This document shows, piece by piece, positions 1 to 64,000 of a DNA stretch of 64,000 nt. The notes under the pieces were generated by a model. The model did not search any database and had not been told where the DNA came from. It was given only the letters and a program-made list of their open reading frames with translations. Each line of letters starts with the position of its first letter. Within the stretch, counting starts at the first letter, position 1. Location of the stretch: assembly GCF_027214005.1 (NCBI RefSeq), contig NZ_JAPWGY010000001.1:806001-870000 (forward strand), given 5' to 3'. Both the position numbers and the translations under genes were made by a program. Source of the DNA: Kiloniella laminariae. Its GTDB lineage: Bacteria; Pseudomonadota; Alphaproteobacteria; Kiloniellales; Kiloniellaceae.

Positions 1-100
1 GCGAACTGTCCAAAGTTTTCAAAGCCTGCGAGATTATGGGCTATAGTCGGCAGCAGTTTTATGAGATCCGGCGGAGCTTCCAGACCTGTGGGGCCGGGAG
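1..100 (+). pseudogene. IS481-like transposase N-terminal fragment
   Basis: Reading from base 3, the frame encodes a helix-turn-helix segment with the core KACEIMGYSRQQFYEIRR. This is the recognition-helix region found near the start of IS481-type transposases, where it is followed by a tyrosine- and glycine-rich linker. The similarity stops after about 30 residues (near base 95). The frame then runs on into unrelated sequence antisense to the next gene. The stub is open at the left edge, so whether it began upstream of the window cannot be seen. It is best read as the remnant of an insertion element cut by a deletion or rearrangement. The family assignment is from memory of the motif and is moderately sure. 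Confidence 0.6.
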
Positions 101-139
101 CCAGAAGGCCCCGGACAGGCCGGGATTGTCTGCGTCGCT

Positions 140-811
140 TCAGGCGACCAGCAGATCACGTACCGTCTCGCGCTGTTGCAGCAGTTGCCACCAGTCCTGC
201 AGGCCGGGGTTTTCCGCCAGCAATTTTTTGCCCGTCGGTGTGTGCATCAGCAGATGGTACATAGGGGCACAGAAAAAATCTGGCAGACTGAGGGTTTCCC
301 CGGCGAGGTAGACGCCATGGGTTTCCTCTCGCAGACGAATGATCTCGCTCAGAGAGGTGCGGGCCAGGGGCAGGGCCGCCGTTATTTTCGCCTGATCCGG
401 GGCAATGCCTTCTTCTGCTTTGCTGATTTCTTCTTCATAGAGCACACCGATCCAGTTGGGATAGGCATAGGAATTGAGAATACTGAGTAGCTGGTTGGCC
501 CGGGCGCGATCAGCGGATCGTGGAGGCCAGAGCAGCGGTCCAGGATAGGCGGCATCGATATAGCGGGCGATGGCGTCTGCTTCGTAAAGCTGGATCTGGC
601 CATCATCAAAGGCGGGAACCCGGGCAAAGGGATGCAGAGCGAGATATTCCGGATCGAGTTCTCTGTTTTCAAAAGGGTTGATCGGTATCAGTCGGTGCGG
701 GATGGATTTTTCGGCGAGGGTCAGACGCACGGCCTGAACATAGACACTGAAATCCGCCCCATAGACGATCGGCTGTTCTTTGCTTGGTGGCGGGTCTTTG
801 CTTGACTGCAT
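140..811 (-). CDS. glutathione S-transferase family protein
   Basis: A 223-residue protein with the two-domain glutathione transferase plan. The N-terminal thioredoxin-like half contains the cis-proline segment (FARVPAFDDG) followed by the glutathione-binding E-A-D/S motif region (LYEADAIARYID). The C-terminal half is all-helical and contains the N-capping-box-like segment LSLPDFFCAPM. Length matches the family. Such cytosolic enzymes conjugate or reduce electrophiles with glutathione; the substrate cannot be read from sequence. It starts at an ATG with a weak AAAGG about 12 bases upstream. No operon partner: the transposase stub lies downstream and an AT-rich gap of about 230 bp lies upstream. 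Confidence 0.88.
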   Translation of the reverse strand: MQSSKDPPPSKEQPIVYGADFSVYVQAVRLTLAEKSIPHRLIPINPFENRELDPEYLALHPFARVPAFDDGQIQLYEADAIARYIDAAYPGPLLWPPRSADRARANQLLSILNSYAYPNWIGVLYEEEISKAEEGIAPDQAKITAALPLARTSLSEIIRLREETHGVYLAGETLSLPDFFCAPMYHLLMHTPTGKKLLAENPGLQDWWQLLQQRETVRDLLVA

Positions 812-1043
812 CTACGCGGGTACCTTTCCTGACTGGTAAGGACGTGACGAACTTCCATGGTAAGCTGAAATCCGGGGATGGGTAAAGCGCTCCTGATAAA
901 ATTACTATGAGAATTCAAAACAGATTCACTGAAAATCTGTAGGGTTTTTAAAATCTCATATTTTAAATTATTTGCCTTTTGTCATCGTTCAGGCCATCCA
1001 GTACAACTTATTGGCAAAACATATGCTGTACTGGATGCGAAAC

Positions 1044-1745
1044 CTAGTGAACAAAAATAAAACTATCTTGGTGTTTTTCAGAAATTATTGATTCAAAACT
1101 CTCGTTCGTTGCCAAACGTACTATCAGTTGCTTACCAAGAGCAGGATTTTTCTTACTTATCTGTTCTTTAATATTTTTTGTATTTATAACTTCCAAAGTG
1201 CCAAGATATTGCGCAGGTTGATCACTTGATTGGCTTTCTAGTTTTCTGGTTCTTTTCATTTCAAAGGCGCCAATAAATACAATTTCTCCTGCAGAAAGTG
1301 AAACTTTTGGGATATATTTGCGAAGAGAAGGAGTCTCATACTCTTTTATTCGGGAAAGTATTATGTATTCACCGGGGCCAAAACATTCTACGTGGGTGAT
1401 GTAGTAGGTTCCTGGGTCAATAGAAATAAAAGCATTGCTATCAATTCCTTGCCCGGTCAGTGGATCTGACGAATAGACAAGTACATTTTTCTTACCGCTT
1501 AATTCTTCTGTGAATTGGATGTATGCCTGTGCACACTGAATTGACGTGTTTTTGAAGATGCCTGTCCCAACGATATTGACAAGGCCACTTACAAGAGCTT
1601 TGTCAGAATACTTTGTATCATTAGGATTGATCGCAGCCATGCGCTGTACCTGTTCAGGTGGTGGTGTGATTTTGGCGCAAGCTCCGAGCAAAAACAGTGC
1701 AATTAAACTCAGGCCTATTGTCTTTACTACAAATGAAGTTTTCAA
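1044..1745 (-). CDS. hypothetical lipoprotein
   Basis: A 233-residue protein of unknown function. The start is a TTG preceded by AGGA at about 8 bases. The N-terminus has a charged start, a hydrophobic stretch and a lipobox LLGAC, so the mature protein should begin at Cys23 as a lipid-anchored envelope protein. The rest is predicted to be a beta-rich domain (residues about 95-190, IDPGTYYITHVECFGPGEY and VSLSAGEIVFIGAF) reminiscent of DUF2846-like lipoproteins, but that similarity is weak. The gene is noticeably more AT-rich than its neighbours, which hints at separate origin. It is divergent from the mechanosensitive channel gene. Confidence 0.75.
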   Translation of the reverse strand: MKTSFVVKTIGLSLIALFLLGACAKITPPPEQVQRMAAINPNDTKYSDKALVSGLVNIVGTGIFKNTSIQCAQAYIQFTEELSGKKNVLVYSSDPLTGQGIDSNAFISIDPGTYYITHVECFGPGEYIILSRIKEYETPSLRKYIPKVSLSAGEIVFIGAFEMKRTRKLESQSSDQPAQYLGTLEVINTKNIKEQISKKNPALGKQLIVRLATNESFESIISEKHQDSFIFVH

Positions 1746-1925
1746 AATACTGTCCTATCAAGAGTTATACATTATCAGCGAATTGGCACATACGATATTC
1801 TGCTTAAGCCGTCAAAAGTTATGGTATCACCCATAACCAAAACGTGTCTTTGCATGCCGCTACAAATCCCCGTAGACTTTTTGCCAAGAATAAAACGGGA
1901 ATAAAAACGGGATAACGGGGATCTC

Positions 1926-4322
1926 ATGCGCGGTTTCACAAGCAGGTTTTGCGGCTGGCTCTTGGCGGTTTTTGTTTTTGTGCTGTCGAGTGGGGTACTG
2001 TTGGGCGGGGGAGGGTTTTTGCAGCCGGCGCAGGCGCAAAGCCTTTTTAATAAAAGCCAGCCAGCAGACAAGAAAATCGAGATCCCTGAAGAGCTGGACC
2101 CTGCAGCGGTGGATCAGCTGCTCGGGCGTCTGAGCGACGAACAGATCCGGGTACTGCTGCGCGACGAACTGGTTCGCCGGGCCGATGAACAGGCGGCTGA
2201 GGAAGACGTCAGCGACCAGACGCTGCTGCTGATTGAAACACGGCTGAGCAATATGGCGACAGAAATTCGTCAGCGGGTGACGCGCTGGTCTGTTGCCCTT
2301 GCCAATCTGGAAAACCGCAAGGGCATTGTCGCGGCACGCCTGTCGCTGGCCAGCAGTGGTGTCGGCGGGATGGTTCTTGCCGCAATCGGGCTGGTGATCA
2401 CAGGTGTGTTGCCGGCGTTGCTGATCAGCTGGGGCACACGGAACTGGCGAAGCTGGCTCAAGGCTGTGCCAGAACACAGCAGCTATTGGGAAAAGGTCGG
2501 TCGTACGCTGGTTCTGGGGGGGATTGAGGTTCTTCCAATCATCGTTTTTGTCCTGATGACCATGGCCGGGGGTGAACAGTTTACCAGCCCGCTTGGCCCG
2601 TTGTCTGACCAGGTCTGGATCTATCACACCGGGGTGTCCTATGCCTGGCTTTTTGTCGTCATTGCCCGGCGGGCTTTTGCACCGGAGGTGCCACAGATCC
2701 GCATCGCGCCGCTTCAGGATGAAGCCGCGCGCCATACCTTTGCTTTGGTTCGCCGTGCCCTGTTTATCGGGGCCGGGGGCTGGGTTGTCGCCGGTTTCTT
2801 CCCGACCCTTGGCTGGGGCTTTCCGCCTGCGATTGTTACCGTGGCCCTGACCGGAACACTGGTGGCCGGACTGCTGTTGCTGGCCCTGATCCGCAACTAT
2901 GGCCGGGTACAGAAAGCCGCGGCCCTGTTGCTGACGCCCGACAGGTTGGTCACGCTGGAAAGCGGACCAGCCAGATTTGCCCCACAGCAGAATACTGTGG
3001 AGGTGAAGCCTGCTGCTGGTCCTGATCCTGATCCTGTCGGGGGATCAGCCCCGGCGGATGCATCTTCCCCGGTTTCAGACAGCAGCAGCCTTGGCCGGAT
3101 CACGGTACGGGCAGCTCCCTTGCTGATTGGCGGTTATCTGCTGCTGGCCTGGCTCTACTGGCTCGCGCATTGGCTTGAGCGGGGGCAGCAACAGCTGGAG
3201 GGCCCCATCGGCACGTTGATTGTTGCGCTGACCCTGCCGATTGTTGATCATCTGGGGCGGAATGTCGTCGAAAGCCTGCTGCGGGGTGACAGTGAGCGTA
3301 CGGCTCGTTTCCGCAAGGTCTTTACGGATGCCTGGCGCCTGCTGAGCTGTCTGGGGGCGGGGATTGTGGTGCTGCAGCTCTGGGGGCTGGATCTGCTGGG
3401 GCTGGTCAAGGGTGCAGATGCGCCGGTCTGGGCCAGTACCGGTTTTGACATCGGGGTTACCCTGTTGCTTGGGCTGCTGGTGTGGAAGCTGATCACCGCG
3501 GCGCTGCACAGTGAAAAACGGGTCAGCGATGCCTCGGAAGACGCTGAGTCCGAAGAGGTATCGGCGAGCACGCGCCTTGATACCCTGACACCGCTGTTTC
3601 GCAATCTGCTGCTGGGGTTCCTCGGCGTGATTGTCATCATGACGGTGCTGTCGTCGCTGGGCATTGATATTGCGCCGCTGATTGCTTCGGCCGGGGTGGT
3701 TGGTATCGCGGTGGGCTTTGGTGCCCAGACCCTGGTCAAGGATATCTTCTCTGGCGTGTTCTTCCTGATCGACGATGCCTTTCGCGTTGGCGAGTATATC
3801 GAGCTGGACAAGGAAACCCGGGGAGAGGTGGAATCAATCTCGATCCGCTCCCTGCAGTTGCGTCATCACCGGGGGGCGGTGATCACCATTCCCTTTGGCG
3901 AGCTGAAAAAGATCACCAACCATAACCGCGACTGGGTGATCTATAAAATGCCCTTCCGGCTGGAGCCGGATACCGATCCGAAAAAGGTCAAGAAGGTGGT
4001 CAAACGCATTGGTCAGGAATTTCTGGATGATCCGGAGCATGGTCACAAGTTTATCGAGCCGCTGAAAAGCCAGGGGGTTTTCTCGATCGATGATGATTCC
4101 GCCCTGATCATGCGGGTCAAGTTCAAGTGTAAACCCCGGGCCCAGTTTGTGCTGCGCCGCGAGATCTATCACAAGCTGCGCAGTGTCTTCGCCGCCGAAG
4201 GCATTGCCTTCGCCCGCCGCAAGGTCGAGGTTGTCAGCTCAAACGGCAAAGCGGTTGATGATCCCAAACTGATCGCTGGTATTCCGAAGGACTTGCTGGA
4301 AGGCCCGGAGACGAAGGAGTGA
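1926..4322 (+). CDS. MscS-family mechanosensitive ion channel with large N-terminal domain
   Basis: A 798-residue inner-membrane channel protein. It opens with a cleavable signal peptide (ending near AQAQS, residue about 38), then a periplasmic helical segment. Several hydrophobic segments follow (about 140-175, 190-240, 275-330, 395-445, 470-530). The MscS pore module is at about 555-700. The pore-lining helix is glycine/alanine-rich (ASAGVVGIAVGFGAQTLVKD), followed by the beta domain with FRVGEYIEL and the family segment TIPFGELKKITNHNRDW. The C-terminal alpha-beta domain closes the protein. Length and extra N-terminal helices place it with the larger MscK/YbiO-like members rather than short MscS. 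It should gate on membrane tension during osmotic downshock. GGGGA lies 7 bases before the ATG. Confidence 0.92.
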   Translation: MRGFTSRFCGWLLAVFVFVLSSGVLLGGGGFLQPAQAQSLFNKSQPADKKIEIPEELDPAAVDQLLGRLSDEQIRVLLRDELVRRADEQAAEEDVSDQTLLLIETRLSNMATEIRQRVTRWSVALANLENRKGIVAARLSLASSGVGGMVLAAIGLVITGVLPALLISWGTRNWRSWLKAVPEHSSYWEKVGRTLVLGGIEVLPIIVFVLMTMAGGEQFTSPLGPLSDQVWIYHTGVSYAWLFVVIARRAFAPEVPQIRIAPLQDEAARHTFALVRRALFIGAGGWVVAGFFPTLGWGFPPAIVTVALTGTLVAGLLLLALIRNYGRVQKAAALLLTPDRLVTLESGPARFAPQQNTVEVKPAAGPDPDPVGGSAPADASSPVSDSSSLGRITVRAAPLLIGGYLLLAWLYWLAHWLERGQQQLEGPIGTLIVALTLPIVDHLGRNVVESLLRGDSERTARFRKVFTDAWRLLSCLGAGIVVLQLWGLDLLGLVKGADAPVWASTGFDIGVTLLLGLLVWKLITAALHSEKRVSDASEDAESEEVSASTRLDTLTPLFRNLLLGFLGVIVIMTVLSSLGIDIAPLIASAGVVGIAVGFGAQTLVKDIFSGVFFLIDDAFRVGEYIELDKETRGEVESISIRSLQLRHHRGAVITIPFGELKKITNHNRDWVIYKMPFRLEPDTDPKKVKKVVKRIGQEFLDDPEHGHKFIEPLKSQGVFSIDDDSALIMRVKFKCKPRAQFVLRREIYHKLRSVFAAEGIAFARRKVEVVSSNGKAVDDPKLIAGIPKDLLEGPETKE

Positions 4323-4436
4323 GGGGCACAAAAATCAGGAAAGGTTGAGCTTCTGAACAGGATTTCTTTGACCGTGACTTTTCCAGTAACTACCTTTGTC
4401 TTGAAATCATAGCATGTACTTGAGGGGCGGGGGAAA

Positions 4437-5054
4437 ATGAATAAATTTGGAAAAACAGGGCAGATCATCTTGCTTCTTTGTACGGGCCTGCTGTTGTCTG
4501 GATGTAAAACGACTGACCCTGCGGCATCAAAAGATGCACCTGTAAGTTTTTCCAGATCCGATACTTATGGTGCGAGCCAGGAAGCTATCATTGTCGCCGC
4601 TTTGTTTGATCAGGATGCGAGCTCTGATCCCGCGGTTGACCGCTTCTATGATTATTTCAAAAGCAAGGGGCAGCCGGGGCAGGAATGTATCAGGGCAACC
4701 GATCGGCGTCGCTGCGAGTTGGATGCCTATGCGGGTGCGATGGAAGACCTATGGAAATGTGCGATGCCGACGGCAACGGTGGCGGCTGTGATGACTGTGG
4801 GTACTTTGTCGGTCACGAAATACAGTAAAATCAGACGTCTGTCTCATGGTCTTGCGGGCTATACCGAGCTATTAACCCGCATCATCAAGCAGTATCAGGC
4901 TGACCCGGTTGATAAGGAGAAGCTGGAAAGCTTACGCAGAACCTATGCAGCAAAGGCCAGCCAACAGAACTTTGTTGAGCAGATCCAGGCCACTAAAAAG
5001 TGCATGATTTATGATCAGAACCTGACCAGTTTTATTGGAAAAGGACCGCTTTAA
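4437..5054 (+). CDS. hypothetical lipoprotein
   Basis: A 205-residue protein with a type II signal peptide: charged MNKFGK, a hydrophobic core and a lipobox LLSGC (Cys23). The mature part is mostly helical with four cysteines spread along it (ECIRATDRRRCELDAYAG, WKCAM, KKCMIY), which could form disulfides in the periplasm. A hydrophobic segment near residues 110-125 (PTATVAAVMTVGTLSV) could be a second membrane contact. Family not recognised. GGGG-rich Shine-Dalgarno just upstream of the ATG. Its stop codon overlaps the 3' end of the convergent parE pseudogene by four bases. Confidence 0.75.
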   Translation: MNKFGKTGQIILLLCTGLLLSGCKTTDPAASKDAPVSFSRSDTYGASQEAIIVAALFDQDASSDPAVDRFYDYFKSKGQPGQECIRATDRRRCELDAYAGAMEDLWKCAMPTATVAAVMTVGTLSVTKYSKIRRLSHGLAGYTELLTRIIKQYQADPVDKEKLESLRRTYAAKASQQNFVEQIQATKKCMIYDQNLTSFIGKGPL

Positions 5055-5368
5055 CTCTCTGCGCGGTCAAAAGCCCTGGCGATATCCTGACGACCAAGGA
5101 TACGGACAATAAGGATGGCTCGTCTTGCCGTTTCGTCTTCGATGATGCGCTAATAGATTGTGTGGGAGCCGTAGACACTGCGGCGATAGTCTTAGTGGAT
5201 CTGTTCCGCGACGGGGTATCGTTCGGGATGTTGGCTCAATTGGATAAACCGCTGGATCATGCCATTCTGATACTCCAGAGCTTTCCTGGAACCAAATGTG
5301 GTTATTCCATATTCCAGAATAACCTCGAAATCAGTCGCGGCAGCTTCTGTTAAACGATAGCGCCTCAC
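5051..5368 (-). pseudogene. parE: ParE-family toxin gene inactivated by two in-frame stops
   Basis: Reading the minus strand from a GTG at 5368, six bases after the parD stop, gives a continuous 105-codon frame that looks like a ParE/RelE-fold toxin. It begins VRRYRLTEAAATDFEVILEY, then SQHPERYPVAEQIH, then DYRRSVYGSHTIY, and ends RILGRQDIARAFDRAES. Two codons interrupt it: TAA at 5194-5192 (codon 59) and TAG at 5152-5150 (codon 73). The second falls where the family usually has a YYRI-type strand, so TAT to TAG is a likely change. There is no frameshift. The full-length toxin cannot be made unless the stops are read through. ParE toxins poison DNA gyrase; loss here is consistent with decay of the toxin while the antitoxin stays intact. 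Confidence 0.85.
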
Positions 5369-5374
5369 TTTTGA

Positions 5375-5626
5375 TCACGCCGTTTTGTCTTTGCGCTTGA
5401 GCACGGCCTTGATGATATCGTCAGGACTTTTGTCACTGATGCCACTTTCTTCTCCGGCACGCAAGGCGGCGCGGATGGCGTTGATTTCAGCCTGTTCACT
5501 GGCTCGGGCCTTGCGGATAAGATCGTTTACAACTTCGCTGTTGCTGGCATATTCATCCTCAAGTTCGACCTTGACCCTGAGCCATTCGCTATTGGGATCG
5601 GTGACGGAAATGCTTTGTCTCGGCAT
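5375..5626 (-). CDS. parD: ParD-family antitoxin (type II)
   Basis: An 83-residue protein starting MPRQSISVTDPNSEWLRVKV. It has the short N-terminal ribbon-helix-helix DNA-binding region followed by the helical toxin-binding tail (NDLIRKARASEQAEINAIRA) typical of the CopG/ParD group, and usual family length. An upstream in-frame ATG exists at 5740, but the extension is not ParD-like and would cross the operator, so the ATG at 5626 is preferred despite a weak Shine-Dalgarno. It is the first gene of a toxin-antitoxin operon whose toxin is now a pseudogene. ParD proteins normally repress their own promoter and neutralise ParE. Confidence 0.88.
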   Translation of the reverse strand: MPRQSISVTDPNSEWLRVKVELEDEYASNSEVVNDLIRKARASEQAEINAIRAALRAGEESGISDKSPDDIIKAVLKRKDKTA

Positions 5627-5647
5627 ATTGGGGGTCTCGCTGGTGTG

Positions 5648-5667
5648 GTAATATGATGTAATATTAC
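5648..5667. promoter_or_regulatory. candidate ParD operator, perfect inverted repeat
   Basis: GTAATAT and ATATTAC form a perfect 7-bp inverted repeat with a 6-base spacer, 21 bases upstream of the parD ATG in an AT-rich promoter region. Ribbon-helix-helix antitoxins bind such short palindromes to autoregulate. The position fits, but binding is inferred. Confidence 0.5.
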
Positions 5668-5866
5668 ACCAAATTTGCATCGATTGGGAGGTACTTTTCT
5701 TCTTGATTGGTATTGAGCAAAAGAGAAGTAAGCGCCACATAACAAATAGCTAAAGCATTTTTTCATTTCTGATTAAACGATAAGTGCTTTAAGCGGTAAG
5801 GCCCTATTAACAAATATAGATTATAAATCACTGGTTCGCAGGAAGCTTCAACCTTAAAGGTAATCC

Positions 5867-6295
5867 ATGTCTCACCTCTATCATCGATACCTTCGAAAGA
5901 GGGCCAGAGAGACATCAATAAATACCAAGATTATCGAAGAGAAAGCTCAACGTGAAAAATCGATGCTGCTGGCCTATTTTCTCTGGTTATTTACCGGCGT
6001 GATTGGTGGGCACCGCTTCTATCTGGGCAGACACTTCTCTGCCTTTATGCTTTTACTTGCCTTTGTCAGTCTCATGGTCAGTTTTTACCATATTGAGCTT
6101 TTTCTTCTTTTGTTTATCTTAATTCCAACTCCACCTTACATAATTTTTGCTGCTTTTTGGTTTTGGATACTTTTGTTTGTTTTCGATCTTTTTTGGACAG
6201 CGAGTGCGGTCAATAAAATCAATCGATCTCTCAAAAAATATCGCGAAAAAGAAGATAACTTCTCTTGTATTCAGTACCCAACAGAACCGAAGTAA
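5867..6295 (+). CDS. TM2 domain-containing membrane protein
   Basis: A 142-residue small inner-membrane protein. Residues 35-60 carry the TM2 signature: a first hydrophobic segment AYFLWLFTGVIGGHRFYLGR, containing the conserved GxHRFYLG turn. Two further very hydrophobic segments follow (about 62-95 and 98-120). The N-terminus is basic and likely cytoplasmic, as is the lysine-rich C-tail. TM2 domains occur in many bacterial membrane proteins with no assigned biochemical role. The gene is AT-rich compared with neighbours and stands alone, with AAGGT about 6 bases before the ATG. Confidence 0.85.
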   Translation: MSHLYHRYLRKRARETSINTKIIEEKAQREKSMLLAYFLWLFTGVIGGHRFYLGRHFSAFMLLLAFVSLMVSFYHIELFLLLFILIPTPPYIIFAAFWFWILLFVFDLFWTASAVNKINRSLKKYREKEDNFSCIQYPTEPK

Positions 6296-6323
6296 TTAAC
6301 TCTGTACGCTGATCCAATTAGAG

Positions 6324-6359
6324 CAGAGCCCGATCCGGCAGATGCAGGACCGGGCTCTG
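6324..6359. terminator. hairpin between convergent genes
   Basis: CAGAGCCCG pairs perfectly with CGGGCTCTG across an 18-base loop, between the convergent TM2 and acetyltransferase genes. No long T run follows on either strand, so its action as a bidirectional terminator is likely rather than certain. Confidence 0.5.
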
Positions 6360-6363
6360 GGGT

Positions 6364-6873
6364 TTAGGGCATTTCTTTTGGTTGAGTTTCGGATTTTCCG
6401 AGTTTCATACGAAGACACATCTGCCCGGTGGGTTCGTGCAGGCTTTCGTTGATCTGGACGAAGCCGTAGCGGCGGTAGAAGTTGCGGCCAATGCTGTTTT
6501 CCTTGAAGACATCGACCTCCAGTTCTCCACCTTTTTCGGCAACGGCCTTGTCCATCAAAGCCTGACCATAGCCCTGTCCCTGTTGTTCTGGTGCAACAAA
6601 AAGGGCGGCGACCTCTTTCTCCATCAGAGAGACGAAGCCAACCACCTCAGCGTTTTCACCGGATACTGCTGAACCGGTAGTCGCTGAAACGGGCTGTTTT
6701 TCAATCACCCAGGTTTCGACAGCGGGCAGGTAGATTTCCCGTACATTGATCTTTTCCTGTTCAAGAGCAGGCCGGGTGAAAAAGGGATAGGCCAGCAGGC
6801 TGGCGTTGAAGAAGATGTCGGCGATTATATCTGTATCTTTGGTATCGTACTTACGGATTGTTGTGTTGATCAC
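6364..6873 (-). CDS. GNAT family N-acetyltransferase
   Basis: A 169-residue acetyltransferase-like protein. It begins (V)INTTIRKYDTKDTDIIADIF, a typical GNAT first strand and helix. The acetyl-CoA-binding core follows: strand VVGFVSLMEKEVAALFVAPE, then the Q/RxxGxG/A loop QQGQGYGQALMDKAV. The C-terminal strand is IGRNFYRRYGFVQ. I chose the GTG at 6873, with AAGG about 11 bases upstream, because homology begins there. An ATG at 6990 would add 39 residues that look unlike the family. The substrate is unknown. The frame has no operon partner and ends next to a hairpin shared with the TM2 gene. Confidence 0.82.
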   Translation of the reverse strand: MINTTIRKYDTKDTDIIADIFFNASLLAYPFFTRPALEQEKINVREIYLPAVETWVIEKQPVSATTGSAVSGENAEVVGFVSLMEKEVAALFVAPEQQGQGYGQALMDKAVAEKGGELEVDVFKENSIGRNFYRRYGFVQINESLHEPTGQMCLRMKLGKSETQPKEMP

Positions 6874-7202
6874 TGTGATCAAACCTTTTTTCTTGCGCCG
6901 GATTTTTCCATTTTCTTCCTCTGTTTCCAAGATGATCTTGGGCAAGCTGTCAAAACAGGATGCTACAAGACACGGGAAAGGAATGGTCACCGGGCGCGTT
7001 GTTAATGCTAGATGAGGTCAAGACAAAGGCTCTGTCAGCGCAGAGGCTGAAAGATAAGGCGTTTGGCTTGGTGGGATGTCCCTTTGGACACCCGGCATTA
7101 ACAGGACATAAAAGCTCCGGTAAAAGGTGCCGTTACTTTTGTCGAAAGCGGCAGAAGGTGCAAGGATTATTTCCAGTTGTGTCTGTCTGGATCAGGCAAA
7201 AT

Positions 7203-7236
7203 AGAAACAGGGTGGCGCGAAGGCCACCCTGTTTCT
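7203..7236 (-). terminator. rho-independent terminator downstream of the symporter gene
   Basis: A perfect 14-bp stem (AGAAACAGGGTGGC and its complement) with a 6-base loop is followed on the minus strand by TATTTTG. It lies about 95 bases past the AGCS stop. A second perfect 11-bp hairpin (7269-7295) sits between them, so transcript end processing may be complex. Confidence 0.7.
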
Positions 7237-7329
7237 GTCGGTTGCCCGCATCTAAGGGCATTTTAATTCCAGGAAGGTCAGTGGGACCTTCCTGGAAAGT
7301 TGCGGGTCTTTCAACCCGGGTCGAAGACC

Positions 7330-8904
7330 CTAGTTTTTGAACTTCTTGATCTCGCCGGATTTGAGGCGGGACATATAGGAGTTCAGCTCGCGCTTGACGA
7401 TCGGCATCAGGAAGTAGAGACCGATGATGTTGACCACAGCCATGGCAAAGATCGCGGCATCGGAGAAATCGATGACCGGACCAAGGTTGGCAGCGGCACC
7501 GATGACCACAAAGATGCAGAAGATCACCTTGAAGATGAGCTCTTTGGTCTTGCCCTCACCGAACAGGTAGGTCCAGGCCTTGAGGCCGTAGTAGGACCAG
7601 CTGATCATGGTCGAGAAGGCAAAGAGGATCACCGCCAGGGCCAGAACATAGGGGAACCAGCTGAAGGCCGAGCCGAAGGCAGCCGAGGTCAAGGCAACAC
7701 CCGAGGCCCCGGTTGCGGTAACGATCTGGCCATTGTCACCCAGGATATACAGGCCCGTTGCCGGATCACTGGTCAACTGCCCGGTGATGATGATTACCAG
7801 AGCCGTCATGGTACAGATCACAACGGTATCGATGAAAGGCTCGAGCAGGGAAACCACACCTTCGGTAATCGGCTCGCTGGTCTGCACCGCAGAGTGGGCG
7901 ATGGCAGCGGAGCCAACCCCGGCCTCGTTGGAGAAAGCTGCCCGCTTGAAGCCCTGGATCAGAGCCCCGACCAGACCGCCAGCAACGCCGAGCCCGGTAA
8001 AGGCGCCGTCAAAAATCTGGCCAAAAGCCCAGCCGATCTTGTCATAGTTCATCAGGATGATGATCATGGCCGCAGCAACGTACATGATGCCCATAAAAGG
8101 CACGACCTTTTCTGTGACCTGGGCGATGGATTTGATCCCGCCGACGATGACAGCAAAAACCACGCCAGCAAATATCAGGCCGGTAATCCAGCCGGGATAG
8201 GGATCAAAGATTCCGATCAGCTGGGCGTGGGCCTGGTTGGCCTGGAACATATTGCCACCGCCGAGGGCGCCGAGAATACAGAATACGGCAAAGAGCACGG
8301 CAAGGAACTTGCCGCCCGGGATGCCGCGTTCGGCAAAGCCTTTGGAAATATAGTACATCGGACCACCGGAAACGGTGCCGTCGGCATATTCGTTCCGGTA
8401 TTTGACCCCGAGGGTACATTCGGTGAATTTGGAGGCCATGCCCATAAGCCCGGCGAGGATCATCCAGAAGGTGGCTCCGGGACCGCCGATACCGACTGCC
8501 ACAGCCACACCGGCAATATTCCCAAGACCTACGGTACCGGAAAGGGCGGTCGCGAGGGCCTGGAAGTGACTGACTTCACCCGCGTCATTGGGGTTGGAAT
8601 AGTCGCCCTTGACCAGCGAGATGGCATGGCCGACGGCGCGAAACTGGATAAAGGCAAAGTAGAGGGTGAAAACGGTGGCACCAACCACCAGCCAGAGCAC
8701 GATCCAGGGAAAGGAAGTCCCGGGCAGGTTGGCAAAGATCAGGTTGACGAACCAGCCCGTTGCCAGCGAGAAAATCTCGTTGACCTTGGCATCAATGCCG
8801 CCGGCGTCCTGGGCCAGGGCGCTTTGAAGGGTTGCGAAGAAGAGAACCGGATATGCGAAAAGGGACGCCAGCAAGGGCGCCTTGATAAAGCCTGTGTTTT
8901 TCAT
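7330..8904 (-). CDS. alanine/glycine:cation symporter (AGCS) family protein
   Basis: A 524-residue polytopic inner-membrane transporter. After a hydrophobic signal-like N-terminus come about ten membrane segments. The AGCS signature lies around residues 90-130, with [20 protein letters not shown] and [11 protein letters not shown], followed by LTSAAF-type and SWYYG-type segments near the C-terminus ([17 protein letters not shown]). Members import alanine or glycine with sodium or protons. The ATG at 8904 has AGGTG 6 bases upstream and is preferred to the ATG at 8925. The gene lies 10 bp downstream of a universal stress protein on the same strand, so the two probably form one transcript. Confidence 0.92.
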
Positions 8905-8914
8905 GAGATCACCT

Positions 8915-9352
8915 TTAGCCGACAACGGTTACCGGGACGGATGCATGCATCACCAGATTGGCAGTGACACTGCCGAAGATACGTCTGGTAAAGCCCCCTT
9001 CGGAAGAGCGGGCAACCACAATCTGTTCCGCTTTTTCTTCCATTGCCACGGCATTGAGAATATCCGCTGCATCCCCGTGTTTGACCCGGCCTGCGGCGGT
9101 GAAACCATCGGCTTTCAGGGCATCAAGTGTGGGTTGGACCACACGTTCCATTGCGGTTTTGATTTCTTGTTCCCGCCGTTTGTGCCGGCTGGCATTTTCT
9201 TCGGGCGTCTGAAAGGAATAAGGGGACCATTCGACCACATAAACCAGTTCAATTGAACATTTCCCGATCAGTTTTGAGAGACGCTTGGCATAGGCGAGCG
9301 CTCTATCCCCGGACCCGCTGCCGTCGAGCCCCACGATAAGCTTGGTAGACAT
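8915..9352 (-). CDS. universal stress protein, UspA family
   Basis: A 145-residue single-domain Usp protein. It begins [21 protein letters not shown], with the first strand and the DGS loop of the Usp fold. It ends with the nucleotide-binding signature region [20 protein letters not shown] and VPVTVV. In the family that segment (G-2x-G-9x-G-S/T) binds ATP, and here G, G and GS are present. A strong GGAGG precedes the ATG. Pairing with a cation symporter gene suggests a regulatory or stress-linked role for that transporter, which is inference from position. Confidence 0.9.
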
Positions 9353-9844
9353 TTGACCTCCTGTTAAAGGTTTTATCTTTATGCTTAATTTATTGTTAAC
9401 CGCCTTATTTCACGGGATAAGGGTGGTCTTTGCAAATGCTTTCAACTTCGCAAATGCAGCATACCGGGGGAGTTTTTGAGGTGTTTTTGAGCCAGGTGGA
9501 TCCGGATTGAAAAAGATCTTTAATATAAACTTTTGAATAATAATAAATTTATTAACCTGATCATTTCGGGCACAGGATATTTGCACTGCGATAACAGGTG
9601 TTGAAAATTTATTTCAATCACAGGCTTTGTAATCGTCACAGCCGCTGTAAAAAAGCTGCGGGTAGGGTGAAGACTGCAAATTTTCCTGATAAAAACCTGT
9701 GCAACTGATCGAGCCTTTCCGATTGCCAGAGCAACCGGAGGTGCGCGTTTTCGGATATAGGTCCGGGTCTGTGATATCGGGGGGATTAAAGTCGGGAATT
9801 CGACCGCAACATATCTGGCTGGTTTTCACTGAAATCAACGCGAG
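9353..9844. other. 492-bp intergenic region, no supported gene
   Basis: This AT-rich stretch upstream of uspA should hold its promoter. The only open frame of note is a minus-strand, cysteine-rich frame (9614-9838) with a TTG start, no clear ribosome site and no recognisable domain. I see no RNA gene or repeat. Confidence 0.4.
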
Positions 9845-10327
9845 CTAGATGAATTTGCAACAGAGATCTGTGAGAAACCTTGCTTGTGTGGCAGTTTTCA
9901 ATCCATCCGGGGTGATTGAAAACACTGCGTTAGGCGCCCCGGCAGAAGCCCAAACCTGTTTGTGATCGAACAAGGCGGGGGCGATGAAAATCGGTATTTT
10001 GTGTTTGTGACCAATAGGGGAAACGCCGCCAATGGCAAAGCCTGTTTGCTTTCTTATTGTTTGCGGGTCTGCGCGTTTCAGAGGGCTGCCGACGACAAGA
10101 GATGCCGCAGAAATATCCACCTGCTGATCCCCGGCAACCAGAAAAAGTACCAGTTCCTGGGTCTCGGTGCACATAAAGACCAGTGATTTTACGATTTGTC
10201 CGAGTTCACATCTGCAAGCCTGTGCTGCTTGCTCTGCCGTGTGGGTGATGGAGGGCATCTCTTTGACTGCAAGTGCCAGTCCCAGCTTTGCTGCGGCGTC
10301 TTTCACTCTTTGTATGCTTCTGCTCAT
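9845..10327 (-). CDS. YbaK/EbsC-family aminoacyl-tRNA deacylase
   Basis: A 160-residue single-domain protein of the YbaK/prolyl-tRNA-synthetase-associated fold. Conserved elements visible are the early helix AAAKLGLALAVKEM and the core IVKSLVFMCTETQELVLFLVAGDQQVD with its catalytic-site lysine (VKSLVF). The segment TGFAIGGVSPIGHKHKIPIF, where the GG-SPxGH turn binds the tRNA 3' end, follows. Family members hydrolyse mischarged tRNAs such as Cys-tRNA(Pro) or Ala-tRNA(Pro) in the cytoplasm. Specificity cannot be assigned. Stand-alone gene, about 100 bp past the aminotransferase stop on the same strand. Confidence 0.88.
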   Translation of the reverse strand: MSRSIQRVKDAAAKLGLALAVKEMPSITHTAEQAAQACRCELGQIVKSLVFMCTETQELVLFLVAGDQQVDISAASLVVGSPLKRADPQTIRKQTGFAIGGVSPIGHKHKIPIFIAPALFDHKQVWASAGAPNAVFSITPDGLKTATQARFLTDLCCKFI

Positions 10328-10432
10328 GACATACGTCCCCGTTGAATATTTCCCTGTTCAGTATTGTCAGGGTGATAGTCTCTACAGACAGACCCTACGG
10401 GGCCGATTTTTTGTCCTGACAAGCTTTCACGG

Positions 10433-11596
10433 TTACAGATTCCATGACTGGCGAAGACGCTCGCGAATATCACTCAAACGATCCGTGGGCTCGTTGGCAA
10501 ATACGAAACGTAAATATTGTCCGGCCTTCGAGGCATCGCCCCATCCGGTCATCGGGGTGGCGGCAATTGCTCCCTTTTCAAAGCACAGCTTGGAAGCTTG
10601 CCCGGGAGACATGCCAAGGGCACCTGTGTTGATCAGAAGAGACCAGCCGCCGTCGGGTCGAACCAGTGGCAAATCCTGGCACTGATCCAGGATCAAGTCG
10701 CGACGGGTTTTCCATTCTGCCGTTGCCGCGATAACACCATCGTCCTTTGCTGTCAGTGCAGCATAAGCCCCCGGCATGGCAATGCCAACTTGACAGACGA
10801 CATTCGTAAGGCTGACAAGGCCGATGTCCTGAATGATTGACGGCGGCCCCACTACCCAGCCAACCCGCCAGCCAATCATGCGGTATTCCTTTGATACGCT
10901 CCCCACAATCACTGTACGATCCAGCATGTCTGGCAAACCTGCGGGATTGATCGGGTTTGAGTTTGTGAAGTCCAGACGTTGCATAGCTGCGTCATGAAGC
11001 AGCCAGGCATTGTTTTTGATGACGATGTCGGTAATGGCGTTCCACTCATCTCTCGTGTGAACGATCCCGCTCGGCATCGAGGGACTCATCGTAAGAACCA
11101 CTGTTGTCCGGTTACTTACTGCTTTGTACAGCGCTTCGATATCAAGCCGCCATACGTTGTTTTCGACGATCAATGGTACCAGTTTTGGTATGCCCCCTGC
11201 CAGACGAATGCGATTGAGCAATCCTGCATAGGCCGGATCCGTGATGATGACTTCATCACCGGGCTCAAGCATGGCGAGCAAGCTATTCAAAATGCCCGAA
11301 AGACCACCCGCTGAAATCACACACTGACGACGCCAATTGTATTCAGACCCCGTTTCGGTCTCCATACGTTTGCAAACGGCCTTGCGCAGATCATTGATCC
11401 CCAGAAAAGGGAGATAAGAGTTTGCGTCGTCCCGCCCGATAGAGGCTTTCGTTGCTGCAATTGCTTCTGCTGGCGGGGGAATGTCGGTGTCGAGATTCTC
11501 GAGACGCAACATTTCAGAATTCGCAGAAGCATCTGCTGCGTTTCCCATTTTATCGACGCCAATACCGGGAATATCTTTCAAGCGCGAAACACTCAT
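10433..11596 (-). CDS. class I/II PLP-dependent aminotransferase
   Basis: A 387-residue fold-type I enzyme. Visible elements are the substrate-side N-terminus (MLRLENLDTDIPPPAEA), the glycine loop GGLSGILNSLLAMLEPGDEV, and the Asp/Tyr region DPAYAGLLN. The cofactor lysine is in VSKEYRMIGWRVGW, and a C-terminal RFVFANEPTDRL supplies the usual carboxylate-binding arginine area. It probably transaminates an amino acid; the substrate is not readable. The ATG at 11596 abuts a 37-bp inverted repeat and has no Shine-Dalgarno, so translation may be leaderless or controlled by that element. It is divergent from a GntR/FCD regulator that most likely controls it. Confidence 0.88.
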   Translation of the reverse strand: MSVSRLKDIPGIGVDKMGNAADASANSEMLRLENLDTDIPPPAEAIAATKASIGRDDANSYLPFLGINDLRKAVCKRMETETGSEYNWRRQCVISAGGLSGILNSLLAMLEPGDEVIITDPAYAGLLNRIRLAGGIPKLVPLIVENNVWRLDIEALYKAVSNRTTVVLTMSPSMPSGIVHTRDEWNAITDIVIKNNAWLLHDAAMQRLDFTNSNPINPAGLPDMLDRTVIVGSVSKEYRMIGWRVGWVVGPPSIIQDIGLVSLTNVVCQVGIAMPGAYAALTAKDDGVIAATAEWKTRRDLILDQCQDLPLVRPDGGWSLLINTGALGMSPGQASKLCFEKGAIAATPMTGWGDASKAGQYLRFVFANEPTDRLSDIRERLRQSWNL

Positions 11597-11633
11597 ATTA
11601 TTGTATCCAATTATTAATATTGGATACAATAAT
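11597..11633. promoter_or_regulatory. GntR-type operator, 15-bp perfect inverted repeat
   Basis: ATTATTGTATCCAAT (11597-11611) is repeated exactly inverted at 11619-11633 with a 7-base AT spacer. Each arm contains TTGTATCCAA, itself close to the TTGTATACAA-like sites bound by FCD-subfamily GntR proteins. The element lies between the divergent aminotransferase and regulator genes and ends at the base before the aminotransferase ATG. Binding would block the promoter and ribosome site, and the RNA could also fold as a hairpin. Confidence 0.75.
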
Positions 11634-11695
11634 AAAAATTGATTACATTTTGTCAAGTGGTGTATTTTGGCGGAAATAAGGATCCAGGATAAAAA

Positions 11696-12370
11696 TTGAC
11701 AGACAAAGCCCCCAAACCAACAAAGATATCGCGCAGTGGTGCTCAGGCAAATGAGATCGCCAGGCTGCTGCGCACTGACATTATTTCGGGTGAAATCCCA
11801 CAAGGAGAAATACTGAGGCAGGAAAATCTGGCCCAGCGGTTCCAAACCAGTCGAATGCCCGTTCGGGATGCTTTGCGTATTCTGGAACAGGAAGGACTGG
11901 TGGATCTGCAGCCTAATCGGGGGGCGCAGGTTGCAATTCTTGATGTTGAAGGAATTCGGGAAATCTATGAAATGCGTGCCGTAGCCGAAGTTCTGGCATT
12001 ACGGCATGCGATCCCGGAATTGACCAACAGCCAGATAGAAAAGGCAGAGAAAATCCGGTCCGAAGCGGAATCTGCCGGTTTGGAACAGTTCGGCGTTCTC
12101 AACAAAGCTTTCCATGAAACTCTATATGCACCATGCGCGCGCCCCCGCCTGTTGAGCCACATTTCAAGTTTGCATGACCTGGCGGATCGATACCTTCGTA
12201 TTGCTGCTATCGAACTTGATTACATCGACCGATCCAACCAGGAACATTGTCAACTGCTTGCTGCATGTAATGCCCGCGATACGTTGAAGGCCTGCAAGCT
12301 GCTTGATCAGCACATCATTTCGGCGGGTGAAAAGTTGTTCACAAGACTGAAAGAGGCTTCAACACGGTGA
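11696..12370 (+). CDS. GntR family transcriptional regulator, FCD domain
   Basis: A 224-residue regulator. Residues about 15-80 form the GntR winged helix: IARLLRTDIISGEIPQGEIL, ENLAQRFQTSRMPVRDALRIL, EQEGLVDLQPNRGAQV. Residues about 95-215 form the all-helical FCD ligand-binding domain, with the usual metal-binding region (ALRHAIPEL, KAFHETLY, DRSNQEHCQLLAAC, LDQHI). The start is TTG at 11696, with AGGAT 7 bases upstream. The FCD class senses small organic acids or amino-acid derivatives. It faces the aminotransferase across a perfect operator, which implies autoregulation and control of that enzyme. Confidence 0.9.
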   Translation: MTDKAPKPTKISRSGAQANEIARLLRTDIISGEIPQGEILRQENLAQRFQTSRMPVRDALRILEQEGLVDLQPNRGAQVAILDVEGIREIYEMRAVAEVLALRHAIPELTNSQIEKAEKIRSEAESAGLEQFGVLNKAFHETLYAPCARPRLLSHISSLHDLADRYLRIAAIELDYIDRSNQEHCQLLAACNARDTLKACKLLDQHIISAGEKLFTRLKEASTR

Positions 12371-12433
12371 TTCCGGTAATATTTTCATCGATTGGCCCTG
12401 TTGCCGGACACGGTCGCTTAAAGTGATGCTCCC

Positions 12434-15400
12434 TTAAACCGAAGCCCGCTTAAAACGAAGATCAAGTGTATGGGGGTATTCGGGATTTTTCTCTTCTGAC
12501 GGCACGGCAATCTTGCCAGCAGTGTGCCCCAGGGCTTCAAAGCGCGAGAGCTTGCGTCCTTCTGCTTCGTTTTCATTGACCGGGAAGCTGTCATAGCTGC
12601 GGCCACCGGGATGGGCGACGTGATAGGTACAGCCGCCAAGCGAGCGCTGGTGCAGGCAATCAATGATATCGAAAACCAGGGGGGCATTGACTGGCAGTTG
12701 CGGGTGCAGGCTGGAGGGTTGTGACCAGGCCTTGAAACGTACACCACCAACCTGGGTGCCGCTTTCGTTGGTTGGGGAAAGGGGAACTTTCCGTCCATTA
12801 CAGGTGACGATATGACGCCCTTCGATCAGGCCTGTGGCTGTGACCTGAAGCCGTTCGACCGTGGCATCAACCGAGCGGCTGACGCCACCACCCGCAGGTT
12901 CTTCGCCCATAACCGGCCAGGGTTCGAGGGCCGTCGCGAGAGAGAGCTGGACGTCACCGATCCGGGTACTGCCGCATTCGGGAAAACGAAAGGCAAAAAA
13001 CGGGGTGAACCAGTCGGCGGAGAAATCAAAGCCCCCTGTCTTGAGGGTGGCCAGAACATCGTTAAAGTCTTCGCGGATGTAATGGGGCAGCATGTATTTA
13101 TCGTGCAGGCGGGTCCCCCAGCGGACCAGAGGGTTGCGATAGGGCTGCTTCCAGAAGAGAGCAATCGCGGCACGCAACAGGAGGTTCTGGACCAGGCTCA
13201 TTTGCGGGTGTGGTGGCATTTCAAAGCCACGCATTTCCAGCAGCCCCAGACGACCCCGGTCACTATCGGGGCTATAGAGTTTGTCGATACAGAATTCAGC
13301 CCGATGGGTGTTGCCAGTCAGATCAACCAGAAGATTGCGCAACAGGCGATCGACCCGCCAGGGTGAAATGTCACCTTTTTCCGGAATTTGCTCAAAAGCG
13401 ACTTCGAGTTCATAGAGGCTGTCGTGGCGGGCTTCGTCGATCCGGGGCGCCTGACTGGTCGGGCCGATATACAGCCCGGCAAAGAGATAGGAGAGCGAGG
13501 GATGGTTCTGCCAGAAGCTGATCAGCGAACGCAGCAGATCCGGGCGGCGCAAAAAGGGGCTGTCTTCGGGTTTGGCCGCGCCCATGACCACGTGATTGCC
13601 GCCGCCTGTGCCGACCCGGCGGCCATCAAGGCTGAACTTTTCGGCAGACAGACGCGCCAGTCGTGCCTCGCGGTAGACGGTCGAGGTGATGTGCTTGAGC
13701 TCTTCCCAGTCTGCGGCAGGCTGAACATTGATTTCAATCACACCCGGGTCCGGGGTGACAGAGAAATGCGACAGCCGGGCATCCGCAGGCGGGGTGTAGC
13801 CTTCAAGAACCACCGCGATTTTGTTTCGGGCCGCGATGGTTTCGATGGCGGCAATCAGTTCCAGAAAATGTTCGAGCCAGGCCACGGGGGGCAGGAACAG
13901 ATGCAAGACAGCGTTCCGGACTTCTGCACAAAGCGCGGTACGGATTAGGCCGTTCGGGTCTTTGGCAAAGGACTTGTCATCTGTTTTGGTGCCTCTGGCG
14001 ACAGTTTTTGTTATCTCCGGGTGTGAGATCAGCGGTTCTGTGGCTTCAAAGGGGCTGCGTTCCGGGCAGATTTCGTCTTTGGCTTCGTCCGGGAAGGGCA
14101 GGCTGGCCAGGGGCAGGCGCAGACCGACGGGAGAGTCTCCGGCCAGCAGGACAAGATGGGGGCTTTTGAACTGCCATCTGTTGCTGATCCAGCGTTTGCG
14201 CCGATGGGAATAATGCAGGGGCAGGACATAGCCTGACGGTGCATTGAGATCCCGTTCCATCAAGGACTGCAGACGTTCGCGTTCGGCCTTTTCAAAAACA
14301 TTGGCCTCCATCATTTCATCCTGCAGCGGCAGTTTGCGTTCTTTCCACAGATAATAGGGGGTGTCTTCGCGGGTCGGCAGGACATAATCGGCTGGAATAG
14401 CCAGGATTTCAGCCAGCTGGCCGAGAAAGCTTTTTGCTGTATCCTGATCGTGTTTTTGTGGCTTGTCGGGATCGGCAAGCAGACTTTTGTCCTGCCAGAC
14501 AACCCCGCCGTCCCGCCGCCAGAAACAGGGCAGAGCCCAGCGCGGCAGGATCTCCCCAGGATACCATTTGCCCTGGGTGAACATCGGCAAGCCGCCGGGG
14601 GCAAAGTGCGCACTCAGGCGGGCAAAGACATCCTTGCCAAGCTGTTTTTTATTGCTGCCAAGCGCCGAATAGTGCCAGACGTCGTGTTCGCGGTCATCAA
14701 GCGAGACAAAGGTCGGTTCGCCGCCTGTGGTCAGGCGAACATCCTGTTTTTCCAGTTTTTTATCGATCTTCTTGCCAAGCGCATCAATGGCCTGCCACTG
14801 ATCGTCGGAATAGGGTCTGGTCACCCGGGGGGATTCGACAATACGGGTGACCGCCATATCGTGTTCAAGAGTGGCCTTGACACTATCGCCCAGGGTTCCG
14901 GTTACAGGTGCGGCGCTGGAGGGATTGGGTGTGCAGCAAAGCGGAATGTGTCCTTCCCCGACAAAGAGACCCGATGTCGGGTCCAGCCCGACCCAACCTG
15001 CGCCGGGCAGATAGACTTCGGTCCAGGCGTGCAGGTCGGTAAAATCGACCTCGGTGCCAGAGGGGCCATCGAGGGATTTGACATCAGCAGCGAGCTGGAT
15101 CAGATAGCCTGAGGCAAAACGGGTCGCCAGACCAAGGTGGCGTAAAGCCTGACAGAGGAACCAGGCCATATCGCGACAGGAGCCACTGCCCAGCTTCAAG
15201 GTTTCGCTGCAGCTCTGGATACCGGGTTCCATGCGCACGACATACTGTAAGGTGGTGTTGAGCTTTTGGTTGATGGCAACGAGGAAGTCGATAATACCCT
15301 GGGAATGGCGGTCACTTTCTTCAATCCATCCCAAGAGCGCGGGATCTCTTTCCTTGATTTCGAGATAGGGGGCGAGTTCCTCCTTCAGATGCGGATCGTA

Positions 15401-15715
15401 AGTAAAGGGGAAGTCCCTGGCGTAATCCTCGAGGAAAAAATCAAAGGGGTTGAAGACCCTGATTTCGCTGAGAAGATCGACCTCGATTTTGAATTCGGTC
15501 ACCTTTTCCGGAAATACAATCCTTGCTAGAAAATTACCGAAAGGATCCTGTTGCCAATTTATAAAGTGTTGTTTTGGTTCAATGTTCAGAGAATAAGACT
15601 GAATGTTTGATCTGACATGAGGCGCCGGACGCAGGCGGATGGTCTGCATACCAAGGGTGACAGGTTTGTCATAGCGGTAATGAGTAACGTGGTGCAGGGC
15701 AACGACTATACTCAT
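12434..15715 (-). CDS. transglutaminase-like protease fused to DUF2126
   Basis: A 1093-residue protein. Residues 1-85 are the bacterial transglutaminase N-terminal beta domain (VALHHVTHYRYDKPVTLG). Residues about 150-260 are the cysteine-protease-like core with an apparent triad: Cys180 in GSGSCRDMAW, His229 in DLHAWTEVYLPG, Asp245 in GLDPTSG. From about 300 to the end is the DUF2126 region (RLTTGGEPTFVSLDDREHDVW, GTGGGNHVVMGAAKPEDSPF, RWGTRLHDKYMLPHYI). The ATG at 15715 has AAGG at 11 bases. It is divergent from the rest of the ATP-grasp/alpha-E cluster. In the amidoligase neighbourhoods described by Iyer and colleagues, these proteins accompany ATP-grasp ligases and are proposed to make or cleave peptide tags. 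No experiment fixes the substrate. Confidence 0.9.
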   Translation of the reverse strand: MSIVVALHHVTHYRYDKPVTLGMQTIRLRPAPHVRSNIQSYSLNIEPKQHFINWQQDPFGNFLARIVFPEKVTEFKIEVDLLSEIRVFNPFDFFLEDYARDFPFTYDPHLKEELAPYLEIKERDPALLGWIEESDRHSQGIIDFLVAINQKLNTTLQYVVRMEPGIQSCSETLKLGSGSCRDMAWFLCQALRHLGLATRFASGYLIQLAADVKSLDGPSGTEVDFTDLHAWTEVYLPGAGWVGLDPTSGLFVGEGHIPLCCTPNPSSAAPVTGTLGDSVKATLEHDMAVTRIVESPRVTRPYSDDQWQAIDALGKKIDKKLEKQDVRLTTGGEPTFVSLDDREHDVWHYSALGSNKKQLGKDVFARLSAHFAPGGLPMFTQGKWYPGEILPRWALPCFWRRDGGVVWQDKSLLADPDKPQKHDQDTAKSFLGQLAEILAIPADYVLPTREDTPYYLWKERKLPLQDEMMEANVFEKAERERLQSLMERDLNAPSGYVLPLHYSHRRKRWISNRWQFKSPHLVLLAGDSPVGLRLPLASLPFPDEAKDEICPERSPFEATEPLISHPEITKTVARGTKTDDKSFAKDPNGLIRTALCAEVRNAVLHLFLPPVAWLEHFLELIAAIETIAARNKIAVVLEGYTPPADARLSHFSVTPDPGVIEINVQPAADWEELKHITSTVYREARLARLSAEKFSLDGRRVGTGGGNHVVMGAAKPEDSPFLRRPDLLRSLISFWQNHPSLSYLFAGLYIGPTSQAPRIDEARHDSLYELEVAFEQIPEKGDISPWRVDRLLRNLLVDLTGNTHRAEFCIDKLYSPDSDRGRLGLLEMRGFEMPPHPQMSLVQNLLLRAAIALFWKQPYRNPLVRWGTRLHDKYMLPHYIREDFNDVLATLKTGGFDFSADWFTPFFAFRFPECGSTRIGDVQLSLATALEPWPVMGEEPAGGGVSRSVDATVERLQVTATGLIEGRHIVTCNGRKVPLSPTNESGTQVGGVRFKAWSQPSSLHPQLPVNAPLVFDIIDCLHQRSLGGCTYHVAHPGGRSYDSFPVNENEAEGRKLSRFEALGHTAGKIAVPSEEKNPEYPHTLDLRFKRASV

Positions 15716-15821
15716 GGCAAGATAAACCTTTAAAATTAAATGTCTTTTGAAATTCACCTTAATCTATTATCATAGACTTGGCACTAATTTTAATGGCCAG
15801 ACTTTATTTGAGGAGTTCCTG

Positions 15822-17684
15822 TTGTTCACACTCCCGCCGCTTCTCAGCGACATTTTGGCAATCAGTTTTGATGGCCGTGGATCACCTTCGATCAATATAA
15901 ATTTGCCCAATCAGGACGGTGATAGTACTTCGCATGGCTGGGGTTTTGGCTGGTACCCGGATGACCATAAGTCCTCCATGGTTGCAAAGGACCCGGCTGC
16001 ACGTGGCAATCAGGTGCTGGTAGATGCAATTACAGAGTGGTCAAACTTCCGTTCTACGGTGTTCTTTTCCAAAATTCATGGGGCGAGTAAAGGCTACAGT
16101 CACCGGGAAACCCAGCCGTTTTCCCGCAGTTTTGCCGGTCGAGACTGGTTGTTTATGCACAACGGTCATCTGGATAAAGCCAAGTTAGCCGAGCTTCACG
16201 GTGAGCAGTCGCGGCTGTTGGAGCCGTTGGGCAGCACTGATTCAGAACTGGCTTTTTGCGATATCCTGGCGCAGTTGCAACGTGGCAATGCCCGGAGGAT
16301 TTCTGATGTGGACCCCACTGTTTTACACGGATGGTTCCTGCGGTTTGATGGTATCGGCAGTTCGGATATGTACATTACCGATGGGGACAGTATTGCCTGT
16401 TTCCACGGTTCGCTGTCGCCCAAGCCGCTGTGTTATACGCGTATTCAGCCACCCGACAACAGGGACAGCTATGTTTCCCCCGCGGCAGAAGTGATCCTGA
16501 ACGATCCAAGGGATACCTATCGCACAGCGCTGGTGGTCAGTTCCTCGCCCTTTACCAATGGGGCCTGGGTGGATATGCAGCCAGGACAGATGATTGTTAT
16601 CCGTCGCGGCAGTGTGATCTGGGACAGTGCACCAGTGGCCAATCCGGCGATTCAGAAGTTTGCCGCGCCAACACAGCACTCGCAGCCACAGCAAAAAAAC
16701 AAACCCGGCACAGGTTCCATGGCTGCTGTAGGTGGAGAGCAAGCGCAGGAACATGTCACAAACGTGCGGACCAAAACCCGGACAGATGATGGAATGCCGC
16801 TGGGATACCGTCTGTTCGAAGTAAAACACTCAACGCATTATGAATATACGGACCCGGTGGAACATTCGACGCACTTTTTCCGGCTGCAGCCCACCGATGA
16901 TCCGGTACAGGAAGTGGTCCAGTCGCGGATATCGATCTCGTCTCCGGCTGAGAAAATCCAGTTCGAGGATGTTTTTGGCAACCAGTCGCTGCACTGTATT
17001 ATCAATACGGCCTATAACAAGCTTACAGTTGAGTCAGTCAGCCGGGTCAAGATTTTTGCCCGCCCGCCGGATGATCATGGCCTGTCGCGGCGCCAGACGA
17101 CCATTCCCATGGTCTGGATGCCCTGGCAACGGCAGATGATGATGCCCTATCTGCTGCCGTCCGAATTGCCGGAATCCCAGCTGACCGAGATGACCGAATA
17201 TGCCATGAGCTTTGTCGAGCGTAATGATTATCATCTGCTCAGAACGCTCGAGGATATGAATGTCAGTATCTATCGCGATTATAAATATGTTCCGGGAACG
17301 ACCTCACTCAACACCACACCTTTTGAGGTTTATACGTCACGCCAGGGGGTCTGCCAGGATTTTGCCAACCTCTTTATCTGTCTGGCACGCTTGCTGAATA
17401 TCCCTGCAAGGTACCGTATGGGTTATATCTATACAGGCGCAAACTATGCCAACAAAATCCAGTCTGATGCGTCCCATGCCTGGGCCGAGATCTATCTGCC
17501 GTTTGTCGGCTGGCGCGGGTTTGATCCGACCAATGGCTGTGCCGTAACCCAGGATCATATCCGCGTGGCCTGCGGGCGCAATTACCGCGATGCGACCCCG
17601 ACTTCCGGCACGATCTACAAGGGAGGAGGGGGGCTGGAGACTCTCAAGGTTGATGTGAAGATGGAGGAAATCCATGAAGAATAA
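15822..17684 (+). CDS. class II glutamine amidotransferase-like domain fused to transglutaminase-like domain
   Basis: A 620-residue fusion. The N-terminal about 280 residues resemble class II (Ntn) glutamine amidotransferases: HGWGFGWYPDD, FFSKIHGASKGYSHRETQPF, and the oxyanion segment FMHNGHLDKAKL. The C-terminal about 290 residues are a transglutaminase-like domain with Cys511 (SRQGVCQDFANLF), His553 (DASHAWAEIYLP) and Asp568 (WRGFDPTNG). I chose TTG at 15822 because GAGGAG lies 6 bases before it; the longest frame begins at another TTG (15747). The usual nucleophile Cys2 aligns with Ser9 in LLSDILAIS, preceded by eight residues. That implies either a Ser-nucleophile Ntn hydrolase with a propeptide or an inactive domain. 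It heads the ATP-grasp/alpha-E operon. Confidence 0.85.
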   Translation: MFTLPPLLSDILAISFDGRGSPSININLPNQDGDSTSHGWGFGWYPDDHKSSMVAKDPAARGNQVLVDAITEWSNFRSTVFFSKIHGASKGYSHRETQPFSRSFAGRDWLFMHNGHLDKAKLAELHGEQSRLLEPLGSTDSELAFCDILAQLQRGNARRISDVDPTVLHGWFLRFDGIGSSDMYITDGDSIACFHGSLSPKPLCYTRIQPPDNRDSYVSPAAEVILNDPRDTYRTALVVSSSPFTNGAWVDMQPGQMIVIRRGSVIWDSAPVANPAIQKFAAPTQHSQPQQKNKPGTGSMAAVGGEQAQEHVTNVRTKTRTDDGMPLGYRLFEVKHSTHYEYTDPVEHSTHFFRLQPTDDPVQEVVQSRISISSPAEKIQFEDVFGNQSLHCIINTAYNKLTVESVSRVKIFARPPDDHGLSRRQTTIPMVWMPWQRQMMMPYLLPSELPESQLTEMTEYAMSFVERNDYHLLRTLEDMNVSIYRDYKYVPGTTSLNTTPFEVYTSRQGVCQDFANLFICLARLLNIPARYRMGYIYTGANYANKIQSDASHAWAEIYLPFVGWRGFDPTNGCAVTQDHIRVACGRNYRDATPTSGTIYKGGGGLETLKVDVKMEEIHEE

Positions 17685-17831
17685 TCTTGTAAGAGTAACA
17701 GCCTGTTCGCGTGAAAGTAATCTTTCTTCCCCCACCATCTAGTTCAGGAACGACAGGACTCTGGCGCTGTTCAAGCAGTGTTTCCGGACGACATACAGAC
17801 TCATTATGAAACAGAAATAAAGGAGTAGGCA

Positions 17832-19298
17832 GTGAATTTTGCAGGGTACGATACCCAGGGATTTTATGATGAATTGTTCGAGGCTGATGGAAAGCCCCGG
17901 AAAGAGGCTTTGCCCCTGATCAAACGGATCAACGCCTTGTCATCGAAAGACCTGCGACGACGGCAAAAAGCTGCTGAACATGCCCTGCATCAACAAGGTA
18001 TTACCTTTAGCGTATACGGAGATAAAAAAGGCACGGAAAAGATCATGCCTTTTGATATTCTGCCGCGCATTGTCACCGCCAAGGAATGGGACGTTCTGGA
18101 AAAGGGACTGAAACAGCGTATCCGGGCGCTGAACCTTTTTATTGATGATGTCTATAACGAGCAGAAAATTCTCAAGGACGGGGTTGTTCCCGAAGATCTG
18201 GTTCTGTCTTCGGAATGTTATCTGTCCCAGTGCAAGGGATTGTCTCCGCCAAAGAAGATCTGGATCCATATTACAGGCACGGATCTGGTGCGTGCGGGCG
18301 ATGGTGAATTCTATGTCCTTGAGGACAATCTGCGCTGCCCCTCGGGTATTTCCTATGTGCTGCAAAACCGGACCATACAAAAGCGGACGCTGCCGATTGT
18401 GTTCCAGGCCATGCGGACCCGCCCGGTTTCTGACTATGGGGATCACCTGTATGAAACGCTGCGCCATATCGCCCCCGAAGGGGTGGAAAATCCGAATGTG
18501 ATCGTTCTGACACCGGGGATCTATAACTCGGCCTATTACGAGCATTCCTTCCTGGCCCAGCAGATGGGGGTGCCGCTGGCGCAGGGATCTGATCTGACCA
18601 TCATTGACGGTCATGTGATGCTGCGGACCACCCGCGGTTTTGAAAAGGTTGATGTGATCTATCGCCGGATCGACGACGACTTTCTGGACCCGGAAGTCTT
18701 CAATAAAGATTCAATGCTGGGTGTGCCCGGCATTATGGAATGTTTTCGCAAAGGCACGGTTGCGCTGGCCAATGCGCCGGGCACGGGAATTGCGGATGAC
18801 AAGGCGATTTATGCCTATGTACCCCAGATCATCAAATATTATCTTGATGAAGAGCCGGTTATCAAAAATGTCCCGACCTATATCTGCGAAGATAAAAAAG
18901 ACCGGGAATATGTTCTGGCCAATCTGGAAAAGCTGGTGGTCAAGGCGGTCAATCTTTCCGGTGGTTATGGCATGCTGATCGGACCGGTTTCGACCGCTGC
19001 CGAGCGCAAGGAATTTGCAGCAAAGATCACTGCAGCTCCGCGTGATTACATTGCGCAGCCGACGCTGGCCCTTTCGCGCACCCCGACGATTGTCGGGGAC
19101 AATATCGAAGGGCGGCATGTAGATTTTCGCCCCTATATTCTTTACGGAAAATCCATTTTTGTCTTGCCGGGTGGCCTGACGCGGGTTGCCTTGACCAAGG
19201 GATCACTTGTGGTCAATTCCTCGCAGGGCGGGGGCAGTAAAGATACCTGGGTTCTGGGGGATACCCCCATAGGGATGGAGGCTGATCTCGATGCTTAG
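17832..19298 (+). CDS. circularly permuted ATP-grasp protein (COG2308 type)
   Basis: A 488-residue ligase-like protein starting at GTG with AAAGGAG 7 bases upstream. Family hallmarks are IMPFDILPRIVTAKEWD near residue 70, FYVLEDNLRCPSGISYVLQN near 160 and VLTPGIYNSAYYEHSFLAQQ. Further along are IYRRIDDDFLDPE, the ATP-site segment LVVKAVNLSGGYGMLIGP and the C-terminal VDFRPYILYGKS. In these permuted ATP-grasps the ATP-binding lysine and acidic metal ligands lie in reordered positions. They are predicted to form amide bonds with ATP. The 8-bp overlap with the following alpha-E gene and the amidotransferase-transglutaminase gene upstream define a peptide-ligase operon. Confidence 0.92.
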   Translation: MNFAGYDTQGFYDELFEADGKPRKEALPLIKRINALSSKDLRRRQKAAEHALHQQGITFSVYGDKKGTEKIMPFDILPRIVTAKEWDVLEKGLKQRIRALNLFIDDVYNEQKILKDGVVPEDLVLSSECYLSQCKGLSPPKKIWIHITGTDLVRAGDGEFYVLEDNLRCPSGISYVLQNRTIQKRTLPIVFQAMRTRPVSDYGDHLYETLRHIAPEGVENPNVIVLTPGIYNSAYYEHSFLAQQMGVPLAQGSDLTIIDGHVMLRTTRGFEKVDVIYRRIDDDFLDPEVFNKDSMLGVPGIMECFRKGTVALANAPGTGIADDKAIYAYVPQIIKYYLDEEPVIKNVPTYICEDKKDREYVLANLEKLVVKAVNLSGGYGMLIGPVSTAAERKEFAAKITAAPRDYIAQPTLALSRTPTIVGDNIEGRHVDFRPYILYGKSIFVLPGGLTRVALTKGSLVVNSSQGGGSKDTWVLGDTPIGMEADLDA

Positions 19299-20235
19299 TC
19301 GTGTTGCCAACTCCATCTACTGGATGAGCCGTTATCTGGAACGCGCCGATAATGTCGCGCGTTTCATCGACGTCAATGCCCGCCTGATCCTTGATATGGG
19401 CTGGGAACGCGAGAGCGCACAGTGGGACCCTCTGGTCCTTGCCTCGGGTGATGAAGCCGATTTTAAAGCCCGCTATTCCGAATACAGTGAAAAGCAGGTT
19501 GTGCACTTTCTTACCTTTGACGAGAAAAACCCGAATTCGATAATCAGCTGTATTAATTCCGCGCGTGAAAATGCCCGGACGGTGCGCGAGATTATCTCTT
19601 CGGAAATGTGGGAGGCGATCAACACGCTCTATCACCTAGTTGATAAACATAGCCGCAAACGCAAGGTGGATGACCTGCAGAGCTTTTTTATCTCGGTGAA
19701 CCACACCAACCACCTGTTTGCCGGGATGATGGAAAACACCATGTCGCACGGCGAGGGCTGGCACTTTGCCCGGGCGGGTAAAATGCTGGAACGGGCAGAC
19801 AAGACAGCGCGAATGCTGGATGTGAAGTATTTTCTGCTGCTGCCCAATCCGGATTATTTTGACTCGCCCTATGATACAGTCGAATGGGGCGCGGTGCTCA
19901 AATCGGTCAGCGGCTTCGAGGTCTATCGCAAACGTTATCACCGGGCCAATTATCGCCATGTCACCCAGTTTCTGGTGCTGGATGAACATTTTGCCCGCTC
20001 GATCCGCTATTGTGTGCGTACGGCAGCCCGTTCTGTCGCCGATATCAGCAAAATGCTGGAGATCACGGTGCCGGTAAATGACGAGTTCGCCCGGCTGGAG
20101 AAAATGCTGGACGAGGCTGATCTGGATACCATCCTGTCAAAGGGGTTACATGAATTTGTCGATGCTTTTCAGTTCAACCTGAATGTGATCGACCAGTCGC
20201 TCTACAAGTCGTTTTTTGCCCTTGAAAGAGACTAG
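19291..20235 (+). CDS. alpha-E domain-containing protein (COG2307)
   Basis: A 314-residue, almost entirely helical protein. It begins MLSRVANSIYWMSRYLERAD, the defining start of the family, and carries the repeated ISSEMWEAIN and FARAGKMLERADKTARMLDV segments. Alpha-E proteins are encoded next to circularly permuted ATP-grasps in many bacteria and are sometimes fused to them, so they are thought to act as an obligate partner. No enzyme activity is known. Translation is coupled: the ATG lies inside the end of the ATP-grasp gene behind a GGAGG. A hairpin 41 bp after the stop probably ends the operon. Confidence 0.92.
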   Translation: MLSRVANSIYWMSRYLERADNVARFIDVNARLILDMGWERESAQWDPLVLASGDEADFKARYSEYSEKQVVHFLTFDEKNPNSIISCINSARENARTVREIISSEMWEAINTLYHLVDKHSRKRKVDDLQSFFISVNHTNHLFAGMMENTMSHGEGWHFARAGKMLERADKTARMLDVKYFLLLPNPDYFDSPYDTVEWGAVLKSVSGFEVYRKRYHRANYRHVTQFLVLDEHFARSIRYCVRTAARSVADISKMLEITVPVNDEFARLEKMLDEADLDTILSKGLHEFVDAFQFNLNVIDQSLYKSFFALERD

Positions 20236-20275
20236 GTCACAGGAGTAATCACAAAAATAATCGTCCCGGAACGAT

Positions 20276-20299
20276 CCCGTGGATTATCAGGTCCACGGG
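20276..20299 (+). terminator. probable terminator of the ATP-grasp/alpha-E operon
   Basis: CCCGTGGA pairs with TCCACGGG around an 8-base loop, followed by AGACTTTTCTGT. The short, interrupted T run makes it a fair rather than strong intrinsic terminator. Confidence 0.55.
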
Positions 20300-20475
20300 A
20301 GACTTTTCTGTCGTTTGTACTGTTACAGAAAGTGGTTTGAAGCAGCAGGCGTCCGAGATCGGTCCGGCTGGTATTCGCAATTCCGGAATTCCTATACCAT
20401 ATTTACGAATTGCGCCGGACGATGATTGCCGTAAACCTTGCCGCGTCAATTTCCGGTGTCAAGGTCCCAGCCAAA

Positions 20476-21441
20476 ATGATCGTCAGAGAAAAACCCAATG
20501 CCTTCAAGCTGTTCTTCTTGCTGAGAGGGTCTGTTGTTCCCTCGATAGCACCGCAAATTATCTTTGCCGGCCTGATGGGGTTTCTGGTCTATCTGGCAGA
20601 CGAATATTTTCCGGACCAGGTTCCGAACCTGACGGCGACGCCTTTTGTGTTGTTGGGGGTTACCCTGTCGATTTTTCTGGGCTTTAGAAACAGCGCTTCT
20701 TACGAACGCTGGTGGGAAGCGCGGAAGCTCTGGGGACAGCTGATTATCGACACCCGTTCTATTGCCCGACAGGCCCAGACCTATATCTGGGATCAGGGGG
20801 GCGACGTGATGTCTGTGGATGAGAAATATTCGAGAGAGCAGGAGATCAAAACGCATCAGCGCAAGATCACCCTGCTTTGTACGGGGTTTTCCCATGCGCT
20901 GCGTCATCAGTTGCGGGGGACCGATTGCCGCGATGATGTTGCGTCGTTTTTATCAGAGTATGAGCGGGAGCGGCTTGGAGCCGTCCGCCATATACCGAAT
21001 TTTTTCCTGAACCTGTTAGGCGGGGAAATCAGCCAGATTTTGCAAAAACAGTTCATCGGGGAAGTTTCTGCACGCAATCTTGAAGAGCGGATAACCTCTC
21101 TGTCTTCTGTGCTTGCCGCTTGTGAACGTATCCATAATACGCCTTTGCCCTTTGCCTATAACCTGCTGCTCAACCGAACGGCCTATATCTATTGTTTCAC
21201 GCTGCCCCTGGGGCTTTTCACGTCTCTCGGGGCGATGACGCCGCTGATCACCGCACTGATCGCCTACACCTTCTTTGGGCTTGAGGCGTTGGGGGAAGAA
21301 CTGGAAGATCCTTTTGGCACCTCGGCCCATGATCTGGCCCTGAGCACCATGTCGCGTACCATCGAGATCAATCTGCTGGAAACCCTGAACGAAGCCGAGT
21401 TACCCGAACCGATCCAGGCTGACCGTTATTATTTTCCCTGA
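20476..21441 (+). CDS. bestrophin-family (UPF0187) membrane channel protein
   Basis: A 321-residue inner-membrane protein. It starts MIVREKPNAFKLFFLLRGSV, the usual start of bacterial bestrophins. Two membrane segments follow (about 25-45, 50-70), then the conserved GFRNSASYERWWEARKLWGQ. After a long cytoplasmic helical stretch, a second membrane pair occurs at about 225-270 (TLPLGLFTSLGAMTPLITAL), with the family segment LEELEDPFGTSAHDLAL near the end. Bacterial bestrophins form pentameric ion channels, cation-selective in the one studied structurally. Longer starts (TTG 20410, ATG 20422) add residues with no family match. Stand-alone gene. Confidence 0.9.
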   Translation: MIVREKPNAFKLFFLLRGSVVPSIAPQIIFAGLMGFLVYLADEYFPDQVPNLTATPFVLLGVTLSIFLGFRNSASYERWWEARKLWGQLIIDTRSIARQAQTYIWDQGGDVMSVDEKYSREQEIKTHQRKITLLCTGFSHALRHQLRGTDCRDDVASFLSEYERERLGAVRHIPNFFLNLLGGEISQILQKQFIGEVSARNLEERITSLSSVLAACERIHNTPLPFAYNLLLNRTAYIYCFTLPLGLFTSLGAMTPLITALIAYTFFGLEALGEELEDPFGTSAHDLALSTMSRTIEINLLETLNEAELPEPIQADRYYFP

Positions 21442-21612
21442 AAAGTCCCTGTGGGAACAGGGCGCTGCCGGGCGAGACAATTCCTGGATGATCTCTGCTG
21501 TCTTGTCCCTCCAGTGCTCAGGGCTTTCTGCGCGGATGGCTGCAGATTTACCCGTTACAGACAAGCTGTCGCTTCTGGGGTAGTATCGTTTTGACCAGAG
21601 AAAGCGAGAGAG

Positions 21613-22884
21613 ATGCAGGATCGGTATGGAAATGTTTTGTCCACAGCTTCCGAAGCGGCGCGTGATGCCTATGTTCTGGGGCTGGACAGGTTTCTAGGGG
21701 CGGAACCCGCTGTTGAAGAGGCCCTTTCCCTTGCAATCCGCGAGGACGAGGGTTTTGTCCTCGCGCATCTGGCTTTGGCGCGGTATTGCCAGGTAATCGG
21801 AAACCGTGCCGGAGCCAAAAGTTCCCTTTTAAATGCCCAGAAAATCCGCAGGAGTTTGACCGAGAGGGAGAGAGGGCAGCTCGAGATTATATCCCTTTTG
21901 ATCGCAGGCAAGAGCAATGCCGGATATCAGGCGGCACGGGTCCAGTTACAGAATTATCCCCGCGATGTGCTTGTTGCACAGGCCTGTCTTGGTGTTTTGA
22001 GTCTGATCGGACTCAGCGGCGAACCGGGGCGGGAGGCAGACAATCTTGCGCTGGCAGAGATACTGGAGCCGCACTATGGGGATGACTGGTGGTTACAGGG
22101 GCTTTTGGGTTTTGCCCAGGTCGAAGTCGGCCAGTTTGACCGGGCTGAAAAGAGCATCAGCAAATCTTTGCAGGCCAACCCGAGAAACGCGCACGGAGCG
22201 CATTTTCAATCCCATCTCTACTATGAAACCGGGCAGACCGAGGCAGGTTACAGCTTCATCACGGAATGGCAGCGCGGCTATGCCAAAGAGGGACAGATGC
22301 ATTGCCATATCGCCTGGCACATTGCCCTCTGGGCACTGGCACGGGGCGATATCGAGGAAATGTGGCGGGTGGTTGATCGAGATATTGATCCCAGAGGGGC
22401 CTGGGGGCCACCCCTGAACGTGATGGTCGATCTGGCTGCGGTGCTCTATCGGGCAGAAATGGCAGGGGTCACGATTTCTCCCGCACGTTGGCAGGTGGTC
22501 TGTGACTATGCCGCCGAGAAATTTCCCAAACCGGGATTTGGCTTTGTCGATGTTCACGCGGCTCTGGCTTATGCGATGGCGGGGCAATCCGAAGCCCTGG
22601 AACGTATTATCAGGGATGCCAGAGGCCCGGCGGCAGAGCTGGTGCGTTATCTGGCCGAAGCGTTTGGGGCGATCGCATCCCGGAACTGGTCCAGAGCCAA
22701 TGATCTTCTGACCAAGGCGCTTTGGGATCACGCCCGGATCGGGGGCAGTCGGGCGCAACGTGATCTGATCGAATATGCATCCGTAGCAGTATTGATGCGG
22801 CTGGGCCGTCACGATGAGGCACGCCGACAGCTTGTTATGCACCGGCCAAGAACCGCGATGGAAAATGCAGTGGTGGTAACGTAG
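21613..22884 (+). CDS. tetratricopeptide repeat protein 38-like protein
   Basis: A 423-residue soluble protein built of helical repeats. It resembles the TTC38 family seen in proteobacteria and eukaryotes: LGLDRFLGAEPAVEEALSLA at the start, a characteristic DDWWLQGLLGFAQVEVGQFD TPR unit in the middle, HCHIAWHIALWALARGDIEE, and a DVHAALAYAMAGQ unit. No catalytic motif and no signal peptide are seen. It is probably a protein-interaction scaffold of unknown partner. GAGAG just before the ATG is a modest ribosome site. The gene stands alone between bestrophin and an exported protein. Confidence 0.8.
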   Translation: MQDRYGNVLSTASEAARDAYVLGLDRFLGAEPAVEEALSLAIREDEGFVLAHLALARYCQVIGNRAGAKSSLLNAQKIRRSLTERERGQLEIISLLIAGKSNAGYQAARVQLQNYPRDVLVAQACLGVLSLIGLSGEPGREADNLALAEILEPHYGDDWWLQGLLGFAQVEVGQFDRAEKSISKSLQANPRNAHGAHFQSHLYYETGQTEAGYSFITEWQRGYAKEGQMHCHIAWHIALWALARGDIEEMWRVVDRDIDPRGAWGPPLNVMVDLAAVLYRAEMAGVTISPARWQVVCDYAAEKFPKPGFGFVDVHAALAYAMAGQSEALERIIRDARGPAAELVRYLAEAFGAIASRNWSRANDLLTKALWDHARIGGSRAQRDLIEYASVAVLMRLGRHDEARRQLVMHRPRTAMENAVVVT

Positions 22885-23103
22885 ACCCGGGTCATCGACC
22901 TGTCTGAAAAGCATAATGGCAAGGATGCACGGCTTTTCAAATGATCAGATCCCGAGAAGGTCATGGAGAAGATCACGGGAACGAAAAACAGCAAGAAGTG
23001 ATTGTTCAGATTTTTTTTGAACCTTTCCCTGATCACCTGCGACAGAAGCTGTAACGACAGTGTTTTGCTGTCTGCATACTTTTAGAAGATCAGGGGAAGA
23101 GAC

Positions 23104-24417
23104 ATGAAAAAAATTGCAACGGTATTATTGAGTGCCAGTGTTCTGGGAAGTGTCAGCGTTCTGGCGCTGGGTATATCTGCAGCGCAGGCAGCAAGCGGCA
23201 CATCGGAATATGTTCTGGATGTGGATCTGAACCTCGGGGCCGGAAATGCACAGAACCCGATTATTGTCCGCAATATCTCGAACAACAAACATGTCAGCAA
23301 TGTCAACCTGAAGACCCAGGGAACCCAGCTGGTGATCCCGGCGACAGGTCTGGTTCAGTGTGCCGATAAACAAAGTGTCGATTACGACAAATCCAGAATT
23401 TATTTTGGCGCTATCGGTATGGGCGGGCTGGATAACATCAACGACAGTGGTGCTTTGCACCAGAGCACGTTCCATCCTTCGACCAAAACACGGATCGGTC
23501 TGGGTAAATGGATTACCGAAGCCGGAGGCAGCGACAGCTATAGCGTTCCGCTGGACCAGATCAAAAACGGACATCCGGCCGTTCGTGTCGACCCCGTGGC
23601 CGAAATCAATAAAAAGCTGCAGGCGCATTTGCAGGGCGGTGGCAAAGCGGTCGATTTTTACAAGGCCAACCAGACGGTGAGCGTTTCACGGACTGTTTCG
23701 CTGGCAGGCTGGTGTGAGAAAAATGGCCTGTCCAAAGCAGGATTTGAAACCCAGACCTATCAGATAAGCATTCGCTATGAAGGTGACAGCGAGGTTTATG
23801 ACCAGGCCAAAATCAAACAGGGGCTGGTCCAGAACAATCAGCAGATCAACCACGGCCTGCCCTTTATGCTGAGCAGCGCGACTTTCCAGCCCAACATGCC
23901 GCACTTTATCGGCAAATGTGTGCCGGACGACAACCCGAAGATCCGGGTCAATTTCAATGGTAATGGCAAGGGCGTGGTTGATTTTATCATCGAAGACAAT
24001 GGCAGTCCGGTCTATAGCACTGCCGGTGTGCTGTATGATTCCAAAAATGGTGATCAGTCATTTGATTTCTATTATCCGCTGAAACTCAAAATGTCTCAAA
24101 AACATGACTGGAAGACCATCAACAAGACGTTTGAGCACGGTTTGACGGTCAAGGCGCGTTTCAAGGACCAGAAGGATATCAACACCAATAACTGGAGCAG
24201 CTGGAAAGACTTTGGTGCGGCCACCTGGAAGCACCGTTGCACCCCGCAGGTGGCTGTCACTTCAGGACAGAACGGTATTGGCTACCAAGGCCAGCAAGAC
24301 CCGACCAACCCTGCGGTGAAACCGTTGCGCAAACCACAGCCTGCACCGCTGGTGATCGACCAGATCCAGGCACAGCCGGCAAAACCGAAACGTCAACAGG
24401 TTCAGGCCCCGGAATAA
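23104..24417 (+). CDS. hypothetical exported protein
   Basis: A 437-residue secreted protein with a classical signal peptide (MKKIATVLLSASVLG..., cleavage near AQAAS, residue 30). The mature part is beta-rich, with four or more cysteines in pairs (LVQCADK, AGWCEKN, GKCVPDD, KHRCTPQ). It ends in a proline/glutamine-rich tail (QAQPAKPKRQQVQAPE) that is likely unstructured. Two segments, PHFIGKCVPDDNPKIRVNFN and WKDFGAATWKHRC, look like the ends of a beta-sandwich. I do not recognise the family. AGGGGAAGAG gives a strong ribosome site. A strong terminator follows, so it is a single-gene transcript. Confidence 0.75.
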   Translation: MKKIATVLLSASVLGSVSVLALGISAAQAASGTSEYVLDVDLNLGAGNAQNPIIVRNISNNKHVSNVNLKTQGTQLVIPATGLVQCADKQSVDYDKSRIYFGAIGMGGLDNINDSGALHQSTFHPSTKTRIGLGKWITEAGGSDSYSVPLDQIKNGHPAVRVDPVAEINKKLQAHLQGGGKAVDFYKANQTVSVSRTVSLAGWCEKNGLSKAGFETQTYQISIRYEGDSEVYDQAKIKQGLVQNNQQINHGLPFMLSSATFQPNMPHFIGKCVPDDNPKIRVNFNGNGKGVVDFIIEDNGSPVYSTAGVLYDSKNGDQSFDFYYPLKLKMSQKHDWKTINKTFEHGLTVKARFKDQKDINTNNWSSWKDFGAATWKHRCTPQVAVTSGQNGIGYQGQQDPTNPAVKPLRKPQPAPLVIDQIQAQPAKPKRQQVQAPE

Positions 24418-24442
24418 ACCGGCTTCCGGAAACCGGTAAAGC

Positions 24443-24484
24443 AGGTAACAGGGCTGAAGTTTCATCAGTCCTGTTACCTTTTTT
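24443..24484 (+). terminator. strong rho-independent terminator
   Basis: AGGTAACAGG pairs perfectly with CCTGTTACCT and runs straight into a T run (24479-24484), 25 bp after the exported-protein stop. The remaining 250 bp to the next gene hold no supported feature apart from the expected promoter. Confidence 0.85.
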
Positions 24485-24732
24485 CGACGGCTGCAACGTG
24501 ACATCCAACGGCGAGATGTTGGCGGGATGGCAAGGGTTGTTTGCCCCACGATACAGGCCTGGAGTGGATTGCGCTGGTAATTCGGGCTGCTTTCTTGAAT
24601 ACTGTGAGAAGGGGGAGCGCAGGTGATAATATTTTCCTGTTATAGAAAAACCGACAGCAGTCATTTGAAGCAGCTGAACGGTTTCCTGAAAAATCGGGAT
24701 TGTGTTTTTACTTCGGGAAGGGTGCCGGGGTG

Positions 24733-26859
24733 ATGACAGGGAATCTCTATATTGTCAGACCATTTGTTTTGCAGCTGATTCAGCGTGCGGGCAGATGCAT
24801 TTTTTGTATCATTTTTTCCTTTTTACTTGCCAGTACTGCACGGGCGGAATGGGTGGCAAACTTTGTCCCGCCAGAAGAACCGGGTGCCGGGTTGCGTATC
24901 GATCTGCCCGAAGATCTGGATATTCTGACCCTGACCACGCTGGCGGTTGAACTTGACGGCATTGATATCACGGCCCTGCTGTCGCTTGATGATACGGATT
25001 TTATCTATACCCCGGTTGAACCGCTGGGTGGTGGTGAACATCTGCTCAGACTGGTCATTCTCAACGGCGATGGCACAACCACCGAAAAGAACCGCTGGGT
25101 TTTTCAGGTTGAAGGCGGCGTTCCGTCAGGCGCGGTCAGCGCGACAAACGCCCCGTCCGAACAAGAACAGATCGCCCAGGCCGAAGAACTGCTGCGCTCG
25201 GCCTCTTTCCGGGCCGATACCCTGACCGAGTTCAGCAGCCGGGTCATGCAACAGAATATCGGCCATGACACCAACCGCAACATCCTGTCTGGCAGTGGCG
25301 ATGGCAATGCGGCTTTTGCCTCGGAAAACTGGGACATCCGGGCCCATGCCAACTATCTGGTCCAGAGCGATGTCGACCAGTCCCTGACCGGGCACCCGGC
25401 GGACATCGGTGAATATGATATCACCGCCGACTTTACCGGGGACAGCATGAAGGGCGGTATGACCCTTGGTCATCATGATATCGGTCTGGACAATCAACTG
25501 GTTTCCAGTTTTTACCGTCGGGGCAGTTCTGTGCGTCTGGGGACGCGGGATGAACGTTTCGAGGCCCAGGGTTTTGCCTTTGGCACCAGTTCGGTTGCCG
25601 GGGCCAGTGACTTTACCGGATTGAATGACAGCGATGACCGGATCAAGGGGCTAACCGCCTCGGTCAAGCCCTTTTCGGATGGGGTTGATGACATCGATGC
25701 CCTGAAAATCACCGGACTTTATTACGATGGAACGGGCGACGGCGGCGGTATCGGACTTGAGGAAGAAGGGGGCGACCCTGGTTCCTCCTCAACCGGATCT
25801 GGCTGGGGGCTGGTGCTGGAAAAGAGTTTTGATCAGCAGCGTACCCGGTTGCGCGGGGAATATGCCCATGCGCTGTTTGATCAGGATGGCTCGGGAGGAG
25901 AGGCGCCAAAGGATGGCAGTGATGCGATTTCCCTCTCCGCCGATCATCGCCTGTTTGAGCAAGGGCCTGTTGTCTTTGATGATGTGCTCGAGATTGATGT
26001 GGGGGTGGGCTATGACCGGGTGGAGACGTTTTTTGCCAGTCTGGCCAATCCGGGACTGATCGGGGACCGTGAAGCCTACAGTGCCTATAGCAACATCTAT
26101 TGGGGAGCCTTGTCAGGCAATGTCTATCTGCTGGATGAAACCAACAACGTTGATGATCTGGCCTCGACCCCGACCGATCGCCTGCAAAGTCTTGACGCCA
26201 GCCTGAATTACAGCTTTGACCCGCAGACAGGGGCGATGGAATGGCTTGGTACTCCCTATGTCGGGCTGTCCGGCTTTGTCGCCCTGCTGGACCGGGAAAA
26301 AACGCCGGATGGCTATGATGGACCGGATACCGACAGCCTGTCGAAATCACTGACCTTTACCGTCGGCTCCAGCTATACTGACTGGTACTGGTCAGCGTCA
26401 CAGAGCTATGCCCGCTTTGACGATGATACAAATGAAACCAGTGATACGGTTAATCATCTGAGCGGGATCAATGCAGGCTGGAGCGTATCAGACCGGCTGG
26501 ATATCTATGGCGGAACACAGTTCGGGGTTTTCGAGGAGGAAGACAGTGACAAGCTCAGCTATAACACCAACCTGTCACTGGGTGTCTCGGCAGAGCTGGT
26601 ACCCGAAAAACTTGACCTGAATCTTGATTATAATTTGAACCTTGCGAACGGCAGTGGCGACACACCTGATAGCCACATCGTCAATAGCGAGGTTGAATGG
26701 ACCTTCCTTCAACCACGCAGTAATCGTCCGGGACTGGCTCTGGCGGCCCGTGGTTCGATGGAGGAAACTAATGGAAGCACAGATAGTACAGAAAATGAAA
26801 CAGATTATCAGGTCTATATGCTCTTGCGGGTCAAGGCCCCCTTTGCGTTTGGTTACTAG
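24733..26859 (+). CDS. putative outer-membrane beta-barrel protein
   Basis: A 708-residue exported protein. A hydrophobic signal segment near residues 20-38 ends at STARAEW. An Ig-like domain follows (about 40-130, LDGIDITALLSLDDTDFIYT, GEHLLRLVILNGDG). From about 170 on, alternating polar/hydrophobic strands rich in Gly, Asp, Tyr and aromatic residues are typical of an outer-membrane barrel, and the chain ends in aromatic FAFGY as barrels do. I chose the ATG at 24733, behind GGAAGGG; a TTG at 24700 is also open. Its stop lies inside the next gene by 89 bp. It heads a five-gene run with an ECF sigma factor and protease. Specific family not recognised. Confidence 0.72.
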   Translation: MTGNLYIVRPFVLQLIQRAGRCIFCIIFSFLLASTARAEWVANFVPPEEPGAGLRIDLPEDLDILTLTTLAVELDGIDITALLSLDDTDFIYTPVEPLGGGEHLLRLVILNGDGTTTEKNRWVFQVEGGVPSGAVSATNAPSEQEQIAQAEELLRSASFRADTLTEFSSRVMQQNIGHDTNRNILSGSGDGNAAFASENWDIRAHANYLVQSDVDQSLTGHPADIGEYDITADFTGDSMKGGMTLGHHDIGLDNQLVSSFYRRGSSVRLGTRDERFEAQGFAFGTSSVAGASDFTGLNDSDDRIKGLTASVKPFSDGVDDIDALKITGLYYDGTGDGGGIGLEEEGGDPGSSSTGSGWGLVLEKSFDQQRTRLRGEYAHALFDQDGSGGEAPKDGSDAISLSADHRLFEQGPVVFDDVLEIDVGVGYDRVETFFASLANPGLIGDREAYSAYSNIYWGALSGNVYLLDETNNVDDLASTPTDRLQSLDASLNYSFDPQTGAMEWLGTPYVGLSGFVALLDREKTPDGYDGPDTDSLSKSLTFTVGSSYTDWYWSASQSYARFDDDTNETSDTVNHLSGINAGWSVSDRLDIYGGTQFGVFEEEDSDKLSYNTNLSLGVSAELVPEKLDLNLDYNLNLANGSGDTPDSHIVNSEVEWTFLQPRSNRPGLALAARGSMEETNGSTDSTENETDYQVYMLLRVKAPFAFGY

Positions 26860-27979
26860 AGCCCTTGCAGCATCGCAACTGTTGGCTGGAATTTTATCTG
26901 TTCTGGCCCTTCTGTCCCTGTCTTCGCAGGTCCAGGCCAATGTCAATTCTGTAACGGCGTCACCAGCGCGGGTTGCTGTTCCGGCCAAAGGTGCGGCGAC
27001 TTTTTCTGTGAACTGGGTTGTCAATCGGACAGAGCCGACGATCAGCGGTACTGTGACTGTTTCTTCTGCCAATGCCCAGCTCAGGGTTAACGGGGTAACG
27101 ATTGCAACGCTGGGCCAAACTCTGTCCAGGCCTTCGACCCTGGCAATCACACAGAGCGCAAGCCTGTCCTTTAATGAGGTTATCACCCTGAACCCGGCAC
27201 AGGCGCGTCGGGTATCCGACGCCCCGGCTGGCGCAGTGACCATCACCCGGACCTTTACCGATACCCAGACCACAGGGCTTGGTACCCTTCGGGTTTTTGC
27301 CGGTCCCGGTATTGGCGGTTCCCTGAACATTCGCCGGATTGATCTGCACTTTGAAAACGACGCCCGGACTGATGTGGTCCGCAAGGATGAAAGCATCCGC
27401 GCCATTGCCGAGCTGAACTTTCGCAGCAGCGGTCTGTTGCGGGGGGAGTGGCGGATTATTGATCCAACAGCAAGCCTTGGTTCAGCCCGTGGCCGTGTGT
27501 TGCAGGTGGTGCGTCAACAGCTTGCCAGCTCTGGCGAGGGACGGACCCGTATTGTCAGTCCTCCCCTGCCAACCCGGGCAAACGGCCTTTATCTGGTGAC
27601 CTTCGTCGTGGCCGATACAGACCGGACCATCGAGACACCGATCCTGCGCTATTTTGTGCTGGAAGGGACCGTCGAAGCACCGCAGGAAAATCTCACGATC
27701 CTGACGCCGGGTGAGGGAACAGCGGTTAGTACAGCCACAGTCTTTTCCTGGAAACCCCTGTCCGGAGCGACGGCCTATCAGCTGGAAATTTTTGATCCGG
27801 GGCAGAGCATCCCGGTTTCAGGCAAGCTGGTGCCGGGAACAGATCTGACACTCAGTCTCTCCACGCTGTCGCTGGAAAACCTTGATCCGGGGAAACGTTA
27901 TGACTGGCGTGTCAGGGCTTTTGACAGGGAAGGGCGGGTTGTCGGTCTTTCCCCGCGACAAAGCCTGATGATGCCATAG
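26771..27979 (+). CDS. exported Fn3/Ig-like envelope protein
   Basis: A 402-residue protein. After a basic N-terminus, a hydrophobic segment (about 35-52, LLAGILSVLALLSL) ending at VQANVNS looks like a signal peptide or anchor. Two beta-sandwich-like regions follow. The last about 100 residues resemble a fibronectin type III or Big-like module (FSWKPLSGATAYQLEIFDPG, GKRYDWRVRAFDREGRVVGL). The start at 26771 has GGAGG 7 bases upstream and overlaps the barrel gene by 89 bp in another frame, implying translational coupling. Role unknown; from context it may be a periplasmic or surface partner of the barrel and the downstream protease. Confidence 0.72.
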   Translation: MEAQIVQKMKQIIRSICSCGSRPPLRLVTRALAASQLLAGILSVLALLSLSSQVQANVNSVTASPARVAVPAKGAATFSVNWVVNRTEPTISGTVTVSSANAQLRVNGVTIATLGQTLSRPSTLAITQSASLSFNEVITLNPAQARRVSDAPAGAVTITRTFTDTQTTGLGTLRVFAGPGIGGSLNIRRIDLHFENDARTDVVRKDESIRAIAELNFRSSGLLRGEWRIIDPTASLGSARGRVLQVVRQQLASSGEGRTRIVSPPLPTRANGLYLVTFVVADTDRTIETPILRYFVLEGTVEAPQENLTILTPGEGTAVSTATVFSWKPLSGATAYQLEIFDPGQSIPVSGKLVPGTDLTLSLSTLSLENLDPGKRYDWRVRAFDREGRVVGLSPRQSLMMP

Positions 27980-27992
27980 GGACATTCATCCG

Positions 27993-28586
27993 ATGAAAAA
28001 CACGACGCCCCCCAATGCATCAGAAAAGATATCTGATAACGAAACGGCAGTGTTACTTCTGGAAAAAATCGGCAAGGGCAACGAGCAGGCCTTTGCCGAT
28101 TTTTACCGTCTGTTTGAAAAACGCCTGTTCAGGTTTATCAAATCAAAATTGAACGATTCCTTTGAAGCCGCCGACATACTTAATGAAACGCTCCTCGAGG
28201 TCTGGCGCAAGGCCGATAGCTTCGAGGGGAGATCAAAAGTATCAACCTGGCTATTTGGAATAGCGTATTACAAAACGGTGGACAGAATGCGCAAGCGAAC
28301 AGACATCCCCATGGACGAAGAGAATTTTCCAGAAACGGCTGATGACAGCCCGGATGCCATGGCTTGTCTGCTTTCTGCGGAACGTGGCGAGCATATCCGC
28401 TATTGTCTTGAGAAGCTCAAGTCCGTGCAGAAAGCTGTTATGGAACTGGCCTTTTTTCAGGATCTGCCTTATGGCGAGATCGCCCGCATTGTTGATTGCC
28501 CGGAAAACACCGTCAAAACGCGTATGTTCCATGCCAAACAGGCAATGAAGCACTGCCTGTCCAGCAGAATGGGAGCAGACGGATGA
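27993..28586 (+). CDS. ECF-type RNA polymerase sigma factor
   Basis: A 197-residue sigma-70 family protein of the extracytoplasmic-function type with only regions 2 and 4. Region 2 spans about 30-100: FADFYRLFEKRLFRFIKSKL, AADILNETLLEVWRKADSF, VSTWLFGIAYYKTVDRMRKR. Region 4 spans about 130-190: LEKLKSVQKAVMELAFFQDL, PYGEIARIVDCPENTVKTRM. It directs transcription of an envelope-related regulon and probably its own operon. It lies 13 bp after the Fn3-like gene and shares ATGA with the anti-sigma gene, so it is made together with its inhibitor. Confidence 0.93.
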   Translation: MKNTTPPNASEKISDNETAVLLLEKIGKGNEQAFADFYRLFEKRLFRFIKSKLNDSFEAADILNETLLEVWRKADSFEGRSKVSTWLFGIAYYKTVDRMRKRTDIPMDEENFPETADDSPDAMACLLSAERGEHIRYCLEKLKSVQKAVMELAFFQDLPYGEIARIVDCPENTVKTRMFHAKQAMKHCLSSRMGADG

Positions 28587-29230
28587 GCGACATCAGACAA
28601 GACCTGGAGGAACTTCTGCCCTTTTATGTCAATGGCAGTCTGTCACCCGAAGAACAAAAACGGGTTGAGCAGGCCCTGGCAGAAGATCCTTCTATACAGA
28701 AAGAAATAGATTTTCTGGAACAGCTGCGTGCCGAGGTCAGGGACCTCGACAGGGGCAACAGCCCCGGCGAGTTCGGCCTGAAACGGCTGCAAAAAGCCTT
28801 GAAGGATGAACAGAAGCTGGTTAATTCCGCGCCCCAGACGGGATCAGCTGTTTCAGGGTATACCAGAGGCTGGCGTCTGGCGGCCATCGCGGCCTGTCTG
28901 TTGCTCTTGCTGCAAACGGCGGTGACCCTGCCACTATGGCAGAAAAGGGGAGATGACCTGATTGCTGCTGGCGGGGGGACGGGCAGCCAACTCAGCGGGC
29001 AGATCATCAGTGTCACCTTTGTCCCGGAAGCCCGTGAGGAAAATATCCGCAATCTGTTGCTGGCGGTTGATGCCTCTATTGTTGAGGGCCCCTCGGCGCT
29101 GGGGGTCTACCGTCTGTCGGTTGCCCAGAACAGTGATGCTGTGGTCGAAAAACTTCTGGCGCACAGAAATCTGGTCGAAACAGCCCAGAATGACAGCAGC
29201 GGGTATTCAGGCCGGAAAGCGGGGCAGTGA
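28583..29230 (+). CDS. putative anti-sigma factor, single transmembrane segment
   Basis: A 215-residue protein. The cytoplasmic N-terminus (LEELLPFYVNGSLSPEEQKRVEQ) is like anti-sigma N-terminal domains but has no cysteine/histidine zinc set. One membrane segment lies near residues 95-115 (LAAIAACLLLLLQTAV). The periplasmic part has a compact alpha-beta domain (QIISVTFVPEAREENIRNLL, SALGVYRLSVAQNSD). This looks like a ligand- or protease-sensing fold. It should hold the ECF factor at the membrane. The ATGA overlap with the sigma gene and 1-bp overlap with the protease gene suggest that protease, anti-sigma and sigma act together. Identity rests on position plus topology. Confidence 0.8.
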   Translation: MSDIRQDLEELLPFYVNGSLSPEEQKRVEQALAEDPSIQKEIDFLEQLRAEVRDLDRGNSPGEFGLKRLQKALKDEQKLVNSAPQTGSAVSGYTRGWRLAAIAACLLLLLQTAVTLPLWQKRGDDLIAAGGGTGSQLSGQIISVTFVPEAREENIRNLLLAVDASIVEGPSALGVYRLSVAQNSDAVVEKLLAHRNLVETAQNDSSGYSGRKAGQ

Positions 29231-30837
29231 TGCTGAAACCAAGCTGTCTTGCCCTGTTATTGCTGATCAACACGGGCCTGAGCACTTTTGCGCTGGCGCA
29301 GGCAGACCCTTCAGACCCGTCTGCGGTTCCCGGCACAGCACCTGAACGTCCTGCGCGGGAAGACAGATCCCCCGAAATAACCGGACTGGTCAGTGCCTGT
29401 GTCCGGCTGGGTGACATGTTGACCATTGAAGGCAAAAACCTGCTGGAGCTGGGACGCCGGGCGCCTGCGCTGGAACTCAACGGCAAGGTTACCCTGATCG
29501 ATGTGCTCAATCGCAGCAACGAACGTTTCATCACCCGCCTGCCCGGTGAGGGGCTTCAAGCTGATCAGGCCTATCGTCTGGTGCTGGTGGACAAGAACAA
29601 TATCCGCCAGTATCAGCGCAGTGACCTGCGGGTGCGGATCTGCCCCCGACCTGCGGCTCTTGCCGAAGGTGTGACGACCGCAACCCCGGAGCGAGACGTG
29701 CTGATCCTGATTGCTCCGGATCAGGAAAGCTCTGTTCTTGCCGCGCTGGCTGCCAGATCGGTGCCGTTGCTGGAACGCCACGATCTTGTGGCGATGGACC
29801 GTCTGCTGCTGCGGGTGCGTACAGAGGACGCAACGGGGTTGATCCTGGATCTGCGTCAGGTTTTCCCCGAAGCCGAGGTTGATCTCAATGATGATCTTGC
29901 AGCTGGTAACGGCCCCCGGGTCTATGCAAAAAAAAAGATCGCCTGGCCCGAAGGAGAAAGCTGTTTTGAGCCGTTGATACAGTCAGGGATCGCGAACAGC
30001 TCGGGGCTTGTCGTTGGTTTGCTGGACGGGGCGATTGACAGTTCTCACCCGGCCTTTACCGGGCAGACGCTGATCTCGGCTGACTTTCTGGAAGGCTTGA
30101 CCGCGGATCGGGAGCATGCCACGGCGATTGCCTCTATTCTCACAGCTGTTGCCCCGGATATGGGGCTGAAGGGTTTGTTGCCGGGCGCGCGCCTCTATAG
30201 CGCCGTGGTGGTGCGCCGCAGTGCAGAGGGACGGCAACTTGCCAGTACGGAAGCGACCTTGCGCGGGCTCGACTGGTTGCTGCAACAGAACATCCGGCTG
30301 ATCAATGTTTCGCTGGCCAGCGACCGGGCAAACCGCCTGCTGATCCGGGGGTTCGAGATCACCCTCTCGCGGGGTGCCCTGGTTTTTGCTGCTGCAGGCA
30401 ATCAGGGAGCCGGAGCACCACCAGCCTATCCGGCAGCGGTTGAGGGTGTGATCACGGTAACGGCACTGGATGCCGCCAACCGGATTTACCCGGCGGCCAA
30501 TCAGGGCGGCTATATTGATCTGGCGGCACCGGGCGTTGATATCTGGTCGGCTGCAGCGACCGGAGGAGGGGGTGATGCATCCGTTTCCGGTACTGCCAGT
30601 GCTTCTCCGGCTTCCGTGGTTTCTCCGGTTTCTGCCGTTTCTGTTGGCGGGGCCTATCGCAGCGGGACGTCCTATGCCGTACCCTATGTGCTGGCCGCAG
30701 CAGCCCTGTTTCAGCTCAGAAATCCGTCGATTTCCAACAAGGTCCTGCTGCTGGCCCTGACCCGGGGCGCCGAAGACCTTGGCGATCCGGGCCGGGATGA
30801 TGTTTTTGGTGCCGGCCTGCTGCAGAGCGGTTGTTGA
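29230..30837 (+). CDS. exported S8 (subtilisin-like) serine peptidase
   Basis: A 535-residue secreted protease. Signal peptide (ending near ALAQA, residue 25) is followed by an IPT/TIG-like beta domain (about 48-135, DMLTIEGKNLLELG). A prodomain-like stretch comes next, then the peptidase domain from about 255. The triad reads Asp266 (VVGLLDGAID), His296 (REHATAIASI) and Ser481 (SGTSYAVPYV), with oxyanion Asn391 (AAGNQG). The His motif is the looser EHATxIAS form rather than HGTHVAG. A Ser/Val/Ala-rich insert (about 450-470) precedes the active serine. It is the last gene of the sigma/anti-sigma run and is a candidate to cleave the anti-sigma factor or barrel partner, which is inference. Confidence 0.88.
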   Translation: MLKPSCLALLLLINTGLSTFALAQADPSDPSAVPGTAPERPAREDRSPEITGLVSACVRLGDMLTIEGKNLLELGRRAPALELNGKVTLIDVLNRSNERFITRLPGEGLQADQAYRLVLVDKNNIRQYQRSDLRVRICPRPAALAEGVTTATPERDVLILIAPDQESSVLAALAARSVPLLERHDLVAMDRLLLRVRTEDATGLILDLRQVFPEAEVDLNDDLAAGNGPRVYAKKKIAWPEGESCFEPLIQSGIANSSGLVVGLLDGAIDSSHPAFTGQTLISADFLEGLTADREHATAIASILTAVAPDMGLKGLLPGARLYSAVVVRRSAEGRQLASTEATLRGLDWLLQQNIRLINVSLASDRANRLLIRGFEITLSRGALVFAAAGNQGAGAPPAYPAAVEGVITVTALDAANRIYPAANQGGYIDLAAPGVDIWSAAATGGGGDASVSGTASASPASVVSPVSAVSVGGAYRSGTSYAVPYVLAAAALFQLRNPSISNKVLLLALTRGAEDLGDPGRDDVFGAGLLQSGC

Positions 30838-30842
30838 GCAGG

Positions 30843-31004
30843 TTATTCGATCGCGCTAACAAGTAACTGGTCGCTTGCGACTGCATACTGCGGCTGTTCA
30901 AAGACCTGATCAAAACCGTCTTGTCCCAGTGAAAAGGCGGTGTAGTTCACCAGACCGGTCACTCCCAGAGACAGGATAAACAAAAATCCCAATGCTTGTG
31001 CCAT
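30843..31004 (-). CDS. small single-pass membrane protein
   Basis: A 53-codon frame, MAQALGFLFILSLGVTGLVN onward, ending in QLLVSAIE. AGAGGA sits 8 bases before the ATG. Residues 5-24 form one hydrophobic segment and the rest is acidic and polar (GQDGFDQVFEQPQY). No family is recognised. It is convergent with the S8 peptidase gene, their stop codons being 5 bp apart. The ribosome site and the plausible membrane topology argue for a real gene, but there is no homology evidence in hand. Confidence 0.5.
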   Translation of the reverse strand: MAQALGFLFILSLGVTGLVNYTAFSLGQDGFDQVFEQPQYAVASDQLLVSAIE

Positions 31005-31613
31005 TTGCAGGTTCCTCTGTTTGTTACGCGCGGGCTATAAAAACCTGCAAGCAACGTATCAGAGGGATCTTACAGTAATCTGACAAGTCCGGGTGGTTTT
31101 CATGACAGGCCGGAGAAAAGGTAATGGTCCACCAGTTTCCGGTCTTATTGTCTATTCTGCTTGGGTCTGGTTGTAATCCACTGCCCGCCTTCCCATATAC
31201 ATATGATAGAAAATTGATATTCCTGACTTGCCGGTTTTAAAACCGGGTGCAGTCGTTTCAATTTCCCATCAAGAAAAATTAGTCGTTATGGTCCAGCTCC
31301 GGGTTACTCGTCTGGTAAAGGCTGCTGCTATCTCTGCAGGCAATCTCCCTCGGCTGTGATCTTTGCTTACATATCTGGGGCAAGCGACCTGTTGTCGGCC
31401 TGTTATTGGCTGAAGTTCCTGTAAATCAGTGTTTTCACGCCTCAAGAAGAACCGTGACGCCTCAATTCTGACAAGGCAACACGCGCGAGGCCGTTTTCTG
31501 TCACTGCGCGGGTGCTGTCCAGAGCGGCAATGCCTGTTAGACAGATCGGGAACAAACCAGTTCAGGCAAAATTGAAACAGCGATGCGGCGCTTTCTCCGC
31601 CAAGGAGTTAGTA
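31005..31613. other. 609-bp intergenic region, no supported gene
   Basis: Apart from the promoter regions expected for the small membrane protein and the repeat protein, it holds only a short palindrome, CCGGTTTTAAAACCGG, near 31232. I see no RNA gene or mobile element. Confidence 0.4.
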
Positions 31614-32444
31614 ATGCCCAGATCCAAACAATCCACCCTGGTTTCCGTGATGCCTCTTGCGTCCCTGCAGAAGAAAATGCGCTCTCTGTTGCTGCTCTTC
31701 CTGCTGACCGTCCTGTATTTTATGGTCTTTGGGTCACAGGGTGTCGCGTTATCCCAAACTGTTCTGATCCCGGAAAATGCCCATGCAAAAAGCTATGGTG
31801 ACGGATGGGAATGCAATACTGCTTTCAAAGCGGACGGAAAGACCTGTGTGGCGGTTGTCGTCCCCGAAAATGCCTTTTCCACCAATCAGAGATACGGGAC
31901 AGGTTGGGAATGTCTGCATGGCTTTCAGGAAATCGGGGCATCCTGTGTTCCGGTCAGCGTGCCTGTTGGTGGCTATCTTGATCATAGAGGCCAGAGTTGG
32001 AAGTGCAGTCGCGGGTATCGTGAAATTGATAAGGGCTGCCAGGAGATTATCTTGCCGGAACATGCATATCTCTCCAACGATTCCTATGGTTCTGGATGGA
32101 CTTGTGATCGCGGTTACAAAGAAACAGCCGGGAAGTGTGCAGCCATCGTTGTTCCTGAAAATGCTTTTCTGAACTCATCGACATATGGTCTGCCCTGGAC
32201 CTGCGAGCGGGGTTACGTTGAAATGGGCGGAACCTGCAAAGCGGTGACTATCCCGACCAATGCCTATTTTGATGATGCAACCTATGGGGCGGGCTGGGTG
32301 TGTGAACGTGGCTTTGCCGCCGTGGGGGATGCCTGTGTCACAGTAGAGGTGCCACCAAATGCCCATCTGGATCGCAGCGGCAGACGCTGGGATTGTAACC
32401 AGCATTTCCGTCAGTCAGACGGGAAATGTGTTCTTAACAACTGA
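31614..32444 (+). CDS. exported protein with seven cysteine-paired repeats
   Basis: A 276-residue protein starting behind AAGGAG (6-base spacing). An N-terminal signal/anchor segment lies at about 23-45 (SLLLLFLLTVLYFMVFGSQG). Seven tandem repeats of 31-33 residues follow, each of the form V-P-x-N-A-(12-14)-W-x-C-x-x-G-(8)-C. Examples are VPENAFSTNQRYGTGWEC and VPENAFLNSSTYGLPWTC. Each repeat has exactly two cysteines, so seven intra-repeat disulfides are plausible in the periplasm or outside. I cannot name the family with confidence. An upstream in-frame start (TTG 31512) is less likely. The repeats differ by many substitutions, so they are old, not a recent expansion. Confidence 0.75.
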   Translation: MPRSKQSTLVSVMPLASLQKKMRSLLLLFLLTVLYFMVFGSQGVALSQTVLIPENAHAKSYGDGWECNTAFKADGKTCVAVVVPENAFSTNQRYGTGWECLHGFQEIGASCVPVSVPVGGYLDHRGQSWKCSRGYREIDKGCQEIILPEHAYLSNDSYGSGWTCDRGYKETAGKCAAIVVPENAFLNSSTYGLPWTCERGYVEMGGTCKAVTIPTNAYFDDATYGAGWVCERGFAAVGDACVTVEVPPNAHLDRSGRRWDCNQHFRQSDGKCVLNN

Positions 32445-32545
32445 TAGACAGATGACCAGTCAATGACGTCACCGCCATGGTGCGGTGCGTCTTACCCGCG
32501 GGTGGCAATTCTGTTGCCTGTGGATGACTTTTGAAAGGACCCGAC

Positions 32546-33823
32546 ATGGGAAACGAATTGGGAAGCGAATTTGATGGCGACAAACTGGCCGAACCTTCTC
32601 TGGGGAAAGCCGTCGGTTCACTTCCAGATTTTGGGTCAGATTCTGTCCCGGATTTTGTCTCGGGTTCCGGGGGAATTTGTGTTGCTGGTGTTGCCAATAC
32701 CAGTGATGCTGCCCTGCCAGCAATGGGCAGTCTTAAAACACCCACTGCAATTGTTTATTGTGAAAACAATTTCGGGAAAATTGATGGCAAAACCGCGAAC
32801 GGACTGGTCCGGCATTCGGAAACATTCCGCATTGTTTCGGTTATTGACAGTACCCTGGGCGGGCAGGATTCCGGTCAGTTTCTTGATGGTGTTGCCAACA
32901 ACATACCGATCTTCAGCAACATGAAAGAAGCTGCAGCCCATGAAGAGGGCATTTCGGATACCTTTATTTATGGCATGGCCCCCTCGACCGGGAAACTGTC
33001 CCATGAAGATCGCGGTGTTGTCCTTGATGCGATTGCAAGGGGAATGAATATTGTCAGCGGCCTGCATGAATATCTTGGTGATGACCCGGAAGTTTCGGCT
33101 GCGGCAAAGCTTGGCAAAGGGGTCACGATCAAGGATGTGCGCAAGCCACGACCAAGCAAGGACATGCGCCTGTTCGACGGCAGTATCAAAAGGGTCGGTG
33201 CCATCCGCATTGCCGTTCTTGGGACGGATTGCGCCATTGGCAAGCGCACCACAGCAACAGTTCTGGCCCGTGCCCTGAATGCACAGGGCATCAAAACTGT
33301 TCTGATCGGCACCGGACAGACCGGCCTGATGCAGGGCGCCCGTTACGGGATCGCCATGGATGCCATTCCCCCACAGTTCTGCTGTGGCGAGCTGGAAGGC
33401 GCCATTGTCAAGGCTGATCAGGCTGAAAGGCCGGATGTCATCCTTATCGAGGGACAGGGAGCGCTCAGTCATCCGGCCTTTTGCACCTCTGCTTTTATTC
33501 TGCGGGGCAGCCAGCCTGACGGGGTGATTCTTCAGCATGCACCAAAACGGGCGCATCGCTGTGATTTCCCAACGATGCCAATGCCTGATCCTGCTGATGA
33601 AATCACCCTGATCGAAGCTTTCGCGGATACAAGGGTGATCGGCCTGACCCTCAATCATGAAAACATGTCCGAGACCGAAATCCGGATTGCCATCAAAAAA
33701 TACGGGAAAGATCTTGGCTTGCCGGTCACCGATGCACTGAGCCGTCCAGTTGCGCATCTGGTGGAGATGGTGGTGGCATCTTTCCCTGCAGTGCGCCGGA
33801 GCCCTGTCGTGGCCGCGGAATGA
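32546..33823 (+). CDS. DUF1611 family P-loop-like protein (DgcN-like)
   Basis: A 425-residue protein. An atypical acidic, glycine-rich N-terminus (about 60 residues, GSEFDGDKLAEPSLG) precedes the family region. That begins KTPTAIVYCENNFGKIDGKT and continues VDSTLGGQDSG-like and NIPIFSNMKEA. The C-terminal DUF1611 half has a P-loop-like AVLGTDCAIGKRTTATVL and IEGQGALSHPAFCTSAFILR. DgcN, a characterised member, acetylates D-glutamate in a catabolic pathway. The partner here is instead a PLP racemase, so the substrate may be another amino acid. AAAGGA is 6 bases before the ATG at 32546. Its stop overlaps the racemase start by four bases. Confidence 0.85.
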   Translation: MGNELGSEFDGDKLAEPSLGKAVGSLPDFGSDSVPDFVSGSGGICVAGVANTSDAALPAMGSLKTPTAIVYCENNFGKIDGKTANGLVRHSETFRIVSVIDSTLGGQDSGQFLDGVANNIPIFSNMKEAAAHEEGISDTFIYGMAPSTGKLSHEDRGVVLDAIARGMNIVSGLHEYLGDDPEVSAAAKLGKGVTIKDVRKPRPSKDMRLFDGSIKRVGAIRIAVLGTDCAIGKRTTATVLARALNAQGIKTVLIGTGQTGLMQGARYGIAMDAIPPQFCCGELEGAIVKADQAERPDVILIEGQGALSHPAFCTSAFILRGSQPDGVILQHAPKRAHRCDFPTMPMPDPADEITLIEAFADTRVIGLTLNHENMSETEIRIAIKKYGKDLGLPVTDALSRPVAHLVEMVVASFPAVRRSPVVAAE

Positions 33824-34992
33824 GGACGCCGCGCATCGAAGTTGACCTTGGTAAAATCCTCTATAACACTCGCCAAGTTGTCCAGCAGCTCAAACCATAT
33901 GGCATAGGTGTTACGGCGGTAACAAAGGCCGTTTGCGGGCACCCGGACATTGCCCGGGCGATGCTTGATGGTGGTGCCGTCGGGCTTGCGGATGCGCGGA
34001 TTGAAAATCTGGAGCGGTTAAAACACGCTGGCATTTCCTGTCCTCTGACCCTTATCCGCACCCCGATGCCGAGCGAGGTCAGCCGTGTTATTCAAGCCTG
34101 TGACACCAGCTATAACACCGAGCTGGACACGATCTATCTGCTTGCGCAGTCCGCCAGACAGGCCGGAAGAGTCCATGATATCGTTTTGATGGTCGAGATG
34201 GGGGATCTCAGGGAAGGTATTATGCCCGGGGATCTGCAACAGATTGTCAGAGAGGTGATGACGATCTCCGGGGTTCAGCTGAAAGGTATCGCGGCCAATT
34301 TTGCCTGCCTGAACGCAACTGGTCCGGACGCGGCGGCAATGGCGATGTTTTCTGAACTGGCCCGGCATATGGGGCAGGATCTCGCCCAGAATAGAGGCAG
34401 GAACAGCTCGGGGACGAGCAAAGATGTTGCTGGTATCTTTCCTGAAATAGTATCGGGGGGCAACTCGACCAGTCTTCCCGGTTTTGTCAGTTTTCCCTGT
34501 GAAGCGGCTCAGATCCAGCCGGAAGCCGTGAATGATCTGCGTCTGGGCGAGGCGATCCTGCTGGGGGTTCAGCCCTTGACCGGAGCCGCGATCAAGGGCT
34601 TGTTTACGGATGCCTTTACCCTCGTCGCAGAGATTATCGAGCACAAGGTCAAGCCAATTATCTGGACCGGGCCGGTCATGCCCCGGATTACTGCACAGGA
34701 TCGTCCTGATAACGGGGTGATTCCGGGGGCTGGACAGCGAAGACAATCGATCCTTGCGCTCGGATACCAGGATACGGATATCCGGGGCCTTACACTGCCC
34801 TCTGGCAATCGCCTTGTCGGGGCAACCAGTGACCATCTCGTCATGGAAAGCGACAGCAAGACACTGGTGGTCGGGGCTGAAATTCCTCTGCGGCCCAACT
34901 ACTCTGCCCTGATGAGGGCAATGGCGGCAGGGCAGATCCACAAGGTGACAAAAAACCGGAAGCCGGATGTGGCGAAATTCCACTACTCGTGA
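33820..34992 (+). CDS. alanine/ornithine-racemase-like PLP enzyme
   Basis: A 390-residue fold-type III enzyme. It starts MRTPRIEVDLGKILYNTRQV, and the PLP lysine is in GVTAVTKAVCGHPDIARAML. The barrel continues with VGLADARIENLERLKHAG, VLMVEMGDLREGIMPGDLQ and a GGNSTSLP phosphate-binding segment. Its C-terminal domain is a beta domain (NRLVGATSDHLVMESDS). It resembles ornithine racemase and related proteins more than Alr. A roughly 20-residue insertion rich in Asn/Arg/Ser occurs near residue 190 (GQDLAQNRGRNSSGTSKDV). The ATGA overlap with the DUF1611 gene gives a two-gene operon for amino-acid epimerisation or D-amino-acid use. Confidence 0.88.
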   Translation: MRTPRIEVDLGKILYNTRQVVQQLKPYGIGVTAVTKAVCGHPDIARAMLDGGAVGLADARIENLERLKHAGISCPLTLIRTPMPSEVSRVIQACDTSYNTELDTIYLLAQSARQAGRVHDIVLMVEMGDLREGIMPGDLQQIVREVMTISGVQLKGIAANFACLNATGPDAAAMAMFSELARHMGQDLAQNRGRNSSGTSKDVAGIFPEIVSGGNSTSLPGFVSFPCEAAQIQPEAVNDLRLGEAILLGVQPLTGAAIKGLFTDAFTLVAEIIEHKVKPIIWTGPVMPRITAQDRPDNGVIPGAGQRRQSILALGYQDTDIRGLTLPSGNRLVGATSDHLVMESDSKTLVVGAEIPLRPNYSALMRAMAAGQIHKVTKNRKPDVAKFHYS

Positions 34993-35078
34993 TGGCCGAT
35001 AGGCTCATCAAGCAGCAGGAGAGTGTCCTGTTTTAATCAGGCCCGGGTTTTAATCAAGGGAATTCCCTGAACCTCTGT

Positions 35079-35501
35079 CTATATTCGGTCCGAGGGGTGG
35101 TTGATACCGTCATTCAGCGGAACTTCACCGAGATCATAGGGATTGATGCCTTCGAGACAGGCGACGTTGTAGCCGTATTCTTCGGGGTTGGAGCGACGCT
35201 GGTGGTGGGTGTAGATGCCGCAGATCCCGCAGAAATAATGCTTCGCGGTCATGCTGTTGAACTGATAGAGGCGCAACTGTTCCGCGCCAGCGACCACTTT
35301 GAGGTTTTTCAGGCTGACCGACGCGGCAATAGCCCCGCGCCTGCGACAGATTGAACAGTCACAGCGCCGCGGATCTTCGATGCCGTTGGGCAGGGTCAGA
35401 TCCAGCTGCACTGCCCCGCAGTGGCAGCTGGCCCGATGGACGGGGTTGACATGAACGGGCTTGAGGGGGCTGGTACGGGGCAGTTTTTCATTCCGAGACA
35501 T
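35079..35501 (-). CDS. GFA family (CENP-V/glutathione-dependent formaldehyde-activating fold) protein
   Basis: A 140-residue zinc protein. The cysteine motifs are all present: SCHCGAVQLDL, CDCSICRRRGA and FCGICGIYTHHQRR. The characterised relative (Gfa of Paracoccus) was proposed to help glutathione react with formaldehyde, but most members have no proven role. Length and spacing match the family. It is a single gene on the minus strand, convergent with the racemase operon, with AGGA about 12 bases upstream of the ATG. Confidence 0.9.
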   Translation of the reverse strand: MSRNEKLPRTSPLKPVHVNPVHRASCHCGAVQLDLTLPNGIEDPRRCDCSICRRRGAIAASVSLKNLKVVAGAEQLRLYQFNSMTAKHYFCGICGIYTHHQRRSNPEEYGYNVACLEGINPYDLGEVPLNDGINHPSDRI

Positions 35502-35613
35502 GAACAGCTTTCCTGCTTGATGAGTTATCGAAATCTTCTCTCAGAAAATACCGATAGAAACGGGGCTTGAAAAGCAGTCAGCCTGTTCATCCGGATAATC
35601 CGGGCCAAAGGCT

Positions 35614-36057
35614 TCAGGCTTTTTCCCGCAGTTTTATGTTCCCGCGCATATGGGGATGGAAAAGGCAATAATACTCCCCGGCCATTTCTTCCGTCACGGT
35701 CAGAGTGCTGCTTTGGCCCATCGACAGCTCGCCCGTATCCCAGCGCTCATCCATGGCTGTTGCGGTATGGGGGCTGATGTCGTGATTGATCCAGCGGATT
35801 TTATCACCCGGTGAAACTTCCAGACTATCGGGGACAAAGATCAGGTTGCGGATTTCGACAGAGTGCACCCGGTCATTATATTTCTGGCTTTCACGGCTGT
35901 CATGGCTGTGATCGTTCCCGCTTGCCTTTGCCAGACGGGAAAGCCCGGTCAGTGCAACGAGAAATCCCGTTGCACTGACCAACGTCATGCCAGCTGTTAA
36001 AAAAGACCTTCGTGCAGTCATTGCCTGTCGGGCAGGTTTTTTCATGACCGGGCTCAT
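35614..36057 (-). CDS. Tat-exported cupredoxin (plastocyanin/pseudoazurin-like)
   Basis: A 147-residue blue-copper-type protein. The N-terminus carries a Tat motif, ARRSFLTAG, followed by a hydrophobic segment and an AxA-like site near residue 45. A His/Asp-rich linker (NDHSHDSRES) precedes the domain. The copper ligands are visible: His in INHDISPHTA, and Cys, His and Met in YYCLFHPHMRG. It should act as a periplasmic one-electron carrier. Its ATG overlaps the stop of the DUF4142 gene by four bases, so the two are co-translated. An AraC regulator diverges upstream of the pair. Confidence 0.9.
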   Translation of the reverse strand: MSPVMKKPARQAMTARRSFLTAGMTLVSATGFLVALTGLSRLAKASGNDHSHDSRESQKYNDRVHSVEIRNLIFVPDSLEVSPGDKIRWINHDISPHTATAMDERWDTGELSMGQSSTLTVTEEMAGEYYCLFHPHMRGNIKLREKA

Positions 36058-36593
36058 TTCAGTTTCTGAACCATCATCTCGGCGTGGTGCTCATGGCCCT
36101 TGAATATTTCAAGGCCTTGTTTGAACAGGGCTTTTACTTCTTCATTTTCGATGTTTGGAATAAAGCTGTGTTCCACCAGTTCATTGACGGCCTTGTGATA
36201 GGCCAGCTCATTGGCGGCGTAGGCGCGATCAAACTCTGCACCGCGCAGGGCGGCAAGATCTGTGATGATCTTTTTTGAATTGCTGTTCAGTGTTTTACTC
36301 AGGAAATTATCCTGTGCTGTTGCACCGAGTTTTTCCAAAAGCTCAAGAGCTGCCTTGTTCACCGCTTCATGATCCCGGATCATGGTCTGGGCAAAGTTGC
36401 GGACTTCTGGATTATCGGACAGGGCCATCGCCAGATGGGCATATTTGATATCAATGTTATCTGCACTATAGGCAACATGTGCGATTTCCAGGTCGTTAAG
36501 TTCTGCAGGGTTGTCGGCCAGAACAGGTGCCGAGAAAGCTGCCCCCAGAGACAGGGTGCCGATGGTCAGGATAACAGATGCCAGTTTTTTCAT
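36054..36593 (-). CDS. DUF4142 family exported protein
   Basis: A 179-residue secreted helical protein. The start at 36593 has GGAG 6 bases upstream; longer starts are possible but lack family match. Signal peptide MKKLASVILTIGTLSLGAAF, cleavage near VLADN. The mature part shows the ferritin-like DUF4142 pattern: EIAHVAYSADNIDIKYAHLA, NFAQTMIRDHEAVNKAALEL, ELAYHKAVNELVE, and a final GHEHHAEMM. The conserved His/Asp residues look metal-ligand-like, but no function is established for the family. Co-translated with a cupredoxin, which supports a copper- or redox-related periplasmic role. Confidence 0.88.
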   Translation of the reverse strand: MKKLASVILTIGTLSLGAAFSAPVLADNPAELNDLEIAHVAYSADNIDIKYAHLAMALSDNPEVRNFAQTMIRDHEAVNKAALELLEKLGATAQDNFLSKTLNSNSKKIITDLAALRGAEFDRAYAANELAYHKAVNELVEHSFIPNIENEEVKALFKQGLEIFKGHEHHAEMMVQKLK

Positions 36594-36886
36594 TTTTTTC
36601 TCCATTTGGTTTTCTGCCGATTTTCTGGCGGGTTTTCTACCCGGGTTCAGAAAAACTTTGCAGAGGTTCAACGAAAACAGAAAAGACCGAATAAGCCGGA
36701 CTGTGAATGCTCTGGAGTTCGCATTATATGTCAGATCGTTCAAACCGCTGGACGAAGCCTGGGCTCAATTCCATAATCAGGTCAGCTGACATTCCCTCAA
36801 GGCCTGTTGGCAGCAGAAAAAGCCGCCCCAGAGCCGACCCGGAACCCCTGCAGGTAAAGGCACCGAAGGAACGGAAGGACCAGATC

Positions 36887-37822
36887 ATGCTGGATTTACT
36901 CAGTGACATTCTCACCCGCCTTTCCGTGAAGGGGACCCTGTACTTCCGCACCTCTTTCACGTCGACCTGGGGGCTTGAAGTCCCGTCTTTTGAAAATGCT
37001 GCCCGCTTTCACTTTGCCCACAGGGGAAGCTGTAAAGTGATGATCAACAAAACCGGGGAAAGTCTGGTTTTGGCACAGGGAGATCTGGTGATCATCCCGC
37101 ATGGCGCCAGCCATAGCCTGTTCTGTGAAAACACCTCGCCGCATGAAATTCTGCCTCTGGACCGGGTTCTGGAAGAGTCCGGCTATAAAGGCGATGGCGT
37201 TCTGGTTTATGGCGGCGGGGATGTGGAAAAGGAAACCCAGCTTATCTGCGGGCATTTTTCCTTTGCCAAAGATGCCAGGCATATGATTTTTGACCAGCTT
37301 CCTGATTATATCCACATTCAAAACTACGGCGAGACCGCGGGAAAGTGGATGGAGGCTACCCTGCGCATGATCGGTGACGAAGCGGGTGGTGCCAGGTTCG
37401 GAGGGGATCTTATCGCACTCAAAATGTCCGAGGTTATTTTTGCACAGGCCATCCGCAGCTTTATTGATCGTCAGGGAGCCGAGATCACGGGGTTGGCTGC
37501 CTTTGCCGATCCGCATATTGCGCGGGCTTTGAATGCTTTTCACAAAGCCCCGGCAAAAAGCTGGTCCGTGGAAAGTCTGGCGCGGGAAGCCGGGTTATCA
37601 CGCACCAGCTTTGCCCAGCATTTTGCCCGAAAGATGGGGGTGACACCCATTCAGTACCTGACATCCTGGCGCATGCAGATTGCCCGTCAGGGGCTGGTAG
37701 AGCAGAAGATGAATGTTGCCGAAGTTGCCGCCCTGATCGGCTATGCTTCTGAATCCGCTTTTTCCCGGGTCTTTAAAAAAGAAGTCGGCATGTCACCCGC
37801 CGGATACAGATCCGCACAGTAG
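36887..37822 (+). CDS. AraC family regulator with cupin sensor
   Basis: A 311-residue regulator. The N-terminal about 180 residues form a cupin_6-type sensor (FHFAHRGSCKVMINKTGESL, LAQGDLVIIPHGASHSLF). The C-terminal about 100 residues carry two helix-turn-helix motifs (SVESLAREAGLSRTSFAQHF, MNVAEVAALIGYASESAFSR) and the closing FKKEVGMSPAGYR. The start is the ATG at 36887, with AAGGA 7 bases upstream. It is divergent from the DUF4142-cupredoxin pair, about 290 bp apart, and may control that pair, itself or the small membrane protein downstream. The inducer is unknown. Confidence 0.9.
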   Translation: MLDLLSDILTRLSVKGTLYFRTSFTSTWGLEVPSFENAARFHFAHRGSCKVMINKTGESLVLAQGDLVIIPHGASHSLFCENTSPHEILPLDRVLEESGYKGDGVLVYGGGDVEKETQLICGHFSFAKDARHMIFDQLPDYIHIQNYGETAGKWMEATLRMIGDEAGGARFGGDLIALKMSEVIFAQAIRSFIDRQGAEITGLAAFADPHIARALNAFHKAPAKSWSVESLAREAGLSRTSFAQHFARKMGVTPIQYLTSWRMQIARQGLVEQKMNVAEVAALIGYASESAFSRVFKKEVGMSPAGYRSAQ

Positions 37823-37969
37823 TTTGTACGATCTCGCATATTTTACGTACTATCTGAACTTCATCGTACGAAATTGTTCCTTACATTGATCATATGAGTT
37901 TTGAACAGATTTTCCTCGCCTAAGGAAATATCCCGGAAAACCCGATTTAAATGTAAAGGACCTTCTACA

Positions 37970-38338
37970 ATGATACCGCGCTTTGTTACCAAAACAGTTC
38001 ATGCCTATCTCGACTATCCAGTTGCGATCAGCCTTATTGCCCTTCCCTTTGTGCTTGAGCTGGGGGGCAGCCATCCCGCAGCGCTCTGGCTTTCTGTCGT
38101 GACAGGGGTTGCCGCCTTTATCCTCACCATTTTGACCGATCATCACCTCGGCCTTATCCGGGTGCTGTCGTACCGTTTTCATCTTGTTGTTGATTTTGCC
38201 GTTGGCGCACTTTTTACCCTGATCCCCTTTGTTCTGGGCTTTCATGGAATTGATGCCATCTATTACTGGGTAAATGGTCTGGCTGTTCTCACCGTCGTCA
38301 GCCTCCATAAGCCGGAAGGCAACATGCAGCTCGCCTAG
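37970..38338 (+). CDS. small four-helix membrane protein
   Basis: A 122-residue protein with four hydrophobic segments: about 15-32 (LDYPVAISLIALPFVLEL), 38-58 (AALWLSVVTGVAAFILTILT), 68-92 (LVVDFAVGALFTLIPFVLGF) and 96-114. A charged D-H-H-L-G loop joins segments two and three. It resembles uncharacterised SPW-like membrane proteins but lacks the clear SPW motif. AAAGGA lies about 9 bases before the ATG. It follows the AraC gene by 147 bp and is closed by a strong terminator. Confidence 0.75.
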   Translation: MIPRFVTKTVHAYLDYPVAISLIALPFVLELGGSHPAALWLSVVTGVAAFILTILTDHHLGLIRVLSYRFHLVVDFAVGALFTLIPFVLGFHGIDAIYYWVNGLAVLTVVSLHKPEGNMQLA

Positions 38339-38376
38339 GGGAAGCTTTCCTGTAGGGTTCATGGAAAGAATTTTGC

Positions 38377-38411
38377 GGGCGGATTGCTTTGATCCGCCCT
38401 TTTCTTTTTTG
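38377..38411 (+). terminator. rho-independent terminator
   Basis: GGGCGGAT pairs with ATCCGCCC across a 7-base loop, followed by TTTTCTTTTTT. It lies 38 bp past the membrane-protein stop and also just past the convergent gene's end. Confidence 0.85.
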
Positions 38412-38416
38412 CGGTG

Positions 38417-38821
38417 CTAGCGGGGAGGTGATCGCCAGTCCCAGAGGGCAGCAAGACAGAGCAATAGAAACCCGCTCATTTCGATCAGGATGCTGTATTC
38501 AAGATACATGGTATAGGTCAGACCCAGGGCTCCGGCTCCGCCGAGCAGGCTTGGCCAGGGATTTTGATGACGCAGTATCCCCCAGACCAATCCGGCGACT
38601 GCAAACCAGGCGGTGATGACTATGCCCCCTGCCCAGAGCGTGTCATTGATCGCCAGGGCAACACCAAGCTGGCCGAGCAGGCTGATAACCCCCAGGGTTC
38701 CATAACAGAGAAGGAAGGAGAAGGTGGTTGATATCGCCGCGAGCCAGCCGATCTTTGGTTTTTTGCTCTGGGGCGCCCGGTATGCAGGGGACAGTTCTGA
38801 TCTTTCAGGTCTTCCCGGCAT
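38417..38821 (-). CDS. hypothetical four-helix membrane protein
   Basis: A 134-residue inner-membrane protein. After a polar N-terminus (about 22 residues), four hydrophobic segments follow, at about 26-48, 52-76, 90-105 and 108-126. The last ends in LLCLAALWDWR, a pattern seen at the end of some MerC-like proteins, but no mercury-binding cysteine pair is present. AGAGGAG stands 8 bases before the ATG. Function unknown. It is convergent with the preceding small membrane protein. Confidence 0.7.
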   Translation of the reverse strand: MPGRPERSELSPAYRAPQSKKPKIGWLAAISTTFSFLLCYGTLGVISLLGQLGVALAINDTLWAGGIVITAWFAVAGLVWGILRHQNPWPSLLGGAGALGLTYTMYLEYSILIEMSGFLLLCLAALWDWRSPPR

Positions 38822-38941
38822 CCCGGCTCCTCTCGGGTTTTGTTGTGTTGACGTAGACTATCTTATCCCGGTGAAGTTGATAGCAGGTAAATAATGTCTC
38901 CGGGAGAAACAGTTTTTGTGGCGGTTTTAAAGCCAGCTGCA

Positions 38942-38993
38942 CAGACCTATTGGACAGACCCATTGCGCAGACTCATTGCACAGGCCCATTACC
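38942..38993. repeat. 13-bp tandem repeat, four copies
   Basis: Four adjacent 13-base units of the form CAGACCCATTGCG, with one to a few substitutions each, lie in the 450-bp gap upstream of the PEP-mutase-family gene. The period is not a multiple of three, which argues against the region being coding. The rest of 38822-39271 holds no supported gene. Confidence 0.7.
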
Positions 38994-39271
38994 GTGCGGT
39001 CTGGAATGAAATCTTCAGCCTTGCATGGCGTATTTCGAACTTCGAGCCCTTTGAACAGCCACGCAAGATACTGCGGGTATCTCGAGTAACGGTGCTGCTC
39101 GGTTGTCGGGGAAACCCTACGGGCTCCCAGATGGCAAGGACGGGAAAAGAGGACGGCCTGTCGGTTTTATACCCCAACAGTTCCAGAGATAGCGGTAGCA
39201 TAATTGCAATTGATTATGCCCTCGGCAATGATCATTCACGTTTGTCTCTTGATTTACGAAAAGGAAGCCAG

Positions 39272-40105
39272 ATGTTGAAAAGCCAGCAGGAAAAATATGA
39301 GGCCTTCAAGGCATTGCACGAAAAACCGGGTGCTTTTTTGATGCCCAATCCCTGGAATGCCGGGACGGCGCGGATGTTGAGCGGGCTGGGGTTTGAGGCC
39401 CTGGCGACGACTTCGGCGGGACTGGCTTTCTCACTGGGTTATTGTGATGCAACGGCGGGGCTGAGCCGGGAAATCACCCTTGAAAATGCGCGGGAGATTG
39501 TCGCGGCAACAGAACTGCCGGTTTCTGCCGATCTGGAAGACGGGTTTGGGGCTGATCCGGAAAGCTGCGCCGAAACTATCCGGCAGGCTGCGGCGGTCGG
39601 GCTGGTTGGCGGTTCGATCGAGGATGCCACGGGGGATGCCGCCGATCCGATTTTCGATTTTGACCTGGCGGTAGAGCGGGTTCGGGCTGCCTGTGAGGCC
39701 AGCCGGGGTCTGCCCTTTTTGCTGACGGCGCGTTCCGAGAACTTTCTGCACGGACGTCCGGATCTGGACGACACCATCCGTCGTTTGCAGGCTTTTGAAC
39801 AGGCCGGGGCCGATGTGCTCTATGCGCCGGGTCTGCCTGATCTTGAGGCCATCCGCAAAGTCTGTGCGGCGGTGTCAAAGCCGGTCAATGTGGTCCTGGG
39901 CAGAGGCGGATTGACCTACAGCCTTGAGGATCTTGCCGCCGCCGGGGTCAAACGTGTTTCCACCGGAGGTTCTTTCGCCCGGGCAGCCTTGGGCGGGATG
40001 ATGCGTGCCGCTTTGGAAATCCGGGATCAGGGAAGCTTCTCCTATGCAGACGAAGCATTGTCCCATCAGGAAGTCAGCAGCTATATGGTCACGGCAAAAC
40101 GTTAA
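39272..40105 (+). CDS. isocitrate lyase/PEP mutase family protein
   Basis: A 277-residue TIM-barrel enzyme. Key elements are LMPNPWNAGTARML, TTSAGLAFSLGY, and the Mg-binding segment PVSADLEDGFG in the place of the family's D-x-D/E loop. GSIEDATGD, LTARSENFLHG and RVSTGGSFARAALGGMM follow. The gating-loop cysteine of true isocitrate lyases (KKCGH) is absent, so it is more like oxaloacetate decarboxylase, methylisocitrate-lyase-like or carboxy-PEP mutase relatives. The start at 39272 has AAGGA 6 bases upstream. The frame is open for a further 126 codons upstream, but that part crosses a tandem repeat and looks non-coding. Confidence 0.88.
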   Translation: MLKSQQEKYEAFKALHEKPGAFLMPNPWNAGTARMLSGLGFEALATTSAGLAFSLGYCDATAGLSREITLENAREIVAATELPVSADLEDGFGADPESCAETIRQAAAVGLVGGSIEDATGDAADPIFDFDLAVERVRAACEASRGLPFLLTARSENFLHGRPDLDDTIRRLQAFEQAGADVLYAPGLPDLEAIRKVCAAVSKPVNVVLGRGGLTYSLEDLAAAGVKRVSTGGSFARAALGGMMRAALEIRDQGSFSYADEALSHQEVSSYMVTAKR

Positions 40106-40163
40106 ACCGGGTATTGGACGGAATGCTGTCTGTTTCCTGGTAATCTCAAAGGCTTTGGCTTTT

Positions 40164-40991
40164 CTAATCAAACACCTGTTTCAGATGTTCAGGGTTTTGA
40201 AGGCTCTTAATCCGAATAAGGTTTGCATAGGTTGCTGACCAGAGAATGACGATAAAAGGCTCAATAAGTCCGAGGATCACCTGTGCACTGAATTTTCGGT
40301 AGTCAATCCAGTGATCGGAAATTAACAATCCACCCTGGTTAATCAAGGGCACGAAGTTGATGATAAAAACGGCGAAAAAAATCTGGAGGATGCCATTGAA
40401 GAGGAAAAGCCAGAAAAGGGCCAGTCTATGGCCTCTGCACAGATCCAGGCAACGTCTGAGCGTTTTGGCGATGCCTTGTTGCTCGATAACAGCTACTGGG
40501 ACCAAAACAAAGAAAATCAGGGTTAGAATATAGCCGGGAATTCTGTTGAAAAGAAAGGACAGTTGGAAGAAGACGTTGCCAATATTGGCGTTTTCAACCA
40601 GATAAATGTTGCTGCCCAGCTTAATCAGGGGCAGGAAGGCAACAATCGTCAAGACATAAAGCAGGAGAGCAAGGTTGAGCCGTGCTGTTTTGGGGGCGGG
40701 ATTTTGCTGTGGGGGGGAATGGTGACATCTCCGGGTGATCAGGAGGTAAAAGCCATAGGTCAGGAGGCTTTTCATGACCATGAGCAGCAACATTCTGATC
40801 GGAAAAGGTATATAGATTTCAAAAGTAAAAGGGGTTGCCTCAAGCACAACCTCGAACAGATAATTGCCCTCTCTAAGCATTAGTCCAAGCAGAGAGAAGT
40901 AGGCAAGATTCCGGCCCCAGAGGCGAAAGCTCTGTCCCAGCGTGTCAAACACGCGCAGCTTTTGTGGTGAGGGGGAGGTGATGGCCGTCAT
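40164..40991 (-). CDS. polytopic membrane protein, YciC/GpdQ-membrane-domain-like
   Basis: A 275-residue protein with five or six hydrophobic segments (about 28-50, 65-90, 112-130, 150-175, 195-215, 240-262). The cytoplasmic segment PVAVIEQQGIAKTLRRCLDL is the characteristic helix of the YciC and glycerophosphodiesterase-membrane-domain group. Function unknown. AGGGA precedes the ATG. It lies downstream of the TIR protein gene on the same strand (49 bp apart), so the two could be co-transcribed. Confidence 0.8.
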   Translation of the reverse strand: MTAITSPSPQKLRVFDTLGQSFRLWGRNLAYFSLLGLMLREGNYLFEVVLEATPFTFEIYIPFPIRMLLLMVMKSLLTYGFYLLITRRCHHSPPQQNPAPKTARLNLALLLYVLTIVAFLPLIKLGSNIYLVENANIGNVFFQLSFLFNRIPGYILTLIFFVLVPVAVIEQQGIAKTLRRCLDLCRGHRLALFWLFLFNGILQIFFAVFIINFVPLINQGGLLISDHWIDYRKFSAQVILGLIEPFIVILWSATYANLIRIKSLQNPEHLKQVFD

Positions 40992-41040
40992 TGTTTATCC
41001 CTGTTTCTGTCCCGGGGAAGTGAATATCGACTGGATAGCA

Positions 41041-43053
41041 TCAGAACAGCTTCAACAGGGCTGCAAGGATCTGTTCCAGCTGGGTCAACAGGGTGACGGC
41101 AGCGGCAGGAGAGGTCAGTACATTCGTTGCAATGCCTGCGGAAATGGCGGTGACCAGCCCGGCGACGATCCCGGCGGTTTTTATCAGCCCCCGTCGCAGC
41201 AGGCTGTGCCGATGTGACTTGTCTTTTTCTGTATCGCCCTGTTGCGCCAGTCCGCTGGTGATGAGCTTCACAGGGCTTTCGAGCAGTTGAAGGGTCGTTT
41301 CATCCAGCACGTCTTTCGCGGCACCAGAAGCAAGACTGTTATTAAGCTGGCGAGCTGTGTTGAGCAATTCCTCCTGTGCCGGTGGGCTTTGTTCCAGATG
41401 AGCAAGGTCGGGCTGAGGGGCCGGGCGGGGTGCATCCGCTTGATCCAACGGGATCTGTTTCGGGCGGATCAGGGGTTCCATCTCATGATGACGCGATATC
41501 AATCTGCGGCACTGCGACTGTAATCTGTCGGGCCAGTCTGTCTGCGCATCGTGGCGGTCCATACAGTCGATGATGGCGTCTATTCCGTCATCCAGTGCAT
41601 ACCATGTTGGATTGTCGAGACACAGGGCGCTGTGATAACGGGTGAGCTGTTCGGCGAACTCCCGGGGAACATTGAACTTTCGGGCGTGGAGATCTGCAAG
41701 CAGCTGTTTGATGGCATAATCCTGCCCGGCGATACGCTGTTTCAGGTCTTCTGGGTGCCGGACTGGCGGGGCGGCATGGGGCGGGCTGTCCAGTGTGGTC
41801 AGCTTGCCGTTTCGGGCTTCAAAGGCGAGGCTGCTGGCCTCGAGCAATCTTGTGCTCAATGCGGGGCCTTTGGGGGGATCAAGCTTGTCATGCAACGCCT
41901 GTAACAGCTTGCGCATGCCGGGGTGATTAGGCGAAAAGCCGTCCCAGTCTGTCAGGCTGGCATAGAGGGTTTCGGAAAAGCCATAGGGCAGGGGCGCCGT
42001 GTCCAGCCGGGCATGGACCAGCTTGTTCTGGCTCTGGGCGCGGCTGGCTTCTTCAATAACCGCAGGGGATTGAACACTTTCACCTGTCCAGAACGTCAGA
42101 ACACAGGCGGCAGTTTCCAGCTTTTGTGCAATGGTCTCCCGCCATTTTCCCCCTGTTGGAATATCCTGATCCCACCAGCTGGCAATACCCCGGGCTTCAA
42201 GGAAGACTTTCAGGCCTGTGATCTTCACGCGATCGCGAGAGCTGTAGGAAAGGAAGACAAAGGGAGTATCAGGGGAAGGTTGTATTGCTGGGCTGTACTC
42301 TTCAACGGCAGTCTCTTCCTCTGTATCATCTCCGTCCCACTGGGGCCAATGCGATGGATGTTTCAGTTCTGGGGGAAGTTTGGTGCCAGTATCACCATTC
42401 ATCTCATTGATTTGTTCTTTGGAAAGACCTGTTGAAGTGGAGAAATCGTTAAAGTTTATTGTGAAAGGTAATTCATTCCGGCTCTGTTTCCCTTTTCTTG
42501 TATAAACCTTGGCATTTTTAAAAGAAGAAGATCTTAGGTTTGCATCGCTAAAATCCGAGCTACTTAAACTAGATGAGGAAAAATCGGCGTTGTCGAGGGC
42601 GGCATCAGAGAAGTTAACACTATCAAGGAAAGCATGCATAAATTGTGCATTTAGAAGATTTGCGTTATTGAAGTCCACATGCCTAAGTCTTGTATTTACA
42701 AAAATAGCTGCCTCTAAATCTGCTCTATCAAATTGTGCCATTGTAATTTTTGAATCAAGAAAAATGGCACCTCTCAGATCTGCGCGATTGAATGATGCAA
42801 AATGTACCTTTGAGTTGCTTAATTGGGCCTTTGTTAGGCTCCCTCTATCAATATTTGCAGCATTTAAATTTGCATGAGATAAGTTTATTATGTCCAGTTC
42901 GAAGCGCCCAAACTCATTGATTTGTCCTGCATCTTCAAAAGCGGCACGGATATCCATGCCCTCAAAATTAGGGATAAAATCATCCACTTCGCGTCTGGCG
43001 TTCCAGGCTTCGACGCCTTCGAGCAGCCATTTAAGATGTTGGGGGTTGCCCAT
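41041..43053 (-). CDS. pentapeptide-repeat, TIR-domain and C-terminal membrane-segment protein
   Basis: A 670-residue protein in four parts. Residues 1-25 (HLKWLLEGVEAWNARRE) are a motif common ahead of pentapeptide repeats. Residues about 56-182 form a pentapeptide-repeat helix (A[DN]LxxA units, e.g. ANLNAANIDR, ADLRGAIFLD). Residues about 264-385 are a TIR domain: FVFLSYSSRDRVKITGLKVF, ASWWDQDIPTGGKWRETI, and Glu335 in SPAVIEEASRA, at the position of the NADase glutamate. Residues about 400-620 are helical linker. The last 50 residues are hydrophobic (KTAGIVAGLVTAISAGIATN), probably membrane-inserting. The tryptophan usual before the catalytic Glu is Ala here. DNA for the pentapeptide part is much more AT-rich than the rest. 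Possible immune or cell-death effector; unproven. Confidence 0.85.
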   Translation of the reverse strand: MGNPQHLKWLLEGVEAWNARREVDDFIPNFEGMDIRAAFEDAGQINEFGRFELDIINLSHANLNAANIDRGSLTKAQLSNSKVHFASFNRADLRGAIFLDSKITMAQFDRADLEAAIFVNTRLRHVDFNNANLLNAQFMHAFLDSVNFSDAALDNADFSSSSLSSSDFSDANLRSSSFKNAKVYTRKGKQSRNELPFTINFNDFSTSTGLSKEQINEMNGDTGTKLPPELKHPSHWPQWDGDDTEEETAVEEYSPAIQPSPDTPFVFLSYSSRDRVKITGLKVFLEARGIASWWDQDIPTGGKWRETIAQKLETAACVLTFWTGESVQSPAVIEEASRAQSQNKLVHARLDTAPLPYGFSETLYASLTDWDGFSPNHPGMRKLLQALHDKLDPPKGPALSTRLLEASSLAFEARNGKLTTLDSPPHAAPPVRHPEDLKQRIAGQDYAIKQLLADLHARKFNVPREFAEQLTRYHSALCLDNPTWYALDDGIDAIIDCMDRHDAQTDWPDRLQSQCRRLISRHHEMEPLIRPKQIPLDQADAPRPAPQPDLAHLEQSPPAQEELLNTARQLNNSLASGAAKDVLDETTLQLLESPVKLITSGLAQQGDTEKDKSHRHSLLRRGLIKTAGIVAGLVTAISAGIATNVLTSPAAAVTLLTQLEQILAALLKLF

Positions 43054-43307
43054 GCAGAAAATCCTCAAGCTATAGCTGTAAAACTCTAGAAATATTTGGG
43101 GGGAATGACAAGGCGGGAAGCGGGGCTCTGCCTTTTTTGAGTGCGGCAAAAAAAACAGCTTTTATCGGTGAGAACTGTTTTCGTTCAAATAACAAAAACA
43201 CCGATTTATTTTACTTAACGGCTTGCGGCCCCGTGTCGCAATGATTGGGGCTCGATGAGCTGGTCGTAATGTTTTGGCCCTAATGCTTTGATCTTACTGT
43301 TTTGACC

Positions 43308-44003
43308 TTAATGTTTTTCTGGCGGGTTGAATGTCTTGACGTAATCGTTATAGAGCTTGCCCGGTTCGGGGCGGAAGGTTTCGCCTGTTGTCGTCAGGCT
43401 CTGGATACGGTCGACGCGGAAATTGCGGAAATCGTTGGCTTTTTCGCACCAGCTGGTCAGGAGCCAGGCCCGGTCAAACACGGTCAGGGCGAGGGGGCGG
43501 ACGGTGCGCTGGCTCGGCTGGTCCTTGAGGTCGAGGTAGCTGATCATCAGCTTGTCATGCTGGCGCAGGGCGGTGCGCAGGGGGGTGAGAAAGGTCAGGT
43601 TGTCCTCGTCTGCCTTGCCAAGGGCGGAATAGGCATAGAGCGGCAGGTCGCGGTGCTTGTCGCGGATATGGTCGGGCAGGACCGCGATCATTTTGGCCCG
43701 CGCCCGCTCGGCAGCGTCACCCAGATGTTGATCGCCGCGGGCTGCGGCCAGTTCTGTGCCGATGATCAGCGCGTCAAGCTCATCCGGATCAAAATGCAGC
43801 GGCGGCAGGAAATAGCCTTTTTCGATCTGATAACCGATGCCTGCTTCCCCCCGGACCGGGGCGCCCATTTCCTGGAGCGTGGCCATGTCGCGATAGATGG
43901 TGCGCAAGGAAACACCCATATCCCGGGCGAGGGTTTCGGCCGAAATCGGGTGCCGCCTGGCCCGCAGGCGATCAAGAATAGAAAAAAGTCTGAGCAGGCG
44001 CAT
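43308..44003 (-). CDS. WYL-domain regulator (YafY type)
   Basis: A 231-residue regulator. An N-terminal HTH_11 winged helix (MRLLRLFSILDRLRARRHPI, ETLARDMGVSLRTIYRDMAT) is followed by the linker GIGYQIEKGYFLPPLHFDPD. The WYL domain follows (MISYLDLKDQPSQRTVRPLA, RAWLLTSWCEKANDFRNFRV). The start at 44003 matches the family; a longer frame from 44066 would run through the operator. It is divergent from a protein of unknown function across a palindromic site, indicating autoregulation and control of that gene. WYL domains sense ligands, often nucleic acid; the signal here is unknown. Confidence 0.9.
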   Translation of the reverse strand: MRLLRLFSILDRLRARRHPISAETLARDMGVSLRTIYRDMATLQEMGAPVRGEAGIGYQIEKGYFLPPLHFDPDELDALIIGTELAAARGDQHLGDAAERARAKMIAVLPDHIRDKHRDLPLYAYSALGKADEDNLTFLTPLRTALRQHDKLMISYLDLKDQPSQRTVRPLALTVFDRAWLLTSWCEKANDFRNFRVDRIQSLTTTGETFRPEPGKLYNDYVKTFNPPEKH

Positions 44004-44057
44004 GGGGATACAGCCGGGTCCGGTTCTGAAAAAGACTGGTCGAATATAACAAAACAA

Positions 44058-44078
44058 CCCTGACATATACTGTCAGGG
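44058..44078. promoter_or_regulatory. candidate operator of the WYL regulator
   Basis: CCCTGACA and TGTCAGGG form a perfect 8-bp inverted repeat with a TATAC spacer. It lies 55 bp upstream of the regulator start and 130 bp upstream of the divergent gene. The form, TGACA-N5-TGTCA, suits YafY-type regulators. Confidence 0.65.
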
Positions 44079-44208
44079 GTATCCAGTAGATATAGGACAG
44101 CACCCGGTGAGTGAAACGTGCCCGTTTCCATAAAACCGGTTGAAGCAACGGCGTGGTTAATCCGTAACGCCTACAGAGCTGTCGCATGATTTGAGGGAGA
44201 AAGAACAG

Positions 44209-44898
44209 ATGTTAGTCGATACTGCAGGAAAACAAGATACCGACCTTGCTGAAAGCAACAAGGGTTCCGGCACGACCGGCGGTTTTACAGCCATGGGCTT
44301 TGCCCGTTATGAAAAGCAGGCAGAAGTGACGGGAGAAGAGCTGATCGAGGCCTGTCTGACCTGGCGGCGGGAATTTCTCTATCAGCAGCCCGGCATTGCC
44401 CGGCACTGGTTTTTGGGGAATCTCAAGGGGCATTTTGCCGATGCTGTTCTGGCTGACACCCCTGAAGCTTTACAGCAGATGGGGGAGAAGTATGTCGAGT
44501 ACGAAAGCTCGCATGCCTTTATGGCGCTGCTCAAACCAGAGACCGTGCGCATGAGCCCGAACAGGTTGTTGAGCCCGGTGATGCAGATGCCTGAAAATTT
44601 CTCCTGCATCGAGTTCGGCAGCTTTCGTCCCAGGCCGGGAGAGAGCTTGTCACCGGAAGCTTTACAGGATGTCTCGACCCGGATTGAGCAGCTCTATCTG
44701 GCAAGACAACCGGAATTGCGGGCCCATTTAATGGGACAGGTCGATGAAAATACCTGGTCGGAAATTTCTTTTGTCCAGAACCTGGGAGCTGCGCGGCGGA
44801 TTTGTAACGGCTATATCGGCGACCCGACCTGTCAGGAGCTGCTGGCCCTGTTTGACCCGGCCAGTGTTGATCTGGATTTCTGGTTCCTTCTTGCTTAG
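44209..44898 (+). CDS. conserved hypothetical protein divergent from WYL regulator
   Basis: A 229-residue soluble protein without signal peptide. The first 30 residues are polar and probably flexible (AGKQDTDLAESNKGSG). A domain follows with FTAMGFARYEKQAEVTGEEL, LTWRREFLYQQPGIARHWFL and a strand-rich segment NFSCIEFGSFRPRPGESLS. The pattern suggests two ferredoxin-like (dimeric alpha-beta barrel) units, as in monooxygenase/ABM-like proteins, but this is only a guess. Its promoter region contains the WYL palindrome, so it is probably the regulated target. A strong hairpin follows its stop. Confidence 0.75.
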   Translation: MLVDTAGKQDTDLAESNKGSGTTGGFTAMGFARYEKQAEVTGEELIEACLTWRREFLYQQPGIARHWFLGNLKGHFADAVLADTPEALQQMGEKYVEYESSHAFMALLKPETVRMSPNRLLSPVMQMPENFSCIEFGSFRPRPGESLSPEALQDVSTRIEQLYLARQPELRAHLMGQVDENTWSEISFVQNLGAARRICNGYIGDPTCQELLALFDPASVDLDFWFLLA

Positions 44899-44918
44899 GA
44901 GGAAGCTGGTTTATTGAA

Positions 44919-44956
44919 AGAGCCCCGGTTGCCTTCAGGTTACCGGGGCTCTCTTC
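44919..44956 (+). terminator. rho-independent-like terminator
   Basis: AGAGCCCCGGT pairs with ACCGGGGCTCT across a 12-base loop and is followed by CTTCT. It sits 20 bp past the preceding stop codon. Confidence 0.7.
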
Positions 44957-45115
44957 TGGCAGCCTTGCGCGCTCTCTTGCCTGGCTGATTAACCTGTTCC
45001 TGTCTGGATGTTCCGTACAGGCTGGCTACTATCGGGCGTTGTTTTTGTTGTTGTCTCCTTCTATGGTGGTGGTCGGGGTGCTGCTTTATTGAGGGCCTGC
45101 TTCTGATGTCTGGCT

Positions 45116-45156
45116 CCAGATTTCCGGCCCCAGATTTCCGGCCCCAGATTTCCGGG
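45116..45156. repeat. 14-bp tandem repeat, three copies
   Basis: CCAGATTTCCGGCC occurs twice in perfect tandem and a third time with only the last two bases changed or missing. It lies in the 300-bp gap upstream of the haem peroxidase gene. The period is not a multiple of three. Confidence 0.8.
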
Positions 45157-45254
45157 ACTGGTCTGATCGTCAAGCCCGGGCAGGCCTGTGACAAAGCCTT
45201 CAGAGCATCCCGTTATAAATAATGATAAAGCAATTCGATTCAGGGAGAGCGCAG

Positions 45255-46814
45255 ATGTTTGAAGGTTTGAAAAACTGGGCAGCCAAGATCGGGCACGAGC
45301 TTGCCCCGGAAGTGGTCAGCAAACTGGCGATTAACTCTTTTGCAAAGGCGAGCTCGTCCCGACCGCGCCCCTATAGCCTCTGGTCTGATAAAAAAGGCAA
45401 GATCTGTGACTATGTGTCCTGGGCATCGCTGACGGATCGCAATTTTTCCGGTCGTCATCTGCGTGCCGCGCCGGAAAGTTATAATCAGCTGTTGCCACCG
45501 GACAGCCCCTATAAATCATTGACGGACCATGGACAGATTACCGGACTGTTCAAACGGACAACACAAATTCCCTGTCCGCGTTCCAGCCTGCTGTTTCCCT
45601 TTTTTGCCCAGTGGTTTACCGACAGCTTTCTTCGGGTTGATGGCAATGATCGGCGGAAGAATACCTCTAATCACGAAATCGATCTTTGCCAGATATATGG
45701 GCTGACAGAAGCCACCGCCCGGATTTTGCGGACAAAAACAACAGGCAAGCTGAGAAGCCAGTTCATCCAGGGGGAGGAATACCCGGACAATCTCTATGAT
45801 GATGCCGGGGGTCTGAAGCCCGAGTACAAGGGCCTGCCCTATGTCAAAAACGGCAAGGTTGACGAGATCCGCAACAGGTTCGGGGATGGGGAGGTCCGCA
45901 AGAAAAACTATTTTGCCACAGGGCTGGAGCGGGGAAACTCCACGGTTGGCTATACCGCGATCAGTACGCTGTTTTTACGTGAACATAACCGGCTATGTGA
46001 TGAGTTGGCGTTGCGCAATCCAGACTGGGATGATGAACGCCTGTTCCAGACAGCGCGAAATATCAATATCGTTCTGCTGCTCAAGATCGTTATCGAGGAT
46101 TATATTAACCATATATCACCTGTTAAACCCCCCATTTTTATGGTTGATAACTCCTTTCCGGAAGAGGAGCAATGGTATCGAACCAACTGGATCGCGCTGG
46201 AGTTCGACCTGTTATATCGCTGGCACGGCCTGATCCCCGATAAAATGACCTTTGGTGCACAGGATTATCAACCAAAGGAGTTTATGCTGAATAACTCGGT
46301 GTTGATCAGCCATGGTCTGGGCGGGATTATTGACGGTGGATCACGCCAAAGAGCGGGTCGGATCAGCCTGCACAACACACCGGGATTTCTGCTGGGCGCG
46401 GAATATGCGGCGATCAAGATGGGTCGGGATTACCGCCTGCGCAGTTACAATGAATATCGAACCCGGTTTGGGTTGGAAGAGTTTGATGACTTTGACGACC
46501 TCACCTCGAACGAAGACCTCGAGGCCGAACTGAAAGATCTGTACAGGGATGTGGACAATCTGGAATTTTTTGTCGGGCTGTTTGCTGAAGACCCTGATCA
46601 GGACGCCCTGTTCGGTGAACTGATGACCACGATGGTTGCTTCCGATGCCTTCACACAGGCGCTTACCAATCCTCTGCTTGCCAGGGAGGTTTTTGATGCC
46701 GGAACCTTCACGAAGTACGGTATGAAGACCATTCGGAACACCAACAGTCTTTTTGACCTTGTTCAGCGGAACGTCAATGATCCCGCACAGTTCAAGGTCT
46801 CGTTTGCGTTTTAA
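45255..46814 (+). CDS. cyclooxygenase-like haem peroxidase
   Basis: A 519-residue animal-type haem peroxidase closely patterned on prostaglandin synthases. SSLLFPFFAQWFTDSFL aligns with the COX distal region. STLFLREHNRLCDELALRNP and WDDERLFQTARNINIVLLLK match the central helices. EFDLLYRWHGLIPD matches the COX proximal segment, so Tyr321 lines up with the cyclooxygenase tyrosyl-radical residue (Tyr385 of COX-1) and His324 with the proximal haem ligand (His388). Gln119 matches Gln203, but the distal His207 position is Asp123, so peroxidase activity may be altered. The EGF and membrane-binding parts of COX are absent, and no signal peptide is seen. ATG 45255 has GGGAG at 8 bases; ATG 45222 has none. 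Likely a fatty-acid oxygenase. Confidence 0.88.
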   Translation: MFEGLKNWAAKIGHELAPEVVSKLAINSFAKASSSRPRPYSLWSDKKGKICDYVSWASLTDRNFSGRHLRAAPESYNQLLPPDSPYKSLTDHGQITGLFKRTTQIPCPRSSLLFPFFAQWFTDSFLRVDGNDRRKNTSNHEIDLCQIYGLTEATARILRTKTTGKLRSQFIQGEEYPDNLYDDAGGLKPEYKGLPYVKNGKVDEIRNRFGDGEVRKKNYFATGLERGNSTVGYTAISTLFLREHNRLCDELALRNPDWDDERLFQTARNINIVLLLKIVIEDYINHISPVKPPIFMVDNSFPEEEQWYRTNWIALEFDLLYRWHGLIPDKMTFGAQDYQPKEFMLNNSVLISHGLGGIIDGGSRQRAGRISLHNTPGFLLGAEYAAIKMGRDYRLRSYNEYRTRFGLEEFDDFDDLTSNEDLEAELKDLYRDVDNLEFFVGLFAEDPDQDALFGELMTTMVASDAFTQALTNPLLAREVFDAGTFTKYGMKTIRNTNSLFDLVQRNVNDPAQFKVSFAF

Positions 46815-46875
46815 CCGGGGCCTGATTACCCGGGATCTGGGTAACAGGGGGCGGGCGAAGGAGAGAGGTTTGATA

Positions 46876-46916
46876 GGCTATAGCCAAGACCCGGATATCT
46901 GGTCTTGGCTATAGCC
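46876..46916. terminator. perfect 15-bp hairpin between convergent genes
   Basis: GGCTATAGCCAAGAC is repeated exactly inverted after an 11-base spacer, between the haem peroxidase and chemoreceptor stops. Each arm is itself part-palindromic (GGCTATAGCC). It probably terminates both transcripts, although no T run follows. Confidence 0.6.
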
Positions 46917-46934
46917 GTAACGGACAGCGCCGGC

Positions 46935-48635
46935 TCAGGCCGCCCGGACTGTCTCGAGGAAAATACTGAGCTGGGTTTTCAGCTTGTCGGAATTTTCAGT
47001 CAGGGCATTGGCAGCCGTCAGCACCTGGGTACTGGCAATGCCTGTTTCACTCGCGGCCTTGTTGACGCCGACGATGTTCGAGGAAACCTCTGTTGTGCCC
47101 GTGGCGGCTTCCTGGATATTACGGGCGATTTCCTTGGTGGCGGCGCCCTGCTGTTCAACAGCTGAGGCGATAGAAGAAGAAATCTCGTTGATGGTCTGAA
47201 TAACATCGTCAATGGTCTTGATTGCTTCCTCGGCTTCCTTGGTTGCTGTCTGCACATCGGCAACCTGACGACCGATTTCTTCGGTGGCTTTCCCGGTCTG
47301 GCTTGCCAGATTTTTCACTTCGCTGGCAACCACGGCAAAGCCTTTTCCGGCATCTCCGGCGCGGGCGGCCTCGATTGTCGCATTCAGAGCCAGCAGATTT
47401 GTCTGTTCGGAAATATCGCTGATCAGTTGAACCACTTCACCGATTTTTGTTGAGGAGGAGACCAGCCCCTGAACCTGTTTATTGGTACGGGAAACTTCGG
47501 TGACTGCCTGTTCACAGACTTCGGTTGAGCGGCTCATCTGGCGGCTGATTTCGGTAATGGAGCTGGAAAGTTCTTCAGAGGCAGATGCTACCGTCTGGAC
47601 ACTGACCGAGGCTTCTTCGGCAGCGGCGGATACGTTTGTCGCCTGGGCAGTTGTTTCTTCCGATATTGCCGCAACATTTTCTGCTGTTGCACGCATCTGG
47701 GTTGCTGAGTCCGAAACGGAGCCGACGATAGAGCCGACATTGACTTCAAAATCATCGGCCATCTGGTTCATCAGACGCTTTTTCTCAGCCACTGCTCTTT
47801 CCTTGGCCTGGCTGGCTTCGAGCTCCATATCCCGGTTGCGGATCATGTTCTCTTTGAAAATCAGTGTCATTTTGGCAATGTCCCCGACTTCGTCTGCCCG
47901 CTGGGTGCCAAAAACATCGATTGTCAGGTTGCCTTCAGAAAGTTCTTTCAGGCAGGTGACGATCTGTTTGATCGGGCGTACGGTGCCAATGGTGGATATA
48001 TACCAGGCGAGACCAAAACCGATGGTGATACCGCTTGCTGCAACCACCAGCATGGCGGTGATCAGGGTATTGGCAACTTCTGTTGCTTTATCGGACATCT
48101 GTGTGCCCTTGTTATCGGTATAGTCGACAAATTCTTTGACCGCTGACCTTAGATCCGAGGCAATGACTTTACTGGAATTTACTGATTCGAGAAGTTCCCG
48201 CTGGTTATTCGAAAGCCCCGTCGAACTGCTGTATTGATTGGCCAGGTCCAGGGTTTCAGAGAGTTCTTTTTGATAAAGCGGCAGGATGCCCGCTATTTTA
48301 TCAAGCATCTTTTTCTGGTTTGGTCCTGCACTTGCCTGCAGTTTGGCGAAGCGCTCGCTGATTTCTTCAAAAGTTGAGTCGATCACGGGGGTGACTGTAC
48401 TGGCATCAGCGGGTGTCAGAGCCAGAAGATATTCCGCCCGGTTGAGAATCAGAATACGTTGGCTGATGCCTGCTGCATACCGCATTTCCGCGGCTGTCAG
48501 ATTGATATCATCGGTGGTGTTGCTCAGGCGGTTTAAACCGGTCAGCCCGGTTATGGTGACAGCAAGGGCAACCAAAGTGAGGAGGCCGACGATGGCGTAT
48601 ATTTTGATGGATAGTTTGAAATTACCTATATTCAT
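46935..48635 (-). CDS. methyl-accepting chemotaxis protein
   Basis: A 566-residue chemoreceptor. An N-terminal membrane segment (about 10-30) precedes a periplasmic four-helix-type sensor with no cysteine, about 31-190. A second membrane segment (about 192-213, [20 protein letters not shown]) leads to a HAMP domain ([20 protein letters not shown]). The cytoplasmic signalling hairpin has the conserved tip [20 protein letters not shown] and [15 protein letters not shown]. It transmits ligand signals to CheA/CheW. Start at 48635 behind GGAGAGG. No che genes are in the window, so it is an orphan receptor. The ligand is unknown. Confidence 0.93.
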
Positions 48636-48999
48636 AGCCCTCTCCATTCAAAAGGTAAGGAGGAATAGCCTGTTTTAATGCTGCGTGTCCCACAATGGAG
48701 AGCTATCAATGGTTACAGAACATCTGACTTCAGGGCGTTATATATAAGGGCGTATTGCCGTTACCCCTGTTGAAAGCCGATCAAAGTCAGCAGGGAGAAG
48801 CCCTGGTCGGTTTCCTGTTACCGATAGCAAGCTGCAGCAAATTTATCTTTGCTCCCTGGTCGCAGTTTTTTTAATACGCATGTTAGCAGCAAAAAAAAAC
48901 AGTAACCATCACCTTGGGGTGTGGTTTAGTTTATTATATCAACCCATGATAACAGCGTTGCAGGGTGAATTATAGGGGAGAAGCAGGTTTTTTTGGGCA
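48636..48999. other. 364-bp intergenic region, no supported gene
   Basis: Holds the chemoreceptor promoter region and an AT-rich stretch with A and T runs (48867-48903). No open frame with a ribosome site or repeat was found. Confidence 0.4.
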
Positions 49000-49220
49000 A
49001 TGACCGGATTATCCGGCAAGAGGGTTGAGCGGGCCAGAGCCTATGCCTGTATGATACAGATCTTGTGATCAGCGATAGAATTCTGGGTAATTGCCCTGAA
49101 GAAGTAACCTGAACAAACAGCCTGAGTAAGCGTTCTCGGCACCCGCACCGTCATTCTGACTGTCCCGCGCAAGAACCAGGGGGGAAGCAAAAATCCTGGT
49201 CCGCAATTTGGCGCAGGATT
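49000..49220 (+). pseudogene. decayed partial duplicate of the exported-protein gene at 50134
   Basis: Two blocks match the start of the gene about 1.2 kb downstream. ATGACCGGATTATCCGGCA through TTGAGCGGGCC corresponds to 50176-50211, and AATCCTGGTCCGCAATTTGG near the end corresponds to about 50325-50343. Between them similarity is weaker and an insert of roughly 40 bases is present. The frame is broken. The copy covers about 170 bp of the parent gene and ends beside the convergent exported-protein gene, so it is debris of an old tandem duplication that lost the rest. Confidence 0.75.
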
Positions 49221-49237
49221 TCGCTTTCCAGACTTGT

Positions 49238-49804
49238 CTATTTTGTCTTGATTTTACGCAAGATGGCCATGGCTTCTGCCGGACTGTATGTCTTGTCTTT
49301 TTCTTTTGTACAGGCAAAACCTGTGACGATATCGGTGGCGGAGCTGGCCTGTTTTCCGGAAACCAGATCGCGGTAAAACCAGAGACAGCTGCTTTTTGCT
49401 TCCGGGAAAAGGAAGCTGTAGCACTTGTAGCCGTCACACGCGATTTCCTGCATGCTTTCTTCTTTTATATTTTCAAAATCAGGCCAGATATAGACATCTT
49501 TCTTGCTGATATTTGGCGCTTGTCTCCAGACCTGAAAACTTTTTATCGGTTTATAATACAGGCGCCCAAAACTTGCACCTTCATCCCAGAACCAGGTGCC
49601 AATGAAATTATAGGTTTTCCTGTCTGCTGAAGTCTGGCGCTCACAAGCAAGCTGAGTGATTTCCTGTGGGGTCGTTGCGCCGAAACCCATGGGGCAATCT
49701 TTGGCAGTCAGCTCTTTTGCGGTTGCGGTTTGAATGACAGGGCCGAATTGGAGGGCAGCCCCAAGAAGAGTTGCTGCCAAGAGCAGGGGGAATTTATGGT
49801 TCAC
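49238..49804 (-). CDS. hypothetical exported protein
   Basis: A 188-residue protein starting at GTG, with a clear signal peptide (NHKFPLLLAATLLGAALQFG, cleavage near ATAKE). The mature domain has six cysteines (KDCPMG, LACERQ, IACDGYKCYSF, SSCLWFY, FACTKE) and several tryptophans, consistent with a disulfide-bonded periplasmic protein. No family recognised. The ribosome site is weak. Its neighbour is a duplication remnant, and it faces away from the MauG module. Confidence 0.7.
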   Translation of the reverse strand: MNHKFPLLLAATLLGAALQFGPVIQTATAKELTAKDCPMGFGATTPQEITQLACERQTSADRKTYNFIGTWFWDEGASFGRLYYKPIKSFQVWRQAPNISKKDVYIWPDFENIKEESMQEIACDGYKCYSFLFPEAKSSCLWFYRDLVSGKQASSATDIVTGFACTKEKDKTYSPAEAMAILRKIKTK

Positions 49805-50133
49805 GATATAAAACGTCCCAAAGGCATAAGTTGTTTATTTGAATTTTGTACAGCTTCTAGATGAAGGGGGTGTCTTTTGCAACCATAAAGCCCCGGTTTG
49901 TGCTGTGGGAATAGGGGAGGGCTGATCACAAACAAGCCAAAAAACGTGTCGAAATGGGGTGCTGCTCAACAGGGGTATTATAAATGCGTTAAATCAGGAT
50001 CGGGTTCTGGGGTACAGCCATGGGGCGGGTGCTTTTTCTTGAATTCGCCTCTGGGTAGAGGTATCTTGGATGCCGTTATTTTTTATTGGTTCAGTATTGG
50101 AAGAGGAAAAATTCAAAAAACAAGGAGTAGACA
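49805..50133. other. 329-bp intergenic region, divergent promoters expected
   Basis: Lies between divergent exported-protein genes. It holds the AAGGAG ribosome site of the downstream gene and no supported frame or repeat. Confidence 0.4.
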
Positions 50134-51267
50134 ATGTTAAAATATCTATTGTTGTTCCTGTTATCCCTGGTGTTTATGACCGGATTGTCCGGCAGTACAA
50201 TTGAGCGGGCCACGGCCCATGGCCTGCATGATATAGACCTTGCGATCACCGACAGCGCCCTGAGCAAACGCCCCGCCATCCTGATTGCCTGGCGCAATAC
50301 CCAGAAAATTTTTGAAGCAGAAGTCCTGGTCCGTAATTTTGGCCAGGATGAAGGCCATGGCGAGGTCAAGCTGGAGATTATCGACGAGCTGGGCAATGTT
50401 CTGATGAGCCGGCCGGAAAGTGGGCCGGGTATTCCGGTGGTGGTTCCCGGTCGTGACGAGGGCGGGATTGATGGTGCCGTTGTCCAGATCCTGGGGTCAA
50501 AAGCCGCCAACCAGTTGATTGACCGCCTTGACCGTCAGGCCGTGCATTATTCGATCCGTGCCACGGTTGATACCCTTGAGGGGGATGCCAACGATCTGAA
50601 CAATGTCAATTCCAAGACCTATAACACGGAAACGCGGGTCTTCCCCCAGAGCACAAATTTTTTCACCTACAGATTTGGCAATCCTGGGATCGTTCCCAAG
50701 AAAATCAGGCTGGATCTGGCGCATAACGACTTGCCCGAAGGCTGGTCTCTGGTTTCAGTGCCTGCGGCAGGAAGTGAAATAGAAATCCCGCCGGGGGGAT
50801 CTGTTCAGGGCTATGCCACCTTGAGCGCTGGAGAAGCCGTGCCGGATGGCTCGTACAGTGATATTACCTTCTCTGCCATCGATCTGGCGAGCTGGACGGT
50901 TTACGACAGGCGTGAGTGGTATGCGGTTTCCGATAACCAGCCGCCCACGATTTCCGAAGATACCGTTGTAGAAGTCACCGATGGGGAGGTTTATGTCGAA
51001 CTGGTGGCGACAGACGAACATTCGGGCATCAAGGAAGCCAGCGGCGTCAAGGTCGAGTTTTCAGTGGATGGCGGCATTACCTTTTCTAACAAGGTCATGG
51101 CCTATCTGGACGGCAACTTTGTCGAACCGACCTTGTTTCAAGCCTATCTTGGTCCCTTTGCCGCCAATACAGAGCTGGATATCTGGATCAGTGCCAGTGA
51201 TTCCGCCGGGAATGTAACGCGCAAACAGCTGGAAACCATCCTCATTCCGCCGCAGTCCCAGGGATGA
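50134..51267 (+). CDS. exported Ig-like/CARDB-like protein
   Basis: A 377-residue secreted protein starting behind AAGGAG. Signal peptide MLKYLLLFLLSLVFMTGLSG, cleavage near ATAHG. The mature part looks like three beta-sandwich domains. The first resembles a CARDB adhesion module (EAEVLVRNFGQDEGHGEVKL). The second is like NEW3-type domains (IRLDLAHNDLPEGWSL). The third is an Ig-like domain (GEVYVELVATDEHSGIKEAS, ELDIWISASDSAGNVTR). It is the first gene of a run with a MauG-like dihaem protein and a beta-propeller, four bases from the next start. Likely a structural or binding partner. A decayed duplicate of its 5' part lies upstream. Confidence 0.75.
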   Translation: MLKYLLLFLLSLVFMTGLSGSTIERATAHGLHDIDLAITDSALSKRPAILIAWRNTQKIFEAEVLVRNFGQDEGHGEVKLEIIDELGNVLMSRPESGPGIPVVVPGRDEGGIDGAVVQILGSKAANQLIDRLDRQAVHYSIRATVDTLEGDANDLNNVNSKTYNTETRVFPQSTNFFTYRFGNPGIVPKKIRLDLAHNDLPEGWSLVSVPAAGSEIEIPPGGSVQGYATLSAGEAVPDGSYSDITFSAIDLASWTVYDRREWYAVSDNQPPTISEDTVVEVTDGEVYVELVATDEHSGIKEASGVKVEFSVDGGITFSNKVMAYLDGNFVEPTLFQAYLGPFAANTELDIWISASDSAGNVTRKQLETILIPPQSQG

Positions 51268-51271
51268 AATC

Positions 51272-52375
51272 ATGGGGTTCCGGAACCACGGCTCTGGCAG
51301 GTGGTCCTGTGTTGCTCTTGTTTTCTTGCTCGGGGGTCTGACAAGCGACAAGGCAGAAGCGGCGAGTGCAGATGCGGCCTGTCTGGTCGGGTTGCCACCG
51401 CGACCAGCTGTTGCAGAAGAAGAACTGCTGGAGGAAAAAGATAGGGCCGAGCTGGTCAGGCTTGGTCAGATCCTCTTTGAAGAAAAGGGGCTTTCCAAAG
51501 ACGGTTCCACCAGTTGCCAGAGCTGTCATTTGCCAGAGCTGGCTTTTGCCGAACCCCGGGCGGTTTCTGTCGGTGTGGAGCAACGCAGGGGCCGACGCAA
51601 TGCACCGTCTGTTTTGAATTCTGTCTACCTGAAACAGCTGCTTTGGGACGGGGCAGCAGAGAACCTCGGGGATCAGATTGTCAAGGCCCTGACCCATGAG
51701 GACGAGATGGGGAGCGGGCTGGAACATCTTGAAGATTATCTTGCTGAACATCCGGCCCTGGCCAAGGGGTTAAAGCATCATTTTCTTCAGGAAAATGCAA
51801 TGGAACAGGTCGCCAGCGCCATCGGGATTTTCCTGCAACAGTTACGGGTCGGTGGTAGTGCAGTGGATCGTTATCTCTATGGCAACGATCCCACAGCCCT
51901 GTCAGTACAGGCGCAGGAAGGGTTCGAGATCTTTGTTGGCAAGGGTCACTGTTCGATCTGTCACACGATCCACCATCCCCGCACCCATCCCTTTGGCGGG
52001 GTGTCCAGCCTCTATTCCGATCAGCGGTTTCACAATATCGGGGTTGGGACCAAAGAAGGTTTTAGGGACACTGGCCGGCAGGAGGTGACAGGGCGGGAAA
52101 GTGATCTGGGCAAGTTCAAGACCCCGATGCTTCGAAATGTGGCCATGACAGCCCCTTATATGCACGATGGCAGCCTCAAGGATCTGATGGCTGTGGTCGA
52201 ATTTTACGACCAGGGCGGCGTGAAAAATCCGAACCTGGATCCGGCGATCCGGCCCCTGCGTCTGACAGAAGAGGAAAAACAGAGCCTGGTGGCCTTTCTC
52301 GAGGCCCTGACCAGTCCCTGTGCTGATGGAACCGGCTTTCCTCACTTGACCCAAGAAAGCAGGGATCAGTTCTGA
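51272..52375 (+). CDS. MauG/cytochrome c peroxidase family dihaem protein
   Basis: A 367-residue periplasmic dihaem protein. An N-terminal signal peptide (CVALVFLLGGLTSDKAEAAS) is followed by two c-type haem sites, CQSCH (about residue 88) and CSICH (about 226). Family segments are present: LGQILFEEKGLSKDGSTSCQ, RRNAPSVLN, and the C-terminal KFKTPMLRNVAMTAPYMHDG and LMAVVEFYDQGG. Members either reduce hydrogen peroxide or, as MauG does, oxidatively modify a partner protein. Coupling to an exported Ig-like protein and a Tat-exported propeller favours a partner-modifying or electron-transfer role, by inference. Confidence 0.92.
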   Translation: MGFRNHGSGRWSCVALVFLLGGLTSDKAEAASADAACLVGLPPRPAVAEEELLEEKDRAELVRLGQILFEEKGLSKDGSTSCQSCHLPELAFAEPRAVSVGVEQRRGRRNAPSVLNSVYLKQLLWDGAAENLGDQIVKALTHEDEMGSGLEHLEDYLAEHPALAKGLKHHFLQENAMEQVASAIGIFLQQLRVGGSAVDRYLYGNDPTALSVQAQEGFEIFVGKGHCSICHTIHHPRTHPFGGVSSLYSDQRFHNIGVGTKEGFRDTGRQEVTGRESDLGKFKTPMLRNVAMTAPYMHDGSLKDLMAVVEFYDQGGVKNPNLDPAIRPLRLTEEEKQSLVAFLEALTSPCADGTGFPHLTQESRDQF

Positions 52376-52421
52376 AATATTTTAACCCAGTATGTTCATT
52401 CTCTAGATAAAGGTGAAAAAA

Positions 52422-53663
52422 ATGGGTACCGCAAAAACCACACAGCAACACGTCACCCGTCGCAGCCTGTTAAAAGGGATCGGTTATGGTCTTTTGACCT
52501 GGCAGACGGATGTTCTTTTTCGACAGAACCGCGCCCACGCGCAGAACGTCGGTCGTGAAATCAAGGTGATCGACCTGAAGGGGGAGCATCCGGGCGTGCC
52601 GACCTTGATGCCGGATGACCGAACACTGGTCAGTGTCAATCAGGAAAGCAGCAATCTCAGTCTGGTGGATATGAAAAGCTACAAGCTGATTGATACCATT
52701 TCCCTGTCGGGAAAACGCGAGCCCTGGGAGATTGCCTTTACGCCCAGCGGCAAGCTCGGTTTTGTCTCGCACTCGGCTTTTGACGGTGACCAGGAGAAGA
52801 AATCTTTTGTCACAGTGGTTGATATGAAGCACCGCAAGGAGATCAAACAGATCCCTGTGGGTTTGCGCCCCAACGGGGTGGCGGTTGATAAAAAAGGGCA
52901 ATGGGCTTTTGTCGCCAATATGGGGAGCAATTCTGTCTCGGTGATTTCTGTTGATGAGTTGAAAGTTGTCGAGGAGATCAAGGTCGGGCGCAGCCCCTTT
53001 GATCTGGCGGTTACCCCGGACAACCGCGAGCTTCTGGTGGTCAATTTTTATGATTCCAGCCTCAGCGTGATCAGTATGGACAATTTCGAGGTGCTGGATG
53101 TGATCCCGACCGGGACCCCTGGGCTTGATGATCCCTATCCGGAATTTGGCGGTGGTGACAGCTGTCAGATTGCGGTGCATCCGGAAACCGGCAAGGCCTA
53201 TGTCAGCAACTATCGCACCCATGAAATCGCGGTGGTGGATATGAAAAAACGGCGGGTGGAGAAGATGATTCCGACGATCAAGTATCCCTTTGGCATTCAG
53301 ATCGAGCCCAAGACCAATATCCTGTCGGTTTTAAGTGGAGAATCCCGCAAACTGGCAATCATCGATCTTGGGGTGAGCAAGGCCTTGAGCAATACGCTGA
53401 AGCTGCGCGAGACGCCGATGAGCGAACAGGACCGGCAAGAACTGGAAGCCATTGCCGCAGCCCAGGATACCGTTATTGAAACCATTCCGCTGGGCAAGGG
53501 GGGCGGCAAACCGCCTTTGCGTATCCCGACTTCACGGGCGCAGAATGTTACCTTTTCCTATGTAGATCCCTTGCGCGGCTTTTTCTATGTCATTCCTGCG
53601 GTACCAGATGCACAGATATTTGGCGTGCAGATTGCTGCCAGCAGTTCCCATTCAGGGGCATAA
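52422..53663 (+). CDS. Tat-exported YVTN-type beta-propeller protein
   Basis: A 413-residue protein with a twin-arginine signal, TRRSLLKGIGYGLLTW, cleaved near RAHAQN. The mature chain is a beta-propeller of YVTN-like repeats (NSVSVISVDELKVVEEIKVG, SSLSVISMDNFEVLDVIPTG, HEIAVVDMKKRRVEKMIPTI). ATG 52422 has AAGG 8 bases upstream and is preferred to the GTG at 52413. It is about 45 bp after the MauG-like gene. Propellers of this sort serve as quinoprotein dehydrogenase subunits or cofactor-free scaffolds. No PQQ-binding or tryptophan-cofactor motif can be claimed here. Confidence 0.85.
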   Translation: MGTAKTTQQHVTRRSLLKGIGYGLLTWQTDVLFRQNRAHAQNVGREIKVIDLKGEHPGVPTLMPDDRTLVSVNQESSNLSLVDMKSYKLIDTISLSGKREPWEIAFTPSGKLGFVSHSAFDGDQEKKSFVTVVDMKHRKEIKQIPVGLRPNGVAVDKKGQWAFVANMGSNSVSVISVDELKVVEEIKVGRSPFDLAVTPDNRELLVVNFYDSSLSVISMDNFEVLDVIPTGTPGLDDPYPEFGGGDSCQIAVHPETGKAYVSNYRTHEIAVVDMKKRRVEKMIPTIKYPFGIQIEPKTNILSVLSGESRKLAIIDLGVSKALSNTLKLRETPMSEQDRQELEAIAAAQDTVIETIPLGKGGGKPPLRIPTSRAQNVTFSYVDPLRGFFYVIPAVPDAQIFGVQIAASSSHSGA

Positions 53664-53930
53664 CAACAGGAGACTGAAGGGAAGAACCCCAAGGCTGGTT
53701 GCTTTGTGACAGGTTGCTTTATGAAGTGATCTCCAGAGATTTATCTCTTTGTTCTACAGATTGCTTGTGGCACACATCTGGAACTTGACCTCGAAAGCGG
53801 TGTTACAGAAAGTGCCTCAAACAAACCGGCTTGAGAAAAGATGACCTGCTGTTGAACCGGAATTGCCAGATTTATTGTCTTAACGGCTTGTTGCATCCGT
53901 CAGAGGGCTTGAGTACTGTCTGTGGAGGAA

Positions 53931-53996
53931 ATGAGCGTGTGTTCAAAACCCGGCATAACAAAGATACGTGACACAACAGCCGCAAAAGCTGCCTGA
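53931..53996 (+). CDS. candidate leader peptide upstream of speA
   Basis: A 21-codon frame, MSVCSKPGITKIRDTTAAKA plus Ala, with a strong GGAGGAA directly before its ATG. It ends 27 bases before the speA ATG, which itself has almost no Shine-Dalgarno. The arrangement suggests translational coupling or a regulatory leader responding to polyamine or amino-acid level. The 5' region 53664-53930 holds nothing else recognisable. Not supported by homology. Confidence 0.4.
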   Translation: MSVCSKPGITKIRDTTAAKAA

Positions 53997-54023
53997 TAAT
54001 TATTGAAAAAATGGATTGTGATA

Positions 54024-55913
54024 ATGGCGAATGACGAGAGTGTTATTGATTCCGTCTATGGAGTTGATAAATGGGGAATGGGGCTGGTTTCCGTCTTGCC
54101 CAACGGGGATATCGGACTGAAAAACCCGCTGATACCCGACGCTGTTGTGACAAGCCTGCCGGATATTATCCGAAATCTGGGGGAGCGCGGTATTCAGGCG
54201 CCGCTTCTGGTGCGCGTGGGATCCTTCCTTGAGCAGTCGATCATTGGCATCAACCAGTCTTTTGCCGAGGCGATTGAACGCAGCGATTACAAAGGGGTCT
54301 ATCGCGGCGTCTTCCCGATCAAGGTCAACCAGCAGGCCCAGGTGGTCCAGCGGATTGTAGAGTTCGGACGCCCCTATTCCCACGGCCTGGAAGCCGGGTC
54401 CAAACCGGAACTGGCGGTTGCTTTGGCCCATCACCTTGCCAAAGACGCGATGATTATCTGCAACGGGGTCAAGGATGCGGATTTTATCCGCCTGGCTATC
54501 CTGTCACTCAAGCTGGGATTCAATACCGTTATTGTGCTTGAAAGCCCGAAGGAGCTGGAGACGGTTCTGCAGGTGGTCAAGGAAACCGGGCAGGAGCCTT
54601 TGCTGGGCGTCAGGGTGAAACTGACCAATCAGATCAGCGGCAACTGGGCCAAGAGTTCCGGAGACCGTTCGACCTTTGGCATGCACACCGACCAGCTTGT
54701 CTCGGTCATTGATAAACTGAAAGACCACGGGTTGTTGCACTGTCTGAAGCTGCAGCACTCTCATCTGGGGTCGCAAATTCCGGATGTAAACGATGTCCGT
54801 CGCGCTGTGGGCGAGGCGTCGCGCTATTTTGTCGAGTTGACCCGTGAAGGTGTGCCGTTGACCCATCTGGATCTCGGGGGCGGTCTGGGTATTGATTACA
54901 CCGGTGAAAAAGCGGCCAATGAAAACTCGATCAACTATACCATGGATGAATACTGTGCGAACGTCGTGGAAACCGTTTGCCATGTGATGAATGAAGCCGG
55001 GATCGATCATCCGACGCTGGTCACAGAAAGTGGTCGTGCGGTTGTCGGCTCGTCGGCAATGCTGATTTTCAACGTGCTTGAAACAACGCTTTATGACGCC
55101 CAGACATCACCGGAACCTGATGCGGAAGATCACCATCTGGTTTCTGATCTGGCCAGGATCCCTGAGTATTTGAGTCTGGATCGCCTGCAGGAATCCCTGA
55201 ACGATGCCTCGTTCTATCGCGACGAATTGCGGGCGCTTTTCCGCCGCGGGTACATTGGCCTGCGTGAAATGGCCCGGGCAGAGCGGATTTATCTGCACGT
55301 CATGGCGAAAATCAAAAAAGTGGCCCCGGCTATTGGTGTTGATCCGGTTATCGATGAACAGCTGGAAAAGCTGGTGGATATCTACCACTGTAATTTCTCG
55401 CTGTTCCAGTCCCTGCCGGATACCTGGGCCATTGATCAGCTGCACCCTGTTGCGCCGCTGCAAAGGCTGAACGAACTGCCGGATCGTCGGGCTGTTTTGT
55501 CAGATATCACCTGTGATTCCGATGGCAAGATCGACAAGTTTATTCTGGCCAACGGGGTGTCACCTTCCCTGCCGATCCATTCACTGGATGACGAAACGCC
55601 TTATTATGTCGGTGTGTTTTTCATCGGTGCCTATCAGGAAACGCTGGGCGATCTGCACAACCTGTTCGGGGACACCAATATTGCGACCATTGAACTGCGC
55701 AAGAATGGCGGTTTCGATCTGCTGCACGAGCAGGAAGGCGATACCGTGGGCGAAGTTCTGTCCTATGTGGAATACGACCCGCGTGATTGTATCGATGCTT
55801 TCCGCCAGATGGTTGACCGGACGACTTCCGAAGCAGACCTGACGGCTTCAGACCGGAAACAGCTGATATCGGCCTACCGGGCGATCATCTCTGGCCCAAC
55901 CTATTACGCGTAA
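54024..55913 (+). CDS. speA: biosynthetic arginine decarboxylase
   Basis: A 629-residue PLP enzyme that converts arginine to agmatine, the first step of putrescine synthesis from arginine. Family segments occur in order: SVYGVDKWGMGLVSVLPNGD at the N-terminus, the PLP lysine in YRGVFPIKVNQQAQVVQRIV, EAGSKPELAVAL and KLQHSHLGSQIPDVNDVRRA. LDLGGGLGIDYTG and VTESGRAVVGSSAMLIFNV follow, then a C-terminal HNLFGDTN. Full family length. TTG 54003, GTG 54018 and ATG 54024 are all in frame; ATG 54024 is chosen because the family starts near there, though its ribosome site is poor. A small leader frame lies just upstream. Confidence 0.93.
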   Translation: MANDESVIDSVYGVDKWGMGLVSVLPNGDIGLKNPLIPDAVVTSLPDIIRNLGERGIQAPLLVRVGSFLEQSIIGINQSFAEAIERSDYKGVYRGVFPIKVNQQAQVVQRIVEFGRPYSHGLEAGSKPELAVALAHHLAKDAMIICNGVKDADFIRLAILSLKLGFNTVIVLESPKELETVLQVVKETGQEPLLGVRVKLTNQISGNWAKSSGDRSTFGMHTDQLVSVIDKLKDHGLLHCLKLQHSHLGSQIPDVNDVRRAVGEASRYFVELTREGVPLTHLDLGGGLGIDYTGEKAANENSINYTMDEYCANVVETVCHVMNEAGIDHPTLVTESGRAVVGSSAMLIFNVLETTLYDAQTSPEPDAEDHHLVSDLARIPEYLSLDRLQESLNDASFYRDELRALFRRGYIGLREMARAERIYLHVMAKIKKVAPAIGVDPVIDEQLEKLVDIYHCNFSLFQSLPDTWAIDQLHPVAPLQRLNELPDRRAVLSDITCDSDGKIDKFILANGVSPSLPIHSLDDETPYYVGVFFIGAYQETLGDLHNLFGDTNIATIELRKNGGFDLLHEQEGDTVGEVLSYVEYDPRDCIDAFRQMVDRTTSEADLTASDRKQLISAYRAIISGPTYYA

Positions 55914-55980
55914 CAGGAGCCTGTTGCTCTGAAGTTTTTGGGTTGGAGCCTCCTGGTTTACCCCCTCAGGTGTCTTGCGA

Positions 55981-56311
55981 TTAGTTGGTGGTCAGGTTCA
56001 CGACAGCAAACTGATGCCTGATTTCCACCTCTGGCCAATGTTGCTGATAAGGCCTGTAGCAGCCAGAAAATCAGAAAAGCCATCGCTGATGAAGGCGCTC
56101 TGGCTGTCATCCCCTCAAAAAGGAACGCGAAAGATCCTGTCCCGCACGATCAAAACCTTTATGTAATGCGAAATATTGTCGAGCGGTTCTTTTGTAAAAT
56201 GAAGGGTATAAGGCGGTTGGCAACGAGGTTTGAGAAAAAGGGAACCAACTTCCTGAACATGCTATAGCTGTTCTCAATAAGATGTTGGATCAATTGAGGC
56301 CACAGCCTAGT
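55981..56311 (+). mobile_element. IS5-family element remnant, 3' part (copy 1)
   Basis: Contains the C-terminal third of an IS5-type DDE transposase in two frames. LVGGQVHDSKLMPD is in the first, then after a shift near 56037 comes ADKACSSQKIRKAIADEGAL, AVIPSKRNAKDP and RNIVERFFCKMKGIRRLATR, ending NFLNML and a stop at 56269. The final D-E part of the DDE set is present, but the N-terminal two-thirds is missing. The right end, TTGAGGCCACAGCCTAGT, is shared exactly with copy 2. It is a dead fragment. Its last bases form the stop codon of the convergent GIY-YIG gene. Confidence 0.85.
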
Positions 56312-57116
56312 TAGCATTGTATCCAAATTTTCGTGTCCCCAGTACTTCTTTCCAATAATTTTCTCTTTCTCTGATCTCATCAGTAGTCGTATGGGTATCA
56401 GCAATTTCGAGTACTGAGTATTGAAAATTATTAACATACTCGTGGCCGAGAGACTTAAGTGTATTTCTGAGCTCTACATTGCCGCCATGACCTGTCAGGG
56501 AGTAATCTACCCAACGTTGCCATATGCCTCCTTCACCAGTAGCACTCCCTACATACATTTTACCTGAGTTCAAATCAGTAATCAGATATATGCCTGACAC
56601 ACTGGATAACGAATTGTACCAACTGCTAACCTTTTGTTTTACGACAATATCCAGATGGGCCTTGCTAAGCATCGTAGTTGAGTAACCTGTGAAATCTCGG
56701 ATAATTATTCGCTCAGCTAACAATTCATTTACATTTAGTAGCTCACACCAGTTCTCAGCTTTTAAATAAGATTGCCGCCCTGTTCGATTGAAATGAATTT
56801 TTAATCTTCCTGTATACTGTTCTAATTCTTCCACTGGTGAAGTATCGTAATCATAATGATTTTCGTTCCAGTCACAATTTAATGATTTAAAAGCACCTGC
56901 AAAAAGCCAGGTATTTGGTTCTGAAAGTTGAATTAAAGAAACAATAAACTCTCTATTAAAATTTTGCTTTGATTGCCAGCTCTGCCATTTTTCAAAATTT
57001 CCCGCTATAAACACATCAAACGGGTTTTGATATCCATTCCAAACTGCTAAATGAATTTTTGTTTTTTCGGGGTTAATATCTGGGCAACAAACTGATATAA
57101 ACTTGAATAAGTTCAT
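56307..57116 (-). CDS. GIY-YIG nuclease-domain protein
   Basis: A 269-residue protein. The N-terminal about 165 residues are of unknown fold (MNLFKFISVCCPDINPEKTK; later GYSTTMLSKAHLDIVV). The C-terminal about 95 residues form a GIY-YIG domain: SGIYLITDLNSGKMYVGSAT, GGIWQRWVDYSLTGHGG with the catalytic Arg, and RERENYWKEVLGTRKFGYNA with the catalytic Glu. The final residues match the usual end of the domain, so little or nothing is lost, but the TAG stop lies in the IS right end. The gene is distinctly AT-rich. It could be a nuclease in defence or mobility; the role is unknown. Confidence 0.85.
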   Translation of the reverse strand: MNLFKFISVCCPDINPEKTKIHLAVWNGYQNPFDVFIAGNFEKWQSWQSKQNFNREFIVSLIQLSEPNTWLFAGAFKSLNCDWNENHYDYDTSPVEELEQYTGRLKIHFNRTGRQSYLKAENWCELLNVNELLAERIIIRDFTGYSTTMLSKAHLDIVVKQKVSSWYNSLSSVSGIYLITDLNSGKMYVGSATGEGGIWQRWVDYSLTGHGGNVELRNTLKSLGHEYVNNFQYSVLEIADTHTTTDEIRERENYWKEVLGTRKFGYNAN

Positions 57117-57343
57117 TTGTAACTCTTGTTATATTCTGCATAGAATTTTGCATTTATTCGTTCACAATTTTTTACACTTAATTTAACTCCACTAAAAGAT
57201 GTATTTTGATAAGCTCGTTGGGGTAAAAAAACTTACGCGGCTGACATCTAAACCGGATACACCCTACAAACACCGCTAAACTGTCCGGATAACCGGGACC
57301 ACTTCACACTTCAATTTAAAAAAAATTTTTAAGGATCAATAAA

Positions 57344-58009
57344 ATGGACCCGAAGCTATTAGATCTACCGTATGAAGTTCAGCTATATTTAGCTTCGGGT
57401 TATCTTGCATACATAGTTGCAAGCGGAGGTCTTGAGAAAAATCATAAAGCAACTGATACAATATTTCACGCTTTGATTTATAGCGTTATTGCAAAGATAA
57501 TTGGATACAACCTTGTTCAAGATATTTTGATTATCTGCTCTGCGCCTTCTTATCTAATTAAATATATTCCTTGGGTGACGGGGTTTTCAATACCTATTGT
57601 TTTAGCTGTGTGTTGGAAAAAATATCTAAAAAGAATAATTATAAAGAGGTTACAAGATTTTAAAATAACTACTGAGAATTACAGAGGAACAACCCTTAAC
57701 TCTATAATCGAAGATGATTACAAACAGCTTTCGTTTATTTCGATAAAGCGAATTGATGGGAGCCATTTTGACAGTGATCTTGCTGCAATAAGTTATGAAT
57801 TACCAGAAAACAGTTTAATTACAAAGAATTGCGATATTGATGAGGAAGGTAATATTGCAATTTATGTAACAAAGGTGACTGATCCAAATGGAAAAGAATT
57901 ACCTATACCAATAAAAGGGGGTGTTCTCGATGAAAATAGACGAGAACACCTTAACTACATTCCGGCTTCACAAATTGCTGGGATTGTTTTTTCTCGAGAA
58001 AAAAAATAG
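57344..58009 (+). CDS. hypothetical membrane protein (DUF6338-like)
   Basis: A 221-residue AT-rich gene. The N-terminus is hydrophobic in three stretches (about 12-30 VQLYLASGYLAYIVASGG, 42-68, 73-91), followed by a basic stretch and a soluble C-terminal domain of about 110 residues (KQLSFISIKRIDGSHFDSDL, GNIAIYVTKVTDPNGKELPI). The layout resembles DUF6338-type proteins, but I am not sure of the family. Its stop codon abuts the stop of a tiny convergent gene with no spacer. It lies inside the IS-flanked island. Confidence 0.7.
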   Translation: MDPKLLDLPYEVQLYLASGYLAYIVASGGLEKNHKATDTIFHALIYSVIAKIIGYNLVQDILIICSAPSYLIKYIPWVTGFSIPIVLAVCWKKYLKRIIIKRLQDFKITTENYRGTTLNSIIEDDYKQLSFISIKRIDGSHFDSDLAAISYELPENSLITKNCDIDEEGNIAIYVTKVTDPNGKELPIPIKGGVLDENRREHLNYIPASQIAGIVFSREKK

Positions 58010-58153
58010 CTACTGCCTCTTTGGAGGAGGTGGTGGCGGTGGAGCATCAGATGTAGCCCTTGGAGGATTATAGGAATTTTGGCTAATTATCTTTGGGTTT
58101 TTACTGTCCATTACTGGTACTGAGTTGGACTTACTGTCACTTTTACGACTCAT
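58010..58153 (-). CDS. small proline-rich protein
   Basis: A 47-residue frame, MSRKSDSKSNSVPVMDSKNP onward, ending in a run of seven prolines and KRQ. AAAGGA lies 6 bases before the ATG, an ideal ribosome site. Its stop codon is directly adjacent to the stop of the membrane protein gene on the other strand. The basic, serine-rich N-terminus and polyproline tail suggest an unstructured adaptor or SH3-like ligand. It probably belongs to the island. No family recognised. Confidence 0.55.
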   Translation of the reverse strand: MSRKSDSKSNSVPVMDSKNPKIISQNSYNPPRATSDAPPPPPPPKRQ

Positions 58154-58335
58154 AATTTTTCCTTTAAATTTAGAATCAACGTTTTAACGGTATTCTTTAG
58201 ACTCGATGAGTGTCAAAATATGATCGGATAAAGTGTGATTATAGAGACAGAAACAAATTTGGAGCGGTTATTTTTTGTCGCCTTTTTTACATCTAAAAAT
58301 TGGATATGCTCTTTTAAAATTTGGGGGGACTATCC

Positions 58336-58929
58336 GTGAACATATCAATTGAATTTGCAACAACGCCGCTTTTGGCAGTAGTCGAAGTTATAGGAATATG
58401 GTTTGGAGCGATAGCTACTACAGCAGCAGTTATTGCATCTTTATATCTTGGCTTATCGGCTCGGAATATCCGACTTGATGTTAATGTAAGTTTGAGAAAA
58501 CTTGTTTACCGTTTACAGCCAGAAAAGACAGTTGTTTGCGTTGAGGTGGTAAATAAAGGCTTGCGAAAAGCAAGGGTAGTATCAATAGGTTGGTCTTTAG
58601 GATTTTTATCTATACATGCAGTGGTACAACAACCTGGCGAAGAAGCAATTTCGGCTCAGCTTCCCCAAGATATGGACGATAGTGATGTTAGACATTTTTG
58701 TGTAGAGCTCAAAAACGATCACGCAAACTGGTTAGATCTTGTTGCCCGTGATGTGATTAAAACAACTCCTAAATTTATGCCTTGGCAACTTACTTTGTAT
58801 TCATGGAAATGGATTGTTGTTCCCCAAGTGGGAAATGCAATAAAAGCTAGACCAAATAAGATCCTTCGGAACACAGTTAAACGATATATTTTAGATAATG
58901 AGTATCACCGTTGTTTACCCGATAATTGA
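58336..58929 (+). CDS. hypothetical protein with N-terminal membrane segment
   Basis: A 197-residue AT-rich gene starting at GTG with a G-rich ribosome site. Residues about 10-42 are hydrophobic (LLAVVEVIGIWFGAIATTAA), giving one or two membrane helices, followed by a beta-rich soluble domain (KTVVCVEVVNKGLRKARVVS, WLDLVARDVIKTTPKFMPWQ) and a basic C-terminus. Family not recognised. It is the last island gene, ending 11 bp before the left end of the second IS copy. Confidence 0.65.
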   Translation: MNISIEFATTPLLAVVEVIGIWFGAIATTAAVIASLYLGLSARNIRLDVNVSLRKLVYRLQPEKTVVCVEVVNKGLRKARVVSIGWSLGFLSIHAVVQQPGEEAISAQLPQDMDDSDVRHFCVELKNDHANWLDLVARDVIKTTPKFMPWQLTLYSWKWIVVPQVGNAIKARPNKILRNTVKRYILDNEYHRCLPDN

Positions 58930-58940
58930 TATTTTTTTGA

Positions 58941-59411
58941 ACTAGGGTGTGAACCCAATTCAATTTCTTGATGTATATGTCTTTTTGTGATTCATAACTT
59001 GGAATTAGGGGGGGGCATGGCAAGATTTGATTTAAGCGATGCAGAATGGTGGGTTATTGAGCTTTTACTGCCGAAAAGAGGCCGTGGTCCGGCCAGTCGG
59101 GACGACCGGGTTATTCTGACCGGAATCTTTTTATATATTGCGCACAGGCGCGCCATGGCGTGATCTTCCTGAGCGTTACGGCCCTCACACACAACAGTCT
59201 ATAACCGTTATGTCCGCTGGGGTGAACGCGGTATCTGGAAGGGCATATTTGATGCTTTGGCTAAAGAATGTGAAGGCGCCCTGATTTTTATTGATGGTTC
59301 TATTGTAAAGGCTCACCGCGCAGCGGCTGGCTCAACAAAGGGGACCAACTTCCTGAACATGCCATAGCTGTTCTCCATAAGATGTTGGATCAATTGAGGC
59401 CACAGCCTAGT
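58941..59411 (+). mobile_element. IS5-family element remnant, internally deleted (copy 2)
   Basis: Left end ACTAGGGTGTGAACCCAATT is an imperfect inverse of the right end (…CAATTGAGGCCACAGCCTAGT). The transposase starts at 59017: MARFDLSDAEWWVIELLLPK and RGRGPASRDDRVILTGIF. A shift gives ILRTGAPWRDLPERYG, and a second shift gives TTVYNRYVRWGERGIW and FIDGSIVKAHRAAAGSTKG. A large internal deletion then joins directly to TNFLNMP and stop. A true element of this type would be roughly twice as long. No obvious target duplication flanks it. The right end supplies the stop codon of the convergent YgiC-like gene. Confidence 0.88.
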
Positions 59412-60591
59412 AAATTACATGTGGCAGGAAGCGCGAGCTGTCTTTGGTGATGGGCGAGTTGTCTTCGCGGATGCCGATGCCACAGGGTTTGCTGGCGATC
59501 AGCCAGGAGCCGATTACCGTGTGATTGCCCTCGAAGATCGGCAGGGGATGCAAAGCCTGGATGATGGCGCCTTCGCGGCCATAAGGGCCTTCGACCGAAA
59601 CCGGACGCTGGCCGGGGCGGATGATCTGCACATTGCTGCCTTCGCGGGAAAACAGCGGTTTTTTGACATAGCCTGCCGCCAGACCGGGAACCATGCTCAG
59701 GTCGCCGAGCCGGGAGATACGGGGATCGTCTTCGAAGAAAGATGGCAAGAGATTGGGATGGCCTTCGAACATTTCCCACAACAAGGGCATGAGCCCCTTG
59801 TTGGAGAGGATGGCTTTCCAGCCCGGCTCGATAAACCGCAGGCCTGATTCAGGAACGGATTTGCCAAATTCATCGCTCATGATCCATTCCCAGGGATAGA
59901 GCTTGAACAGCGTGGCGATGCCCATGTCGTCGAGATCGGTAAAATGCCCCTCGGGACTGATCCCGATGTCTTCGATATAGAGGAATTTGGTATTCAGTCC
60001 GGCCTGACGCGCACATTCTTCGAGATAGCGCACGGTGCCTTCATCTTCCGGGCTGCCCTGACAGGAGGCGAGGTGGAAGGGGCCTTCGATGTCTGCGGCT
60101 TTGAAAGCATCAACCAGCGCTTCGTGCAGCGAGTTGAACTGGTCACAGCCTGCGGGGATGATTTCCCGCTCCATCGCCTGTTCAAGCCAGAGCCATTGAA
60201 ACACGGCACTTTCATAAAGCGCGGTCGGGGTGTCGGCGTTGTATTCCAGAAGCTTTGCCGGGCCTTTGCCATCATAGGAAAAGTCCAGGCGGCCATAGAG
60301 GTTTTTCTCGCGGTTCAGCCAGCTGTTGCGGATGTAATCCCAGAAAGTTTCCGGGATGGCGAGGCGGGCCATGACCTCGCTGTCGTTGATTGCGCGATCG
60401 ACCACTTCGAAGCAGAGGTTTTCGATTTCTTCGCTCGGGTCCTCGATGTCGTTCTCGATCTGGGCCAGACTGAAACGGTAACAGGCGGTTTCGTCCCAAT
60501 AGGGCTCGCCATCAAAGGTATGGAAGTCAAAACCGACTTCTTCTGCCTGGGCGCGCCAGTCGTCGCGTTCCTCGATCGAGATCCGTTCCAT
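59407..60591 (-). CDS. ygiC: glutathionylspermidine synthase family protein (YgiC-like)
   Basis: A 394-residue ATP-grasp ligase-like protein. Hallmarks are RISIEERDDWRAQAEEVGFD, YWDETACYRFSLAQIENDIE, and the ATP/metal region LYGRLDFSYDGKGPAKLLEY with NADTPTALYES. YVKKPLFSREGSNVQII and VIGSWLIASKPCGIGIREDN follow. Related E. coli YgiC shares the amidase-free synthetase fold of Gss, but its activity is not established. It ends SRFLPHVIY, with the TAG stop lying inside the IS right end, so a short C-terminal change is likely. AGGA stands 9 bases upstream of the ATG. Co-transcribed with the YgiB-like lipoprotein 40 bp upstream. Confidence 0.9.
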   Translation of the reverse strand: MERISIEERDDWRAQAEEVGFDFHTFDGEPYWDETACYRFSLAQIENDIEDPSEEIENLCFEVVDRAINDSEVMARLAIPETFWDYIRNSWLNREKNLYGRLDFSYDGKGPAKLLEYNADTPTALYESAVFQWLWLEQAMEREIIPAGCDQFNSLHEALVDAFKAADIEGPFHLASCQGSPEDEGTVRYLEECARQAGLNTKFLYIEDIGISPEGHFTDLDDMGIATLFKLYPWEWIMSDEFGKSVPESGLRFIEPGWKAILSNKGLMPLLWEMFEGHPNLLPSFFEDDPRISRLGDLSMVPGLAAGYVKKPLFSREGSNVQIIRPGQRPVSVEGPYGREGAIIQALHPLPIFEGNHTVIGSWLIASKPCGIGIREDNSPITKDSSRFLPHVIY

Positions 60592-60631
60592 GCTTGTGTT
60601 CCTGTGCTTTTACAGCTGTGTCTTTACCAGA

Positions 60632-61168
60632 TTATCCGCCGAAGCTTCTCAGGCTTGGGGCCGAGGCGCCAAAGCCGCCACGACTCAGGGTGCTGGTCTT
60701 GACGGTCGGGGCTTTTGCAACCTTGCCCGGGACAGTGGAAAGCCCGGTTTTTCCGGCGACTTTCTGGTTGTCTGCTGTGCGGAAATTGCTCGGGTCGTCC
60801 TTGGAACGATAGAGCGGCTGGGTTGCCACACGGGAATTGCCGCTGAGCATATTGCCCATCATGTAGCCCATCATCAGGGGCATGAAGACTGAACCGCCGC
60901 TCTGGGTCTGCACCGGGGCAACCTCACAACTTGCCGCACCGAAATCGGCTTCACAGTCTTCAATGGCGCTGTATTTTGGTGCAACCGAGATATGTTCTTC
61001 GCGGGCCAGATCCATATTGCGCTGGCAGCTGTCACTGTCAAAGCCATCCTGCTGGCTGCACTGTTCCACCGATTCAAAGATCGCGATATCCTGGGGCTGG
61101 TCACAGGCGGTAAGGGCAAGGGCAGAAGCACCCATAAAGGCAAGTTTCAGGGATCTGGATCTTTTCAT
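60632..61168 (-). CDS. ygiB: DUF1190 family lipoprotein (YgiB-like)
   Basis: A 178-residue lipoprotein. Signal peptide with a lipobox ALTAC (Cys22). The DUF1190 region has paired cysteines (VEQCSQQDGFDSDSCQ, EDCEADFGAASCE), then a glycine/methionine-rich hydrophobic stretch (SVFMPLMMGYMMGNMLSG). A low-complexity tail follows, rich in Ser/Thr/Gly and ending LSRGGFGASAPSLRSFGG. It pairs with the YgiC-like ligase as in enterobacteria, and the repeatedly seen pair suggests that the ligase modifies or depends on the lipoprotein. GGAG is 6 bases from the ATG. Confidence 0.88.
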   Translation of the reverse strand: MKRSRSLKLAFMGASALALTACDQPQDIAIFESVEQCSQQDGFDSDSCQRNMDLAREEHISVAPKYSAIEDCEADFGAASCEVAPVQTQSGGSVFMPLMMGYMMGNMLSGNSRVATQPLYRSKDDPSNFRTADNQKVAGKTGLSTVPGKVAKAPTVKTSTLSRGGFGASAPSLRSFGG

Positions 61169-61287
61169 GGGAACTCCGGTGGTGAAGTGCAGAACTAGTG
61201 AATAAATTGACTAAAAAATGACAGGTAACAGATCAATTGGTGAGAGATAACAGAAATATAAAAATCGGCAAGAAGATAGCGCCTTGT

Positions 61288-61353
61288 CCGGGTACATGGG
61301 GTTCCGGATATATGGGGGTTCCGGTATACGAGGGTCCCGGGTATATGGGGGCG
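61288..61353. repeat. 16-17-bp degenerate tandem repeat, four copies
   Basis: Four units beginning CCGG and containing TATATGGGGG or a close variant stand in tandem (61288, 61304, 61321, 61337). They lie in the 310-bp gap between the YgiB-like gene and the first PAS gene. No other supported feature lies in 61169-61480. Confidence 0.7.
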
Positions 61354-61480
61354 GGAGTGTCATATTCCAAGGTAGAAGCCGAAAATATTTATCAGGGCAT
61401 AGGGAAAGCAGTAAGGAGTTGTATTTTCTATTCATTATGAAGATAAAACTTCTAATGTTATCAAAATCTGGATACCCTTA

Positions 61481-62104
61481 TTGCAAGAAGAAGCCCTGCT
61501 GGAGCATCAAAGCGGGGAAGGTTTTATCTGTTTTACATCGCAGCAGGAGGCGATTATATCCGGGGCTGAAGAGTATGTGTTGCAGACCTCTCCGGTAAAA
61601 GGGCTGTTTGATTACTGGAAATCACTGCCAGCTGACCAGGGGCTGCCTTTGAAAAGTGCTCTGGATCCGCTTGGTATGCCTCCGCGTGTGCTACCTTACC
61701 TTTTCCTTTGCGAGCTGACGTTTGTTCCGGAATTTTCAGTCTACTTTCGCCTGCAGGGGACATTTCTCAGTGAAGTTCTCGGGCAGAATTTTACCGGAAA
61801 ATATCTTGATGAGACGACTTTCGGCAAGGATGCCTCACGGGTTATCGGCCACTATTATCGTGTGGCAACAAACCGTGTTCCCTGTGTTACGCAAGAGCGC
61901 ATTTCCTCCGGGCGCGGGGTGTCAATGATCATGGAGGTCATCCATTTGCCGCTGGCTGACGAAAAAGGGGAACCGCGATATATCATCGGAGCCCTGGCCC
62001 GGATACAGGATGCGGTGGTCCCGGAAACCCCGCCAGAAAACTTTGTTTCCCGGTACTGGGATATTGAAATGTTCAGCGAAATTCCGGCATCTTTCAAGTT
62101 ATAG
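61481..62104 (+). CDS. PAS-fold (PAS_5/DUF1457) protein, copy 1
   Basis: A 207-residue soluble protein consisting essentially of one PAS_5 domain. LFDYWKSLPADQGLPLKSAL and DPLGMPPRVLPYLFLCEL open it, then FSVYFRLQGTFLSEVLGQNF and TGKYLDETTFGKDAS, then a final sheet VIHLPLADEKGEPRYIIGAL. The start is unclear: TTG at 61481 has no good ribosome site. The frame is open back to 61415 behind AAGGAG but with no standard start codon. It is a paralogue of the next gene (same fold, same LQGTxL and GKYxDETTFG motifs). PAS_5 proteins have no known biochemical role. Confidence 0.8.
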   Translation: MQEEALLEHQSGEGFICFTSQQEAIISGAEEYVLQTSPVKGLFDYWKSLPADQGLPLKSALDPLGMPPRVLPYLFLCELTFVPEFSVYFRLQGTFLSEVLGQNFTGKYLDETTFGKDASRVIGHYYRVATNRVPCVTQERISSGRGVSMIMEVIHLPLADEKGEPRYIIGALARIQDAVVPETPPENFVSRYWDIEMFSEIPASFKL

Positions 62105-62321
62105 TTAATTTTTTGTTAAGTATAATTTGAAAGAAATGGCAACCTATGGTATTTTATCATTTCGCCTTGAGGTTGTCTGAGTAATTTATCTCAAATGCCA
62201 GATAATTTCAATATGGGGGCCTGTCCCGGGGAAACACGATCAAGTTAGTATGTGGTCGTCATAAGGGGGAGGAGGCGCAGAAGTGTACTTGTCTGTTGAT
62301 AAAACACTCAGGAGCCACACC

Positions 62322-62957
62322 ATGAGCCCCTTGATCCAGGATAAAATATCAGGCGCGCGCAACGAACCGGATGTAGCCGATGTTAATGACGAAGGGCTGC
62401 TGATTCAAAGCCCGGTATTGCGTGGACTTCTGAGCTATTGGCAGTCTTTGCCTCTGAAGCAGGATCTGCCGTTGAAGGCATCGTTCGATCCTCTTTCTGT
62501 ACCCCGCCAGATCTGGCCGCAGCTTTTCCTGTGTCAGCTGTTTTATGAGCCTTTTTCCGTGTTGATCCGCTTGCAGGGAACCTATCTGAACGACAAGCTG
62601 CATCAGCAGTTTACCGGTAAATATATTGACGAGACCACCTTTGGGGCCTCTGCCAGCAAAGTCTTGCGGGCCTATCAGCGCGCAGCCCTGAAAAGGGTTG
62701 GTTATCTGTCACAGGAACGGCTCTGTTTCGGTGAAGGTTTCGGGGTGTTCCTTGAAGCAATACATCTGCCGTTGCTGGATGAGAAGGGGCAGGTCAGTCA
62801 TATGCTCGGGGCGCTGGAACGCCTGCCTTGTCAGGCGGATTGTCTGGATAATTTTACCCCGCGTCGCAGGGATATCCCGCGCCAGTCGAGTGAGGAGCCG
62901 TTATGTCGCCCTCCACGGCCGGGTTCCTTTTTGAACCAGTTTTCCCGGCCTGATTGA
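62322..62957 (+). CDS. PAS-fold (PAS_5/DUF1457) protein, copy 2
   Basis: A 211-residue paralogue of the preceding gene: LLSYWQSLPLKQDLPLKASF, DPLSVPRQIWPQLFLCQLF, VLIRLQGTYLNDKLHQQFTG, KYIDETTFGASASKVL, AIHLPLLDEKGQVSHMLGAL. A basic, proline-rich tail (RDIPRQSSEEPLCRPPRPGS) is unique to this copy. ATG 62322 has AGGAG at 8 bases; a GTG at 62283 with GGAGG is a close alternative that would add 13 residues. It stands 217 bp after copy 1 with its own likely promoter. Ligand unknown. Confidence 0.82.
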   Translation: MSPLIQDKISGARNEPDVADVNDEGLLIQSPVLRGLLSYWQSLPLKQDLPLKASFDPLSVPRQIWPQLFLCQLFYEPFSVLIRLQGTYLNDKLHQQFTGKYIDETTFGASASKVLRAYQRAALKRVGYLSQERLCFGEGFGVFLEAIHLPLLDEKGQVSHMLGALERLPCQADCLDNFTPRRRDIPRQSSEEPLCRPPRPGSFLNQFSRPD

Positions 62958-63130
62958 CTTCTGGCAGCTGTTACAGTTTTTCCCGATAAGCCTTCAGATA
63001 TTTTTTGGCACTCCATCTGGTCGTTCTTCTGATAAGGTCGCTCGACATCTGTGTTCTTGCCCGGATTTTGTTTTTGTCCGGGTTTTGTTCTTGTTTGGCA
63101 AAGGACGATTGCGATAATCAGGAGGCGGCA

Positions 63131-63538
63131 GTGCGACCAGAGATCAATCAATCTGTTATCTTTACCTATTGTGATGATTTGCCCCGGGCATCAGGGTTCT
63201 TCCGGGAAGTGATGGAGCTTGATCTTGTTGTTGATCAAGGGGCCTGTCATATCTATCGACTGACCGAGCAAAGTTACCTCGGGGTCTGTTGCCTTCCCGA
63301 TCGCCCCCGGTCACAGGCTGGAGTGACCATTACGCTGGTGTCAGATGACGTCGAGGGCTGGTACCGTTTTCTTACCGCCAAGGGGGTGAATTATGTCAAG
63401 CCACCTTCCCATTCAGAACAGTTCGGGGTTTTTTCCTCGCTCTTTATCTCGCCTGATGGCTATCGTATCGAGATCCAGCACTTTAATAAACCTGACTGGT
63501 GTGAGGGGAAGCTGGCCCGGGAAAACAGAGAAGGATAA
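63131..63538 (+). CDS. VOC (glyoxalase/bleomycin-resistance fold) family protein
   Basis: A 135-residue protein with two beta-alpha-beta-beta-beta modules. SVIFTYCDDLPRASGFFREV starts the first; VTITLVSDDVEGWYRFLTAK starts the second; PDGYRIEIQHF closes the metal-site region with its Glu. It starts at GTG 63131 behind AGGAGG; the longer frame from 63005 has no family match. Members are metal-dependent lyases, dioxygenases or binding proteins; the substrate is not predictable. Convergent with the transporter gene at the window end. Confidence 0.85.
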   Translation: MRPEINQSVIFTYCDDLPRASGFFREVMELDLVVDQGACHIYRLTEQSYLGVCCLPDRPRSQAGVTITLVSDDVEGWYRFLTAKGVNYVKPPSHSEQFGVFSSLFISPDGYRIEIQHFNKPDWCEGKLARENREG

Positions 63539-63554
63539 CAGGTTGCTACAGGAA

Positions 63555-64000
63555 CTATCTGACCTTTGGTCGGGGATAAACCAGCCAGTAGACCAGAGCG
63601 ACAAAGATGCTGCCTCCGATAATGTTGCCAGCAATGACAGGTAGAAGGTTACCTGAAAAAGCAGAGAAGGTAATGGTGTCAGCTCCGGCAAGATAGCCAA
63701 GAGGAATGATGAAGAGATTGGCAATGGAGTGTTCGAAACCCAGGGCAACAAAGGCTGTTACCGGGAAGAGCACAGCCAGAACTTTATCCGTAAGGGAGCG
63801 GGCGGCAAAACACATCCAGACGGCAAGGCAAACCAGTATGTTACAGAGCAGTCCCCGGACAAAGGCCTCGATAAAACCAAGCTGAAGTTTGGCAAGAGCT
63901 ACGGTACGGATTGTTGTCGCCAAAGCACCATCTGCCAGTCCGGGTGATGTCCCGTCAGGAGAGAGCCCAGACCAGCCGATAATGCCTGAACCATAGACCA
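63555..64000 (-). CDS. formate/nitrite transporter family protein, C-terminal part
   Basis: The frame is open from its TGA or similar stop at 63555 to the window edge, so the N-terminus lies outside. The visible 148 residues carry the FNT second-half signature: FVRGLLCNILVCLAVWMCFA, RSLTDKVLAVLFPVTAFVAL, GFEHSIANLFIIPLG (with the conserved His region), and a final membrane segment IAGNIIGGSIFVALVYWLVY. FNT proteins are pentameric aquaporin-like channels for formate, nitrite or hydrosulfide. Subtype cannot be assigned from this half. Confidence 0.9.
   Translation of the reverse strand, partial: VYGSGIIGWSGLSPDGTSPGLADGALATTIRTVALAKLQLGFIEAFVRGLLCNILVCLAVWMCFAARSLTDKVLAVLFPVTAFVALGFEHSIANLFIIPLGYLAGADTITFSAFSGNLLPVIAGNIIGGSIFVALVYWLVYPRPKVR

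Follow-up and report, generated by a model that had tools for sequence, protein, structure and literature searches.

Why should a secreted protease be encoded directly behind an anti-sigma factor? This question is raised by a block of five genes in a 64,000-nucleotide stretch of the Kiloniella laminariae genome (hereafter the window), where genes for an outer-membrane barrel, an Fn3-like protein, an ECF sigma factor, an anti-sigma factor and a subtilisin-like protease (subtilase) follow one another (Table 1). The protease that acts first is, to our knowledge, not known for many anti-sigma factors. A preliminary description of this DNA proposed that the five genes form one module and that proteolysis releases the sigma factor. 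All five ORFs were confirmed, together with the spacing claimed for them. The barrel and Fn3-like reading frames overlap out of frame by 89 bp, 13 bp separate the Fn3-like gene from the sigma gene, and the sigma and anti-sigma genes overlap by 4 bp; the anti-sigma and subtilase genes overlap by 1 bp with the ATG at 29230, and an alternative GTG at 29227 would make this 4 bp.

Table 1. Features of the unit, with positions counted from the first letter of the window
Feature	Positions	Strand	Start	Details
ECF-type promoter motif P1	23016-23046	+		Ahead of first gene; TTTGAACCTT-N14-CGACAGA; GAAC-N17-CGAC
First gene of unit	23104-24417	+		Predicted secreted protein, 437 aa, no recognised fold
Barrel gene	24733-26859	+	ATG	Predicted outer-membrane barrel, N-terminal Ig-like domain, 708 aa
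ECF-type promoter motif P2	26634-26664	+		Inside barrel coding sequence, 106 bp before Fn3-like gene
Fn3-like gene	26771-27979	+	ATG	Predicted periplasmic protein, 402 aa
ECF sigma gene	27993-28586	+		ECF sigma factor, 197 aa
Anti-sigma gene	28583-29230	+		Single-pass anti-sigma factor, 215 aa
Small-residue linker motif	28958-28978	+		Anti-sigma residues 126-132; proposed cleavage region
Subtilase-propeptide-like domain	28994-29191	+		Anti-sigma residues 138-203; predicted periplasmic
Subtilase gene	29230-30837	+	ATG	Predicted secreted subtilase, 535 aa; catalytic D266, H296, N391, S481
Subtilase's own propeptide-like region	29677-29901	+		Subtilase residues 150-224; hhalign partner of the anti-sigma domain

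The preliminary description would have been refuted had this order been confined to one strain. In a gene-neighbourhood survey that took in two classes, the alpha- and gammaproteobacteria, 31 of 45 related loci had the order barrel, Fn3-like protein, sigma, anti-sigma and subtilase, which indicates that the arrangement is not due to chance; in this count the barrel of L094 is two ORFs, and those of L098, L103 and L113 are cut by a contig end. As read from sequence, a conserved gene block of marine bacteria couples a predicted sigma factor, a predicted membrane-bound anti-sigma factor and a predicted subtilase. Taking the longest ORFs, 15 of the 31 loci have a barrel/Fn3 overlap of 80-92 bp (9 of them exactly 89 bp), 8 have a longer one and 8 have one of at most 4 bp. 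The 45 named loci partly overlap a second set of relatives on the same contigs, so counts are not summed. Alignment A2 has 45 rows, the short fragment L120 having been left out and the window added; A3, A4 and A5 have 35, 29 and 32 rows after removal of truncated or duplicate ORFs, A6 was drawn from A2 and holds 40 of its 45 rows, and A8 lacks L081.

The five genes are real, but the extent of the unit had been understated: it begins one gene earlier, behind an ECF-type promoter motif. This extension rests on two computed results, namely a homologue of the first gene upstream in at least 15 of the 45 loci (a lower bound, since several stretches end early) and a promoter motif ahead of that gene, P1, conserved in all six Kiloniella compared, the window among them. 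Aligned with 14 of the 15 upstream homologues, the first protein has four invariant Cys. Its best Pfam match has E 0.22, a fimbria-assembly model of NCBIfam reaches E 0.012, far under the cut-off, and a PDB sequence search gave nothing below E 0.1. The second motif, P2, lies in barrel codons under strong synonymous-site constraint among 29 orthologues. P1 and P2 are the two perfect genome-wide matches to a loosened pattern, which yields 5 matches at up to one mismatch vs 3 for a reversed-pattern control; a longer pattern yields 13 vs 8 at up to two mismatches. Of 46 upstream regions, only 14 contain the motif when at most one mismatch is allowed. No coherent picture emerges from the genes next to the three imperfect loosened-pattern sites, and no regulon is claimed.

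The regulatory proteins were assigned by profile searches. The sigma factor has Sigma70 region 2 (Sigma70_r2, E 3.9e-12) and region 4 (Sigma70_r4_2, E 1.2e-13) only, both over the Pfam cut-offs, and its 197 residues agree with the roughly 200 of ECF sigma factors. Ahead of sigma, the f50 core loci share a conserved block. The anti-sigma factor has the single transmembrane helix and the position directly after the sigma gene that characterise class I (RseA/zf-HC2-type) proteins, and its N-terminal zf-HC2 domain falls just short of the Pfam cut-off (22.0 vs 22.2 bits); zf-HC2 is detected at E <=0.05 in 30 of 45 family members. The anti-sigma model NF052375 of NCBIfam is matched at E 2.1e-11 under its cut-off (44.2 vs 100 bits), and the full anti-sigma profile found nothing below E 0.1 among PDB sequences. 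The structural model has a helical N-terminus and a long helix at residues 94-121, hydrophobic by sequence. In the protease, Peptidase_S8 is over the Pfam cut-off (E 3.1e-28) and contains the catalytic Asp, His and Ser; among 35 sequences, D266 and S481 are invariant, and H296 and N391 are present in at least 90%. A defence system was considered and rejected: the only PADLOC match was that of the protease to a generic subtilase model (E 7.8e-18).

A possible link between protease and anti-sigma factor lies in the C-terminal part of the latter. Residues 138-203 are predicted with high confidence (pLDDT 92-96) as a beta-alpha-beta-beta-alpha-beta fold. The top Foldseek matches are POIA1, EpiP and subtilisin propeptides, and the first six ranks are all propeptides, every match being weaker than E 0.001. 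The resemblance to subtilase propeptides is seen in the predicted structure and with Foldseek; VIA-align (best Z 7.8) does not discriminate, as RRM, ACT-type and ribosomal proteins tie with propeptides. Ferredoxin-like folds are common, and VIA-align does not tell propeptides from the others. The Pfam family Fervidolysin_NPro-like is matched at E 0.0064 below its gathering score (17.3 vs 21 bits) and at E <=0.05 in only 10 of 45 members; the domain is thus named propeptide-like rather than assigned to that family.

Profile comparison with hhalign connects the domain to the neighbouring protease itself. Against residues 150-224 of the window subtilase the probability was 24% (E 8.3e-4), and among 65 control slices values above 1.2% were restricted to those overlapping the propeptide region (2-16%) or, at 6%, the anti-sigma domain. 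The propeptide regions of other core-locus subtilases gave 43% (32 sequences) and 60% (4 sequences), and their catalytic slices at most 0.4%. Propeptide regions from 18 further subtilases of relatives gave a weak 4.8%. The domain profile also matches the propeptide of L183, a true subtilase in which Pfam recognises Fervidolysin_NPro-like (E 6.8e-7).

When the domain alone was used as a query, 397 proteobacterial genomes were sampled and 37 of them, counting that of the window, contained it; these represent 23 of 232 genera. Excluding the match of the window genome, 37 regions were fetched, and 36 were retained after L183 was set aside as a subtilase. A subtilase gene is present within the fetched 11.5-13 kb in 32 of the 36, 30 of them within 250 bp, vs a chance expectation of about 0.24; an ECF sigma gene lies within 250 bp in 34. 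Three of the remaining four regions have a caspase-domain gene nearby and one has neither, so that a predicted protease accompanies the domain in 35 of 36 regions. Four Azohydromonas loci have no subtilase within the stretch. Of L114-L117, L114 was inspected and has a caspase-domain gene. Since some domain loci have no subtilase and several have a caspase-domain gene, the domain is not solely a subtilase dock. Caspase-domain neighbours and the VIA-align ties would fit a generic ferredoxin-like sensor domain that has no dealings with the protease. This reading is highly improbable: both Foldseek and Pfam point to propeptides, no match is seen for slices taken from other parts of the module proteins than the propeptide, and a predicted protease is nearly always at hand.

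The claim of proteolytic sigma release is strengthened by the propeptide-like domain and its subtilase neighbours, and cleavage itself stays a proposal. From computed gene order, adjacency, predicted fold and promoter motifs, we infer an autoregulated, proteolysis-coupled ECF switch in which the subtilase docks on the anti-sigma domain and cuts the linker; the chances that this holds seem to us evenly balanced. The membrane-spanning anti-sigma factor would hold the sigma factor on the cytoplasmic side and expose its propeptide-like domain in the periplasm, where, upon some signal, the adjacent secreted subtilase may dock on it as on its own propeptide. Most anti-sigma factors of the family end after the last strand (0-2 residues past it in 32 of 45 members) and would lack the inhibitory tail of a propeptide, which would leave the active site unobstructed. 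At the same edge of the fold emerges the linker that precedes strand 1; it bears the small-residue motif (residues 126-132) and is the likely cut site; A129 is conserved in 38 of 45 and G131 in 34 of 43 sequences, in a stretch that is otherwise variable and modelled with low confidence. Arginine-containing linkers of caspase-partnered anti-sigma factors were considered as a specificity swap, an idea dropped because the caspase-partnered sample spans few lineages and Arg is likewise present in linkers with a subtilase partner. A site-2 protease would then complete the release, and the genome encodes an M50 homologue (G000:C54, E 3.2e-72). The freed sigma factor may raise transcription of the whole unit from P1 and of the Fn3-like, sigma, anti-sigma and subtilase genes from P2, supplying both more blocker and more protease.

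The same fold could serve another purpose. The anti-sigma domain may inhibit the subtilase or help it fold, with free subtilase competing the domain away; the switch would then gauge protease level or activity and match synthesis to need, and the anti-sigma factor would not be a substrate. The top Foldseek match, POIA1, is listed as a serine protease inhibitor, and the overlapping subtilase and anti-sigma genes are probably on one common transcript. The window anti-sigma factor is not tail-less, as 12 residues follow its last strand (8-12 in the window and other Kiloniella). This alternative is nevertheless fairly unlikely: most members seem to lack the tail with which an inhibitory propeptide enters the active site, the window tail appears by eye rich in Gly and Ser, and the subtilase already has a propeptide-like region of its own. 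It is also conceivable that the subtilase is simply a product of the regulon, processing the barrel, the Fn3-like protein, the first protein or an outside protein, while another protease or signal controls the anti-sigma factor. Many ECF units include their own output genes, and the subtilase is the last gene of the unit, behind the promoter motifs. We regard this as distinctly unlikely, because the domain/propeptide match and the subtilases near the domain, nearly all in regions lacking the barrel and Fn3-like genes, would then be coincidences.

Tentatively, and as somewhat short of probable, the cutting switch may represent a widespread class of envelope switches. In this class the anti-sigma factor would display a mostly tail-less propeptide mimic; the domain would be constant and the protease exchangeable (subtilase, with a caspase-domain protein in certain lineages), binding through the surface used for its own propeptide and cutting a fixed linker. 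The marine branch would have an operon with a second sigma promoter in barrel codons.

The proposed switch would be a variant of proteolysis-coupled ECF control. Similar to the RseA/DegS/RseP (sigma-E) system of regulated intramembrane proteolysis, it has an ECF sigma factor, a single-pass anti-sigma factor, a predicted secreted protease in trans and an M50 protein in the genome; it differs in that the protease is a subtilase (S8) rather than an HtrA/PDZ protein and is encoded with the sigma factor, that the anti-sigma factor bears a propeptide-like domain, and that cleavage is a proposal. With subtilase propeptides and POIA1 (Inhibitor_I9 or Fervidolysin_NPro-like) the domain shares its fold and a profile similarity to the propeptide region of the neighbouring subtilase, but it resides on a membrane anti-sigma factor instead of the protease, and the C-terminal tail seems absent in 32 of 45. 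Full-text literature searches listed no paper that, by its title or the opening of its abstract, shows an anti-sigma factor bearing a subtilase propeptide domain; we do not claim that none has been published. In animals, the membrane-held regulator SREBP is first cut by site-1 protease, itself a subtilase. If the proposal is true, this would be a bacterial case of a subtilase starting signalling in that way, by analogy with the eukaryotic system. If the anti-sigma factor carries a docking piece of the adjacent protease, the protease-substrate pair would be readable from sequence, and the protease, cut region and promoter provide directly testable predictions. ECF54, as described in a review (PMC8999054), has subtilase and CHAT (caspase-like) genes near the ECF gene and is presented without an anti-sigma factor, proteolytic control being proposed. 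The subtilase near the ECF gene is shared with the present locus, whereas here an anti-sigma factor is present and carries the domain, which sets the locus apart from ECF54 as portrayed there.

The barrel and Fn3-like proteins look like an accessory pair outside the core switch, because they occur in only 1 of the 36 regions found by the anti-sigma domain alone, and also elsewhere beside a CHAT/CHASE2 cluster without matches to sigma, anti-sigma or subtilase profiles. The preliminary description suggested a sensor, substrate or secretion route for the protease, roles that may apply. Most likely they would be an envelope output and/or the element telling the protease when to act. An outer-membrane barrel, ECF sigma factor and anti-sigma factor in one locus recall FecIR-type cell-surface signalling; here, however, a protease is present and the barrel is a 26-strand model without a Pfam match. 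FecI/FecR/FecA-type signalling was rejected, as no TonB or FecR Pfam match occurs among the five proteins. For the barrel, neither Pfam nor NCBIfam gave a match up to E 1, and PDB sequence searches gave nothing below E 0.1 for it or the Fn3-like protein. Its AlphaFold model (mean pLDDT 77.6) consists of the Ig-like part followed by the 26 strands; Foldseek matches include ushers, the Mtr-complex barrel and TonB receptors (E down to 6e-8), and among the 50 matches listed no TM-score exceeds 0.40 when normalised by query or 0.45 when normalised by target. In the Fn3-like protein, fn3 at residues 320-389 is just under the Pfam cut-off (E 8.9e-5, 23.1 vs 25 bits), and 42 homologous ORFs of this protein are found within the 45 loci.

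All five genes of the envelope module claimed in the preliminary description are present and match it in ORF, Pfam and NCBIfam checks; the observation is confirmed and enlarged. The host is an alphaproteobacterium close to Kiloniella laminariae, whose anti-sigma factor is 81% identical to that of the window. The subtilase shows its catalytic residues in the alignment. The barrel belongs to no recognised family; AlphaFold models an Ig-like domain and 26 strands, and the Foldseek ranking holds ushers, the Mtr-complex barrel and TonB receptors, whose low TM-scores do not allow a family to be named. The window also encodes a predicted secreted protein with repeated Cys-containing units that match EGF_MSP1_1 (Pfam, E 1.1e-8); no homologue of it was found in the 40 regions fetched around relatives' subtilases.

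Features of the unit and its surroundings
Feature	Position	Remark
P1	23016-23046	motif before the first gene
First gene	23104-24417	predicted secreted protein
Five-gene module	24733-30837	barrel, Fn3-like, ECF sigma, anti-sigma, subtilase
P2	26634-26664	motif inside the barrel coding sequence
Linker motif	residues 126-132	anti-sigma
Propeptide-like domain	residues 138-203	anti-sigma
Cys-repeat protein	31512-32444	

The best-supported reading of this locus is proteolysis-coupled ECF control in a new variant, wherein an anti-sigma factor with a propeptide-like domain stands beside a protease. No such pairing was found by a full-text literature search, the main ECF re-classification lying outside its scope. 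In Pfam, the domain matched the fervidolysin propeptide below threshold (E 0.0064), and 10 of the 45 anti-sigma family members match that propeptide at E <=0.05 (best 6.2e-4). AlphaFold predicted one long helix, then a confident beta-alpha-beta-beta-alpha-beta domain, for which Foldseek ranked POIA1, EpiP and the propeptides of subtilisin BPN' and E in places 1-6 in the PDB (E 0.012-0.027, probability 1.0); no match reached E 0.001, and RRM domains ranked close behind. In VIA-align, other ferredoxin-like proteins equalled propeptides in score, and profile comparison discriminates better. By profile comparison, the domain matched the neighbouring subtilase's own propeptide region across 69 columns at a probability of 24%; of the 65 slices used as controls, only those that overlapped this region (2-16%) or the beginning of the domain itself (6%) rose above 1.2%. 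When the subtilase propeptide regions were taken from other loci with the sigma-anti-sigma-subtilase core, the probability was 43% (32 sequences) and 60% (4 sequences), versus <=0.4% for catalytic-domain slices of core-locus subtilases and only 4.8% (control 0.6%) for propeptide regions of 18 subtilases encoded without this anti-sigma (L061-L078).

The domain profile was searched across 397 proteobacterial genomes and matched in 37, the window's own included. The remaining 36 genomes, which represent 22 genera and include related, non-independent members, gave 37 matches, and 11.5-13 kb was fetched around each. In one case (L183) the match falls on the propeptide of a genuine subtilase, leaving 36 regions. 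An ECF sigma gene lies within 250 bp of the domain gene in 34 of these, and a subtilase is present in 32, in 30 of them within 250 bp; about 0.24 such neighbours are expected from the 99 subtilase matches in these genomes. Barrel and Fn3 genes were present in only one region (L158), which indicates that sigma, anti-sigma and subtilase form the core and that barrel and Fn3 are an addition. Among the four regions without a subtilase, a Peptidase_C14 caspase-domain gene adjoins the anti-sigma in L162 and L170 and lies about 2 kb off in L184; L159 has neither. With caspase-domain proteins counted, a predicted protease, mostly a subtilase, is found in 35 of 36 regions. One of the named loci, Azohydromonas L114, carries a C14-domain gene upstream of its sigma.

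Several variants were also observed. In L155 and L160, sigma and the propeptide-like anti-sigma lie tail to tail on opposite strands, the subtilase adjoining the anti-sigma, and in six regions (L179, L180, L181, L186, L187, L189) another ECF sigma gene, only distantly related, lies some 3.4 kb away from the core. The core switch is carried on plasmid pRX1 of Methylocapsa polymorpha (L216), where the annotations are S8 peptidase, sigma-70 factor and, for the anti-sigma, merely "hypothetical protein". Three Kiloniellales relatives (L070, L074, L077) pair ECF sigma and subtilase in a second, different way: the subtilase is aspartate-rich and its gene diverges from that of an ECF sigma, with an anti-sigma-like gene after sigma in L074 and L077 by eye.

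The survey of gene order proposed in the preliminary description found the barrel-Fn3-sigma-anti-sigma-subtilase order in 31 of 45 named loci, collected with the anti-sigma profile over named genomes that partly coincide with those of the 40-region set. The 31 with this order have among them Kiloniella, Curvivirga, Sneathiella, Pelagibius, Methylophaga and Nitrincola, and thus span two classes; Pelagibius and some others have two Fn3 genes. Two of the other named loci are rearranged, one is cut by a contig end, and the rest are reduced to sigma-anti-sigma-subtilase (4), sigma-anti-sigma (4) or anti-sigma only (3). Among the 40 regions fetched around subtilase matches in relatives, 17 have the full order and 18 (L061-L078) lack this anti-sigma. 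Three regions from a single genus (L046-L048) have anti-sigma-subtilase separated by about 4 kb from the barrel-Fn3 part, which includes sigma where the stretch extends that far (cf. L191-L193); in L045, from that genus too, only anti-sigma and subtilase are present, and L044 is interrupted by a contig end. The first gene, assigned to the unit because a conserved promoter precedes it, has homologues in 15 of the 45 named loci, separated from the barrel ORF by 65-2559 bp. Extra anti-sigma copies occur in Denitrobaculum and relatives (L109, L111, L120), where the stretch fetched matched neither sigma nor subtilase; two uncharacterised genes precede the copy in L109.

Distant relatives of the barrel-Fn3 pair occur together in L199 (profile search; barrel E 2.4e-26, Fn3 E 3.1e-19) and, by eye, in L200, where the pair opens a contig and flagellar-type genes follow. 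Sigma, anti-sigma and subtilase profiles found no match in either stretch, which argues for an envelope unit with differing neighbours. The L199 pair adjoins a TPR-CHAT protein, another protease-like partner, with a CHASE2-cyclase two genes on.

The C-terminal residues of subtilisin propeptides enter the active site. By textbook topology, strand 1 of this fold starts next to where strand 4 ends; the linker that comes from the membrane would therefore exit at the active-site edge. Solved subtilisin propeptides run a few residues beyond the domain's last strand; the Foldseek list includes a 77-residue prosegment, and the last pair aligned with pro-subtilisin E by VIA-align is anti-sigma residue 204 with 71. 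In the alignment, 32 of 45 anti-sigmas end 0-2 residues past the residue-203 equivalent, while 12 residues follow in the window and K. laminariae and 8 in the other four Kiloniella. PDB 3a3o is, per its title, a subtilisin complex with a propeptide minus five C-terminal residues, indicating that a shortened form can still bind. The linker is variable and of low model confidence except for its small-residue motif (A129 in 38/45, G131 in 34/43), and similar [YF]-x-x-[AL]-[SG] motifs recur by eye in core-locus linkers. Because of the short tails, the 3a3o binding, the linker exit edge and the small-residue motif, docking with linker cleavage is favoured over inhibition: the subtilase would dock on the propeptide-like domain and, once docked, would cut the linker. 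Such a proteolytic mechanism is the best-supported reading of the sequences and models.

Ahead of the first gene, all six Kiloniella compared, the window included, share TTTGAACYTTYCCC-N10-CGWCAGA, a GAAC-N17-CGWC arrangement of the ECF-promoter type. With <=1 mismatch, TTTGAACNTT-N14-CGWC occurs on the sense strand in 14 of the 46 regions that precede the first or the barrel gene (six being the Kiloniella set and two, at position -1, doubtful), versus 0/46 antisense and 45/2000 random windows. Genome-wide, P1 and P2 are the two perfect matches and three others have one mismatch; the reversed-pattern control gave three with <=1 mismatch. Since the pattern was loosened after similar sites appeared inside barrel genes, P2 was not independently discovered, and codon choice in 29 barrel orthologues, themselves related and not independent, served as an independent test. 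The Leu635 codon is TTG in 20/22 (4.3 expected given the codon usage of each gene), and the Leu637 codon is CTT in 15/21 (4.25 expected), the top value among 46 leucine columns (runner-up 9/15). Read from the table, the third base of codon 644 is A in 29/29, regardless of amino acid. P2 is read as a putative sigma promoter that is embedded in the barrel gene and serves Fn3, sigma, anti-sigma and subtilase, and we infer that this sigma would transcribe from it.
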